From contig JAPORH010000141.1 in NCBI GenBank assembly GCA_026710325.1, positions 1-46,618 on the forward strand: a stretch of DNA of 46,618 nucleotides. Direction: 5' to 3'. The notes under the pieces were generated by a model. That model was given only the letters and a program-made list of their open reading frames with translations. It ran no database searches and had not been told where the DNA came from. A program made the position numbers and the translations under genes. Source of the stretch: Litoreibacter sp. Its GTDB lineage: Bacteria; Pseudomonadota; Alphaproteobacteria; Rhodobacterales; Rhodobacteraceae. This document shows, piece after piece, positions 1 through 46,618 of this stretch (its first letter is position 1; every line of letters starts with the position of its first letter).

Positions 1-378
1 GTGGCCAAGGTGAGGATTGAGGCACCGGTAAAGGGCGAAAGCCACCGGAAAACAGCAACTCCCCGCACCTACAGCAGGGCGCGCCTCTCCCTGACTCTAC
101 TGATCAGCAAATGCGCGGGGTCGTCGTGGATGCTGGAGAACCGCGCGCCGCATATCGTGGCGGGCGATTACACGCCGCATAGCTCGGTCAATATCTGGCC
201 GAAGGATTTGGGGATTGTGTTGGATATCGCCAAATCCGCGCAATTCTCCGCCCCTATTACAGCGGTGGCCTTGCAGCAATTCGTGGCAGCCGCGGGCATG
301 GGCCTTGGGGCCGAAGACGATGCGGCGGTGGCGAAGGTCTACGCGCGCAATGTGGGCTTGCAGTTGCCGGGCGAATAG
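1..378 (+). CDS. 3' fragment of a beta-hydroxyacid dehydrogenase (L-threonate / 3-hydroxyisobutyrate dehydrogenase type)
   Basis: From about residue 38 to the stop this matches the C-terminal substrate-binding domain of NAD(P)-dependent beta-hydroxyacid dehydrogenases, closest in my recollection to L-threonate dehydrogenase LtnD. Visible blocks are AGSSWMLENR, GDYTPHSSVNIWPKDLG and the C-terminal GAEDDAAVAKVY. The Rossmann domain and most of the protein are absent. The first ~30 codons do not resemble the preceding helix of the family, although LLISK just before CAGSS might be genuine. The reading frame is open back to base 1, and the GTG there is not a believable start. So the gene is cut by the window edge or interrupted near base 70-105. 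It is followed at once by a strong terminator. Family is fairly sure; exact substrate is not. Confidence 0.6.
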   Translation: MAKVRIEAPVKGESHRKTATPRTYSRARLSLTLLISKCAGSSWMLENRAPHIVAGDYTPHSSVNIWPKDLGIVLDIAKSAQFSAPITAVALQQFVAAAGMGLGAEDDAAVAKVYARNVGLQLPGE

Positions 379-393
379 TCGGCCCAAAGGATT

Positions 394-426
394 AAAAAAG
401 GCGGCCTCAGCAGGCCGCCTTTTTCT
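394..426. terminator. Bidirectional rho-independent terminator
   Basis: An 8-bp GC-rich stem (GGCGGCCT at 400-407 paired with AGGCCGCC at 412-419, loop CAGC) has an A-run on the left and a T-run on the right. It therefore works as an intrinsic terminator on both strands. It lies between two convergent genes, the dehydrogenase fragment (plus) and the TRAP permease (minus), and should end both transcripts. Confidence 0.9.
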
Positions 427-445
427 GTTTGAGTGGCGTATCGCG

Positions 446-2905
446 CTACCCGCCGCCCATCACTTTTGGCAGCCACAGCACCAGCTGCGGGAAGGTCAGG
501 ATCAGCGCGAGACCGAAGAGCTGCACCAGCATGAATTGCATCATACCGAGGTAGATGTCCTTCAAGTCCCAATTCGGCACCACGCCCTTGAGGAAGTAGG
601 CCGATAGCGCCACCGGCGGGCTCAGCCACGCCGTCTGCAGGTTCACCGCCACCAAGATGCCGAACCAGACCATAAGGTCGTAGCGGTCGAGCCCATGGAT
701 TTCGAGCGCCTGCACGGTCGGCAGCAGGATCGGAACCACGATCAGCACGATCGGCACCCATTCCAGCGGCCAGCCTAGCAGGAAGATCAGCGCCATCACC
801 AGAAGCAGCACGATGAACGGCGCCATGTCGAGCCCCAGCAGGATTTCCGTCATCATCCGCGGTGTGCCGAGGGCGGAGAATTGCGCGCCGAAGAAGTTGG
901 ACGCTGCGACCAGGAACATGATCAGCACGGTGATTTCCAGCGCCTTGATCAGGCTGTCGAAGAAGCCCGGGAAAGTGAATTTCCGGTAGGCAATGGACAG
1001 GATGATCGCGCCAAAAGCGCCCATGGCCGCGGCCTCCGCAGGGGTTGCGAAGCCTAGCAGGATCGAGCCCAAAGCAAAGGAGATCAGGATCGTGGGCGGC
1101 ATCAGGCCCGCGAAGAACTCATCCCACAGCTGAGAGAAGTGGAAGTTCTCGGCCGCGTCGCTGCGGTAGATCGGCCGCGCGAGGAATGCGAGCAACACGA
1201 TGAAGGCGCTGAAGACCATGCCCCAGATCGAGGCACCGCCCGCGACGAGCGACATATAGAGGTGGAAGACCACCGCGACTGGCAACATGATGCGCAGGAT
1301 CGCGAGGTTGCGATAAGCGCCGTAGGCAAGTGCTAGCGAAATTATCAGAACCAACAAGCCGCCAAACGGGATGATCGCTCCGAATGTCCCGCCCATCCCC
1401 ATGCCAAAAATACGGCAAAGGGTCAGGATGCCCAAACAGATCAACGCGACCTCTGCCCCGTAGAAGCGGGAGGTTTCGGGCTGGTCTTCTTCCGACAGGA
1501 TCGGGCCCAGCTCCGGGTTAATCCAACAGCGACCCAGCGTGTAGATCAGGTAGAGCGACGCCAGTAGAGCGCCGGGGATGAAGGCGCCCCGGAACAGGTC
1601 CAGCGTGGAGACCTCCAAGACCGGGCCCATGACGATCAGCATGATCGAGGGCGGGATCAGGATGCCGAGCGTGCCGCCTGCGGTGATGGTCCCTGCGGCG
1701 AGTTTCACGTTATAGCCCGAGCGGCTCATCGTGGCGCCGGCCATGATGCCCAGAAGCGTCACCGAAGCGCCCACGATGCCGGTGGCTGCCGCGAAGATCG
1801 TCGACACGATCAGCACCGCGATAAACAGCGCGCCACGCACGCGGGCCATGATCATCTGAATCGAGGCAAAGAGCCGTTCCATCAGCCCCGCGCTTTCCAT
1901 CACAATGCCCATCAGCACGAAGAGCGGCACCGCCATCAGCTGGTCATTCAGCATGGTGGAGTTGGTGTTCAGCGTCATCAGAAGCGTCGTCAGCTTGAAG
2001 TTCGACCCCCAGATGCCAAAGACGAAAGCCAGGAAGATCAGTGTGAAGGAGATCGGGAAGCCGATGAAGATCACGAAGAGCATCGCGCCCAGCATGATCA
2101 GCCCGATGGTAGCCTTATCCATGCTCGGACGTGCGCTCATCAAATCGGTGAACCATGCGCCGCCCGGCACCAGATCAGGCAAGAAGATGGCCAGCGACAG
2201 CCAGATGATAAAGATCACATAGGCGGGCAGGAAGCGGACGAACCACTTCTCGCGCTCCTTGCCCATCTTGTGGAAGGCGCGGAAAATCTCCGGCAGTCCC
2301 TGCAACAAAAGCAGCGCGCCGCCGATTGGCATGGCCAGTCGCGCAGGCCAGAGGATCGGTTGCCAGGCCGAGTCGAGCGCAAGACGCTCACCAGTTTCAT
2401 AGGCGAGGTACCAATATTGGGAGGCCACGACCGTGAAGAAAATCATCGAAGGGATGAAGAACAGCAGGTAAGCGACGGCATCCACCGTTGCTTGCGTCTT
2501 GTCCGACCAGAAGCGGTAGATGAAGTCGGCGCGGATATGCACGCCTCGCATCAGACCATAACCCGCGCCCGCCATCCATAAGATACCCGCGATCATCCGG
2601 CTGAGGTCATAGGCCTGCAAGGTGGGGCCGAGGCCGAAGGAGCGGGCAAGTTCTTCATAGCCAGCATTTTGCAGGATGATGAAAGAGTTACGGGAAAAGA
2701 CCTCCCATACCACGATGGCAATGAGCGGGACCATCATCAGAGCGATGATCTGGCCCGCGCGGTAATTGATGACGTCAATGACGGCCGTGATCGGGCGTTG
2801 CCAGGAGGTCATGTCCTCTGGCGTTTCGCCGGGGGCTTCGGCACGGCGCTCCGCGATCAGTTCATCCGCGATCTCCAGATCTTCTGGATTCGGTTCTTCG
2901 GCCAT
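446..2905 (-). CDS. dctQM: TRAP transporter fused small and large permease (DctQM)
   Basis: Membrane component of a tripartite ATP-independent periplasmic (TRAP) transporter, driving solute uptake with an ion gradient in the inner membrane. Length is 819 residues from the ATG at 2905, preceded by GGGAGG. An upstream in-frame ATG at 3028 would add 41 charged, non-conserved residues that are the translation of an intergenic hairpin, so I reject it. The N-terminal ~240 residues hold the four-helix DctQ part; the rest is DctM, with many hydrophobic segments and the family block around FIGFPISFTLIFLAFVFGIWG. QM fusion is common in TRAP systems. It follows dctP at a distance of 124 nt containing hairpins. 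Substrate cannot be told from sequence. Confidence 0.9.
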   Translation of the reverse strand: MAEEPNPEDLEIADELIAERRAEAPGETPEDMTSWQRPITAVIDVINYRAGQIIALMMVPLIAIVVWEVFSRNSFIILQNAGYEELARSFGLGPTLQAYDLSRMIAGILWMAGAGYGLMRGVHIRADFIYRFWSDKTQATVDAVAYLLFFIPSMIFFTVVASQYWYLAYETGERLALDSAWQPILWPARLAMPIGGALLLLQGLPEIFRAFHKMGKEREKWFVRFLPAYVIFIIWLSLAIFLPDLVPGGAWFTDLMSARPSMDKATIGLIMLGAMLFVIFIGFPISFTLIFLAFVFGIWGSNFKLTTLLMTLNTNSTMLNDQLMAVPLFVLMGIVMESAGLMERLFASIQMIMARVRGALFIAVLIVSTIFAAATGIVGASVTLLGIMAGATMSRSGYNVKLAAGTITAGGTLGILIPPSIMLIVMGPVLEVSTLDLFRGAFIPGALLASLYLIYTLGRCWINPELGPILSEEDQPETSRFYGAEVALICLGILTLCRIFGMGMGGTFGAIIPFGGLLVLIISLALAYGAYRNLAILRIMLPVAVVFHLYMSLVAGGASIWGMVFSAFIVLLAFLARPIYRSDAAENFHFSQLWDEFFAGLMPPTILISFALGSILLGFATPAEAAAMGAFGAIILSIAYRKFTFPGFFDSLIKALEITVLIMFLVAASNFFGAQFSALGTPRMMTEILLGLDMAPFIVLLLVMALIFLLGWPLEWVPIVLIVVPILLPTVQALEIHGLDRYDLMVWFGILVAVNLQTAWLSPPVALSAYFLKGVVPNWDLKDIYLGMMQFMLVQLFGLALILTFPQLVLWLPKVMGGG

Positions 2906-2959
2906 GCGGTGGTCCCTCCCATGGGCGCGGATTGGCGATCCGCGTTCTTGATTTCGAAA

Positions 2960-2977
2960 CGCCCGCTGGGACGGGCG
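2960..2977. other. Intercistronic hairpin between dctP and dctQM (permease-proximal)
   Basis: CGCCCG (2960-2965) pairs with CGGGCG (2972-2977) around a 6-nt loop. No T-run follows, so it is not a standard terminator. It is one of two stems in the short dctP-dctQM spacer and could protect the dctP mRNA 3' end. Confidence 0.55.
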
Positions 2978-2993
2978 CTTGGAGAGCAAGAAC

Positions 2994-3019
2994 GAAGGGG
3001 CCCCGCGCGGGGCCCCTTC
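2994..3019. other. Strong 11-bp intercistronic hairpin directly after dctP
   Basis: GAAGGGGCCCC (2994-3004) pairs perfectly with GGGGCCCCTTC (3009-3019) around GCGC. It begins 10 nt beyond the dctP stop (minus strand). The sequence after it is pyrimidine-rich but has no clear T-run. Such stems between binding-protein and permease genes typically attenuate or stabilise so that more binding protein than permease is made. Confidence 0.75.
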
Positions 3020-3029
3020 AAAGTCCAAA

Positions 3030-4124
3030 TTACTTCAGAGTGTCTGCGAATGCGCGACCGAGGTTCGCGTTCGAGGTCTGAGCGCCGGACCAGAATGGCA
3101 CAGCGATTGTCGCGAAGTCTTTTTGCGACTGCCACACTTCAGCGAAGAACTCGTTTTCGTCTGCAGCGGCTTGGAGCGCTTTATTTGCAGCGGCGGAGTA
3201 CTCGACGAAGTAGTCAGCTGGCGTGTCTTCCAGGATAACACCGTGGTTGTCGGTCAGGTCCTTCAGCGCCTTGCCGTTCTCGTAGATACGGTAGGACAAG
3301 GACTTGGACAGCGACGCGGTGGACGCCACTTCCAGAGCTTTCTGCTCCAGCTCGGTCAGGCTGTCGTAGAAGTCGCGGTTCACATACATATCCGCGTTCA
3401 CGGTGACCTGGTGCAGGCCTTGCAGGTAGTAGTGCTTCAGCACTTTCTGGAAGCCGAAGACCGAGTCAGGCTTCGGGCAGCACCATTCAGCCGCGTCGAT
3501 CGTGCCTTTTTCAAGCGCAGGCAAAATGTCGCCGCCGCCCATGGCAACCGCAGGCACGCCGATGTCAGCGTAAGCAGCACCAACCATGCCTGGAGGGGCA
3601 CGGAAACGCATCTGACGGAAGTCATCCATGGAAGTGATCGGCTCTGGGAACCAACCAAGGGCCTCTGGGCCAACGGGTTGCAGCATGAAGCCTTTTACGT
3701 TCACGCCCATCTCATCCCACAGACGGTCATAAAGCTCTTTACCGCCGCCGAACTGGAACCAGCTCAGGAAGGCGATGTTGTCCAGGCCGACACCGGCACC
3801 CGCAACAGGCGCACCAAAGAGGTTGGCTGCCACGTGCTTGCCGCCCCAATAGTGGGTCCATGCAAAGCCGCCTTCAACGAGGCCAGCGTCAACCGCGTCC
3901 ATGATGTCGCGAGGGCCAACAACGGCGCCTGCTGGCAGTACTTCGATTTTCAGCGAGCCGCCGGTCAGCGCAGCCACGTCATCGCCAAATGCGTTCAGCA
4001 TGACGACTTCGTCAGCCGTGTTTGGCAGAACGGACTGAATGCGCAAAACCTTTTCGGCCATGGCGCTGGACGCCATCAGTGCCAGGCCAACTGCGCTTGC
4101 AGTTAGTGTTTTCAATTTAATCAT
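3030..4124 (-). CDS. dctP: TRAP transporter periplasmic solute-binding protein (DctP family)
   Basis: Captures the substrate in the periplasm and delivers it to the DctQM permease. The 364-residue protein starts at ATG 4124 with a good AGGGAGGA site. It begins with a classical signal peptide (MIKLKTLTASAVGLALMASSAMA, cleavage likely after AMA). Family features include RIQSVLPNTADE near the mature N-terminus, a central RMRFRAPPGMVG block carrying the Arg that usually binds a substrate carboxylate, and AAEWCCPKPD. It belongs to the subgroup often labelled mannitol/chloroaromatic or 2-oxoacid (TakP-like) binding proteins, but those labels are weak. Encoded between a GMC oxidoreductase and dctQM, all on the same strand, suggesting import of an alcohol or hydroxyacid oxidised by the GMC enzyme (inference). 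Confidence 0.88.
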   Translation of the reverse strand: MIKLKTLTASAVGLALMASSAMAEKVLRIQSVLPNTADEVVMLNAFGDDVAALTGGSLKIEVLPAGAVVGPRDIMDAVDAGLVEGGFAWTHYWGGKHVAANLFGAPVAGAGVGLDNIAFLSWFQFGGGKELYDRLWDEMGVNVKGFMLQPVGPEALGWFPEPITSMDDFRQMRFRAPPGMVGAAYADIGVPAVAMGGGDILPALEKGTIDAAEWCCPKPDSVFGFQKVLKHYYLQGLHQVTVNADMYVNRDFYDSLTELEQKALEVASTASLSKSLSYRIYENGKALKDLTDNHGVILEDTPADYFVEYSAAANKALQAAADENEFFAEVWQSQKDFATIAVPFWSGAQTSNANLGRAFADTLK

Positions 4125-4165
4125 TAGGTCCTCCCTAAGGTCCAAGCCTTCCCTTTAGCTGTTTG

Positions 4166-4195
4166 GGCCGGGTGATGAAGGCATCTCCCCCGGCC
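4166..4195. other. Possible stem in the GMC-dctP gap
   Basis: GGCCGGG (4166-4172) and CCCGGCC (4189-4195) can pair around a 16-nt loop in the 189-nt gap upstream of dctP. There is no T-run. This is the only structure I see in the gap; the dctP promoter may also lie here. Confidence 0.3.
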
Positions 4196-4313
4196 GTTTC
4201 TTCATCCCCTTGGCCTCTCCCAGCCTGTTGGGGCGAATTCTGTTTGATATGCCATCGGGCACCCCCTCCCAAGGGTGCTCGGAATGCCACTATGGGGTGT
4301 GAATGCGCCGCTG

Positions 4314-5948
4314 TCAGGCATTTTCTACCTCCCGCGGTGCAGCCTGCGCGGCCCTTGCATCCTCCAGGATCAGGTCGGAGGCTTTCTCCCCAATCATAAT
4401 CGTGGGCGCATTTGTGTTGGCCGAGACGATGATCGGCATGATTGAGGCATCTGCGACGCGCAGCCCTTCCATCCCGATCACTTTAAGACGTGGGTCGACG
4501 ACGGCCATCGGATCGACGCCCATCTTACAGGTGCCGGTTGGGTGGTAAATCGTGGTCGAGGTGTTGCGCACCCATTCCAGTATCTCGTCGTAATCGTCGC
4601 TGACAGACGCGCCCGGCTGATGCTCCTCGGTGATATGGCTTTTGACCGGGTCCGTGGCGCAAATACGGCGCGTGATGCGCACGCCTTCGACGATGGTGTC
4701 GCGGTCGGTTTGCGTGGACAGATAATTGGGATGAAACTTCGGGTAGTCCCGCATATCGGCAGAGCTTAGCTCCATATGGCCTGCGCTTTCGGGGCGCAGT
4801 TGCAAAACAGAAGCTGTGAAGGCTGAAAACGGATGCGGCCCCTCGTCGATCTTGTCGGCTGAGAAGGGCTGAATGTGGAACTGAATATCCGGGGTTTCCA
4901 AATCTTCCCGCGTCTTCAAGAACCCTGTCCCCAAGGAAGCGGCCATCGCCATAGGGCCTGCGCGGGTTGCCGCATATTGCAGGGCGATCAGGCCCTGCTT
5001 GAAGATGTTGGACACCTCGGTGTTGATTGTGGGCAGGTTAGTTTTATAGACGGGCCGCGCCTGCAAATGGTCTTGCAGGTTCTTACCGATACCCTTCAAT
5101 TCATGAATAACCTCGATCCCGTGCGGTTTCAGGTCATCTACGTCGCCTACGCCAGACACCATCAAAAGCTGCGGGCTCGCCAGCGCGCCTGCGGACAGGA
5201 TCACCTCCCGCCGTGCCGTCATGGTCACGCGTTTGCCGTTGTGATTGGCAATAAGCCCGGTGCAGCGTTTGCCTTGAAATGTAAGGCGCTCCACCGGGCA
5301 TTTTGTCAGAACCGTGAGATTTTGGCGTGACTTTGCAGGGTTGAGATAGGCGACCGCCGTCGAACAGCGGCGCCCGTTTCTCGTGGTCAGTTGGAAGAGG
5401 GAAACCCCCTCCTGATCCGCGCCGTTATAGTCTTTCGCGCGTTTATATTCGGCATTGACCGCACTGGTGAGCCAGTCATCGACGATCTGCCGCGTGACCG
5501 TGGTATCGGACACGGACAAGGGCCCGTTATCGCCACGATACTCATCCGCTTTGTCGCCGTTTTCATAAGTTTCGGCACGACGGAAGAGCGGGCCTACGTC
5601 TTCCCAGCTCCAACCCGTGCAGCCCAGCTGGCGCCAGCCATCATAGTCCTGCTTCTGTCCCCGCACATAAAGCAGCCCGTTGATCGAGGAAGAGCCCCCC
5701 AGCACCTTCCCGCGCGGCCATTTGATGGACCGGCCGTTGAGCCCCGGATCCGGCTCAGTCTGATACATCCAATCCGTCTTCGGATTGCTCATCGTCTTGA
5801 AGTAGCCAACCGGGATATGGATCCAAGGATAAGTGTCCTTGCCCCCGGCCTCCAATACGGCCACTTTGTATTTCCCATCCGCAGAGAGCCGGTTGGCTAA
5901 AACGCACCCGGCCGAGCCTGCGCCGACGATGATGAAATCAAATTCCAC
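4314..5948 (-). CDS. GMC-family FAD oxidoreductase (choline/alcohol dehydrogenase-like)
   Basis: Flavoprotein oxidising an alcohol to an aldehyde. It has 544 residues and a GTG start at 5948 behind GGGAGG (no ATG fits). The ADP-binding motif GAGSAG is at residues 9-14 and the GMC signature 1 block is GKVLGGSSSINGLLYVRG. The catalytic pair is His469 in YHPTGTCKMG and Asn513 in SANTNAPT, a 44-residue spacing like that of choline oxidase. Length is normal. It resembles choline dehydrogenase BetA and long-chain alcohol dehydrogenases; without betaine genes beside it I do not call betA. It probably forms a catabolic unit with dctP-dctQM downstream (189-nt gap) and is controlled by the divergent IclR regulator. 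No organelle or signal sequence is seen. Confidence 0.88.
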   Translation of the reverse strand: MEFDFIIVGAGSAGCVLANRLSADGKYKVAVLEAGGKDTYPWIHIPVGYFKTMSNPKTDWMYQTEPDPGLNGRSIKWPRGKVLGGSSSINGLLYVRGQKQDYDGWRQLGCTGWSWEDVGPLFRRAETYENGDKADEYRGDNGPLSVSDTTVTRQIVDDWLTSAVNAEYKRAKDYNGADQEGVSLFQLTTRNGRRCSTAVAYLNPAKSRQNLTVLTKCPVERLTFQGKRCTGLIANHNGKRVTMTARREVILSAGALASPQLLMVSGVGDVDDLKPHGIEVIHELKGIGKNLQDHLQARPVYKTNLPTINTEVSNIFKQGLIALQYAATRAGPMAMAASLGTGFLKTREDLETPDIQFHIQPFSADKIDEGPHPFSAFTASVLQLRPESAGHMELSSADMRDYPKFHPNYLSTQTDRDTIVEGVRITRRICATDPVKSHITEEHQPGASVSDDYDEILEWVRNTSTTIYHPTGTCKMGVDPMAVVDPRLKVIGMEGLRVADASIMPIIVSANTNAPTIMIGEKASDLILEDARAAQAAPREVENA

Positions 5949-5974
5949 TCACTTCCTCCCAAAAGTGTTGAAAT

Positions 5975-6008
5975 TATAAAAAGTGAGACTTAAAGTCTCG
6001 TTTTTATA
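5975..6008. promoter_or_regulatory. Palindromic operator between the GMC gene and iclR-type regulator
   Basis: The perfect palindrome GAGACTTAAAGTCTC (5985-5999) is flanked by TATAAAAA (5975-5982) and TTTTTATA (6001-6008), so the dyad spans about 34 bases. It lies in the 124-bp region between divergent promoters of the GMC/TRAP genes and the IclR-family gene. This is the expected position for an IclR operator controlling both sides. As RNA it could also fold, but it faces two start sites rather than gene ends. Confidence 0.7.
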
Positions 6009-6072
6009 GTGCAGCACGCTTCAAAGAGTCGCACAAGTAAAAAATGCGCCAAGTTGATTTGGGAGGATCACA

Positions 6073-6837
6073 ATGGACGACAACAGCAGGATTCCGACCA
6101 ATCTACGGACATTGCTTATCTTGGAGGCCATCGGCCGGCAGACCGAGCCGATGACGCCAGCCGAGATTGGACGCAAGATCGGGCTGCCCAAACAAACGAC
6201 ACATAGGCTTTGCAACACGCTTCTGGATGAAGGGTTCTTGACCCGGGACGAGCGTGGCCGAGGCCTGCGTCCCGGAAGGCGGGCCCGACTGATGGGGGCA
6301 GGCATCATGCATTCCTCCTCCAGCCACGTGACGCGCCACCAGCTTCTGCAAAACCTCGCGACCGAAATCGGAGAGACGGTGAATTTCGTCGTGCCCGAAG
6401 ATCGCGGTATGGCCTATCAAGACCGCGTGGAAACGGATTGGCCCTTCCGCATCCAGCTGCCTGTGGGCACCAATGTGCCCTTTCATTGCACCGCCTCGGG
6501 CAAGACCTATCTCGCATCGCTGCCCAAGGCGGAGCGTCGCAGATTGGTCAACGTCATGCATCTCGAACGCCACACAGACAGCACGATCACCGACCCAGAC
6601 CTGCTACTGGCGGAGCTTCAAGACATCGCCAAACGCGGCTTCGCGCTCGACAATTGCGAGTTTTACGAAGGCATGGTCGCAATCGCGGTCCCGGTCTTGG
6701 ATCCCAACGGGCGCTATTGCGCCGCCGTCGCCTTCCATGCGCCCGAACAACGGATTTCAGCGGAGGTTGCTCTGACCAAGGTGGAGGTATTGCAGCGCAC
6801 CTCCCAACAACTAACCGCCACGATTTTTGGCGACTAG
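6073..6837 (+). CDS. IclR-family transcriptional regulator
   Basis: 254-residue cytosolic DNA-binding protein with the IclR two-domain layout. An N-terminal winged helix-turn-helix covers about residues 10-70 (MTPAEIGRKIGLPKQTTHRL is the recognition region). The C-terminal effector domain holds VPFHCTASGKTYLA and ALDNCEFYEGMVAIAVPVLD. ATG 6073 has a strong GGGAGGA site. It is divergent from the GMC/TRAP genes and faces a 34-base palindrome, so it most likely regulates them and itself in response to the transported substrate. It is followed after 3 nt by a LysR-type gene in the same operon, an unusual pairing of two regulators. The effector is unknown. Confidence 0.92.
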   Translation: MDDNSRIPTNLRTLLILEAIGRQTEPMTPAEIGRKIGLPKQTTHRLCNTLLDEGFLTRDERGRGLRPGRRARLMGAGIMHSSSSHVTRHQLLQNLATEIGETVNFVVPEDRGMAYQDRVETDWPFRIQLPVGTNVPFHCTASGKTYLASLPKAERRRLVNVMHLERHTDSTITDPDLLLAELQDIAKRGFALDNCEFYEGMVAIAVPVLDPNGRYCAAVAFHAPEQRISAEVALTKVEVLQRTSQQLTATIFGD

Positions 6838-6840
6838 CCG

Positions 6841-7710
6841 ATGTCGATCACCCTGCTACGCTCCCTCATTGCCGTGGCCGAGACCGGCAGCTTCATGGAG
6901 GCCGCCGCGCGGGTGCATGTCAGCCAGGCCGCCGTGGGCCAGCAGATGAAACGGCTGGAAGAGGTGTTGGGTATTGCGCTGTTTGACCGCGACCGCAAAT
7001 CACCCCGGCTGAACCCTTTGGGTCAGTCGCTAGTACCGAAAGCCCGCGCGGTGGTCGCCGCCTATGACGGGTTGTTGGACGACGTCAGCGGTGAGGCGCA
7101 GCTCATAGGGGAGATGTCTTTGGGCGCGGTCCCCTCCACTCTCGGCTCGCTGGTGCCGCGCGCGGTCAAACAATTGGTCGCGGCCTATCCCGGCCTGCGC
7201 ATTCGCGTCGTTCCCGGCCTGTCAGATGATTTGCGCGAACAGGTCGAACGCGGAGCATTGGACGCAGCGCTGCTTGGCCCGTTCGAGGCATCGGGCGGCG
7301 TTATGCTCTGGCAGCCCGTGGCGCAGGAAGCCTTTGTCCTCATCGCAGCACCGGAGGTTGCTGGCAACGATCCGCGCGCCTTACTGCGGGAGCATCCCTA
7401 TATTCGCCACACAAGACGCGCCGCCGCTGGCCGTTTGGCAGATAACTGGCTGGCACGCGAGAAGATCGTCGTAACCGCGGCTATGGAGATGGAAACTCTG
7501 GAGGCCGTCACATCCATGGTCACCCACGGCCTCGGCATCTCAGTGGTCCCGGACATGTGCGTCCCAGAGCCCGCCTTCACCGCCCTGCGCCGGCTCACTC
7601 TGGAAGGAGCCCCCACCCGCGAACTGGGCCTGCTCAGCCGCGCCGACAGCCCGAAGCGGCGGTTGATCGACGGGCTATTGGCGGAGGTGTCTGGGGTGAT
7701 TGCGCGGTAA
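6841..7710 (+). CDS. LysR-family transcriptional regulator
   Basis: 289-residue LTTR. The N-terminal HTH (ITLLRSLIAVAETGSFMEAAARVHVSQAAVGQQMKRLEE region, residues ~3-60) matches the family consensus, followed by a periplasmic-binding-like effector domain with GEMSLGAVPSTLGSLVPRAV and GLGISVVPD. The start lies 3 nt after the iclR stop with no separate SD, so it is probably translated by coupling. LTTRs are normally divergent from their targets; this one is downstream of another regulator, so its target may be the same catabolic genes or elsewhere. Its TAA stop (7708-7710) directly abuts the first of two structured repeat elements. Confidence 0.92.
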   Translation: MSITLLRSLIAVAETGSFMEAAARVHVSQAAVGQQMKRLEEVLGIALFDRDRKSPRLNPLGQSLVPKARAVVAAYDGLLDDVSGEAQLIGEMSLGAVPSTLGSLVPRAVKQLVAAYPGLRIRVVPGLSDDLREQVERGALDAALLGPFEASGGVMLWQPVAQEAFVLIAAPEVAGNDPRALLREHPYIRHTRRAAAGRLADNWLAREKIVVTAAMEMETLEAVTSMVTHGLGISVVPDMCVPEPAFTALRRLTLEGAPTRELGLLSRADSPKRRLIDGLLAEVSGVIAR

Positions 7711-7875
7711 GCCGGGCCTCGCCAGACCGGAGGATGGCGATCTGATGGTCATTCTGCAGCGCTTTATCTGCGCAAAGCACTTCTTCCATAGATTTGATGC
7801 GCACCGCTACCAAATCGCCAGCCCTCCGGGCCGGTCTGGCGATGCCCGGCGCGCTTTGCGCTTGATTCCGGGCTT
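7711..7875. repeat. Structured element copy 1 (165 bp, paired inverted hairpins)
   Basis: The element begins GCCGGGC right after the lysR stop and ends CTTGATTCCGGGCTT. Its ends form an inverted repeat: 7711-7730 and 7831-7850 match 19 of 20. On the plus strand TCGCCA (7719-7724) pairs with TGGCGA (7735-7740). On the minus strand a longer stem pairs 7837-7843 with 7814-7820 around a 16-nt loop containing its own GCCC/GGGC stem. Beside it a second stem, GCCCGG/CCGGGC, lies immediately 3' of the barstar gene. A homologous copy of 166 bp lies at 8274-8439. The role is unknown; a paired REP/BIME-like element or cassette boundary is possible. Confidence 0.75.
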
Positions 7876-7887
7876 TCCCTGTTCGCG

Positions 7888-8217
7888 TTAGTTGTAGAAG
7901 GCTAAGAACAAAACTGGCGTTTGACCAATCTCAATCCGCCTGAAATTCACAAAGGCGGCACACTCAATCAAGGCGTCGTATATCTCTGGGCAGCGGTTCT
8001 TCAGCCCTTTCGCATATTTAAGATGTAGGGTTACCGCGCCGCCTTCCTCGACGCAGACTTTTGAGAAAGGTTCGTCTAGGGATGTCATGCAATCAATCCA
8101 AGCATCCATGTTTCGACCATAGAAGTCGGGGAACCCAAACGCCTCCGCGAAGGTATCGTGAAAGCTCGACCATCCTTCGATAAGCCGACAATCGACAGCT
8201 ACTGATCTGGTCAACAT
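7888..8217 (-). CDS. Barstar-family protein (ribonuclease inhibitor / immunity-like)
   Basis: 109 residues from ATG 8217, which has GGAG at the right distance; a longer in-frame extension to 8340 runs into the structured repeat and is rejected. The barstar fold signature is visible: WSSFHDTFAEAFGFPDFYGR followed by NMDAWIDCM, i.e. the acidic inhibitory helix region that binds barnase-type RNases. Cytosolic, no signal peptide. In known systems barstar neutralises a cognate RNase toxin. Here no barnase/RNase toxin gene lies beside it, so it may be an orphan immunity gene or protect against toxins from neighbours (inference). It sits between two homologous structured elements. Confidence 0.82.
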   Translation of the reverse strand: MLTRSVAVDCRLIEGWSSFHDTFAEAFGFPDFYGRNMDAWIDCMTSLDEPFSKVCVEEGGAVTLHLKYAKGLKNRCPEIYDALIECAAFVNFRRIEIGQTPVLFLAFYN

Positions 8218-8273
8218 CTTGGCTCCAATGTGTTTTGCTATACACACATGCACCGAAACACTGCGCCAGCCAA

Positions 8274-8439
8274 GCCGGGCCAACACCTGACCGTGGGCGG
8301 GTGTTCCAACCTCACTTCGACAGCGCTTGATGGCAGCCAATCACATTTCACGTTCATGCGGCGCGCTTCATCAACAAGAACACCTGCCCGTGCGGGCGGT
8401 CAGGTGTTGGCCCGGCGCCTTCGGCTTGATTCCGGGCTT
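8274..8439. repeat. Structured element copy 2 (166 bp, paired inverted hairpins)
   Basis: Same ends as copy 1 (GCCGGGC ... CTTGATTCCGGGCTT), nearly the same length, and the same internal CAGCGCTT at the same offset. Its terminal inverted repeat is perfect over 20 bp (8274-8293 with 8397-8416). The variable stems are different in sequence but still paired: AACACC/GGTGTT on the plus strand (8282-8287, 8300-8305) and AACACCT/AGGTGTT (8379-8385, 8402-8408) around a 16-nt loop. Compared with copy 1, three base pairs of the 7-bp stem are changed on both sides. It lies just 3' of the 8445-8810 gene and 5' of the barstar gene (both minus strand). Confidence 0.8.
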
Positions 8440-8444
8440 GTTCC

Positions 8445-8810
8445 TCAGTTTTGTCGCATCAGCGAATAGTATTCGTCGCGCACATCTTCATCTACGGCGA
8501 CGCCACGATTTCCTCCATAGAGCCTGTCGTTTTGGTCTTTGCGAGGTCCAGAAATCCAGTAGAAATCGCCGCTCTCCGTTTCGAAGTAATTTGCCTTATA
8601 GCCAGCGCCTTTGAGGCCCTGGAACCTTAGTCCTTTATAGTAAAGAGTCTTCCCCGACTTTGAGAAGTACACGCGCCCGATCACAGCATCTCCTTCAAGA
8701 CCTTCAGACTTGCATTCGATGTACATAATTCGCGAACGAGACAGCCGAAATTCTTTCGGGAGCGCTGCATCCTGATCGATTTTCGCTTTCCAGTGATCGG
8801 CATGTCTCAA
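8445..8810 (-). CDS. Conserved hypothetical small protein (RIMYIE... family)
   Basis: 121 residues if translated from TTG 8810 (GGAG lies 11 nt upstream). An ATG at 8726 would give a 93-residue protein starting at MYIECKS. Conserved-looking blocks are SRIMYIECKS, IGRVYFSKSGKTLYYKGL, GYKANYF, YWISGPRKD and a Gly-rich LYGGNRGV near the C-terminus. I recall a family of bacterial small proteins with this pattern, sometimes mislabelled as 1-deoxyxylulose-5-phosphate synthase; nothing here supports that label. The fold is probably beta-rich and cytosolic, with no membrane segment. The preceding residues RSR match homologs as I remember them, but which start is used is uncertain. Function unknown. 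Confidence 0.72.
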   Translation of the reverse strand: MRHADHWKAKIDQDAALPKEFRLSRSRIMYIECKSEGLEGDAVIGRVYFSKSGKTLYYKGLRFQGLKGAGYKANYFETESGDFYWISGPRKDQNDRLYGGNRGVAVDEDVRDEYYSLMRQN

Positions 8811-8986
8811 GAAAGAGGCTCCAAGCTACGTTTAGCTATGAAATACTAAGAATGAAGCAGCTCCACAACGACTGTCCGCTGATCAAAAAGAAAAGAAAGT
8901 CTTTACCAAGCCTAAAATCACTTTGATTTGCCAAGCCTCTCCTTTTGCACGATACCCTGCCCAAAGACACGCAAGAGGAGTCCCAA

Positions 8987-9484
8987 ATGGACATCAATGA
9001 CACCATCGTGGACGCCTATGTGCGCCACAAGGTTGAGTTCATCACCACTGTGCCCTGCAAGCAGCTCGGCGGGGTGATCGAGAAATGTGAGGCGCATCCT
9101 GATATCTACCACATCCCGTCCAACAAAGAGGATGAGGGGATGGGGCTTTGCGCAGGCGCTTTCATGGGCGGCAAGCGCTCCTCCATCATCATGCAGAACA
9201 CCGCCATCGGGGTCACGATCAACACGCTGGTGACGTTGACGCAATATTACCGCATGCCGCTGCCGATGCTGATCTCCTACCGCGGGGAGCTGGGCGAGCC
9301 TGTGGCCTGCCAAGCAGAGATGGCGGTGCACACCAAGGCGTTGCTCGCGCAGCTCAACATCCCGACCTACCATTTCCACAAACAGGCCGATGCCGACGAG
9401 TTCGACAAAATCCTGCAATACACGTTCATGTGCAACAAGCCGGTCGCCATCCTGACCGACGCATCCTTCTGGGGAGGCTACTGA
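8987..9484 (+). CDS. comD: Sulfopyruvate decarboxylase, alpha subunit
   Basis: Thiamine-diphosphate enzyme subunit; with the beta subunit it decarboxylates 3-sulfopyruvate to sulfoacetaldehyde. The 165-residue length matches split ComD. Blocks VEFITTVPCKQLGG, the ThDP-activating Glu region in SNKEDEGMGLCAGAFMGG, and AVHTKALLAQLNIP fit the pyrimidine-binding domain of sulfopyruvate/phosphonopyruvate decarboxylases. I start at ATG 8987 (AAGAGGAG site); an in-frame ATG 42 nt upstream lacks a ribosome site. It is followed after 1 nt by the beta subunit and then by slcC, which favours sulfopyruvate over phosphonopyruvate. The next enzyme of the route, Xsc, is not in the window. Confidence 0.85.
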   Translation: MDINDTIVDAYVRHKVEFITTVPCKQLGGVIEKCEAHPDIYHIPSNKEDEGMGLCAGAFMGGKRSSIIMQNTAIGVTINTLVTLTQYYRMPLPMLISYRGELGEPVACQAEMAVHTKALLAQLNIPTYHFHKQADADEFDKILQYTFMCNKPVAILTDASFWGGY

Positions 9485-9485
9485 T

Positions 9486-10049
9486 ATGATCCGCTCCGAC
9501 ATCCTGCGCGAGCTTGCGCCGACCATCAAAGACACGCTGACCGTCATGAATATTGGCCTGCCGAGCCAAGAAATGCACATGATCGACGACCAACCGTCGA
9601 ATTTCTACATGCTGGGCACCATGGGCCTGGCCTCCTCCATCGGGCTGGGCCTCGCGCTTGCGCAAAAGGAAAAGGTTTTGGTCGTCGACGGTGACGGCTC
9701 CGTCCTGACCAACATGGGCACGCTGCCGACCATCGCGAATAACGTGGCCGACAATTACGTGCTCTTGATCATCGACAACGGGTCTTACGGCTCGACCGGC
9801 GACCAGCCCACCTATGCGGGCGCCAAAACCAAGCTGGAAGAGGTCGCCAAGGCATGCGGTTGCGAGAACGTCGTCGTGGCCCAAGCCGAAGAGACAGTGC
9901 AGGCCGTCAAGGACGCGCTGGCGGGCGACAAGATGACCATCATCGTGGCCAAATGCGAAAGCGGCAACATCAAGGTGCCGGTCATCACCATGGACCCGGT
10001 CGTTATCCGGCACCGTTTCATGGAAACCATCAAAGAGCGGAACGCATAA
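9486..10049 (+). CDS. comE: Sulfopyruvate decarboxylase, beta subunit
   Basis: 187-residue ThDP/Mg-binding subunit pairing with ComD. The ThDP motif GDGSVLTNMGTLPTIANN (from residue 69) through IIDNGSYG is intact, and MGLASSIGLGLALAQ precedes it as in the family. ATG 9486 lies 1 nt after the comD stop (TGATATG), so translation is coupled. Phosphonopyruvate decarboxylase is usually one chain, so the split form plus the neighbouring sulfolactate dehydrogenase argue for sulfonate catabolism. Two copies of a palindromic repeat separate it from slcC. Confidence 0.85.
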   Translation: MIRSDILRELAPTIKDTLTVMNIGLPSQEMHMIDDQPSNFYMLGTMGLASSIGLGLALAQKEKVLVVDGDGSVLTNMGTLPTIANNVADNYVLLIIDNGSYGSTGDQPTYAGAKTKLEEVAKACGCENVVVAQAEETVQAVKDALAGDKMTIIVAKCESGNIKVPVITMDPVVIRHRFMETIKERNA

Positions 10050-10093
10050 GCGCAATCCGAAAAGTGGGTACCGGTTTTCGGAACAAATTGCGC
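10050..10093. repeat. 44-nt palindromic repeat, copy 1
   Basis: Outer arms GCGCAAT (10050-10056) and ATTGCGC (10087-10093) enclose a 25-nt core at 10057-10081 that is itself a near-palindrome (CCGAAAA ... TTTTCGG). The core is repeated exactly at 10118-10142 and with one mismatch, inverted, at 31433-31457. It looks like a REP-type interspersed element. It starts right after the comE stop. Confidence 0.85.
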
Positions 10094-10110
10094 GTAAAGT
10101 CAAAAACTGC

Positions 10111-10154
10111 GCGCGACCCGAAAAGTGGGTACCGGTTTTCGGGCCTATTTGCGC
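10111..10154. repeat. Palindromic repeat, copy 2 (tandem to copy 1)
   Basis: Contains the identical 25-nt core (10118-10142), flanked by GCGCG on the left and GCGCG on the right. The outer arms have diverged from copy 1 but still match each other. Two copies in direct orientation, 61 nt apart, fill the comE-slcC gap, so the slcC transcript passes through two strong stem-loops. Confidence 0.82.
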
Positions 10155-10174
10155 GAAAATAGAAAGGCGTGAGC

Positions 10175-11104
10175 ATGAAAAAAGTCGTCATCTCCGAGTT
10201 TATGGACGAGGCCGCAGTGGAGGACCTGCGGCGCGACCACAGCGTGGTCTATGACCCCGCCCTCGTAGATGACGGCACCCGCCTTTTGGCGGAACTGGCC
10301 GACGCTGACGCGATCATCGTGCGCAACCGCACTCAGGTGAGCGGGGAACTGTTGGGAGGCAGCCCCCGTTTGCGCTGCGTCGGTCGCCTCGGCGTCGGCC
10401 TCGACAATATTGACCTTGAGGCCTGCAAGGCGCGCGACATAGCAGTCTTTCCAGCCTCCGGCGCGAATGACCTGTCGGTGGCGGAATATGTGATCACCTC
10501 CGCCGCAGCACTTTTGCGTAACGCCTATCTGGGCTTCGACCGCATGATCGCAGGCGACTGGCCGCGGCAGCAGATGTCGGGCGGCGAGCTTGCGGGCAAG
10601 ACCTTGGGCCTTGCCGGTTTCGGCTCAATCGCGCGCGAAACGGCGCGGCTGGCGCGTGGCATGGGCATGAACATCGCGGCCATGGACCCGTTTGTACCTG
10701 AGGGCGACGCAGCCTGGGACGGCGTCGCGCGGCATGAGGATTTGACCGCGCTCGCAGCCGCTTGTGACGTGCTTTCTCTCCACGTGCCGCTGACCGACGG
10801 AACGCGGCATATGGCGGGATCGGATATTTTTAAAGCAATGAAGCCAGGCGCCGTGCTCGTCAACGCGGCCCGCGGCGGCGTGGTCGATGAGGCCGTTCTG
10901 GCCGAAGCCTTGCGCGCAGGCGACATCGCAGGCGCGGCGCTGGACGTGTTCGAAACCGAGCCCCTAACGGCCGAGGCCGCCGAAAAATTCAAAGGCCTTC
11001 AAGACAAGCTGATCCTGACACCGCATATTGGCGGCGTGACGAAAGAGGCGAACACACGGGTTTCCGCATTGACGGCGGAGAACGTCCGGAACGCGCTGGC
11101 CTGA
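10175..11104 (+). CDS. slcC: (S)-sulfolactate dehydrogenase (D-2-hydroxyacid dehydrogenase family)
   Basis: NAD-dependent oxidation of (S)-sulfolactate to sulfopyruvate, feeding ComDE. The N-terminus KKVVISEFMDEAAVEDL and the block LLGGSPRLRCVGRLGVGLDNID resemble SlcC as I remember it from Chromohalobacter. General family features are the Rossmann motif GLAGFGSIARETA, catalytic Arg in NAARGGVVDE, Glu in FETEPL and His in LTPHIGGVT. 309 residues, like SlcC and shorter than SerA (no ACT domain). I prefer ATG 10175 (GAAAGG 8 nt upstream); GTG 10169 is the alternative and adds two residues. The alternative function, 3-phosphoglycerate dehydrogenase-like, is less likely given comDE upstream. Confidence 0.78.
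   Translation: MKKVVISEFMDEAAVEDLRRDHSVVYDPALVDDGTRLLAELADADAIIVRNRTQVSGELLGGSPRLRCVGRLGVGLDNIDLEACKARDIAVFPASGANDLSVAEYVITSAAALLRNAYLGFDRMIAGDWPRQQMSGGELAGKTLGLAGFGSIARETARLARGMGMNIAAMDPFVPEGDAAWDGVARHEDLTALAAACDVLSLHVPLTDGTRHMAGSDIFKAMKPGAVLVNAARGGVVDEAVLAEALRAGDIAGAALDVFETEPLTAEAAEKFKGLQDKLILTPHIGGVTKEANTRVSALTAENVRNALA
10824..10843 (+). repeat. 20-bp exact repeat, copy inside slcC
   Basis: This 20-mer, ATATTTTTAAAGCAATGAAG, codes for part of DIFKAMKPG in slcC. The same 20 bases occur at 12411-12430 in the ureA-ureB gap. Both are on the plus strand. The intergenic copy has no coding role. Confidence 0.6.
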
Positions 11105-11197
11105 GTGCCTGTTTTTTCAGCAACCACCGGCTCCCAGAACGAAAACTGACCGGCAAAGCTTGAAACTTTACCTTCTGATAGGGTTTGATCAGCGCGC

Positions 11198-11212
11198 GAG
11201 GAGCCTGCCATC
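11198..11212 (+). promoter_or_regulatory. Shine-Dalgarno GAGGAG facing an ATC codon upstream of ureD
   Basis: GAGGAG (11198-11203) stands 6 nt before ATC (11210-11212). The ATC is in frame with ureD and open through [11 protein letters not shown], which looks like real UreD N-terminal sequence. This is either a rare ATC start or an ATG start lost by mutation or sequencing error. A second site, GGGAGG at 11273-11278, is 6 nt before GTG 11285. Confidence 0.5.
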
Positions 11213-11278
11213 AACACCCAAACCCTCATAGCTGCCCCCAAAACCCAGCCTGCGGCCCAACCACGCGCCCGCGGGAGG

Positions 11279-12052
11279 TTGCGTGTGAGTGCGAAGAGGC
11301 GGGGTGCGACTTCCGTGATCGACGGGCTGCATCAGTCGGGCTCGCTCAAAATGATGTTTCCGCGCGGCGCTGGCCCTTCCCTGATGAGCGTTGTCGTCAA
11401 TTGCGCGGGCGGCATGACAGGCGGTGATCGGTTTGAGATAGAAGGTGCGGCGGGCGAAGGTGCATCGCTGACACTGACCACGCAGGCGGCGGAGCGGCTC
11501 TACCGCGCGACAGGCGACGCCCCTGCCCGTCTGCGCACGACGCTGGAGGTGGCCCGGGGCGGCACGCTGCATTGGCTGCCGCAGGAGACGATCCTCTTTG
11601 ATGGCTGCGCGATGGAGCGGCGGCTGGATGTATCGCTCGCATGTGACGCGCAGGCTTTAATCGTGGAGCCGCTCGTCTTTGGCCGCGCGGCCATGGGTGA
11701 GATGTTGGAACAGGCTTCCTTCCGCGACCATGTGCGGATCGCGCGAGATGGCGTTTTGATCCATGCAGAAGCGACGCGTTTGGAAGGCTGCGTGGCATCG
11801 CAGCTTGAGGGGAGCGCGCTGACCGGTGGCGGGCTGGCCACCGCGGCCATTGTCTATGCCGCCCCTGATGCGGAGCTATTTCTGGACCGCGCACGCGATT
11901 TGATTGGGCCTATGAGCGGCGCCAGCCTGAAAGCGCCCGACCTCCTCGTGATCCGCTTGATTGCGCCCGATGCTTGGCTTTTGCGGCGCGAGGCCATCCC
12001 CCTGATTGCCGCTTTGAGCGGTGCTGACATTCCCAAAACCTGGACGCTTTAA
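11279..12052 (+). CDS. ureD: Urease accessory protein UreD
   Basis: Scaffold for apo-urease during nickel insertion, acting with UreF and UreG. 257 residues from TTG 11279. Family blocks are [41 protein letters not shown] and [12 protein letters not shown]. The start is uncertain. GTG 11285 has an ideal GGGAGG site, while an in-frame ATC at 11210 with a better-placed GAGGAG would add 23 residues ending in the family-like QPRARGR. It begins the urease cluster; ureA follows after 1 nt. The 174-nt gap before it must carry the cluster promoter, though I see no convincing -35/-10 pair. Confidence 0.9.
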
Positions 12053-12053
12053 G

Positions 12054-12356
12054 ATGCAACTGACCCCCAGAGAAAAAGACAAATTGCTGGTCTCGATGGC
12101 CGCCGAGGTGGCCCGCAAACGGCTCGCGCGCGGCGTGAAGCTGAACCACCCTGAAGCGATTGCGCTGATCACCGACGCTGTGGTCGAGGGCGCGCGTGAC
12201 GGGCGTTCGGTCGCGGAGATGATGGAGGCTGGCGCGCAGGTCCTCACCCGTGAGCAATGCATGGAAGGCGTGGCCGAAATAATCCATGACGTTCAGGTGG
12301 AGGCGACTTTCCCGGACGGCACCAAGCTTGTCACCGTGCATAACCCGATCAGATAG
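12054..12356 (+). CDS. ureA: Urease gamma subunit
   Basis: Smallest structural subunit of urease (urea to ammonia and carbamate). Exactly 100 residues, the standard length, from ATG 12054, which lies 1 nt after the ureD stop. [20 protein letters not shown] at the start and [15 protein letters not shown] at the end are diagnostic. An upstream in-frame ATG at 12021 lies inside ureD and is rejected. Complete and apparently functional. Confidence 0.97.
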
Positions 12357-12376
12357 GGTCGGGTGCCTCCCCTCTC

Positions 12377-12391
12377 GGCGACGCAGTCGCC
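12377..12391. other. Hairpin in the ureA-ureB gap
   Basis: GGCGAC (12377-12382) pairs perfectly with GTCGCC (12386-12391) around GCA. It lies in the 91-nt ureA-ureB gap. No T-run follows directly, so it is not an obvious terminator; it may mark an mRNA processing site. The 20-bp repeat lies 20 nt downstream. Confidence 0.5.
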
Positions 12392-12410
12392 TGCCGGGCA
12401 AAGGGCTAGA

Positions 12411-12430
12411 ATATTTTTAAAGCAATGAAG
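12411..12430 (+). repeat. 20-bp exact repeat, intergenic copy
   Basis: Identical to 10824-10843 inside slcC. It ends 17 nt before the ureB start, so it lies in the ureB leader. Confidence 0.6.
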
Positions 12431-12447
12431 AACAAAGGACGCGCATC

Positions 12448-12753
12448 ATGATCCGAGGCGAGATTTTCCCGGCAGAGGGCGAACTGCAGCTGAATGTGGG
12501 CGCGGAGGCGGTCACGTTGGAGGTCGCCAATACCGGTGACAGGCCCGTGCAGGTCGGCTCGCACTACCAATTTGGGGAAGCCAATGCGGCTTTGGATTTC
12601 GACCGCGACGTCGCCCGCGGCATGCGCCTCGACATTGCCGCCGGGACCGCCGTGCGGTTTGAGCCGGGTCAGCGGCGGGAGGTGCAGCTGATCCCGATAT
12701 CGGGGGCAAGGGTTGTATACGGGTTTAATCAGAAGGTGATGGGGGCGTTGTGA
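12448..12753 (+). CDS. ureB: Urease beta subunit
   Basis: Structural subunit of urease, 101 residues, standard length. [18 protein letters not shown] at the start, [18 protein letters not shown] in the middle and a [10 protein letters not shown] ending are typical. It is separated from ureA by 91 nt containing a hairpin and a 20-bp repeat, while its stop overlaps the next start (GTGA). Confidence 0.97.
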
Positions 12754-13115
12754 AGCTGAAATCGGTCATAATACCGGTATCATTACTTGCGCGGGCCGCG
12801 TGCGCGGGCCCTGCTTTTGAAATTGTGGACAAAAGCGGCGCACCATTGTTCGAGCTACGCGAAGGATTTTGCTTTGTCGGCTGCAACATCAAAGTGCAAC
12901 GGGCGGACAGAACCGAGTGTAGTGGTTTCGCACCCACCATAGACAGCGACACTAGTGCGGTCGTCAGCATCAAATGCCCTGATCGACCGAGCGAGATTTT
13001 GACCACTGCACCTTTGAAAATGGACGCTCCAACCGTCGGCACACTGGAAACAAAAGTTCAGTATCAAGCCAGAAACAAAGCCAAGCTCAACGAGCTGATC
13101 AAAACAACTCAATAA
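12750..13115 (+). CDS. Small secreted hypothetical protein inside the urease operon
   Basis: 121 residues from a GTG that overlaps the ureB stop by 4 nt (GTGA), so it is translationally coupled. The N-terminus ([20 protein letters not shown]) is a signal peptide with a likely cleavage after ACA; a lipobox is less likely. The mature part has four cysteines (CFVGC, TECSG, IKCPD), suggesting disulfides in the periplasm. I do not recognise the family. It is wedged between ureB and ureC, where other urease operons have nothing or a cytosolic protein, and ureC follows after 10 nt with its own AAGGA site. Its base composition is lower in G+C than its neighbours to the eye, so it may be a late insertion. 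A urea- or nickel-related envelope role is possible but unsupported. Confidence 0.75.
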
Positions 13116-13125
13116 GGAACGGCCC

Positions 13126-14883
13126 ATGCCAGCCACAATCTCCAGAGCCGACTACGCCGCCATGTTTGGCCCCACTGTGGGCGATAAGGTGCGCCTTGCA
13201 GATACCGATCTGATCATCGAGGTGGAGCGCGATTTGATTGCGGAACGGGCGGGGGCGGCCTCGGGCGGCACCGGGGCCAACGCGCTGTCCTATGGCGAGG
13301 AGGTCAAATTTGGCGGCGGCAAGGTGATCCGTGACGGGATGGGGCAGTCTCAGGTGACGCGCGCGAATGGCGCGGTGGACACTGTCATTACCAATGCGCT
13401 GATCGTGGACCATACCGGCATCTACAAGGCCGATATCGGGCTGAAAAACGGGCGCATCCACAAGATCGGCAAGGCGGGCAACCCGGACACGCAGCCCGGC
13501 GTCGATATCATCGTGGGGCCCGGCACGGAGGCGATTGCGGGCGAAGGCCGGATCGTTACGGCAGGCGGGTTTGACAGCCATATCCATTTCATCTGCCCGC
13601 AGCAGATTGAGGATGCGTTGCACTCCGGGCTGACCACGATGCTGGGCGGCGGCACCGGCCCCGCGCATGGCACGCTGGCGACGACTTGTACCCCCGGTCC
13701 TTGGCATATCGGACGGATGATGCAGGCGGTGGACGGGGTGCCGATGAATATCGGCTTCGCGGGCAAGGGTAACGCCTCGCAACCCGAGGCTCTGGTGGAG
13801 CAGGTGAAAGGCGGGGCTTGCGCCATGAAGCTGCATGAGGATTGGGGCACAACGCCGGGTGCCATTGATTGCTGCCTCTCGGTCGCCGACGAGATGGATG
13901 TGCAGGTCATGATCCACACCGATACGCTGAATGAAAGCGGGTTTGTGGAGAATACAGTTGCCGCCATGAAGGGGCGGACGATCCATGCGTTCCACACCGA
14001 GGGCGCGGGCGGGGGCCATGCGCCCGACATCATCAAAATCTGCGGCGACGCGAATGTCCTGCCGTCTTCCACCAACCCGACGCGGCCCTTCACGGTGAAC
14101 ACGCTGGAGGAGCATCTGGATATGCTGATGGTGTGCCACCACCTCGACAAATCCATTCCCGAAGACGTGGCCTTTGCCGAGAGCCGCATTAGGCGGGAGA
14201 CCATTGCGGCGGAGGATATCCTGCACGACATGGGCGCGTTCTCGATCATCGCCTCGGACAGCCAGGCCATGGGCCGCGTGGGCGAAGTGATCATCCGCAC
14301 CTGGCAGACCGCCGACAAGATGAAGAAGCAGCGCGGGCGGCTCAGCGAAGAACAAGGCGAAAACGACAATATGCGCGTGCGCCGCTACATCGCGAAATAC
14401 ACGATCAACCCGGCCATCGCGCATGGGGTAAGCCGCGAAATCGGCTCCCTTGAGGAAGGTAAACGCGCCGATCTGTGCCTCTGGTCGCCAGCATTCTTTG
14501 GCGTGAAGCCCGAGATGGTGCTGATGGCAGGCTCAATCGTTTGCGCGCAGATGGGCGACCCGAACGCCTCCATCCCTACGCCGCAGCCGGTCTACACGCG
14601 GCCTATGTTCGGCTCCATGGGGCGCGCGGTGGAGCATTCCGCGGTGGTCTTCACCTCCGCCGCAGGCATGGAGGAAGATGTGCGCGGAAAACTGGGGCTG
14701 GCCAAGGAATGCATCGCGGTTGAAAACACGCGCGGCATTGGCAAAAAGGACCTCGAGCTCAACGACGCGCTGCCCGAGGTGGAGGTCGACCCTGAGACCT
14801 ACGAGGTCCGCGCCGATGGCGAGCTTTTGACCTGCCAACCGGCAGAAGAGCTGCCCATGGCGCAGCGCTATTTCCTGTTCTGA
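13126..14883 (+). CDS. ureC: Urease alpha (catalytic) subunit
   Basis: Nickel-containing catalytic subunit. All key residues are present: His152 and His154 in DSHIH, the carbamylated Lys235 in MKLHEDWG, His in [11 protein letters not shown] and in [11 protein letters not shown], the flap Cys/His in MVCHHL and the Asp in [10 protein letters not shown]. It has 585 residues; compared with the 567-residue Klebsiella enzyme as I recall it, an extra ~16 residues ([16 protein letters not shown] region) lie between EVERDL and [10 protein letters not shown], and the catalytic residues are all shifted by 18. The rest aligns end to end through AQRYFLF. ATG 13126 has AAGGAAC upstream. Confidence 0.97.
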
Positions 14884-15008
14884 GGGAGGGCGAGCGATGC
14901 ATCTGGCGCAAACCGGGGTTTCCGAACCAGCGTTTGTTTGGGCAGACGATATGGGCCATTTAGTGGGTAACGGGCGGGGCCAAATCCCACTTGGAAAGGA
15001 CCACTCTC

Positions 15009-15218
15009 ATGGCAAGCTCAACACATACCGTTTCCACCCAACCCAGCATCGCAAAACGGCTGTTTTCCGGCATCGCGCGGGTCGCGACGTCTTTTACCAG
15101 CTCGCTGCAAATCGCCGAGGATCTACGCAAGCTCAGCACAGTGAGCGATGCGGAGCTGAACGCGCTTGGCACCGACCGCTCCACCGAGATCAGAAGGATC
15201 GTCGACACCAAGCTTTAA
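15009..15218 (+). CDS. Small DUF1127-like protein
   Basis: 69 residues from ATG 15009, preceded by GGAAAGGA. The C-terminal half, LRKLSTVSDAELNALGTDRSTEIRRI, has the spacing of short alphaproteobacterial DUF1127/YjiS-like proteins. No signal peptide or membrane segment is evident. It sits between ureC and the M20 amidohydrolase, with 125 nt before and 39 nt after it. Function unknown; DUF1127 proteins in other alphaproteobacteria have been linked to RNA metabolism and phosphate or stress responses. A link to urease is only positional. Confidence 0.7.
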   Translation: MASSTHTVSTQPSIAKRLFSGIARVATSFTSSLQIAEDLRKLSTVSDAELNALGTDRSTEIRRIVDTKL

Positions 15219-15257
15219 GATCGGGCCAGCCATGCGGCCCTTTTGACGGAGTTCGCT

Positions 15258-16421
15258 ATGCCCATTAGAAACCGTTTCGCTGAACTGCACCCGGACATCA
15301 CCGCCTGGCGGCGCGACTTCCATGCGCATCCGGAGCTGCTCTACGACACGCATCGCACCTCTGCCATTGTCGCCGAAAAGCTCAAGGAATTTGGCTGTGA
15401 TGTGGTGGAGACTGGGATCGGACGCACCGGCGTGGTCGGGCTCATTCACGGCAAAAACGGCCCAGGCCGCAAGACCGTTGCGCTGCGCGCTGATATGGAC
15501 GCGCTCCCGATCTTTGAAGCGACGGGCGCGGCGCATGCCTCCAAGGAAGAGGGCAAAATGCATGCCTGCGGGCATGACGGGCACACCGCGATGCTGCTAG
15601 GTGCCGCACAATATCTGGCGGAGACGCGCGGTTTCGAAGGTACAGTCGCTGTGGTGTTCCAGCCCGCCGAGGAGGGCGGCGCCGGCGCAGAAGAGATGGT
15701 GCAAGACGGGCTGATCGACCGGTTCGGCATCTCGGAGATTTACGGCATGCATAACTCCCCCATGGTGCCCTTTGGCGAATTCGCGATCCGGCCGGGCCCG
15801 TTTTACGCAGCCTGCGACAGCTTCACCATCAAGGTGCGTGGCAAAGGGGGCCATGCGGCGCGGCCCAACAATACGGTCGACACCACGCTGGCCAGCTCCG
15901 CCATCGTCATGGCACTGCAATCCATCGTGTCGCGCAATGCCGACCCGCAACAGCCGATTGTGGTCTCCGTCACCTCCTTCCGCACAGAAAGCGACGCGTT
16001 CAACGTTATCCCGGAGCATGTCGAACTTCGCGGCACGCTGCGCAGCTTTGACGAGGAACTGCGGGCGAAAGTTCTTAACCGGATCGAAGAGATCGCCGAA
16101 TTTACCGCGCGCTCTTACGCGGCGGAGGCAGAGGTTGTGACCGACGAAATCCCCTACCCCGTGATGGACAACCATGCTTTGGAAACCGACCACTGCATCG
16201 CCGCGGCAAAGGAAGTCGCCGGGAAAGTCAACGAAGCGCCGCGCGTAACGGGCGGGGAGGATTTTGCCTATATGCTGCGCGCTTGCCCTGGTGCTTACAT
16301 TCAGATCGGCAACGGTCCGTCAGCCGGCTTGCATCACCCGGAATATGATTTCAACGATGAGATCATCCCGCTGGGATGCTCCTACTGGGTGACGCTGGCC
16401 GAGCAAAGGTTGGCAAGCTGA
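15258..16421 (+). CDS. M20-family amidohydrolase (hippurate hydrolase-like)
   Basis: Metal-dependent amidohydrolase of peptidase family M20D, cleaving an N-acyl amino acid or similar amide. 387 residues from ATG 15258 (ACGGAG six nt upstream). Visible metal/active-site blocks are ALRADMDALPI, MHACGHDGHTAMLLGAA, FQPAEEGGAGAEEMV and the dimerisation region GKGGHAARPNNTVD; the C-terminal VTGGEDFAYML is also present. Cytosolic. It separates ureC from ureE, and its stop overlaps the ureE start (TGATG), so it is part of the urease operon. It may release a product feeding urea or ammonia formation (inference). Substrate unknown. Confidence 0.88.
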   Translation: MPIRNRFAELHPDITAWRRDFHAHPELLYDTHRTSAIVAEKLKEFGCDVVETGIGRTGVVGLIHGKNGPGRKTVALRADMDALPIFEATGAAHASKEEGKMHACGHDGHTAMLLGAAQYLAETRGFEGTVAVVFQPAEEGGAGAEEMVQDGLIDRFGISEIYGMHNSPMVPFGEFAIRPGPFYAACDSFTIKVRGKGGHAARPNNTVDTTLASSAIVMALQSIVSRNADPQQPIVVSVTSFRTESDAFNVIPEHVELRGTLRSFDEELRAKVLNRIEEIAEFTARSYAAEAEVVTDEIPYPVMDNHALETDHCIAAAKEVAGKVNEAPRVTGGEDFAYMLRACPGAYIQIGNGPSAGLHHPEYDFNDEIIPLGCSYWVTLAEQRLAS

Positions 16422-16900
16422 TGCTGCGCGCCGGTAAGATAGCCGCGAGCGGCGCGGACGCCACTTGCACCCTGACCTATGAGGAGCGGTTCTTGCGCCG
16501 CCGCGTGCTGAAGACCGATGCGGGCGAGGAATTTCTGGTGGACCTGCCGCGCACGACCTCATTGGATGCGGGGCAAGCCTTTGTTCTAAGCGACGGGCGC
16601 CATGTTTCCGTGCGCGCGGCGGATGAGCCGCTTATCGAGATCACTTCGAACGATTTGTTGCGGCTCGTCTGGCATATCGGCAACCGCCATTGCCCGGCGC
16701 AGATCGAAGCCAGCCGAGTGCTTGTTCAACCCGACCATGTGATCCGTGACCTTATGGAAAAATTGGGGGCAAATTTGCGCGACGTGGTTGAGCCCTTCAC
16801 CCCGGAGGGCGGCGCTTACGGCCACGGTCGCACCCATGGGCATGACCATAGCCATGAACACGGGCACGATCATGGACACAGCCATTCACATGCCCACTGA
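16421..16900 (+). CDS. ureE: Urease accessory protein UreE (nickel chaperone)
   Basis: Delivers Ni2+ to the urease assembly complex. 159 residues from ATG 16421, overlapping the amidohydrolase stop by one base. The UreE core is seen in TLTYEERFLRRRVLKTDAGEEFLVDLP, LVWHIGNRHCPAQIE (conserved nickel-binding His) and VIRDLMEKLGANL. The last ~26 residues are a His-rich tail with a His at nearly every second position, as in Klebsiella UreE, likely for nickel storage. The coding sequence for this tail overlaps the ureF start region. Confidence 0.95.
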   Translation: MLRAGKIAASGADATCTLTYEERFLRRRVLKTDAGEEFLVDLPRTTSLDAGQAFVLSDGRHVSVRAADEPLIEITSNDLLRLVWHIGNRHCPAQIEASRVLVQPDHVIRDLMEKLGANLRDVVEPFTPEGGAYGHGRTHGHDHSHEHGHDHGHSHSHAH

Positions 16901-17525
16901 GCTGTCCCCCGCACAGCTGATGCTGCTAACCCAATGGTTGTCGCCCTCCTTCCCAGTTGGCGCATTCACGTACAGCCACGGGCTGGAGCTTATACTGGCG
17001 GAGCATCCGAAGACCGACGTGGAGGCCTGGCTCACCCAAATCCTGCGCCACGGCGCGGGGTGGAACGATGCGATCCTGCTGCGCGCGGGCTATCTGGGCG
17101 ATGCGCAAGAGGCAGACGCGCTCGGACGCGCCCTCGCCCCCTCGAAAGAGCGCGCGTTGGAAGCAGACGCCCAAGGCACCGCCTTTTGCAAGGCGCTCAC
17201 GGGTGCCTTCGCCATTGACCTCGGGCAACTGATTTACCCCGTGGCCATCGGGGCGGCCGCGAAAACAAAAAACCTGCCGCTGGAACCTGTGGTCGAACTC
17301 TACCTGCACAGCTTCATCAGCAACCTGATCGGTGCGGCGCAGAGGCTCTCCCCGCTTGGCCAAACCCGTGCGCAGGCGATGCTGACCCGCCTGGGAGCGG
17401 TTTGCGAGGAGGTGGCGCAAGAAACGCGTGGACTGACCCTTGACGACCTTGGTGGCGCGACATGGGCTGCCGACGCCGCATCCATGCGGCACGAGACACA
17501 AGAGACGAGGATTTTCAGGACATGA
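16872..17525 (+). CDS. ureF: Urease accessory protein UreF
   Basis: Couples UreD to the UreG GTPase during nickel insertion. Family blocks are [45 protein letters not shown] and [18 protein letters not shown]. Start uncertain: ATG 16872 ([12 protein letters not shown]) or ATG 16890 (MPTELS); neither has a strong ribosome site, and both overlap the ureE 3' end, so translation is probably coupled. Total length 211-217 residues, normal for UreF. Its stop overlaps ureG (ATGA). Confidence 0.95.
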
Positions 17526-18154
17526 GCATGGATGGCGCTTCCCACTCCCCCAACGGCCCGCTGCGCATTGGGATCGGCGGCCCCGTGGGCGCGGGGAAGA
17601 CAACGCTGACAGCGGCGCTATGCATTGCTTTGCGCGATCAGTACTCCATCGCCGCTGTGACCAATGACATTTACACGCGGGAGGATGCGGATGCGCTGAT
17701 GCGTATGCAAGCGCTCCCGTCTAACCGGATCAGAGGCGTGGAAACGGGCGGCTGCCCGCATACCGCGATCCGCGAAGACGCCTCGATCAACTTGGCCGCC
17801 ATTGATCAGCTCAACCAAGATTTCCCCGACCTCGACGTCGTGCTGATCGAAAGCGGTGGCGACAATCTCTCGGCCACCTTCTCGCCGGAGCTGACCGACC
17901 TGACGGTCTATGTCATCGACGTCGCCGCCGGGGAGGAGATCCCGCGCAAAGGCGGGCCTGCCATCACCCGCTCCGACATTCTGGTAATCAACAAGACCGA
18001 CCTTGCCCCGCACGTCGGCGCGTCGCTTGAGGTGATGGAGCGCGACGCCACCAAAATGCGCGGTGAACGCCCATTTGTTTTTGCGCAAGTCCGACATGGC
18101 GACGGCATCGACACGATCCTCTCCCACATCCGGGCCATTGGCGGGCTGCACTGA
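17522..18154 (+). CDS. ureG: Urease accessory GTPase UreG
   Basis: SIMIBI GTPase that drives nickel transfer into urease. 210 residues. P-loop [10 protein letters not shown] at 19-28, [17 protein letters not shown] containing the metal-binding CPH motif, [17 protein letters not shown] (switch) and [10 protein letters not shown] (guanine specificity NKxD). ATG 17522 overlaps the ureF stop (ATGA); ATG 17528 is an alternative with better spacing to AGGA. Last gene of the urease set; no nickel transporter (nikR/hupE) or urea transporter gene follows. Confidence 0.97.
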
Positions 18155-18238
18155 CCAGATTCTTCCCGCTACTGGCCAAACCATCATTGCCAGCCTCCAG
18201 TTTAGCTGTGAGCATGAGAATCGGATCGGAGGGGGAAT

Positions 18239-19255
18239 ATGGAGTATTTCGAAAACCCGTACCGCCTTGCGGCGGTAACGATCGATATTGATGCCGAGGT
18301 CCCAAACCCAAGCGATGACATCGACCGGCCCCGCGCGTTGCTCGCCCGCTGCCCGGAGGCGCGGGAAACGCCGCTCGTGAGCTTTGAGATGCCTGGCAGC
18401 GGCGCACAGCTTTTGGTCAAAGACGAACGCGCCCGCATGGGGCTGGGCAGTTTCAAAGCGCTCGGCGCGGCCTATGTCATCGCCAGTGATCCGAACGCGC
18501 GGGAGAAAACCTATGTCACCGCCAGCGCGGGCAATCACGGGCTATCCGTCGCGGCGGGCGCGCGTATCTTTAGCGCGAAATCAATCATCTACATCGCCGA
18601 AACCGTGCCCGAAAGCTTCGCCGAACGGCTGCGCGCCGAGGGGGCGGAGGTCCGCCGCGAAGGCGCGGTCTATGAGGACAGTATGGCCGCCGCAGAACGC
18701 GCCGCGCAGGCGGAAGGGCTCGTCCTGCTCTCCGACAGCTCCTGGCCCGGCTATTACAAGCTTCCGCGCAAAGTGATGCAAGGCTATCTGGCGCTGATGG
18801 GGGAGGTGTTTGACCAGATGCCGCGCCCGGCCACGCATGTCTTCCTGCAGGCCGGTGTCGGAGGGTTGGCCGCAGCTTGCGGCGCAGCGGTGCGCAAGGT
18901 TTGGGGCGACAATCCAAAGATCGTCGTGGTCGAGCCAGATGCTGCCCCCGCGCTTGCCAGCTCGATCCGGGAGGGGCATCTCACCACCGCGCCCGGCCCT
19001 GTCTCCGCCATGGGCCGGCTCGACTGCAAAACCCCCTCAATCATCGCCCTGAAAGGGCTTGCGCGCGATGCAAACTGGTTCTGCACTCTCACTGACGCGG
19101 AGGTCGCCTCCCAAATGGAGCCATTGGCCGAATGGGGGCTGGCCACATCGCCCTCTGGTGGGGCCGGGTTGGCCGCTGCGCTGCTTGATGAAGGGCGGCT
19201 CGGCATCAATCAAAACTCCCGCGTGCTCTGTATCCTCAGCGAGGGCCCCGCGTGA
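18239..19255 (+). CDS. PLP-dependent fold-type II enzyme (diaminopropionate ammonia-lyase-like)
   Basis: Probable ammonia-lyase/dehydratase acting on an amino acid. 338 residues from ATG 18239, behind an excellent GGAGGGGG site. PLP lysine K73 is in GLGSFKALGAAYV, the phosphate/substrate loop is TASAGNHGLSVAAGAR, and the PLP-phosphate Gly-rich loop is QAGVGGLAAACGAAV. These fit diaminopropionate ammonia-lyase (YgeX/DpaL), but this protein is some 60 residues shorter than typical DpaL. It starts 84 nt after ureG and its stop overlaps the M24 gene (GTGA). With the following M24 and EutA-like genes it recalls the EutB/EutD/EutA set of ectoine degradation; I treat that as a hint only. Confidence 0.82.
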   Translation: MEYFENPYRLAAVTIDIDAEVPNPSDDIDRPRALLARCPEARETPLVSFEMPGSGAQLLVKDERARMGLGSFKALGAAYVIASDPNAREKTYVTASAGNHGLSVAAGARIFSAKSIIYIAETVPESFAERLRAEGAEVRREGAVYEDSMAAAERAAQAEGLVLLSDSSWPGYYKLPRKVMQGYLALMGEVFDQMPRPATHVFLQAGVGGLAAACGAAVRKVWGDNPKIVVVEPDAAPALASSIREGHLTTAPGPVSAMGRLDCKTPSIIALKGLARDANWFCTLTDAEVASQMEPLAEWGLATSPSGGAGLAAALLDEGRLGINQNSRVLCILSEGPA

Positions 19256-20395
19256 CGCGCGGCTTCCCCGAACGCGAATTTGCGGATCGCTGCGCGCGCG
19301 CCCAGTCTAAAATGCTCGCCACGGGCCTCGGCGCGCTGCTGCTCACAACCGAGCCCGAAATCCGGTACTATACCGGCTTCCTGACCCGCTTCTGGGAAAG
19401 CCCGACCCGCCCCTGGTTTTTGATATTGCCGCCTGAAGGCAAACCGATTGCCGTGATCCCGTCCATCGGGGCTGCGCTGATGGGTCAGGCCTATGTAGGG
19501 GAGGTCCGAACCTGGCGCGCACCTTATCTGCGCGATGACGGGGTCTCCTTGCTCATCAGGACGCTTAATGAGGTGCGGCAGGGCTTGCCGGTGGGGACGG
19601 CCCGCGGCCTTGAAAGCCACACGCGCATGCCGCTGGCCAGCCTGACGGCGCTTCTCGACAATGTGCCTGTGACCGGCGACGCGCATCTCACACGCCGGCT
19701 GCGCATGGTCAAATCGGAAGCCGAGGTCGAAAAGATCGAAACCGCCTGCCAGATCGCCACACGCGCCTTCGACCGCGTCGGCGAAATCGCGCGGCCAGGT
19801 GTGCCGCTCGCACAGGTTTTTCGCGATTTTCAACGGCTGTGTCTTGAGGAGGGCGCGGATTGGGTGCCCTATCTCGCCGGTGCCGCTGCCAAACAAGGCT
19901 ATGCCGACGTCATCTCCCCCGCCACCGACGCGCCGCTCGGAAAAAGGGGATGTGCTCATGCTCGACACCGGGCTCGTCTATGATGGGTATTTCTGCGATT
20001 TCGATCGCAATTTCAGCCTCGGGCCACCCTCTGGCGCGGTGGCCGACGCCCATGCCCAGCTGATCGAGGCCACAAAAATAGGGTTCAATGCCGCCAAACC
20101 CGGCACAACCACCGCCAATCTGTTTCACAAGATGGATCTGATGTGCACCGGTGGCGCGGGCGACGGCGATGCGGGTCGGCTTGGGCACGGCCTGGGCATG
20201 CAGCTGACCGAATGGCCGTCGCTCATCCTCGATGACACAACAGCGCTGGAGCCGGGTATGGTGCTGACGCTGGAGCCGGGCGTGCAGGTGATGCCTGGCA
20301 AGATCATGGTGCATGAGGAAGATATCTTGATCACCGAGACAGGCGCGCGCTACCTGACGCGCCCTGCCCCGCCTGACATTATGGTGCTGGAATGA
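19252..20395 (+). pseudogene. M24-family (Xaa-Pro aminopeptidase / ectoine hydrolase-like) gene with a frameshift
   Basis: Two reading frames together encode one ~380-residue M24 'pita-bread' hydrolase. The first (19252-19983, GTG start overlapping the previous stop) gives the N-terminal domain up to DVISPATDAPLG. The second frame continues with KGDVLMLDTGLVYDGYFCDFDRNF (metal-ligand Asp residues), GLGHGLGMQLTEWPS (His ligand) and LEPGVQV ... VHEEDILIT (Glu ligands). The break is at the A5-G4 run 19941-19949; removing one A restores APLGKGDVLMLDTG. So either the gene is inactivated, the assembly has an extra A, or ribosomes slip here. Everything else in the gene looks intact, which favours a recent or artefactual frameshift. 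The 3' end overlaps the next start (ATGA). Confidence 0.85.
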
Positions 20396-21126
20396 CCGCA
20401 TTCCCCTACTCTGAGGCCACACAAAACTGGCCACGCCTCGGGCTGATCGTTCTGCAATCAGACGAGACGATCGAGCAGGATTTCCGCGCAATGTTCCCAC
20501 GCGACACGGCGCTTTTCACCACGCGCATCGAAAGCGGGTTGGAGGTGAGCGCAGACAGCCTTGCCGCGATGGAGGCCCGATTGACAGATGCCGCCACGTT
20601 GTTCCCACGTGGTATGGGGTTCGACGTGATAGGTTATGGCTGCACCTCCGGCACAGCGCAAATCGGGGCGTCGCGTATCGCGGAACTGGTCCGGGCGGGT
20701 GCACCCGCTTCGCAAGTGACTGAGCCTGTCTCTGCGCTAATCTCGGCCTGTGACGCATTGGGCGTCAAAAGGCTCGCAATCTTGTCACCCTATGTCGAAG
20801 AGGTCTCAGAGCGGCTGCGCGCAGTTTTGGCGCATGCGGGGGTTGAGACACCCGTTTTCGGCAGTTTTGCCGAGCCTGAGGAAGCCAAGGTCGCGCGCAT
20901 CGACACCGCCTCGATTGTAAAAACCGGGGTAGCTTTGGTCGCCAGCGGCGAGGTCGACGCTTTATTCCTCTCCTGCACGAACCTGCGCAGCCTTCCCGCC
21001 ATCCCGCTTCTTGAGGAAGAAACCGGGCTCCCAGTTCTTAGCAGCAATCAGGTGCTTGCATGGGAAATGGCACGGCTGGCGGGCTTACCGTTCGAGTTTG
21101 CCCCAAATCGCGGTGGCGCGCGCTGA
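20392..21126 (+). CDS. Asp/Glu racemase superfamily protein (EutA / maleate isomerase-like)
   Basis: 244 residues from ATG 20392, overlapping the M24 stop. The N-terminus WPRLGLIVLQSDETIEQDF resembles EutA and maleate cis-trans isomerases. Two catalytic-type cysteines are present: GYGCTSGTAQIG and LFLSCTNLRSLPAI. Cytosolic. In ectoine degradation clusters a EutA protein accompanies a PLP enzyme (EutB) and an M24 hydrolase (EutD), the same three families found here side by side, but in a different order and without EutC/EutE next to them. It could also be an amino-acid racemase or isomerase for another substrate. Confidence 0.8.
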   Translation: MTAFPYSEATQNWPRLGLIVLQSDETIEQDFRAMFPRDTALFTTRIESGLEVSADSLAAMEARLTDAATLFPRGMGFDVIGYGCTSGTAQIGASRIAELVRAGAPASQVTEPVSALISACDALGVKRLAILSPYVEEVSERLRAVLAHAGVETPVFGSFAEPEEAKVARIDTASIVKTGVALVASGEVDALFLSCTNLRSLPAIPLLEEETGLPVLSSNQVLAWEMARLAGLPFEFAPNRGGAR

Positions 21127-21194
21127 AATGCGCGACAAATCGCGCCAGACTTGTCCACAGAAAGTGATTTGCATCTCCCCCGGGCAAGTCTCAT

Positions 21195-21215
21195 TTCAGG
21201 CGTATGGGGCCTGAA
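21195..21215 (+). promoter_or_regulatory. Hairpin enclosing the tamA start codon
   Basis: TTCAGGC (21195-21201) pairs with GCCTGAA (21209-21215); the ATG at 21204-21206 is in the 7-nt loop, and the only SD-like bases (CAGG) are in the stem. Folded mRNA would hide the ribosome site, so tamA translation could be structure-controlled. It could also be chance. Confidence 0.4.
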
Positions 21216-23015
21216 GCAAGACCTGTTTTAAAGACTGTAAAAGCATTTGCGCTTGCGCTTTGTTTCGGCTTCGGCGCGTCCCCGGTCATTGCGTTTGACC
21301 TCAAGCTCTCCTCCAGCAGCGCCGATAAAGAGCTAAACGCGGCCATGAAAGCTGCGTCCTTACTTGTCACACTTGAAAATGACGAAGCCCCCCGTGGGCA
21401 GGAGGTTTTGGCCGCCGCGCAAGCCGACTATGCAAGGCTCATCGGCGCGCTTTATGCGCAAGGCTATTTCGCACCTGTCATCAATATCCGTGTCGACGGG
21501 CGCGAGGCCGCAGAGATCTCTCCGCTTACAATAATCGCGCGGGTCAACCGCGTTGATATTCGCGTGGTCGCCGGGCGTAAGTTCACATTTGGCACTGCTG
21601 CCTTGGGCCCGCTTCCGCCTTTTCCGGAACCACCGGCATCCTACCGGTCGGGCCAACCTGCGACCACTGGCGCCATTCAAGAGGCCGTGGATGGGGCCAT
21701 CAGCGATTGGCGCGACGCAGGCTATGCAAAGGCCACGCTTGGCCGTCAGCAAATCACAGCGCGCCATGCTGAAGCGCGGCTCGACAGTCAGCTTCAGATT
21801 GCGCCGGGACCGGCCTTGCGCTTTGGCGAGCTGCGGATCAGCGGCAACAGGGCGGTGCGCACCGAGCGCATTCGCGACATCGCGGGCCTGCCCACGGGCC
21901 AGATTTTCAGCCCTAGTGAGCTTGCCCGCGTCACGACGCGGCTGCGCCGCACGGGCGCATTCAAGGTTGCCGCCCTGAGCGAGGCCGAGGAAATCGGTCC
22001 CGGCAACACGCTGCCAATTGACCTGCAAATCACCGAAGAAAAGCCCCGCCGCTTCGGCTTTGGCGCGGAGCTTTCCACCAGCGAAGGTGTGGCACTTTCT
22101 GGGTTTTGGCTGCATCGCAACCTGCTCGGCGGCGCGGAACGTTTGCGCTTTGACGCCGCCATCGAAGGGATTGGCGGACAAACGGGCGGCGTCGATTACA
22201 GCCTTGGCACGCGCTTCACCCGCCCAGCAACATTCAACGAAGACACCGATTTCTTTGCGCTGGCCGAGCTTGAACGGCTTGATGAGGAAGAATTCACCGT
22301 AGACCGTTTCAACATCGAAGCCGGCATCACGCGATATGCCTCCCCCAAGCGCACTTTCGAGTTCGGCATCGGGCTGCAGCACGCCCGCACGCAAGACGCT
22401 TTTGGGGACCGCAACTACACCATCCTGACCTTCCCCGGCTCCGCCGAATTCGACGACCGCGACAACCAGCTTGACGCGACCGAAGGCACTTATGCCCTGC
22501 TAAGCCTCACGCCCTTTGCAGCCATTGAAGGCACAAAAAGCGGGCTGCGCACCTATGCCGATTTGCGCGGCTACCAAAGCTTTGGCGAGAATGTTGTGCT
22601 GGCTGCGCGCTTCCAGCTTGGCTCAATGGTGGGGCCTGCCCTGTCCGAGGCCCCCACCGACTTTCTGTTCTATTCCGGCGGCGGCGGCACGGTGCGTGGG
22701 CAGGAGTATCAATCGCTGGGCGTCACCTTGCCCTCAGGGCGCGAAGTTGGCGGCCGCTCCTTCCTGGGCCTGTCGGGCGAGGTCCGGGTGAAAACCACCG
22801 ATAGCCTGAGCGTCGTCGGCTTCTATGACGCGGGCTATATCGGGGAGGAAACCTTCCCCGACGGCTCCAGCGGCGACTGGCAAACCGGCGCGGGCTTTGG
22901 CGTGCGCTATGACACCGGGATCGGCCCGTTACGCGTTGATCTTGGCCTGCCTGTCAGTGGGCCCGGCGACAATAACGGCTTCGAGCTTTATATCGGGATC
23001 GGGCAGGCTTTTTAG
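21204..23015 (+). CDS. tamA: TamA, outer-membrane Omp85-family translocation/assembly protein
   Basis: Outer-membrane partner of TamB in the translocation and assembly module. 603 residues. A signal peptide runs to about residue 30 (ALALCFGFGASPVIA). POTRA domains follow; the last is clear at GPALRFGELRISGNRAVRTERIRDIAG. The C-terminal half is the 16-strand beta-barrel with the L6 motif VRGQEYQSLG, and the protein ends in an aromatic residue (GIGQAF) as outer-membrane barrels do. BamA is longer and has five POTRA domains, so TamA is preferred. tamB starts immediately after the stop. The ribosome site is weak and a hairpin surrounds the ATG. Confidence 0.92.
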   Translation: MGPEARPVLKTVKAFALALCFGFGASPVIAFDLKLSSSSADKELNAAMKAASLLVTLENDEAPRGQEVLAAAQADYARLIGALYAQGYFAPVINIRVDGREAAEISPLTIIARVNRVDIRVVAGRKFTFGTAALGPLPPFPEPPASYRSGQPATTGAIQEAVDGAISDWRDAGYAKATLGRQQITARHAEARLDSQLQIAPGPALRFGELRISGNRAVRTERIRDIAGLPTGQIFSPSELARVTTRLRRTGAFKVAALSEAEEIGPGNTLPIDLQITEEKPRRFGFGAELSTSEGVALSGFWLHRNLLGGAERLRFDAAIEGIGGQTGGVDYSLGTRFTRPATFNEDTDFFALAELERLDEEEFTVDRFNIEAGITRYASPKRTFEFGIGLQHARTQDAFGDRNYTILTFPGSAEFDDRDNQLDATEGTYALLSLTPFAAIEGTKSGLRTYADLRGYQSFGENVVLAARFQLGSMVGPALSEAPTDFLFYSGGGGTVRGQEYQSLGVTLPSGREVGGRSFLGLSGEVRVKTTDSLSVVGFYDAGYIGEETFPDGSSGDWQTGAGFGVRYDTGIGPLRVDLGLPVSGPGDNNGFELYIGIGQAF

Positions 23016-26000
23016 ATGGCGCGGATTCTACTCATATTCGCGCTCCTCGTCTGGCCGCTTAAAGCCGTCGCGCAGGACGATGACCGCGGCTACCTGACGG
23101 GCCTGTTGGAAAGCAGCCTTGGCGGCGAGGGCCGGATCGTGCGCATCGACGGCTTTGCGGGCGCGCTCAGCAGCCGCGCTACGGTGGACCGCATCACGGT
23201 GGCCGACGATCAAGGCGTCTGGCTCGAAATGACCGACCTTGTGCTCGGATGGAACCGTGGCGCGCTTCTTCGCGGCCGCGTCGAGATTGAGGAACTGTCA
23301 GCCGCCTCGATCACCCTCACCCGCCTGCCTGCCGCACAAGAAGATGAGCTGCCGCCTGCGGAAGCGCAGGGCTTTTCCCTGCCCGATCTGCCGGTGTCGA
23401 TCACCGTGGGCAGCCTCGCCTCCCCCCGCATCACCATCGGCGCGCCGGTGCTGGGGCAAGAGCTGGTGATGACGCTCGACGCTTCCGCCTCCCTCGCGGA
23501 TGGGGCTGCTGATGTCGCGCTGCGCTCGAAACGGATCGACGCGAAGCAGGGGCGATTCGACATCGCAACGCGATTTGACGGTACATCGCTCGACATCAAG
23601 GTCGACATCTCTGAGGGCGCAGGCGGAATCGCTGCGAGCCTCATTGGCATCCCCGAAGAGCCCCCGGTCGAGCTTACCGTGGACGGCACCGGCCCGCTGT
23701 CGGACTTCAACGCCACCCTGCGCCTTGCCACTAGCGGGCAAGAGCGGTTGGCAGGCACCATCGGCCTGCGTGACCGCGATGGTGGGCGCGGGTTCGAGGC
23801 CGATCTGGGCGGCGATGTGACGGCGCTTTTCGCCCCGCAATACCGTGAGTTCTTCGGCCCCGACGTCGCGCTGCAAGCCAGCGGGGTCAGCGGCGCGGAT
23901 GGCGCTTTAACGCTCGACCAGCTCAATCTAGCGACCGAAGCGCTGCGCCTACGAGGCACTGTCGCGCTAGATGACCAAGGCTGGCCCCGCGCGCTCGATA
24001 TCACGGGCGACATGGGAAATTCAGAAGCGACACCCGTTCTACTGCCCCTGTCCGGCCCGCCCACACGGCTTCAAGACGCCACACTTTCGGTGCAATTTGA
24101 CGCCGCACAAAGCGACCGGTTCGAAGCCTCTTTTGACATCACCAACCTCGCGACGCCCGAGATTGCCATCGGCGCGGTGACATTGGAAGCGTCCGGCACG
24201 CTCGAAAGCGCCGCGTCTGTGCAGGCTGATCTTCAACTGGCTGCCAATGCGCTCGTGTTCGGCGATCCAAGCTTGCAGGCGGCGGTTGGGGACACGGTTA
24301 GCGGCGCGCTCAACCTAAACTACGAAAATGGGGAAACGCTCAACCTGAGCAATTTGGATATCTCCGGGGCAGATTACGCCCTGACAGGCGCGGCAGACAT
24401 CGCCGGTCTGAATGACGCGCTGAGCACAACGTTTGATCTGGGTTTGCAGGCGCAATCACTGGCACGGTTCGCGCTCATTTCAGGCCAGGACCTCTCCGGC
24501 GCAGCTGAGCTCACCTTACGCGGCACGGCGGATCTGGGCGGCACTTTCGACGTTGAGATTGAAGGCTTGGCCGACGACTTGGCGCTTGGCATCGCGCAGG
24601 CCGACGCAGTTCTGGACGGGCGAACAGAGCTTGCGATAGCCGCAGCGCGGGACGAAGCGGGCACGCGCGTAGAGGCGCTTTCGCTCGAGAACGACCAGCT
24701 CACTGCGACCGGCTCGGCGGATGTGGCGACTGACAATTCACGGGTCGTTTTGGACGCGCGGCTCAATGATGCAGCGCTTTTGGCGGAGCAATTGACCGGA
24801 CCGCTGACCTTGAACGGCACCGCCACGCAAGACACGCGCGGCTGGTCCGTAGACATGGACGCAGCTGGTCCGTTTGACGCGACCGCGGCAGTCGACGGTC
24901 TGGCCACCGGCCCGCAAGCCGCACTGAACTTCGCGCTCGCCCTGCCCGATATCAACCCGCTGGTGCCGGAGTATTCAGGCGCGGTGGATTTGGACGGGGT
25001 CTTGCGCCAATCACCTAAGGGATGGCGCGTTGACACGAAACTTGCCGCACCCTTCGATCTGTCGGCCGATGTCGAAGGCCGCGTGACGGGCGAGAACGCA
25101 CCCGACGTGACGTTCAGTGCGAGGCTGCCCGACATAAATCCGCTTGTCCCGCAATATTCGGGCGCCGTGACGGTCGAAGGCCGCGCGCAGATGCTGGCCG
25201 AAGGCCTGCAGATAGACACCGATCTAACTGGGCCTTTCGCACTAGAGGCCAGTGTCGCGGGCCGCGTCACCGGTGAAAACACCCCTGATATCGCTTTTGA
25301 GGCGCGCCTGCCCGATATCAATCCGTTGGTGCCGCAGTATCGCGGCGCATTGGCGGTGACCGGCACGGCCCAACAGCAAGGCGAGGCTCTTGGCATCGAC
25401 ACCAAGATTGCTGGTCCCTACGGCCTGCAAGCGACGGTCAGCGGTGAGGCCACCGGACCAAGCCCGCGCTTTGACTATACCCTATCTTTGCCAAACCTCG
25501 CGCCTCTTGTGGCCAACCTAAATGGGCCGCTGAGAGCGCAAGGAACCGCTGCGCAGAACGGCTTTGACTGGCAAGTGACGAGTGACATTGATGGCCCTGC
25601 TGGCACCAATGCCCGCGTGGCGGGACGTGTCGGTGGCGACGGTCAAGTCAACCTTACTGCAAATGGTGCAGCGCCCATGGCACTGGCCAACCCGTTTATT
25701 GCCCCGCGCAGTGTGCAGGGCCAAGTGCGCTTCGACCTCGCGGTCAACGGCGCACCGGGGCTGGATGCCGTGTCTGGCCAGATCACAACGAATGATGCGA
25801 GGCTGGCCTCCCCTGACCTGCCGGTCACCATCAATGATATCGATGCGCAGATCGGGCTGGGCGCTGGTCGTGCCAATCTGACCCTGCGCGCAGGCGTGGC
25901 TGAAGGGGGCGCGGTCACTGTGAACGGCCCGGTCACGCTGAGTGGCAATTTCCCTGCGGAGCTCGAAATCGCGTTACAAAACCTTGGCATCGAAGACCCG

Positions 26001-26936
26001 AGCCTTTACCGGACGCGACTGAATAGCGCGCTCTCAGTGAATGGCGGGCTCACTGGCGGGGCGCGTATTGCGGGCCAGATTGATGTGGGTGAGACGCAGG
26101 TCACCGTCCCCTCCTCCGGGCTGGGTGGTTTCGCGATCATCCCGGAGATTGTTCATATTGGCGCGTCCCAAGCCGTGCGCGTTACCCAAGATCGCGCCGG
26201 GATGAACACTCCTGCCGCGTCCGAGAGCGGTGGCGGGCCCGCCTACCCGCTCGATATTTCGATCAATGCACCGGGCCGGGTCTTCGTGCGCGGGCGCGGG
26301 CTCGACGCGGAGCTTGGCGGCAGCCTGCGCCTGACGGGCGACACGAATAACATCATCTCCGCCGGGCGGTTTGAGCTTGTGCGCGGGCGGCTCGACATTT
26401 TGGAGAAGCGTTTCGATCTTGATGAGGGCAGCGTCCAGCTTCAGGGCTCTTTCGATCCGTTTCTGCGTTTCGTGGCGACCACGCGCACCAGCAGTGGCAC
26501 CGCAAGCGTGATCATCGAAGGGCCGGCCTCCGCCCCCGAGGTCAGCTTCACCGCCAGCCCTGAGGCCCCGCAGGACGAAGTGCTGGCACAGATTTTCTTT
26601 GGTCGTAGTGCCGCTGACCTATCTGCCTTTCAGGCCCTTCAGCTTGCCAATGCTGTGGCAACGCTTGCCGGGCGCGGCGGGGAAAGCGTGATCTCCCGCC
26701 TGCGGCGCAGTTTTGACCTCGATGATCTTGACGTGAACACGGATAATGAGGGCAACACCGCCGTGCGCGCCGGCAAATACATCTCCGACAACGTCTATAC
26801 GGATGTCGAGGTGGGCGGCGCCGATGGTCCGGAGGTCTCGATCAATATCGACCTCACCCCCAGCCTGACTGCGCGCGGCACCACCAGCGCGCAGGGCAAT
26901 AGTTCGATTGGGATTTTCTTCGAGCGGGACTACTAA
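23016..26936 (+). CDS. tamB: TamB, AsmA-like inner-membrane-anchored bridge protein
   Basis: 1306-residue TamB/YtfN (DUF490) protein thought to span the periplasm as a hydrophobic beta-groove, working with TamA in outer-membrane protein and lipid transport. A short N-terminal signal anchor (ILLIFALLVWPLKAVAQ) precedes beta-rich AsmA-like sequence. The C-terminal TamB domain has VRGRLDILEKRFDLDEGSVQL, LAQIFFGRSAADLSAFQALQLA and a final IGIFFERDY. Unusual: residues about 643-830 contain a 61-residue tandem repeat, each ending in LPDINPLVP. ATG 23016 directly follows the tamA stop (TAGATG), so the two are coupled. Confidence 0.93.
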   Translation: MARILLIFALLVWPLKAVAQDDDRGYLTGLLESSLGGEGRIVRIDGFAGALSSRATVDRITVADDQGVWLEMTDLVLGWNRGALLRGRVEIEELSAASITLTRLPAAQEDELPPAEAQGFSLPDLPVSITVGSLASPRITIGAPVLGQELVMTLDASASLADGAADVALRSKRIDAKQGRFDIATRFDGTSLDIKVDISEGAGGIAASLIGIPEEPPVELTVDGTGPLSDFNATLRLATSGQERLAGTIGLRDRDGGRGFEADLGGDVTALFAPQYREFFGPDVALQASGVSGADGALTLDQLNLATEALRLRGTVALDDQGWPRALDITGDMGNSEATPVLLPLSGPPTRLQDATLSVQFDAAQSDRFEASFDITNLATPEIAIGAVTLEASGTLESAASVQADLQLAANALVFGDPSLQAAVGDTVSGALNLNYENGETLNLSNLDISGADYALTGAADIAGLNDALSTTFDLGLQAQSLARFALISGQDLSGAAELTLRGTADLGGTFDVEIEGLADDLALGIAQADAVLDGRTELAIAAARDEAGTRVEALSLENDQLTATGSADVATDNSRVVLDARLNDAALLAEQLTGPLTLNGTATQDTRGWSVDMDAAGPFDATAAVDGLATGPQAALNFALALPDINPLVPEYSGAVDLDGVLRQSPKGWRVDTKLAAPFDLSADVEGRVTGENAPDVTFSARLPDINPLVPQYSGAVTVEGRAQMLAEGLQIDTDLTGPFALEASVAGRVTGENTPDIAFEARLPDINPLVPQYRGALAVTGTAQQQGEALGIDTKIAGPYGLQATVSGEATGPSPRFDYTLSLPNLAPLVANLNGPLRAQGTAAQNGFDWQVTSDIDGPAGTNARVAGRVGGDGQVNLTANGAAPMALANPFIAPRSVQGQVRFDLAVNGAPGLDAVSGQITTNDARLASPDLPVTINDIDAQIGLGAGRANLTLRAGVAEGGAVTVNGPVTLSGNFPAELEIALQNLGIEDPSLYRTRLNSALSVNGGLTGGARIAGQIDVGETQVTVPSSGLGGFAIIPEIVHIGASQAVRVTQDRAGMNTPAASESGGGPAYPLDISINAPGRVFVRGRGLDAELGGSLRLTGDTNNIISAGRFELVRGRLDILEKRFDLDEGSVQLQGSFDPFLRFVATTRTSSGTASVIIEGPASAPEVSFTASPEAPQDEVLAQIFFGRSAADLSAFQALQLANAVATLAGRGGESVISRLRRSFDLDDLDVNTDNEGNTAVRAGKYISDNVYTDVEVGGADGPEVSINIDLTPSLTARGTTSAQGNSSIGIFFERDY
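24795..25560 (+). repeat. 61-codon tandem repeats within tamB
   Basis: The motif LPDINPLVP recurs at codons starting 24942, 25125 and 25308 (exactly 183 nt apart), with a degenerate LPNLAPLVA at 25488 (180 nt). Between them each unit has GPFxLxAxVxGRVTGENxPD. A further partly matching unit precedes the first motif (GPFDATAAVDGLATG). These are in-frame duplications that would lengthen the periplasmic groove. Confidence 0.88.
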
Positions 26937-27020
26937 GCGCGCATTTGCCGAGCTAGGCATTCCCTTACTTTACACCGCATGCCTTACACGCGACCCTCTG
27001 GACATTCCTTAGTGCATAAT

Positions 27021-27036
27021 TTAATGTATACATTAA
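27021..27036. promoter_or_regulatory. 16-bp perfect palindrome, likely GntR operator
   Basis: TTAATGTATACATTAA is a perfect dyad 20 nt before the ATG at 27057, in the AT-rich leader of the operon that encodes an FCD-type GntR regulator as its third gene. TGTATACA-centred sites are typical of FadR-subfamily GntR proteins. Autoregulation is the simplest reading. Confidence 0.75.
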
Positions 27037-27056
27037 TGGATGAGAACGAGGACGCC

Positions 27057-28145
27057 ATGACCAACAGTTTCGACATTGCCATATTTGAGGGCGACGGAAT
27101 CGGCCCGGAGATCACCGCCCCCACCGTAGCCCTTCTGGACCGGCTCGCCGCGCGTTCCGGCGCTTATGCGCTGAAGTTCACCAGCCACCCGGCGGGCGCC
27201 GCGCATTACGCTAAAACCGGGGAGAGCCTGCCAAAACCGTCCCTCTACGCAGCCGCCAAAGCGGACGCGATCCTACTGTCGGCCATGGGCCTGCCCGATA
27301 TCCGCTACCCCGACGGCACCGAAATCTCCCCGCAAATCGACCTGCGCAAGGCGTTCCAGCTTTTCGCGGGCGTCCGGCCCGTACGCGTGACTGAGGGCGG
27401 AGAAACGCCGCTGAAGTTGCCCCCCGGCAAAGAGATTGACTTCGTGCTCATCCGAGAAAGCACCGAGGGGCTGTTCCACACCCAAGGCCGCGGCGAGGTG
27501 ACTGAGACGGAAGCCCGCGAAACCCTGCTGATCACGCGTGATATCTGCGAAAAGCTGTTCGAATTCACCTTCAACCTGGCGGCCGACCGCAAGGCGCAGG
27601 GCCGCGGCCCAGGGCGCGTCACCTGCGTCGACAAGGCCAATGTCTTCCGCGCCTTCGCCTTTTTCCGCCAGCTCTTTGATGAGGAGGCCGCGAAACACCC
27701 GGACCTGAAAGCTGATCACGCCTATGTCGACGCCACCGCGCTTTGGATGGTACAAAAGCCGTGGGAGTTCGACGTCATGGTCACGGAAAATATGTTTGGC
27801 GACATCCTCAGCGACCTCGGCGCGGGGCTGATGGGCGGGCTCGGGCTTGCGCCTTCGGCGGATATCGGCCTATCTCAGGCGGTGTTTCAGCCCTGCCACG
27901 GCTCCGCCCCGGACATCGCCGGGAAAGGTCTTGCCAACCCGTTTGCGATGGTGCTGTCGGGCGCAATGATGCTCGATTGGTTGGGTTTGAAGCATGGGGT
28001 TCAAACCATGTGCGACGACGCGAGCGCGCTCCGCGATGCGGTCGATGCACAGGTGGCCGCGCGCGCCGACGTGACCCCAGATTTGGGCGGCACGGCCCGC
28101 ACGGCGGAGGCGACTGAGGCCGTGGCAAAACGACTGGGATGCTGA
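27057..28145 (+). CDS. Isocitrate/isopropylmalate dehydrogenase family protein (tartrate dehydrogenase-like)
   Basis: NAD-dependent beta-decarboxylating dehydrogenase of a 2-hydroxy diacid. 362 residues from ATG 27057 (ACGAGGACG site); an in-frame ATG at 26979 would read through the operator and is rejected. Family blocks: IFEGDGIGPEIT at the N-terminus, FVLIRESTEGLFHTQG, VTCVDKANVFRA, DVMVTENMFGDILSDLGAGLMGGLG (metal-binding Asp) and CHGSAPDIAGKGLANPFAM. As leucine biosynthesis genes are absent and a Gfo/Idh/MocA oxidoreductase plus GntR regulator follow, a catabolic role on tartrate/malate-like or sugar-acid-derived compounds is more likely than LeuB. Overlaps the next gene by 7 nt. Confidence 0.85.
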   Translation: MTNSFDIAIFEGDGIGPEITAPTVALLDRLAARSGAYALKFTSHPAGAAHYAKTGESLPKPSLYAAAKADAILLSAMGLPDIRYPDGTEISPQIDLRKAFQLFAGVRPVRVTEGGETPLKLPPGKEIDFVLIRESTEGLFHTQGRGEVTETEARETLLITRDICEKLFEFTFNLAADRKAQGRGPGRVTCVDKANVFRAFAFFRQLFDEEAAKHPDLKADHAYVDATALWMVQKPWEFDVMVTENMFGDILSDLGAGLMGGLGLAPSADIGLSQAVFQPCHGSAPDIAGKGLANPFAMVLSGAMMLDWLGLKHGVQTMCDDASALRDAVDAQVAARADVTPDLGGTARTAEATEAVAKRLGC

Positions 28146-29155
28146 AGGTCGCTTGCATCGGTGCAGGCTATTTCAGCCAATTCCATTTCGACGGATGGGC
28201 GCGCACCGGTCTTGCCGAAATTGTGGGCATCACTGACGCCGACCGCGACAAGGCCGAGGCGACCGGCCTGCCCACCTTTGACACGTTGGGAGACCTGCTC
28301 AGCGCGACAAATCCGGAAATTCTCGACATTATCTTGCCGCCTGCAGCCCAGGCGGACGCGATCCGCGCGGGGCTTGCACATGGGGTAGGCGCGATCATAT
28401 GCCAGAAGCCATTTTGCCGCGACTTGATTGAGGCGGAAGAGATGGTCGAGCTCGCCAAGAAAGCCGGTATCCCGCTAATTATTCATGAAAATTTTCGGTT
28501 CCAGCCCTGGTACCGCGCCATCAAGGAAGAGCTGAGCAAAGGCAGCATCGGCACGCCCTTGCAAGCCACATTTCGGCTGCGCCCGGGCGACGGGCAAGGA
28601 CCTGACGCCTATCTCGCCCGCCAACCCTATTTCCAGAAGATGGAGCGATTCTTGATCCATGAGACCGGGGTGCATTGGATCGATACGTTCCGCTACCTTT
28701 TCGGCGACCCGACAGCCGTCTACGCCGATCTGCGCCGCGTGAACCCCGCCATTGCCGGGGAGGATGCGGGCTTTGTCCTTTTCGACTATGAAGACGGTGT
28801 GCGTGTGCTGCTAGACGGCAATCGCAATCTGGACCACGCGGCCCAGAACACCCGCTGTACCATGGGGGAGGGATTGTTTGAGGGCACCGAAGGGACGTTG
28901 CGCCTGCATGGTGACGGCTCGGTGACGCATCGCGCCTTTGGGGCGCAAGACGAGCGCGAAGTCCTCGCCCCCAGCACCAGCGACAAATTCGGGGGTGACT
29001 GCACCTTCCACCTGATCAACCATGTTGCGCAATCTTTCGCCGATGGAGGCCCGTTTGAAACCGCAGCGGAGGAATACCTGACTGTTATGCGCATCGAGCA
29101 GGCAGTATATTCATCTGCAGCAAGGGAGCAAAAACAGCACGTTAGCGAGAGATGA
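28139..29155 (+). CDS. Gfo/Idh/MocA-family oxidoreductase
   Basis: NAD(P)-dependent oxidoreductase acting on a sugar, inositol or sugar-acid derivative. 338 residues. Rossmann motif VACIGAGYFSQFH at the N-terminus; CQKPFCRDLIEAEEMV carries the family's catalytic Lys (EKP-like, here QKP), and HENFRFQPWYRAI and FLIHETGVHWIDTFRYLFGDP follow, with the conserved C-terminal His. ATG 28139 lies within the end of the preceding gene (7-nt overlap), and its stop overlaps the GntR start (ATGA). The usual Glu of the EKP motif is Gln here, a small departure seen in some members. Confidence 0.88.
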   Translation: MLKVACIGAGYFSQFHFDGWARTGLAEIVGITDADRDKAEATGLPTFDTLGDLLSATNPEILDIILPPAAQADAIRAGLAHGVGAIICQKPFCRDLIEAEEMVELAKKAGIPLIIHENFRFQPWYRAIKEELSKGSIGTPLQATFRLRPGDGQGPDAYLARQPYFQKMERFLIHETGVHWIDTFRYLFGDPTAVYADLRRVNPAIAGEDAGFVLFDYEDGVRVLLDGNRNLDHAAQNTRCTMGEGLFEGTEGTLRLHGDGSVTHRAFGAQDEREVLAPSTSDKFGGDCTFHLINHVAQSFADGGPFETAAEEYLTVMRIEQAVYSSAAREQKQHVSER

Positions 29156-29829
29156 ACACACAAGACCACCGCATCAGATCAAGTTCCGGCCAAGCCGTTG
29201 AGCGGCTGCGTGAACTCATTTTCTCCGGTCAGCTCGGGGCTGGCAGCGACCACTTGGAAAGCGAGTTGGCGGAGAGCTTGGGAATGTCGCGAACTCCTGT
29301 GCGCGAAGCGCTTTTGGTCCTCGAAGGGCAGGGTCTGGTTGATGTCCGCCCGCGAAAAGGCGTGCGGATCAAGCCCCTCTCCCCCGTTGATATGGCCGAA
29401 ATTTACGACGTGCTGACCGAGCTCGAAAGTCTTGCAGCCGCCAATGCCGCCCGCGAGGGATACAGCGCCGATGATTTGCAGCAGCTTGAACATACGATCA
29501 ATCTGATGGACAGCGCGCTGGAAGAAAATGATCGCGGGGCCTGGGCGCGCGCCGATGATGCCTTTCATGCCGAACTTGTACAGCTGGGGCGCAATTCCCG
29601 CGTTGAAGCCATCGCGCAAATGATGTCGGATCAGGTGCGCCGCGCAAGGCTCGTGACCTTGCATATGCGCCCCGTCCCAAACCGTTCGAACGAGGATCAC
29701 CGCGCAGTGCTTGATGCAATCGCTGCAGGCGACGCGGACACGGCAGCGCGTGTGCACCGCGAACATCGCACCGCCGCCAAAAAAGTGATCGTAGACCTGC
29801 TCGAGACACATCACCTCAGCAGCGTCTGA
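29152..29829 (+). CDS. GntR-family (FCD domain) transcriptional regulator
   Basis: 225 residues. The N-terminal winged HTH is at about 10-75 (AVERLRELIFSGQLGAG, LAESLGMSRTPVREALLVLEGQGLV), and the helical FCD effector domain follows with its metal-site residues (Asp in DDAFHAELVQLGRN and His in EDHRAVLDAIAAGD). ATG overlaps the preceding stop. It most likely controls the operon that starts at 27057 through the palindrome at 27021-27036. Ligand unknown, probably the organic acid handled by the operon. Confidence 0.93.
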   Translation: MNTQDHRIRSSSGQAVERLRELIFSGQLGAGSDHLESELAESLGMSRTPVREALLVLEGQGLVDVRPRKGVRIKPLSPVDMAEIYDVLTELESLAAANAAREGYSADDLQQLEHTINLMDSALEENDRGAWARADDAFHAELVQLGRNSRVEAIAQMMSDQVRRARLVTLHMRPVPNRSNEDHRAVLDAIAAGDADTAARVHREHRTAAKKVIVDLLETHHLSSV

Positions 29830-29894
29830 GCGCACACTTCCCCTCCTGTCGTCGCTATGCCAATCTCGCACCAATACCGATGCGAGGCGGCACC

Positions 29895-30830
29895 ATGAGC
29901 ATACCCTACCTGTCCCAAAGCGATCTTGAAGCGCTTGGCCTTTCGACGCAGCAAATCGTGGACAGTGTGAAGGACGTGATCAAGGGATCTTCTGAGGGTC
30001 GCGTCTGGTCCGCCCCAAAAGCCGCCTTCGCGCCCCCAGATGACGACCGCTACATGATGGCCGCCTTGGCCGCGATGGACGGGCCGTCGCTGTTAGCCGT
30101 GAAAACCGTGGTGCTGAACCCGGAAAACACCGCAAACGGGCTGCCCCAGATCAACGGGCTCGTGACCATGCTAGACAGTGTCACCGGGCTTCCAGTGGCC
30201 ATTCTGGACGGCAACTGGATCACCGCCGTGCGCACTGCCGGTCTCAGCGCCACCGCCGCCACCTATCTGGCGCGCAAGGACGCAAGTACCATCGGGTTCG
30301 TTGGTTGCGGCGTGCAGGCGCGCAGCCATTTTGACGCGTTCGCCGACCTGTTCCCGCTTGAGCAGATGAAAATGTTCGGGCGCGGGCAGGCCAATATGGA
30401 CCTGTTGGCCGAACGGGCACGCGCAAATGGATTGAGCGTCGAGACCTGCGAAAGCGGTCAAGCGGTCGCTGACAGCGTCGATTTGCTCGTGACTACCGTG
30501 ACCCATACCGGTGGGGCGGAGCCGTTTCTGGATGCCTCCACCATGAAACCGGGCAGCTTCGCCACTGTCGTCGACCTCGCAGCGCCTTGGAAGCGTGAAA
30601 GCTTTGGCGCGCTTGATCTGGTGTGCGTCGACGATCTGGTTCAGGAAAAGGCCCTGCAAAACAAACTATGCAACCCAAACCACATCACGGGTGATCTGTC
30701 CGGGTTGGTTCTGGGGACATCTACGGCGCGCAGCGATCCGGCAGAGCGCAGCGCTTTTGTGTTCCGCGGCCATGCTTTGGGCGATTTGGCTTTGTCCTCC
30801 CTGGCGTGGCAGGCACATCAAAATGCTTGA
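29895..30830 (+). CDS. Ornithine cyclodeaminase / mu-crystallin family protein
   Basis: NAD(P)-dependent enzyme of the OCD family (ornithine cyclodeaminase, alanine dehydrogenase, ketimine reductase, EutC). 311 residues from ATG 29895, with GAGG before it. An ATG 15 nt upstream is in frame but poorly placed. Family blocks: LLAVKTVVLNPENTANGLPQING, ILDGNWITAVRTAGLSATAATYLARKDA (active-site Lys/Arg region is VRTAG), and the Rossmann motif GFVGCGVQARSHFDAF. 65 nt after the GntR stop, so it may be in the same transcript. Overlaps the following gene by 8 nt. Confidence 0.88.
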   Translation: MSIPYLSQSDLEALGLSTQQIVDSVKDVIKGSSEGRVWSAPKAAFAPPDDDRYMMAALAAMDGPSLLAVKTVVLNPENTANGLPQINGLVTMLDSVTGLPVAILDGNWITAVRTAGLSATAATYLARKDASTIGFVGCGVQARSHFDAFADLFPLEQMKMFGRGQANMDLLAERARANGLSVETCESGQAVADSVDLLVTTVTHTGGAEPFLDASTMKPGSFATVVDLAAPWKRESFGALDLVCVDDLVQEKALQNKLCNPNHITGDLSGLVLGTSTARSDPAERSAFVFRGHALGDLALSSLAWQAHQNA

Positions 30831-31407
30831 GCTTAGCGAGATTGAGCAAGAGGCCTGGGCGCTGTTGAGCGCGGTTGAAGGTGCGCCAAACCATCCGTTT
30901 CGCACCGTCTCTCTGGCGACAATCGACACGCAAGGCCATCCGCAAACCCGGAACTTGATCCTGCGCGCGGCTGACCCCGCCGCCAAACGGATCACGCTGC
31001 ACACCGACATCCGAAGCGCCAAATGGGTAGAGCTTCAGGCCAACCCGATGGTCAGCATCCTGGGATACGATGCCGATGCACGGCTTCAGCTGCGCTTTGC
31101 TGGGAAGGCCCAGCTTTTTGCGCCGGGCAGCGCGGAGCAGGAGGCCGCATGGCAGGCATTGTCAGACTGGACGCGGTCCACCTATTGCGGCGGACCGCCG
31201 GGGGACGATTTGACCCAAGGCTACGTGCCGGCCCCGCGTAGCGAGCCACCTACAACCGAGGAAAGCGCTTTTGGCCAAATGCGCTTTGGCGTCATTGAGA
31301 TCACCGCCCATGTCTTGGATTGGTACCGCCACCAGCGCGGCGAGAACCTGCGCGCAAAATTTAGCTACGACGGCGCCGAATTCTCCGGGTCCTGGGTTAA
31401 TCCCTGA
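30823..31407 (+). CDS. Pyridoxamine-5'-phosphate-oxidase-like FMN-binding protein
   Basis: 194-residue split-barrel flavoprotein. HPFRTVSLATIDTQGHPQTRNLILR and ITLHTDIRSAKWVELQANP match the PNPOx-like FMN-binding family, and the C-terminal FGVIEITAHVLDWYRHQ ... AKFSYDG resembles the substrate-side region. True PdxH is ~210-220 residues with a conserved RRGE-type C-terminus, absent here, so this is a PNPOx-like protein of unknown substrate. ATG 30823 overlaps the OCD gene end. Last gene of the plus-strand run, facing a palindromic repeat and the converging anbu gene. Confidence 0.8.
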   Translation: MLELSEIEQEAWALLSAVEGAPNHPFRTVSLATIDTQGHPQTRNLILRAADPAAKRITLHTDIRSAKWVELQANPMVSILGYDADARLQLRFAGKAQLFAPGSAEQEAAWQALSDWTRSTYCGGPPGDDLTQGYVPAPRSEPPTTEESAFGQMRFGVIEITAHVLDWYRHQRGENLRAKFSYDGAEFSGSWVNP

Positions 31408-31420
31408 CTTTTGATTTAGC

Positions 31421-31464
31421 GCGCAATTTAAACCGAAAACCGGTGCCCACTTTTCGGATTGCGC
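31421..31464. repeat. 44-nt palindromic repeat, copy 3 (inverted)
   Basis: Same architecture and length as 10050-10093: outer arms GCGCAAT and ATTGCGC, core 31433-31457 differing at one base and in reverse orientation. It lies exactly between the converging stops of the PNPOx-like gene and anbu (stop codon at 31466), so it may serve as a bidirectional terminator. Confidence 0.85.
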
Positions 31465-31465
31465 T

Positions 31466-32197
31466 TTAGACTTTATAGTCCGGCAACAAGTCGAACGCCG
31501 TTTTCAACGCATCACCCCATTTCGACGCGATCTCGTTATAGACCGGGTCGTCCTGCTCGATCCTGTGGGTGCGGTCGCAATGGAACGCTTCCTCCTCGTA
31601 GACATGCACGTCAAAGGGCAGCCCCACGGAGAGGTTGGATTTCACCGTTGAATCAAACGACACCAAGAGCAGTTTCAGCACGTCCTCAAACGGCATCTCG
31701 GCGTCATAGGCGCGCACAAGAATGGGTTTGCCGTATTTGGCCTCGCCGATCTGGAAGAAGGGCGTTTCTTCCGAGATCTCGATGAAATTCCCCTCGGGGT
31801 ACACCAGAAATATCGTCGGCTGCCCGCCCTTGATCTGCCCGCCCACGATGACCGAAGCACTGAATTGGTCCGCGGAGTCCGGGCCCGAGGGCGCGGAATA
31901 GGCGATGACCTCCTTCAAGGTCGCCCCCACCAGCCGCGCCACCTGAAACATGGTCGGTTGCGTCAGGATGGACGGGTCGCGGTCCTCCGACGCTTTGAAA
32001 CGTTCCTCCAACAGGCTGATCATCGCCTGCGTCGTCGCCAGGTTGCCCGCCGTCATCACGGTAATCGCTCGCTCGCCCGGCACGCACCAATGGAACATCT
32101 TCCGGGTGGAGGCAAAATTGTCGACGCCCGCGTTGGTGCGCGTGTCGGACATGAAAACCAGCCCGCGGTTCAGGCGCATGCCAACGCAATAGGTCAT
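31466..32197 (-). CDS. Anbu peptidase (proteasome-type, HslV-related)
   Basis: Self-compartmentalising N-terminal-nucleophile hydrolase homologous to HslV and proteasome beta subunits. 243 residues from ATG 32197 (GGGGAGCG site), giving MTYCVGMRLNRGLVFMSDTR; Thr2 becomes the nucleophile after Met removal, as in Anbu. The blocks SDTRTNAGVDNF and VMTAGNLATTQAMISLL are typical. It is the last gene of a conserved four-gene cluster with a transglutaminase-like protein, alpha-E protein and circularly permuted ATP-grasp. Comparative genomics (Iyer et al.) proposed that the cluster makes and removes a peptide modification; the substrate remains unclear. Confidence 0.92.
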   Translation of the reverse strand: MTYCVGMRLNRGLVFMSDTRTNAGVDNFASTRKMFHWCVPGERAITVMTAGNLATTQAMISLLEERFKASEDRDPSILTQPTMFQVARLVGATLKEVIAYSAPSGPDSADQFSASVIVGGQIKGGQPTIFLVYPEGNFIEISEETPFFQIGEAKYGKPILVRAYDAEMPFEDVLKLLLVSFDSTVKSNLSVGLPFDVHVYEEEAFHCDRTHRIEQDDPVYNEIASKWGDALKTAFDLLPDYKV

Positions 32198-32236
32198 AAG
32201 TCGCTCCCCAGCGGGTTGATGCAAAGTGAGGTAGGG

Positions 32237-33034
32237 TTACTGCTGAACCTGTAAAGAAACAACCAAGGACTCGTCGCTGGCGCCCATTCTGAAGCCAGAA
32301 ATCGGGGCATCGTCGCCGGCGTCTCGGCCCGTGGCGATGCGCACGTAGCGCTCGTCCGGGCTGACGCCGTTGGAGACGTCAAAGCCGACCCAGCCCAGGC
32401 CTTCCAGATGCACCTCCGCCCAGGCGTGGCTTGCGTCCTGGTCCACCCGGTCATCCATCATCAAATAGCCGCTGACATAGCGCGCGGGGATCGCGGCCGC
32501 GCGGGCGGCGGCGATAAAAATGTTGGCGTGGTCCTGGCACACGCCTTTGCCAATCGCCACGGCCTCCACGGCGGAGGTCGTCGCTTGCGTCTGCCCCACC
32601 TCGTAAGGAACGGCCCGCAAAACCGCCGAGGACAGCGCGTGCATACCGTTGAGAACCGTGTCGCTCTCCCGGATAATCCCGGACAGCGCCTTGATCTTGT
32701 CATCCGCGACCGTCAGCGGCGTCGGCTGCACGAAATGCCACAAGGGCGCGCGGCCGTAGACCCGCCCCAAAACACCCGCCGCGTCATGCGTCTTGACCGT
32801 GCCTTTCGCGGTGATCACCAGTTGCCGCACGCCAATCTCGGCGCTGACCAGGTCCACATGGTTGCCGTAATGGTCCTGGTAGCTGGCCTCCACCTGCCCG
32901 CCGTCGACACGCAGCTCCCAGTCCACAACCTCCTGCATGATCGAGCGTTGCGGGCGCAGCCGCACTTTTTGAAGCGCGTAGCCCACCGGTGCGTCATAAT
33001 CATATTGGGTGCGATGATGTATCTGCAGCTTCAT
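32237..33034 (-). CDS. Transglutaminase-like cysteine protease of the Anbu cluster
   Basis: 265 residues. The transglutaminase-like triad is visible: Cys166 in GKGVCQDHANIF, His203 in ASHAWAEVHL and Asp219 in VGFDVSNG. An N-terminal beta domain precedes it (QIHHRTQYDYDAPVGYALQ, typical of COG1305 members). Cytosolic, no signal. Its start is directly after the alpha-E stop (0-nt gap), so the pair is coupled. Likely a peptidase or amide ligase in the same predicted peptide-tag pathway as Anbu. Confidence 0.92.
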   Translation of the reverse strand: MKLQIHHRTQYDYDAPVGYALQKVRLRPQRSIMQEVVDWELRVDGGQVEASYQDHYGNHVDLVSAEIGVRQLVITAKGTVKTHDAAGVLGRVYGRAPLWHFVQPTPLTVADDKIKALSGIIRESDTVLNGMHALSSAVLRAVPYEVGQTQATTSAVEAVAIGKGVCQDHANIFIAAARAAAIPARYVSGYLMMDDRVDQDASHAWAEVHLEGLGWVGFDVSNGVSPDERYVRIATGRDAGDDAPISGFRMGASDESLVVSLQVQQ

Positions 33035-33976
33035 CTATTCGTTGAACCTGTAATCCTGTTCAATCTGTATCCCGATCCGGGCGATGTCGCCCAGAACGGA
33101 GCTCAAAAATTCATGAAGCCCCTCGTCAAAAATAGAGGCGATGTCGCGGTCGCGCAGCCGCGCCCGAAGCGCGCGGGCCAGGACAAGGCTTTCTGAGCGC
33201 TCTCCATATTCCTCTTCTAGGTATTCAAGGTTCTCGCAAATCGTGGCCGCACAATAGGCGAGCGAGCGCGGCATACGGCGGTCGAGGATCAGGAAATCGG
33301 CGATGTTGGCCGAGGCGTAGTCGCCGTCTGTGGCCCATCTGAATGACCGGTGCGCGGAGACGGAGCGCAGGAGCATTTCCCACTGAACATTGTCCATTCG
33401 ACTGCCCACGAGCGAGGGGGAGGGCAACAGCGCATAATATTTCACGTCAATGATCCGCGCCGTGCTGTCCGCGCGCTCAACAAAGGTGCCAAGCCGGGCG
33501 AAATCGTAGATATCGTTGCGCAACATAGTGCCATGCAGCGCGCCGCGCACCAGCGCGGATTGCTGACGGATGATCGACAGAACCTCTGGCAGGTCCGTCT
33601 CCGGCACCGGCTCTTTCAGCACATCCGTGAGCAGCATCCAGGTCTCGTTCACCGCCATCCAGACCTCGGTGGTCAGCGCGGTGCGCACCAGACGCGCATT
33701 GTCGCGCGCCTGTTTGATCACCGACAGGACGGAGCTTTGGTTGTCTAGGTCGCGCAACAGGTAATCTGTCACCCGCGCGCTGTCATAGCCATCATATTTG
33801 GCGTCATATCCTTGCTGCGTGGCGGAGGTGATGATGACAGAGCGCCATTCTCCATCCGGATCGGTGGACCGCGTCAGCGCGATCCGGAACCCGGCTTCGA
33901 TCAGCCGCGCGGTGTTCTCCGCGCGCTCGAGCGCACGAAACATCCAGTATAGGCCGCCTGCGGTTTTTCCTAACAT
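33035..33976 (-). CDS. Alpha-E domain protein (COG2307)
   Basis: 313-residue all-helical protein with many conserved glutamates; MLGKTAGGLYWMFRALERAENTARLIEAG at the N-terminus and RLGTFVERADSTARIIDVKY in the middle are diagnostic of the alpha-E family. Its biochemical role is not established. It almost always sits next to a circularly permuted ATP-grasp, as here (9 nt after it), and is assumed to work with it. Confidence 0.93.
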   Translation of the reverse strand: MLGKTAGGLYWMFRALERAENTARLIEAGFRIALTRSTDPDGEWRSVIITSATQQGYDAKYDGYDSARVTDYLLRDLDNQSSVLSVIKQARDNARLVRTALTTEVWMAVNETWMLLTDVLKEPVPETDLPEVLSIIRQQSALVRGALHGTMLRNDIYDFARLGTFVERADSTARIIDVKYYALLPSPSLVGSRMDNVQWEMLLRSVSAHRSFRWATDGDYASANIADFLILDRRMPRSLAYCAATICENLEYLEEEYGERSESLVLARALRARLRDRDIASIFDEGLHEFLSSVLGDIARIGIQIEQDYRFNE

Positions 33977-33985
33977 CGTGCGCCC

Positions 33986-35410
33986 CTACTCTTTCAAGAC
34001 CCAAGTGTCTTTGGTCCCGCCCCCTTGGGAGGAATTGACGACAAGCGATCCCTCCTTCAGCGCGACCCGCGTCAGCCCGCCCGGCGTGATCTCCACCCCA
34101 TTTGGCGACACCAGCGCAAAGGGGCGCAGATCGACATGGCGCGGGGCGAGCCCAGCCTCGGTAAAGATCGGCACGGTGGAAAGCGAAAGCGTTGGTTGCG
34201 CTATATAGTTCGACGGCTTCGCCTTCAGCTTCTCGGCAAATTCCGCGATCTCCTTTTTGGATGCGGTCGGGCCCACGAGCATGCCGTATCCGCCGGAGCC
34301 ATGCACTTCCTTCACCACCAGATCGGCCAGGTTATCGAGCACATATTTCAGCGAGTCTGCCTCGGAGCAGCGATAGGTCTCGACGTTTTTCAAAAGCGCC
34401 TTCTCGCCTGTGTAGAACTCCACAATCTCCGGCATATAGCTGTAAATCGCCTTGTCGTCTGACACACCCGTGCCGGGCGCATTGGTGATCGTGATATTCC
34501 CCGCGCGGTAGACATCCATGATGCCCGGCACGCCCAGCATACTGTCTGGGTTGAAGGTCAGCGGGTCCAGAAAATCATCGTCGACCCGGCGGTAGATCAC
34601 GTCGATCTTGCGGTAGCCGCGCGTCGTGCGCATCGCGATATGGCCATCCACGACGCGCAGGTCATGTCCTTCCACCAGCTCAACGCCCATTTGATCGGCC
34701 AGAAAGCTGTGCTCGTAATAAGCGGAGTTGTGAATGCCCGGCGTTAGCACGACCACAAACGGCCGCCCTTCGCAATTCTTGGGCGCGGAGGCCTCCAGTG
34801 ATTTGCGCAGGTTTTTGGGGTAGTCGCTGACTCGCTGTACCTTGATCTTGGAGAAGAGCTCCGGGAACATTTGCAGCATCGTCTCGCGATTTTCGAGCAT
34901 ATAGCTGACACCAGACGGCGTACGTGCGTTGTCTTCGAGCACGAAGAACTCATCTTCGCCCGTGCGCACGATATCCGTGCCCACGATATGCGTGTAAACG
35001 TCTCCCGGCGGCGAGAAGTCGATCATCTGCGGCAGGAAAGCGTCGTTCTGCGCGATCAGGTCAACCGGGATCACGCCCGCGCGCAAAATCTCCTGCCGGT
35101 TATAGATATCATGCAAAAAGGCGTTGATCGCACGCACGCGCTGGTCGATGCCTTTGGACAGCTTGTCCCATTCGCGACCCGAAATGATACGTGGGACCAG
35201 ATCGAAGGGGATCAGCCGCTCCTCCGCATCCTCATCGCCATAGACGTTAAAAGTGATCCCGGTGCTGCGAAAGAACACCTCCGCCTCTTCCGACTTTTTG
35301 GCCAGCCGCGCATTGTCTTGCTGCGCGAACCACGCGTCATAGCTTTGGTAGGGGTCCCGGACGCCCGTATCGGACGTCATCTCGCTAAAATAAGTTTTGC
35401 CTTTAGACAT
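33986..35410 (-). CDS. Circularly permuted ATP-grasp protein (COG2308 type)
   Basis: ATP-dependent carboxylate-amine ligase, predicted to build peptide bonds on a small molecule or protein. 474 residues from ATG 35410 (MSKGKTYFSEM); ATG 35419 is an alternative three codons up. No clear ribosome site precedes either. Blocks include FVLEDNARTPSGVSYMLENRE, DVIYRRVDDDFLDPL, YRAGNITITNAPGTGVSDDKAIYSYMP, VVKEVHGSGGYGMLVGP and HVDLRPFALV, all typical of the family. First gene of the four-gene Anbu cluster; the 221-nt gap before it contains hairpins and probably its promoter. Confidence 0.93.
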   Translation of the reverse strand: MSKGKTYFSEMTSDTGVRDPYQSYDAWFAQQDNARLAKKSEEAEVFFRSTGITFNVYGDEDAEERLIPFDLVPRIISGREWDKLSKGIDQRVRAINAFLHDIYNRQEILRAGVIPVDLIAQNDAFLPQMIDFSPPGDVYTHIVGTDIVRTGEDEFFVLEDNARTPSGVSYMLENRETMLQMFPELFSKIKVQRVSDYPKNLRKSLEASAPKNCEGRPFVVVLTPGIHNSAYYEHSFLADQMGVELVEGHDLRVVDGHIAMRTTRGYRKIDVIYRRVDDDFLDPLTFNPDSMLGVPGIMDVYRAGNITITNAPGTGVSDDKAIYSYMPEIVEFYTGEKALLKNVETYRCSEADSLKYVLDNLADLVVKEVHGSGGYGMLVGPTASKKEIAEFAEKLKAKPSNYIAQPTLSLSTVPIFTEAGLAPRHVDLRPFALVSPNGVEITPGGLTRVALKEGSLVVNSSQGGGTKDTWVLKE

Positions 35411-35533
35411 GGATAGCATGTTAACGAGTCGCGCGCGGAGGGCAACGCGGTTTCCCGGCCCGCTTGCGGATCGCTCTGCGGGGCACATTAACAGCTGGTA
35501 AACAGGTTTTTTAAACCGTTTTACTTCAAAGCT

Positions 35534-35547
35534 TTACAGGAAGCCCC
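35534..35547. other. 14-bp perfect palindrome upstream of the Anbu cluster
   Basis: CCCCGCATGCGGGG is self-complementary. It lies 124 nt before the ATP-grasp start, between that gene and the terminator-like hairpins. It could be an operator or part of a stem; no T-run follows. Confidence 0.45.
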
Positions 35548-35570
35548 GCATGCGGGGCCCCGCGGGCAAG

Positions 35571-35625
35571 GCGCTAATCAGCGCAAAGCGAAGCCGAAAA
35601 GAGGCACCTTGCCTCAATTTTCGGC
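35571..35625 (-). terminator. Hairpin pair after the attH-like gene (probable terminator)
   Basis: On the minus strand the attH-like gene stop (35632) is followed 7 nt later by a long stem: GCCGAAAA and GAGGC (35593-35605) pair with GCCTC and TTTTCGGC (35611-35625), with a 2-nt bulge. A small stem GCGCT/AGCGC (35571-35584) comes next. The U-rich base of the stem supports termination, but no clean T-run follows. Confidence 0.6.
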
Positions 35626-35631
35626 AGGCGC

Positions 35632-36672
35632 TCAATCATACCCGGTCATCTCCAGATATCCCCGCCCTTCATGACTGCCCGTGACCCGAACCGGCCCCTC
35701 CCAATAGGGCACCGAAAGCGGCATCCATGCGTTCGGGTTGATCGCCTCCACAGTGACGTCGACCCCCTTCTCAGGCAACTTGACCCGCCAGGTCGTCGGC
35801 ACCTTCCGCGGCCCGATCTCGGTCAGCTCCAAAGGCTCGCCCTGAAAGACGCCATCTTCAAAGGCCGTAGTGGTCCCGTCAGGCTCAATCCACGTGGCGG
35901 AAGTATAGGCGCTGCCATCCGTCTGGCGCAGCAAAAACCCCATCATCTTCGCGCCGCTTTCGAAAGACAGCGAGAACCAGTCCCACCCCGACTGGTTGTC
36001 CGACAAAGGCTGCGACGACCATTCCCGATCAAGCCAGGCGTTCCCGGTGACAGGCACTTGCCCCGCCCCTGTCTCGATCACCCCCTCCAGCGCATAGAAG
36101 GGCTGGGAGTAGTAGTAACTCGCCTGCCCCTCCGCCGATTTGACCGAGTATCCAGCCTCCCCATGAAAGATGAGTGGCCCTTGCGCCGTTAGCTGCACCT
36201 CATAGGCGAAATCAGGGCCGGAGGCTTTCAACGTCACATCGCCGAAATCAGGCCCTATCATCTGCCAATCGTCGATCCACGCCTCAAACGGCGCCTCAGT
36301 TACACCCGCCTGCCCAACACCGCCGCGTGCAAAACGCTCGGATGTAAAATGTTGCTCCGGCGTGGTCAGCGCGGCATGTCCCAGCCAAAGCTGCGGGCTC
36401 GACCACCCTTCGCCTTCTTCTGGCGCCATAGCCGAGCGGAAGAGCGTCCATTGCAACCCATATTCCGTACCATCCGGCCCCATCATATTGGCGGTGATAT
36501 ACCACCATTCGATCCGGTAGCTGGGATGCGGGCCATGATCTGCCGGGAAATCAAAGACCTTGCCCCGTTGCGGCACTGAGAACCCTTCCGCATCCGTCCC
36601 GAGCCCGGCAAATCCTTGCGCGAATGCGGCGACAGGCAGAAGCTGTGCGAAGATCAAAAACCTAACGCTCAT
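35632..36672 (-). CDS. AttH/CrtC-like lipocalin-domain secreted protein
   Basis: 346 residues with a signal peptide (VRFLIFAQLLPVAAFAQ; cleavage near residue 19). The AttH/carotenoid 1,2-hydratase lipocalin-like domain is shown by HPSYRIEWWYITANMMGPDG, GYGLQWTLFRSA-type strands, GNAWLDREWSSQ and GWDWFSLSF. CrtC itself works on carotenoids, but no carotenoid genes are here. Instead it is coupled to a FtsX-type permease (11-nt overlap) and a LolD-like ATPase, as in Vibrio and Pseudomonas Att/ABC loci. It probably handles a lipid in the periplasm (inference). Confidence 0.85.
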   Translation of the reverse strand: MSVRFLIFAQLLPVAAFAQGFAGLGTDAEGFSVPQRGKVFDFPADHGPHPSYRIEWWYITANMMGPDGTEYGLQWTLFRSAMAPEEGEGWSSPQLWLGHAALTTPEQHFTSERFARGGVGQAGVTEAPFEAWIDDWQMIGPDFGDVTLKASGPDFAYEVQLTAQGPLIFHGEAGYSVKSAEGQASYYYSQPFYALEGVIETGAGQVPVTGNAWLDREWSSQPLSDNQSGWDWFSLSFESGAKMMGFLLRQTDGSAYTSATWIEPDGTTTAFEDGVFQGEPLELTEIGPRKVPTTWRVKLPEKGVDVTVEAINPNAWMPLSVPYWEGPVRVTGSHEGRGYLEMTGYD

Positions 36673-39049
36673 TGGAAAACACCTTCAGCAAATCCGCTGG
36701 CGGCAAACGGGACAGCTTCAGCGCCGGCCAGCTTGCAGCAATAAGAGCCGCCGCTGTCGCAAAGAGCCCAAGCCGGGCGTAATCTGCCGGGAACAGATAC
36801 ATCGGCAAGCGCCACCCAAACGCCTCGACATTGACGATGGCGAGCAGAACCCAGGCCAGTGCCAGCCCCAGGGGCAGAGCAAAAAGCGCGGTCAGAGCGG
36901 CAAGGATCAACGCCCTGACGAGCTCCAACTGCCCAAGCTTGGCGCGGGTCAGGCCGAGCGCCCAAGCAGGTGCCAACTGCGGCACGCGCATCGCGGCCAG
37001 CGTCAAAAGGCTCATTAAGATGGCGAACCCAGCCACCGCCAATGTCAGCACATTCAGCGCGCCGGTCACCGTGAAGGTCCGCTCGAAGATATCCAGCGAC
37101 AGCGCCTTGATGCTGGCCTGATCAACGATCTGGGTTTCGCGCAATCCAAAGTCATTGATCAGCGCGCGCGTCAGAGCCTCGGGGGCATCACTGCGGATGC
37201 CGAAATTCGTGGGCATCGCATCAGGAGCCAATTGCTCAAACAGTGAATAGGATACCACCGACTGCCCGATCGGATTGCCATAATCGCCGAAAACGCCCGC
37301 GATCCGAAGCGTGACACCCTCGCTGAGCAAAACCTCATCCCCGACCCAAAGTCCCGCTCGACGCGCCAGCTGTTCATTGATCAGGACAGCTTCGCCACGG
37401 GCTGTCTCCTCCCAAGGGTTGTCACTCGCATCCAGAAACCCCCAATTTTCGATATAGCTCGGCCCGATCTGTGCCCCGAACAGCTCGGTCGGAAGGCCAG
37501 CGACCTCCCATTCCTCTTCGACAATGGGCAGCACGTCGCGGGCGCGCGGGGAAAGGAAATCCTGCAACGCTTGCGCTTGTTCGGCGTCATCCGCGCGGAC
37601 ATAGAGTTCGGAGAAGAGCCGTTGGTCGAGAAAGCCAATGAAGGTCAGCCGGAAGCTCGACACCATGGTCGAGACACCGACATTGGCCGCCATCGCTAGG
37701 AGCAGCGCCATCAAGGCGAGGCTCAGCCCCGGCAGTTGCTGACGCGTATCGGCCCAGAACCATTGCAGCAGCGCAGATCGGCTCACCCGTTGCGCCAGCC
37801 CCAAAACCGCCGACAGCATCAGCGGCAACAACAGCGCCGCGCCCAGAAGCAGGCATCCCAGAAGCGAGAAACCCGCGATCAGGCCGTGCCCGAAATTCGC
37901 AAAAATGAGCGCCGCAAGCAGGAGGATCGCCGCAACGGCGCCTTGAACCACGCTTGTCTTACCCGAAAGCGCGCGCCAGGCCTGCGCCCGGCCTGTTTCG
38001 ATCACTGAGACGCGCGACAACCGCCACAGCGCGCCGCTGCTGGCCAAGGCCGTGCCGCCGATGCAAATTGCAAAGCCCGACAGCCACCAAGAGGCGCGAA
38101 ATTGCAACGTTCCGGCGACTTGCGCACCGTAAAGCCCCTCAAGCGTGGCGGCCACATCAGGCAAAAGTAGCGCCGCAATTCCGTATCCACACAAAACCCC
38201 GATGGCGCCGCCAAGCAATGCAAAGAGCAACAGCTCCGCCGCCATCATCAGGGTCAACCGAGCAAGCGGCACGCCTGTGGCGCGCAAGGTGCGGATCATC
38301 GCGCGGCGTTGTTCAAAAGCGAGCCCGATGGCGCCATGCACGATGAAAATACCGACCGCAAAACTGAGGAACCCAAAAGCCGTCAGGTTGAGATGAAAAC
38401 TATCCGTGAGCCGACCCACATCTGCGCTGGCCGCTGCCGGATCAAGCTGTAATTCGGGCGCAATCTCGTCGAGCTCTGGCAGGTTAAGCGGCTGGGAAGG
38501 GGAAACAATCAATCGGGTCAGCATTCCCTCGGCGCGCAACAGTGCTTGCGCCACACCGATATCGGCAATGACCGTATCGGGGGCGAGGTCTGCGACAATC
38601 CGCAATGGGCGATCAGTGAGCTCCGCAAAACGTGACGCGCTTTCGGCGTTCACGCTCAAGGGCCCCTCGCGCAGGTAATCAGCGAAGTCGAACCCCTCCT
38701 CCGGCTGCACTGAAGACAAGCTTGCGGGCGCGGTGAGCGGGTCGAGCCCGATCAGGCGAAACCCGTTCCAACGCCCCTCGATCACCGGGGCCACCTGCCA
38801 GCCGGCGCGACGCAGCGCAATGTAGCTGTCCTGCGCGATCTCGCTGCCTTGGCGCGGGGTGATCTGGTCGAACTGCCCCTCCCCCAGTGTCGCCGCTGCC
38901 GCGTCATAGCTGGCACGCGCCTCAGAATTGACGGCCTGCACGCCGCTCCAAAGGGCTGTGGCCAGGATCAATCCCGCGAGCAAAGTGAACAGCTGTAAAG
39001 GACTACGCCGCCAATGCGACCAGAGCGCCTGTGCGACCGCACCTGTCAT
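36662..39049 (-). CDS. FtsX/LolE-type ABC transporter permease
   Basis: 795 residues with two FtsX-like repeats: an N-terminal helix (QLFTLLAGLILATALWSGV), a large periplasmic domain to about residue 220, a cluster of membrane segments in the middle, a second periplasmic domain and three C-terminal helices. This is the MacB/LolCE-like layout of mechanotransmission ABC proteins rather than an importer. ATG 39049 overlaps the ATPase stop (4 nt), and its 3' end overlaps the AttH-like start. Likely extracts or moves lipids or lipoproteins from the inner membrane together with the AttH-like protein. Confidence 0.9.
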   Translation of the reverse strand: MTGAVAQALWSHWRRSPLQLFTLLAGLILATALWSGVQAVNSEARASYDAAAATLGEGQFDQITPRQGSEIAQDSYIALRRAGWQVAPVIEGRWNGFRLIGLDPLTAPASLSSVQPEEGFDFADYLREGPLSVNAESASRFAELTDRPLRIVADLAPDTVIADIGVAQALLRAEGMLTRLIVSPSQPLNLPELDEIAPELQLDPAAASADVGRLTDSFHLNLTAFGFLSFAVGIFIVHGAIGLAFEQRRAMIRTLRATGVPLARLTLMMAAELLLFALLGGAIGVLCGYGIAALLLPDVAATLEGLYGAQVAGTLQFRASWWLSGFAICIGGTALASSGALWRLSRVSVIETGRAQAWRALSGKTSVVQGAVAAILLLAALIFANFGHGLIAGFSLLGCLLLGAALLLPLMLSAVLGLAQRVSRSALLQWFWADTRQQLPGLSLALMALLLAMAANVGVSTMVSSFRLTFIGFLDQRLFSELYVRADDAEQAQALQDFLSPRARDVLPIVEEEWEVAGLPTELFGAQIGPSYIENWGFLDASDNPWEETARGEAVLINEQLARRAGLWVGDEVLLSEGVTLRIAGVFGDYGNPIGQSVVSYSLFEQLAPDAMPTNFGIRSDAPEALTRALINDFGLRETQIVDQASIKALSLDIFERTFTVTGALNVLTLAVAGFAILMSLLTLAAMRVPQLAPAWALGLTRAKLGQLELVRALILAALTALFALPLGLALAWVLLAIVNVEAFGWRLPMYLFPADYARLGLFATAAALIAASWPALKLSRLPPADLLKVFSNER

Positions 39050-39717
39050 GCGAGCTGGCCGTGGCTCAGGCGAAGGACGCGGCCCATCTTTGCCGCTATC
39101 TGCGGGGAATGCGTGACGGTAATCAGCGCCGCACCGGTGTCGTTCACGAGGGCCAGCATTTCATCCAGCACTTGGGCGGCTGTATCCTCATCGAGGTTGC
39201 CCGTGGGTTCATCGGCCAAGACCAGTTTCGGACGCGCCGCAAGTGTCCTTGCGATGGCCACGCGCTGTTGCTGGCCGCCGGATAGCTGCTCCGGGTATTT
39301 TGAAAGCTGTTCAGTCAGCCCCAGCTTATTGGACAGATCGCGCGCACTCTCCTTGTCGTAACGCCCTGCGAGGCGGGCTTGAAAGGCGATGTTTGCGGCC
39401 ACATCCAAAGACGGGATCAGGTTGAACTGCTGAAAGATCAAGCCAACCTCGTCGCGTCTGAGGGCCGCGCGCTCCGCATCTCCCAGATGCGTTATGTCGC
39501 GCCCTTCAATGGTGATCTGGCCGCCATCAGCCTGATCCAACCCGCCGATCAGGTGCAAAAGCGTACTTTTGCCAGAGCCGCTTTCACCGGTTAGCGCAAG
39601 TGTCTCACCGGCACCGAGACTGAAAGACACACCGCGCAACACGATAACGGGGCCATCGGCCCCGGAATAAGACTTTGTTACCTGAGAAACGTCTAGCAAG
39701 GCTGACCCGTCCGCCAA
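39046..39717 (-). CDS. LolD-like ABC transporter ATPase
   Basis: 223 residues. Walker A GESGSGKST at 44-52, Q-loop in VGLIFQQFNLIPSL, signature LSGGQQQRVAIARTLA, Walker B LVLADEPTGNLDE and switch His in VTHSP. Closest to LolD/MacB-type ATPases that pair with FtsX-type permeases, as here. The start is a TTG at 39717; no ATG or GTG lies upstream in frame and no good SD is seen, so the true start is uncertain. Cytosolic subunit, same operon as the permease and AttH-like protein. Confidence 0.92.
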   Translation of the reverse strand: MADGSALLDVSQVTKSYSGADGPVIVLRGVSFSLGAGETLALTGESGSGKSTLLHLIGGLDQADGGQITIEGRDITHLGDAERAALRRDEVGLIFQQFNLIPSLDVAANIAFQARLAGRYDKESARDLSNKLGLTEQLSKYPEQLSGGQQQRVAIARTLAARPKLVLADEPTGNLDEDTAAQVLDEMLALVNDTGAALITVTHSPQIAAKMGRVLRLSHGQLA

Positions 39718-39759
39718 ATCTACAAGTCTTTGATTTAGCGCGAAAGGGCGGAGGTCAAC

Positions 39760-40164
39760 TCAGTTCGCCTTAGGCTCGGAGAACTCTTCCAGCTCTTCGT
39801 GGTGCCGGTCAAACTCGGGGACGTCATAGGTGGACCAGGTGTCGTCACGGGGCGGAAGCGGCGGGGCATCACAATTGCGCTTATGCAGCTGAACCTTGGC
39901 AATGAAATTCGCTGAGATCGGAGCAGTTACGAAGAGAAAGGCCATAATGAGCAGCTCATGATAGCTTTCATGCCCCAGCACAAAGGAGTGGATCATCGAG
40001 GCCAGCAGCATCGCACCGACCCCGACCGTGCCGACCTTTGTCGGGGCGTGCAGCCGGGTCATGCTGTCATTGAGCTTCAAAAGGCCGATCCCAGCGACCA
40101 GCGTAAAGATCGCGCCGATGAGCAGGCAGATCGCGACAAGAGCGGGTCCAATGGTTTCCATCAT
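39760..40164 (-). CDS. phaG: Mrp/Pha-type Na+/H+ antiporter subunit G
   Basis: 134 residues, three N-terminal membrane segments (VAICLLIGAIFTLVAGIGLLKL; VGVGAMLLASMIHSF; LIMAFLFVTAPISANFIAKV) and an acidic soluble tail of ~40 residues. The GLLKLNDSMTRLHAPTKVGTVG block is diagnostic of MnhG/PhaG. Last gene of the antiporter operon; its start overlaps the phaF stop. Confidence 0.92.
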   Translation of the reverse strand: MMETIGPALVAICLLIGAIFTLVAGIGLLKLNDSMTRLHAPTKVGTVGVGAMLLASMIHSFVLGHESYHELLIMAFLFVTAPISANFIAKVQLHKRNCDAPPLPPRDDTWSTYDVPEFDRHHEELEEFSEPKAN

Positions 40165-40448
40165 TCGATAATGTCCCCTCTCAAAACGAAGCGCGCATAG
40201 GCCACGGTCGAGACAAAGCCCAACATGGCGATGATCAGCGAGACCTCGAAGTAAATCTGGATACCCTGCGCGATTCCCAAGAGTACGATCAGGCCAATCG
40301 CATTCACCACCATCGTATCAAGCGCCAAGATGCGATCCCCAGTGTCCGGCCCGATCACCAGCCGGATCATGGCCATGATCTGTGACAGGGCGACCACCAC
40401 AAAGGTGAAGATCAGCGTGTATTCAAGAAAAGCCGGCATCTCACTCAT
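40161..40448 (-). CDS. phaF: Mrp/Pha antiporter subunit F
   Basis: 95 residues with three membrane segments. IRLVIGPDTGDRILALDTM is the MnhF/PhaF signature. Start and stop overlap the neighbours by 4 nt each way, so the small subunits are translationally coupled. Confidence 0.93.
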   Translation of the reverse strand: MSEMPAFLEYTLIFTFVVVALSQIMAMIRLVIGPDTGDRILALDTMVVNAIGLIVLLGIAQGIQIYFEVSLIIAMLGFVSTVAYARFVLRGDIIE

Positions 40449-40948
40449 TTGAAAATCTCCAGCAAACGGGCCTCATAGCGGGACTTGATTTCGTCTCGGA
40501 CGGCATCGGGGTCCTCCGCGTCGAGCGCGTGCACGAGCAAGCTATGCCCCTCGCTCGACAAATCGGCCGATACCGTACCCGGTGTCAGCGTGATGGTGCC
40601 TGCGAGAATTGTAATCGCCTCCGGCTGGCGCAGTTCCAGCGGCACAACAACCCAGGCGGGTTTGAGCTTGCTGTTGGGTTTGGTCAGCACGATCCAAGCC
40701 ACCTGCACATTGGCAACCAGAATGTCCCACATCACCAGAAGCGCATAGGAAATGAACTTCCCCAAATTCAGCCCGTGCGGGCGATCTGGCCACCAAAGCT
40801 GTGTCAGCAACGGGATGATAATCCCGAGGATAAGGCCAAACACAATCATCCCGGCGGAGATGTCATTCTGCAAAAGCGTCCAGACAACGGCCAAAAGCAG
40901 CGTCAGAAACGGGTGCGGCAGAAGCCAGCGATAGGCTTTACTCAGCAT
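40445..40948 (-). CDS. phaE: Mrp/Pha antiporter subunit E
   Basis: 167 residues: N-terminal membrane segments (FLTLLLAVVWTLLQNDISAGMIVFGLILGIIIPLLTQLWWP) and a soluble C-terminal domain with ITLTPGTVSADLSSEGHSLLVHALD, typical of MnhE/PhaE. Start lies 11 nt inside the end of phaD. Confidence 0.93.
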   Translation of the reverse strand: MLSKAYRWLLPHPFLTLLLAVVWTLLQNDISAGMIVFGLILGIIIPLLTQLWWPDRPHGLNLGKFISYALLVMWDILVANVQVAWIVLTKPNSKLKPAWVVVPLELRQPEAITILAGTITLTPGTVSADLSSEGHSLLVHALDAEDPDAVRDEIKSRYEARLLEIFK

Positions 40949-42506
40949 CTTTCGCCTCCTTTGTGACTTTGTCCCGGGTCAGTTTGCCGGGCGTGTCGAC
41001 CACAGTTGAAATGTACGGCTCCGGCGCAAAGAGCTGCTTAGACGTTGCCGTCATGTAGTCATGCGTGTAGCCCGCAAAGGCGGTGTAGAGCGCGAGCATA
41101 CCAATCAAGCCACCAACCGAGACATAGGACAGGATCGACGGGGCTTCAGGCGCCTCCTGCCCGTCCTGCAACGGTTCGGGTTCAACGCTTTTTGCCTTCC
41201 AGTACATCACGCTGCCTGCGCGCGCGAAGCCAACCACCGAAATGAGGCTCGATATCAGGACCACCGCAAACACCCACGCCATGGCGGGTGTCTCAAAGGC
41301 TGCGTTCAGCAACATCAGCTTACCCAGGAAGCCTGACAGCGGCGGCAGGCCAGCCATGGCTATGGCCGCCACGAAGAACATGGCCGAGGTCAGAGCGGCA
41401 CCCGCGATTGGCGGGGCCAGTGTCAGGTTCAGATGCGCCCTGCCCGCCCGTGTCAGGTCAGCGATCAAGAACAGCGCGGCCCCTGCCAGCGTGGAATGCA
41501 CAATGTAGTAGAGCGCCGCCGAGATGGAGACCTGCGTGAAAATCGAGATCGCCACCATTACCATGCCCATGGAGCCAATTACCGAATAGGCCACAAGCCG
41601 GTCGAGTTTCTTTGCGCCTAGTACCCCGATCATACCGATCGCGAGGGAGACCAAAGCAGCGGGTAACAGCCAGGTGCCATGCAGTCCGGCCGTCACCTCA
41701 ACCTCGGGGGAGAAGACCAGCGTATAGACGCGGATGATCGCATAGGCCCCAACCTTGGTCATGATGGCAAACAATGCGGCCACAGGCGCTGGCGCCTCGG
41801 CATAGCTAGACGGCAGCCAGAAATGCAGCGGCACCAAAGCGGCTTTGATCGCGAATACCAGCAACAAGAGTGTCGCGGCCAAACGAATGCCAACCGTCTC
41901 AGACGGGTCGACCAAAGCAACCCGTTCCGCCAGATCGGCCATGTTGAGCGTGCCCGTCTCCGCATAGATCGCGCCAAGCGCGAACAGGAACAGGGTGGAG
42001 CCCAGCAGGTTGAAGAGCACATATTGCACGCCTGCCTTCAGCCGCGCCTTGCCGCCTGCATGGATCATAAGCCCGTAAGAGGCAATGAGAAGCACCTCGA
42101 AGAACACGAACAGGTTGAACAGGTCGCCCGTCAGGAAGGCGCCCATGATCCCCATCAGCTGGAACTGGTAGAGCGCGTGGAAGTGCCGCCCACGATTGTC
42201 CCAGCCGGAACCGATTGCGTAAAGCAGCACAAAAAGCGCAAGGGTGGCGGTGAGCAACACCATCAGCGTCGAGAGCCGGTCGCCGACAAGCACGATGCCA
42301 AAGGGCGCCGCCCAATCGCCAAGCTGATAAAGCGTGACCGTACCGTCAGATGCCTGCCAGGCCAGACCGAGCGCTATGGCGATCTGCATCAGCACGCCCG
42401 CGACCGAAAAGACCCGCTGGATACCAATATGGTAGCGCGCGGCCAGCACAATAAAGGGCGCCAGCATCGCCGGAAGAATAACAGGAGCGATAAGCCAGTG
42501 GGTCAT
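40938..42506 (-). CDS. phaD: Mrp/Pha antiporter subunit D (NADH dehydrogenase ND2/4/5-like)
   Basis: 522-residue polytopic membrane protein homologous to the antiporter-like subunits of complex I. The VFFEVLLIASYGLMIHAGGKARL block carries the key membrane Glu, and KAALVPLHFWLPSSYAEAPAPVAALFAIMTKVGAY and KKLDRLVAYSVIGSMG hold the conserved Lys residues. A hydrophilic C-terminal tail of about 35 residues follows the last helix. Overlaps phaC and phaE. Confidence 0.94.
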   Translation of the reverse strand: MTHWLIAPVILPAMLAPFIVLAARYHIGIQRVFSVAGVLMQIAIALGLAWQASDGTVTLYQLGDWAAPFGIVLVGDRLSTLMVLLTATLALFVLLYAIGSGWDNRGRHFHALYQFQLMGIMGAFLTGDLFNLFVFFEVLLIASYGLMIHAGGKARLKAGVQYVLFNLLGSTLFLFALGAIYAETGTLNMADLAERVALVDPSETVGIRLAATLLLLVFAIKAALVPLHFWLPSSYAEAPAPVAALFAIMTKVGAYAIIRVYTLVFSPEVEVTAGLHGTWLLPAALVSLAIGMIGVLGAKKLDRLVAYSVIGSMGMVMVAISIFTQVSISAALYYIVHSTLAGAALFLIADLTRAGRAHLNLTLAPPIAGAALTSAMFFVAAIAMAGLPPLSGFLGKLMLLNAAFETPAMAWVFAVVLISSLISVVGFARAGSVMYWKAKSVEPEPLQDGQEAPEAPSILSYVSVGGLIGMLALYTAFAGYTHDYMTATSKQLFAPEPYISTVVDTPGKLTRDKVTKEAKDAE

Positions 42507-42856
42507 GTCGCGCCCTCCGTCTCGTCTTCATCCGTTTCAGCATCATTCACGCTGTCATCGCTGGAGCCCAGATAGGCGCCAAGTGCGATCATCACGACCA
42601 CAGCCGTCATCCCAAAAGAGATCACGATGGCCGTCAGCACGAGCGCCTGCGGTAACGGATCGGCATAGACCTCGACCCCGTCACGCAGGATCGGCGGCGC
42701 GCCCACTGACAAGCGGCCGGAGGCAAAGAGGAAGACGTTGACCGCATAGGTCAGCAAAGCAATGCCCAAGATCACCGGGAAGCTGCGCAAGCGCATGACC
42801 AGATAAAGGCCTGCCGCGGTCATGATGCCGATGGCGGTGGCAACAAGAAGTTCCAT
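42503..42856 (-). CDS. phaC: Mrp/Pha antiporter subunit C (NuoK-like)
   Basis: 117 residues, three membrane segments like NuoK. YLVMRLRSFPVILGIALLTYAVNVFLFASG, DPLPQALVLTAIVISFGMTAVVVM. A short acidic C-terminal tail (SDDSVNDAETDEDE) extends it. Starts 1 nt after phaAB and overlaps phaD. Confidence 0.94.
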   Translation of the reverse strand: MELLVATAIGIMTAAGLYLVMRLRSFPVILGIALLTYAVNVFLFASGRLSVGAPPILRDGVEVYADPLPQALVLTAIVISFGMTAVVVMIALGAYLGSSDDSVNDAETDEDETEGAT

Positions 42857-42857
42857 G

Positions 42858-45746
42858 TTACGCGCCCTCCGTGCTTACGCGGCCCGCTTTGGGCGGCAAC
42901 GGGGGCGGGTCGTCGCGAGACGGGTCAATATCCATCGGGTGATCGCTTTGCTCCGCGCCCGGACGATAGGCCAGACGGGAGAAGCTTTCGAGCGACAACA
43001 TCACCGCACCAACGACCGCAAGGAAAACGCCGAGGTCAAACAATGCAGCAGTTGCCAACTCAAACTCCTGGAAGGGCGGGATGCGGACATAGGTGAAGTC
43101 TGAGGTCAGGAAGGGTTTCGCCACGAACCAAGACCCGATCCCCGTTAGACCTGCAATTAGAACGCCCGCGCCGATCACCCCGTGATAGGGGTAGCGCAGC
43201 CGCGACGTGGTCCAATTGAAACCGCTGGCCATGTACTGCATCACCACCGCGATAGAAACCACGAGGCCGGAGATGAACCCGCCGCCTGGCTCATTGTGGC
43301 CGCGTAGGAAGATGTAGAAACCCACCAACAGCACCACCGGCATCATCACGCGCGTCAGCACAACCATCATGGTCGGGTGCATATCGCCCGCGCGCGGCTG
43401 GTCAGGCTTGCGGTTCAAAAGCTTCGCGCGCACCGAGCTGTTCAACAGCGTCTCTGTCAGCGCGTAGATCAGCAGCGCGGCGATGCCCAGCACGATGATC
43501 TCACCGAACGTGTCAAAACCACGGAAATCCACCAGGATCACGTTGACCACATTGGTACCGCCACCGCCTTTGTAGGAGTTGGCGAGGTGGAACTCGGAAA
43601 TCGGCGTCGCCACCGCGTCGCGCAGCAAGAAGTGATAGGCCATGGCTGTCGCAGCCAAACCGCCCGCGACGGCAATGATCCCGTCACGGGTGCGCAGCAA
43701 CACAGAGCTTTCTTTCGGCGTACGGTTCGGCAAGAAGTTCAGAGCCAGCAGCAGCAGGATGATCGTCACTACCTCAACCGTGAGCTGCGTCATGGCAAGA
43801 TCCGGCGCGCTGAAGAACACAAAGCCTACGGAGACCATCAAACCGACGATGCCGATCAGCACGAGCGCCAACAAACGGTTGCGGTGGAAGAACACCAGCG
43901 CACCAGTGGCCGCGACCAACATCAACCAACCGGCCCACATGACAGGCTCGGCCGTCTGCATCTTCCGCGTGGGGGAAGATAGGGTTCCGGTCGTCCACGC
44001 ATAATAGCTCGCTCCGATCACCGCGACGGAGAACACCGCGCCGTAGCGGCTGAACGCGCCATTATGCAGACCGTGGGTTGTGGTACGGGCCAGCGATGCG
44101 ATCGCCTCGATCAAAGCCTCAAAGATCACCTTTGCCTCGGGGCGCGGGGTATTCTCCCAGGTTTTAAGAAGCGGTTTGAACACCATAAGCAGCAGGAAGC
44201 CACCCACAACGGCAATCATCGACATAAACAGCGCAGGCACCAAGCCATGCCACAGCTTGAAATGGTAATCAGGCGTTTCCTTGACCCCAGCCAGAACGGC
44301 CTCGGTCACTTTGTAAATCGTGGGCTCCGCCAAAAACGGTGCGCAACCAATGATCACGACGAGGGAGACCAGAATTGCGGGCGGCAGCCACATCCCCGAA
44401 GGCGGGTCATGCGGCTTGGCCGGGTAGTCGTCGCGCACCTCGCCCAGAAAGGTGTGGCTGATGAAGCGGAAGCAATAGGCGGCAGAGAAAAGCGAGCCCA
44501 GCGTAGCAAGCCCTGCTACCAGCCAGGGCGTGCCGTAAAGCACCGTGTAGTCGGCCTCCTTCAGCATCATTTCTTTCGACAGGAAGCCGTTGAGGAAGGG
44601 AATACCCGCCATGGACAATGCGGCCAGCGTTGCGATCACGAAGGTAATCGGCATCAGCTTGCGCAAGCCACCAAGTAGTCGAATATCGCGGGTCTTGGCC
44701 TCATGATCGACGATGCCAGCTGACATGAAGAGTGCGGCCTTGAACATGGCGTGATTTAGGATGTGGAACATCGCGGCCAGCACGCCAAAGGCCGTCCCGG
44801 TGCCTAAAAGCATGGTGATCAAGCCGAGATGGCTGACCGTTGAGAAAGCCAAAAGCGCTTTCAGGTCATGCTTGAAGAGCGCGATGACCGCGCCCAGGAC
44901 CATCGTGATCAAACCGGCGGTGGTGACGATCATGAACCATTCGGGTGTGCCCGACAGCACCGGCCAAAGCCGCGCCATCAGGAAAATACCGGCTTTCACC
45001 ATCGTGGCGGAGTGCAGATACGCAGAGACCGGCGTCGGCGCTGCCATCGCGTGGGGCAGCCAGAAGTGGAACGGGAATTGCGCAGATTTGGTGAAACAGC
45101 CCAGAAGGATCAGGATCAGCGCAGGCAGATAGAGCGGGCTTTCCTGGATCAATTCTCGGTTCTGCAGGATGACGCTGAGATCATAGCTGCCTGCAATCTG
45201 GCCGAGGATCAGCATGCCCCCGATCATTGCGAGGCCGCCCATGCCCGTGACAGTTAGCGCCATGCGCGCGCCTTGCCTGCCTTCGGGCAGATGCTTCCAA
45301 TAGCCAATGAGCAAGAACGAGGAAAGCGATGTAAGCTCCCAAAACACCAGCAAAAGCAGAATGTTATCGCTCATCACGATGCCGACCATCGCGCCCTGGA
45401 AAAGCAATAAGTAGGTGAAGAACTCACCCATATTGTCGTCGCGGGACAAATAGGCGCGGCCGTAAGCGATGATCAAAAGCCCGATGCCAAGGATCAGGAA
45501 GGCAAAGAAGAAGCCCAGCCCGTCCAGCATTAAAGTGAAGTTGAGGCCAAGTTCTGGCAGCCACAACGCGCGCGCGGTGACGACCTCTCCCGCCCAGACG
45601 GCGGGTAGGTTGGTTAAAAGTCCGATAAAGGCAGCCAGTGTTACGGTAAACGTCACGCCCGCGCAGGCTTGTCGTCCTGCGGAATTCATGAGCCCGGGGA
45701 GAAGCGCGCCGAGGAACGGCAGGGCTACGAGAAGGAAGAGGGACAC
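42858..45746 (-). CDS. phaAB: Mrp/Pha antiporter fused subunits A and B
   Basis: 962 residues from GTG 45746 (AGGAG five nt upstream); a longer open frame to 45845 lacks a ribosome site and adds non-hydrophobic residues. The N-terminal part is the ND5-like MrpA antiporter subunit: LLLVFWELTSLSSFLLIGYWKH with the key Glu, KSAQFPFHFWLPHAMAAPTPVSAYLHSATMVKAG, and HDLKALLAFSTVSHLGL. The C-terminal ~200 residues are MrpB (RGHNEPGGGFISGLVVSIAVVMQYMASG). The A-B fusion is the Pha arrangement of rhizobia and other alphaproteobacteria. It exports Na+ and/or K+ in exchange for H+ and is the first gene of the operon. Confidence 0.95.
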   Translation of the reverse strand: MSLFLLVALPFLGALLPGLMNSAGRQACAGVTFTVTLAAFIGLLTNLPAVWAGEVVTARALWLPELGLNFTLMLDGLGFFFAFLILGIGLLIIAYGRAYLSRDDNMGEFFTYLLLFQGAMVGIVMSDNILLLLVFWELTSLSSFLLIGYWKHLPEGRQGARMALTVTGMGGLAMIGGMLILGQIAGSYDLSVILQNRELIQESPLYLPALILILLGCFTKSAQFPFHFWLPHAMAAPTPVSAYLHSATMVKAGIFLMARLWPVLSGTPEWFMIVTTAGLITMVLGAVIALFKHDLKALLAFSTVSHLGLITMLLGTGTAFGVLAAMFHILNHAMFKAALFMSAGIVDHEAKTRDIRLLGGLRKLMPITFVIATLAALSMAGIPFLNGFLSKEMMLKEADYTVLYGTPWLVAGLATLGSLFSAAYCFRFISHTFLGEVRDDYPAKPHDPPSGMWLPPAILVSLVVIIGCAPFLAEPTIYKVTEAVLAGVKETPDYHFKLWHGLVPALFMSMIAVVGGFLLLMVFKPLLKTWENTPRPEAKVIFEALIEAIASLARTTTHGLHNGAFSRYGAVFSVAVIGASYYAWTTGTLSSPTRKMQTAEPVMWAGWLMLVAATGALVFFHRNRLLALVLIGIVGLMVSVGFVFFSAPDLAMTQLTVEVVTIILLLLALNFLPNRTPKESSVLLRTRDGIIAVAGGLAATAMAYHFLLRDAVATPISEFHLANSYKGGGGTNVVNVILVDFRGFDTFGEIIVLGIAALLIYALTETLLNSSVRAKLLNRKPDQPRAGDMHPTMMVVLTRVMMPVVLLVGFYIFLRGHNEPGGGFISGLVVSIAVVMQYMASGFNWTTSRLRYPYHGVIGAGVLIAGLTGIGSWFVAKPFLTSDFTYVRIPPFQEFELATAALFDLGVFLAVVGAVMLSLESFSRLAYRPGAEQSDHPMDIDPSRDDPPPLPPKAGRVSTEGA

Positions 45747-45919
45747 GCGAACTCCTAATCTTTTGGGCCAAAGGTTTGCGGGGTTTTGTCGTAAATCCCC
45801 ACTGGCCTCAAGCGAAACCGGACAAAATTGCGTCTCAGATAACAAGTCGCCTATCGGATACTAGCGTGGTGCGGCAGTTTGTCATCTCGGGACGGGTTCC
45901 CCAGCGTCAAATCGAAGAA

Positions 45920-45947
45920 TGTATTTCTGAATTATACAGATTGTATT
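45920..45947. promoter_or_regulatory. TGTAT half-site cluster before the GntR gene
   Basis: Three half-sites alternate: TGTAT (45920-45924), ATACA (45934-45938) and TGTAT (45942-45946). The last two form the dyad ATACA-GAT-TGTAT. They stand about 50 nt before the FCD-GntR start and ~175 nt from phaAB. Similar half-sites form the palindrome before 27057. A GntR binding region is likely; the rest of the 249-nt gap shows nothing clear. Confidence 0.5.
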
Positions 45948-45995
45948 CAATTTTGAGATTCTGCAAAATCCACGCAGCACCTTGAAAGATTCGCT

Positions 45996-46618
45996 ATGTC
46001 AGACAGCCCAAGACTCCGCAAAACCAAGCTCTATGAGCAGCTCAAGCGCGATATCCTATCGCTACAGCTTCCCCCCGGTCATGACCTGGATGAGGCCAGC
46101 CTGTCTGAGCAATTCGGCCTGTCCCGCACGCCGCTCAGAGAGGTTTTGTTGCAGCTGGTGGGCGAAGGCTATGCCGAGCAGCATAAAAACCGCGGCTGCC
46201 GGGTCGCGGAGATGTCGCATACCTCGCTGCGCAACTTTTTCCTCGCGGCGCCTATGGTCTACGGCGCGGTGCTGCAGCTCGCCGCGCAAAACGCTACTTC
46301 CTTGCAAATCGCGCGACTGAAAGAAGCTCAGATGCAGTTCCGTGCCGCATTGAAGTCGGGCTCCGCCGCCGAACGTAGCCTTGCCAACAACGCCTTTCAT
46401 ATGGTCACCGGTGAGATGGCCGATAACGCCTATCTGCAACCCAGCTTCCAGCGCCTGCTAATCGATCACGCACGCATCGGGGTGACTTTCTACCGCCCGC
46501 AAAGCGCTGAAATGACAGAAAATCTGTCAAAAGCCAGCGCGCAGCACGACGCCATTATTGAAAGCATCGAAGTATCCGTCTTGGTCAAGTTGGTTTTGGC
46601 GACCATTTTCGCTTCGCT
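45996..46618 (+). CDS. GntR-family (FCD) transcriptional regulator, cut at the window edge
   Basis: Starts at ATG 45996 (GAAAG upstream). Winged HTH: LYEQLKRDILSLQLPPGHDLDEASLSEQFGLSRTPLREVLLQLVGEGY. FCD-type helical domain follows, with the metal His in NNAFHMVTG and the block SAQHDAIIESIE. After that block, from about base 46570, the sequence (VSVLVKLVLATIFAS) no longer resembles the expected charged, Ala/Asp-rich helix of FCD proteins. The gene may be interrupted or chimeric at the edge. Divergent from the antiporter operon; it could regulate it or genes beyond the window. Confidence 0.85.
   Translation, partial: MSDSPRLRKTKLYEQLKRDILSLQLPPGHDLDEASLSEQFGLSRTPLREVLLQLVGEGYAEQHKNRGCRVAEMSHTSLRNFFLAAPMVYGAVLQLAAQNATSLQIARLKEAQMQFRAALKSGSAAERSLANNAFHMVTGEMADNAYLQPSFQRLLIDHARIGVTFYRPQSAEMTENLSKASAQHDAIIESIEVSVLVKLVLATIFAS

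Follow-up and report, generated by a model that had tools for sequence, protein, structure and literature searches.

Our data show that two related elements in a 46,618-nucleotide stretch of DNA from Litoreibacter sp. (GenBank assembly GCA_026710325.1, contig JAPORH010000141.1; referred to as the window) belong to a real, widespread and structured repeat family, which has so far been found only in the Rhodobacteraceae. The explanation that we consider fairly probable is that of a dispersed intergenic palindrome of about 167 nt, similar to the REP and BIME repeats, the copies of which are spread by a putative mobiliser and, once settled, are kept as folded elements at the 3' ends of genes. That the window contains two homologous elements of about 165 bp with shared ends (e1 and e2; table 1), as originally predicted, is borne out by direct reading, by a search for complementary arms and by the family model, and their homology is to be expected because both belong to a set of at least 19 copies in the same genome.

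Over the 25-nt end that they have in common, e1 and e2 agree at 88%, and the predicted internal motif CAGCGCTT is present in both, at 7757-7764 in e1 and 8321-8328 in e2, i.e. at offsets of 46 and 47 from the element starts. The outer arms are 20 nt long, with 95% complementarity in e1 (7711-7730/7831-7850) and 100% in e2 (8274-8293/8397-8416). Both copies fold more stably than dinucleotide shuffles, with z values of -5.3 and -4.1 for the minus strand with DNA energies and of -3.4 and -5.7 for the plus strand with RNA energies. The local 7-bp stem of the minus strand reads ATCGCCA/TGGCGAT in e1 and AACACCT/AGGTGTT in e2, with a loop of 16 nt starting with GACCG in either copy; three positions differ and all three are indeed compensated on the partner strand. 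This stem is real, but it is only one of two mutually exclusive pairings, the other being a long nested hairpin.

Table 1. Elements, their structural blocks and neighbouring genes in the window.
Feature	Position	Strand	Basis or remarks
LysR-family regulator	6841..7710	+	PF03466/PF00126; convergent with the array; stop codon adjoins the 3' end of e1 (minus-strand reading)
Element copy 1 (e1)	7709..7875	-	covariance model R1, 149.2 bits, E 3e-32; arm complementarity
e1 5' hairpin X:x	7844..7873	-	same helix A in the family alignment
Barstar-family ORF between e1 and e2	7888..8235	-	PF01337, E 1.7e-15
Element copy 2 (e2)	8273..8439	-	covariance model R1, 172.6 bits, E 8e-38; arm complementarity
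e2 block y (CGGTCAGGTGTT) then terminal X copy (GGCCCGGC)	8274..8293	-	arms and alignment
e2 block Y' (GAACACCCGCCC)	8295..8306	-	family alignment
e2 unpaired core	8321..8347	-	partly conserved in family alignments
e2 block y' (GGGCAGGTGTTC)	8378..8389	-	partners: Y (local hairpin E) or Y' (helix D)
e2 block Y (AACACCTGACCG)	8397..8408	-	partners: y' locally, y at long range
e2 5' hairpin X:x (GCCCGG ... CCGGGC), GAATC in loop	8410..8437	-	helix A pairing
Orphan ORF, directly upstream of e2	8445..8810	-	without Pfam or NCBIfam match
Right-hand neighbour ORF of the variable site	8945..9484	+	28 bp from the LysR gene in G165 (aligned parts); presumably decarboxylase-like

The place occupied by the array is variable. 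The LysR gene is also the neighbour of the empty site in G165, from which the whole block of e1, barstar, e2 and orphan ORF is absent, and at the corresponding place (7711-8900) another ORF, about 225 aa long, is present in G153 and G160. At a site on contig C52 of the window's genome, the genes flanking the element (pyrD- and MATE-like, named by eye) are 214 bp apart, as compared with 37 and 39 bp in the aligned parts of G150 and G159, and other species have an extra ORF there; in 20 stretches from relatives, neither the window site nor the C52 site gave a match at E<=0.1. Homologues of the orphan ORF were found at 20 loci in several phyla, its relatives being spread among Rhodobacteraceae, Hyphomonadaceae, Sulfurovum, Acidobacteria, Verrucomicrobia, Arcobacter and actinobacterial plasmids; judging from this scatter over distant taxa, the ORF has probably moved horizontally. 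Elsewhere in the window, the stretch 13327-13614 on the minus strand matches Rfam family RF02514 (5_ureB_sRNA) with 113 bits, the gathering score being 40.

The family was delineated with a covariance model (R1) built on 13 copies, 11 from the window's genome, where blastn with e2 gave divergent e2-like copies on other contigs, and 2 from L035 (L169 and L171 were left out of our own counts as duplicates of the L035 copies). In the window's genome, this model produced 33 rows at E<=0.1, some of which represent the palindrome read on the other strand; 19 copies exceeded 70 bits, and these are distributed over 15 contigs. Among relatives, 29 of 61 genomes were positive at E<=0.001 (18 of 21 in the same genus and 11 of 16 from the rest of the family), and none of the 24 genomes from other families matched at this threshold. 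Family- and class-wide surveys with stricter filters and few candidates scored per genome found the element in 73 of 149 genera of Rhodobacteraceae (one genome per genus, E<=1e-6) and in 3 of 190 genomes of the class (E<=1e-5), all three being Rhodobacteraceae and one of them the window's genome. In these surveys as well as among the relatives, copy numbers are lower bounds for genomes in which the maximum of scored candidates was reached. G018 has at least 150 matches; among the more than 90 listed, all reach at least 70 bits at separate places, with many in pairs or triples. The outcome that had been named as speaking against the original prediction, i.e. that a genome search would find these two copies only, has thus fallen away. 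With regard to a split or autonomous version, a model of the left half alone (R2) found largely the places already given by the full model (nine genomes, compared by eye for the matches listed). Among 72,556 plasmid records there was no match to e1 and one partial match to e2, e1 had no match in phages, and Rfam had no match over e1 or e2 at gathering, the elements of L008 and L035 likewise being without a match at E<=5.

Both single copies and short arrays are found, and subtypes can be distinguished. An array examined in G018 (L335 604-1485), the one from which the period is taken, has three elements in tandem 294-nt units, with identities to the first unit of 83% and 65%. In the window's genome, a row of three elements belonging to different subtypes is spaced by about 20-30 nt (G000:C217:12835-13421, i.e. 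L047 4936-5522), and short forms of 83-88 nt (L071, L072, L077, L080 (from base 1501)) keep the hairpin order and have no core. The 5' loop contains GANTC, which is the CcrM site, in 59 of 103 copies and in 34 of 35 G018 copies, and GTTAAC takes its place in 23 of the 103. This GTTAAC subtype (G153, G165) lies inside a larger repeat with shared flanks, e.g. AAACGGCAGCTTCGTC (flanks compared in L185, L187, L209, L220, L225, L232 and L235).

On its strand, the unit of about 167 nt is ordered as a 5' hairpin X:x, blocks Y and y', a partly conserved unpaired core, blocks Y' and y and often a second X. Complementarity is kept for Y:y', y':Y' and Y:y; since y' is unable to pair with Y and Y' together, two exclusive folds are kept. 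This pattern of conserved complementarity demonstrates that the strand can fold into two neighbouring hairpins or, with Y paired to y and y' to Y', into a single long nested one. Across 105 distinct copies, 94.1% of 2695 pair cells of the model structure hold, 17 of 26 pairs have changed on both sides (a number reached in 0 of 500 shuffles), and double-changed cells amount to 295 compared with 76.5 in shuffles, all measured on the same alignment (A3) that had been fitted to helices A, C and part of D; sliding the partner columns by 1-3 lets pairing fall to 34-50%. Helix A (X:x) is paired in 545 of 555 cells, with four Watson-Crick pair types at one position. Helix E (Y:y'), which is the local stem of the original prediction and lies outside the model, is 96.1% paired with 77 double-changed cells versus 20.9 in shuffles, yet its number of double-changed pairs is not above shuffles (4 versus 3.0; 113 of 500). 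A four-way correlation links blocks Y, y', Y' and y. The right-hand local hairpin Y':y (helix F) is weaker, with 76% paired, and the pairing of x with the terminal X (helix B) reaches 72% at a badly aligned 3' end, the terminal X being absent from many G018 copies.

An important question is which form of the element is selected, and here the wobble pairs are informative. In a double-stranded cruciform, a G.T on one strand is an A.C on the other, so equal tolerance of both would be expected if the duplex form were selected. When each cluster is counted once, helix E shows 18 G.T versus 2 A.C in 26 clusters at 75% identity (p 4e-4) and 23 versus 2 in 79 clusters at 85% identity. In helices A and D (the latter without two of its twelve pairs, a weak one and the last) and in the GACCG part of C, the two are balanced. 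The first seven C pairs favour A.C (47 versus 13 at 85%; 23 versus 12 at 75%, p 0.09), as does helix F (42 versus 24 at 85%; 24 versus 17 at 75%), and in helices A, C and D pooled, A.C exceeds G.T by 87 to 55 cells (p 0.009), an excess driven by these first seven C pairs. The lean of the C and F pairs towards A.C therefore suggests the long hairpin to be the weaker pairing on the modelled strand. Overall, this pattern points to the modelled strand being selected as a single strand, which may be RNA or single-stranded DNA, with E as the stricter pairing.

Gene positions are from our own calls, and several of the 'neighbours' are hundreds of bases away. Among 106 copies, a single one extends more than 40 nt into a called gene. 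For 61 copies with both neighbours called (45 of the 106 dropped out, 1 overlapping a gene and 44 without a called neighbour on at least one side), the flanking genes are convergent in 23, co-directional in 32 and divergent in 6 cases. Relative to 41 control stretches, i.e. the window plus 40 ten-kb samples of two genomes, in which convergent gaps make up 13% and divergent gaps 35% of intergenic bases, convergent pairs are enriched (p ~1e-6) and divergent pairs depleted (p ~9e-6); co-directional pairs reveal no strand bias (18 versus 14). For 9 of 49 copies with a right-hand convergent gene, no more than 2 nt separate the stop codon of that gene from the trimmed element end, and 18 of 52 left-hand genes on the strand of the element end within 30 nt. 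A scan of 20 neighbouring ORFs gave Pfam matches for 8, to different ordinary families (DXP synthase, NUDIX, carboxyltransferase, FAD-binding dehydrogenase, ABC protein, tryptophan synthase alpha, glycosyltransferase and SDR), and none matched a transposase or integrase family; the other 12 have no Pfam match, so accessory neighbours are possible. An early impression from G153 that orientation follows the replichores was given up, because strand flips did not coincide with GC-skew changes in 20 ten-kb samples; hand counts of leading-strand co-orientation among the copies listed (8 of 13 in G153, 13 of 18 in G009) are weak and uncorrected.

How copies arise and persist can be read from sites shared between species. 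Each copy tested at sites 1, 3, 4 and 6 is most closely related to its counterpart at that site in another species (L087, which shares the site-1 flank with an element only 0.68-0.74 identical, was left out of the site-1 test), whereas for sites 2 and 5 the closest kin of a copy is not its counterpart next to the same gene. The alternative idea that the arms co-evolve by intrachromosomal copying thus does not describe the rule at sites 1, 3, 4 and 6, and sites 2 and 5 fail to show same-site kinship. Core identity between copies at matching sites is 0.80-1.0 at sites 1, 3, 4, 5 and 6 and 0.56-0.85 at site 2. As a trace of recent copying, G153 has two copies 0.37 Mb apart that are identical over 168 nt, with 33 nt of flank similarity detected by blast and some further likeness on the right. 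In G166, a partial second copy stands between the element and the gene that directly adjoins that element in G163. No convincing target duplication appeared in 448 combinations of length and offset with 57 usable copies (L209 and L223 also being left out).

Constraint was assessed at sites 3, 4 and 6 by comparing element identity with identity at fourfold-degenerate positions of the adjoining gene. The element is the more conserved at site 4 (149/165 versus 29/40, p 0.007; 151/164 versus 28/39, p 0.0014), at site 6 (156/167 versus 35/50, p 5e-5) and in one comparison at site 3 (151/167 versus 45/60, p 0.007). Two other comparisons at site 3 do not reveal constraint, one with 150/167 versus 25/32 (p 0.08) and one running in the opposite direction with 139/167 versus 32/37 (p 0.81); a third pair at site 4 gave 152/164 versus 35/40, without a p value. 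Slower evolution than at fourfold sites is thus seen in 4 of 6 tested comparisons, two of the four supporting ones sharing a species and therefore not being independent. Together with covariation and the one-sided wobble of hairpin E, this supports the earlier proposal that the fold is under selection.

Could the element be a structured RNA in many copies, with the transcript of the modelled strand acting in trans or as a 3'-UTR module and the core as its working part? The one-sided wobble of hairpin E (18 G.T versus 2 A.C, 26 clusters), the high core identity at sites 1, 3, 4, 5 and 6 and the closeness of copies to stop codons are in line with such a role, but the orientation towards neighbouring genes is unbiased (18 versus 14), upstream of the elements there is little conservation beyond one adjoining base, Rfam has no match, four short forms of about 85 nt lack the core and site-2 copies differ in it; overall, we regard such an RNA as unlikely. 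A bidirectional intrinsic terminator repeated at gene ends would match the strong hairpins as well as the enrichment between convergent genes and near stop codons, yet the 10 nt past the element contain on average 2.6 or 1.9 T, depending on the strand, with six or more T in just 3 of 105 and 2 of 105 copies by strand, and a terminator has no need for a conserved core or four co-varying blocks, which makes this reading very unlikely. In agreement with the original prediction, the element is therefore no simple terminator, nor do its varied neighbours and rare T-tracts allow it to be the terminator of one repeated gene family. An integron attC site has a strand-specific fold and forms a large, imperfect palindrome at the 3' side of an accessory ORF, and in the window the comparison is attractive: about 5-12 nt past each accessory ORF there is an element with the strand of that ORF, as if ORF and element moved as a unit and the window were a two-cassette array. 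The absence of the whole block from G165, several sites that cannot be aligned past the element on the other flank and the 12 of 20 neighbouring ORFs without Pfam match would also fit. Against this, following the orphan ORF (one of the two window ORFs) revealed an element at only 1 of 20 loci with a homologue, and that within the same genus; in G153 the element stands beside the orphan ORF in the opposite orientation, the G155 match lies on a contig without a listed element, the eight Pfam-matched neighbours are ordinary metabolic or transport families, and no conserved attC-type core was noticed by eye at the ends, one subtype having GTTAAC in the 5' loop. Because the orphan ORF is unlinked elsewhere and Pfam-matched neighbours are ordinary, a cassette site is rejected as the general rule and appears highly improbable.

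The element has what characterizes REP/BIME repeats in a broad sense, i.e. many copies, intergenic location, kept imperfect-palindrome pairing and a preference for 3' ends and convergent pairs. REPs are 20-40 bp long, and their CGTC group, in which the stems measure 8-9 bp, the loops 4-5 and the end is CGTC, TGTC or CCTC, occurs in all orders of alpha-Proteobacteria without a dedicated transposase, Rhodobacter, Roseobacter and Ruegeria not being named in that source (Di Nocera et al. 2013, PMC3733652). As far as described there, these repeats likewise are multicopy intergenic palindromes by stop codons, between convergent and co-directional genes, but the Rhodobacteraceae unit differs by its ~167 nt, three helices and alternative pairings, and tagged hairpins are of the CGTC type in 0 of 103 and of the GTAG type in 2 of 103 copies. 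A REPIN, in which two inverted REPs are mobilised by the Y1 tyrosine transposase RAYT, would share the two inverted, related hairpin blocks, the dispersal, the 3'-end location and the lack of a detected target duplication. Here, however, the halves are unequal rather than two equivalent inverted hairpins (E 96% versus F 76% paired), an extra 5' hairpin and a conserved core are present, and no RAYT was found in the genus. A search for PF01797 was negative for all 21 genomes of the genus, of which three are 57-82% complete, as well as for copy-rich G002, G009 and G010, and gave partial matches in copy-rich G015. Since PF01797 was not found and the right hairpin is weak, a RAYT-driven REPIN is rejected and hardly credible. 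A MITE of a DDE transposon would be expected to show target-site duplications, and no convincing ones emerged from the 57 usable copies. Thus, by its size, core, alternative folds, missing tags and the RAYT not found, the element is not a REP or REPIN as defined, whereas it works like the REP/BIME repeats as judged from its copy number, its placement and the absence of a strand bias. The original prediction could name no known element, in line with these comparisons.

For the REP/BIME-like palindrome, we infer the steps from fold to function as follows. Copies would spread as a non-autonomous element, the folded single strand of which is recognised by a putative mobiliser other than RAYT that leaves no target duplication. 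They may survive at the least harmful places, between gene 3' ends, where purifying selection would keep settled copies as folded 3'-end elements that shield convergent transcripts, possibly via stabilisation of RNA ends or limited read-through. That this represents a new class, with a folded single strand (ssDNA or RNA), two selected competing conformations, copying around chromosomes by a mobiliser unrelated to RAYT that leaves no target duplication and ~150 copies in one genome, is a tentative and rather doubtful proposition. In the open-access literature searched, the family is not described in Rhodobacteraceae, and it was not found in passages of PMC5107571 and PMC2864571. The main risk to novelty is a possible link to CIR, an intergenic repeat of an alpha-proteobacterium (PMC10969869). 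By its description, CIR is similarly intergenic and alpha-proteobacterial, and GANTC, present in 59 of 103 copies here, may be a further likeness; a possible difference is GTTAAC in the 5' loop of 23 of 103 Rhodobacteraceae copies.

Overall, a major marine bacterial group thus has a searchable repeat family. Its covariation is sufficiently strong for the fold to be defined, and its wobble pattern distinguishes a single-strand from a double-strand function. If the family is the Rhodobacteraceae counterpart of CIR, the CIR repeats would be tied to a defined structure. With 0 to ~150 copies per genome among relatives, it also provides a test bed for REP-like spread where RAYT was not found, as well as for the question of whether settled copies serve their host at gene 3' ends.
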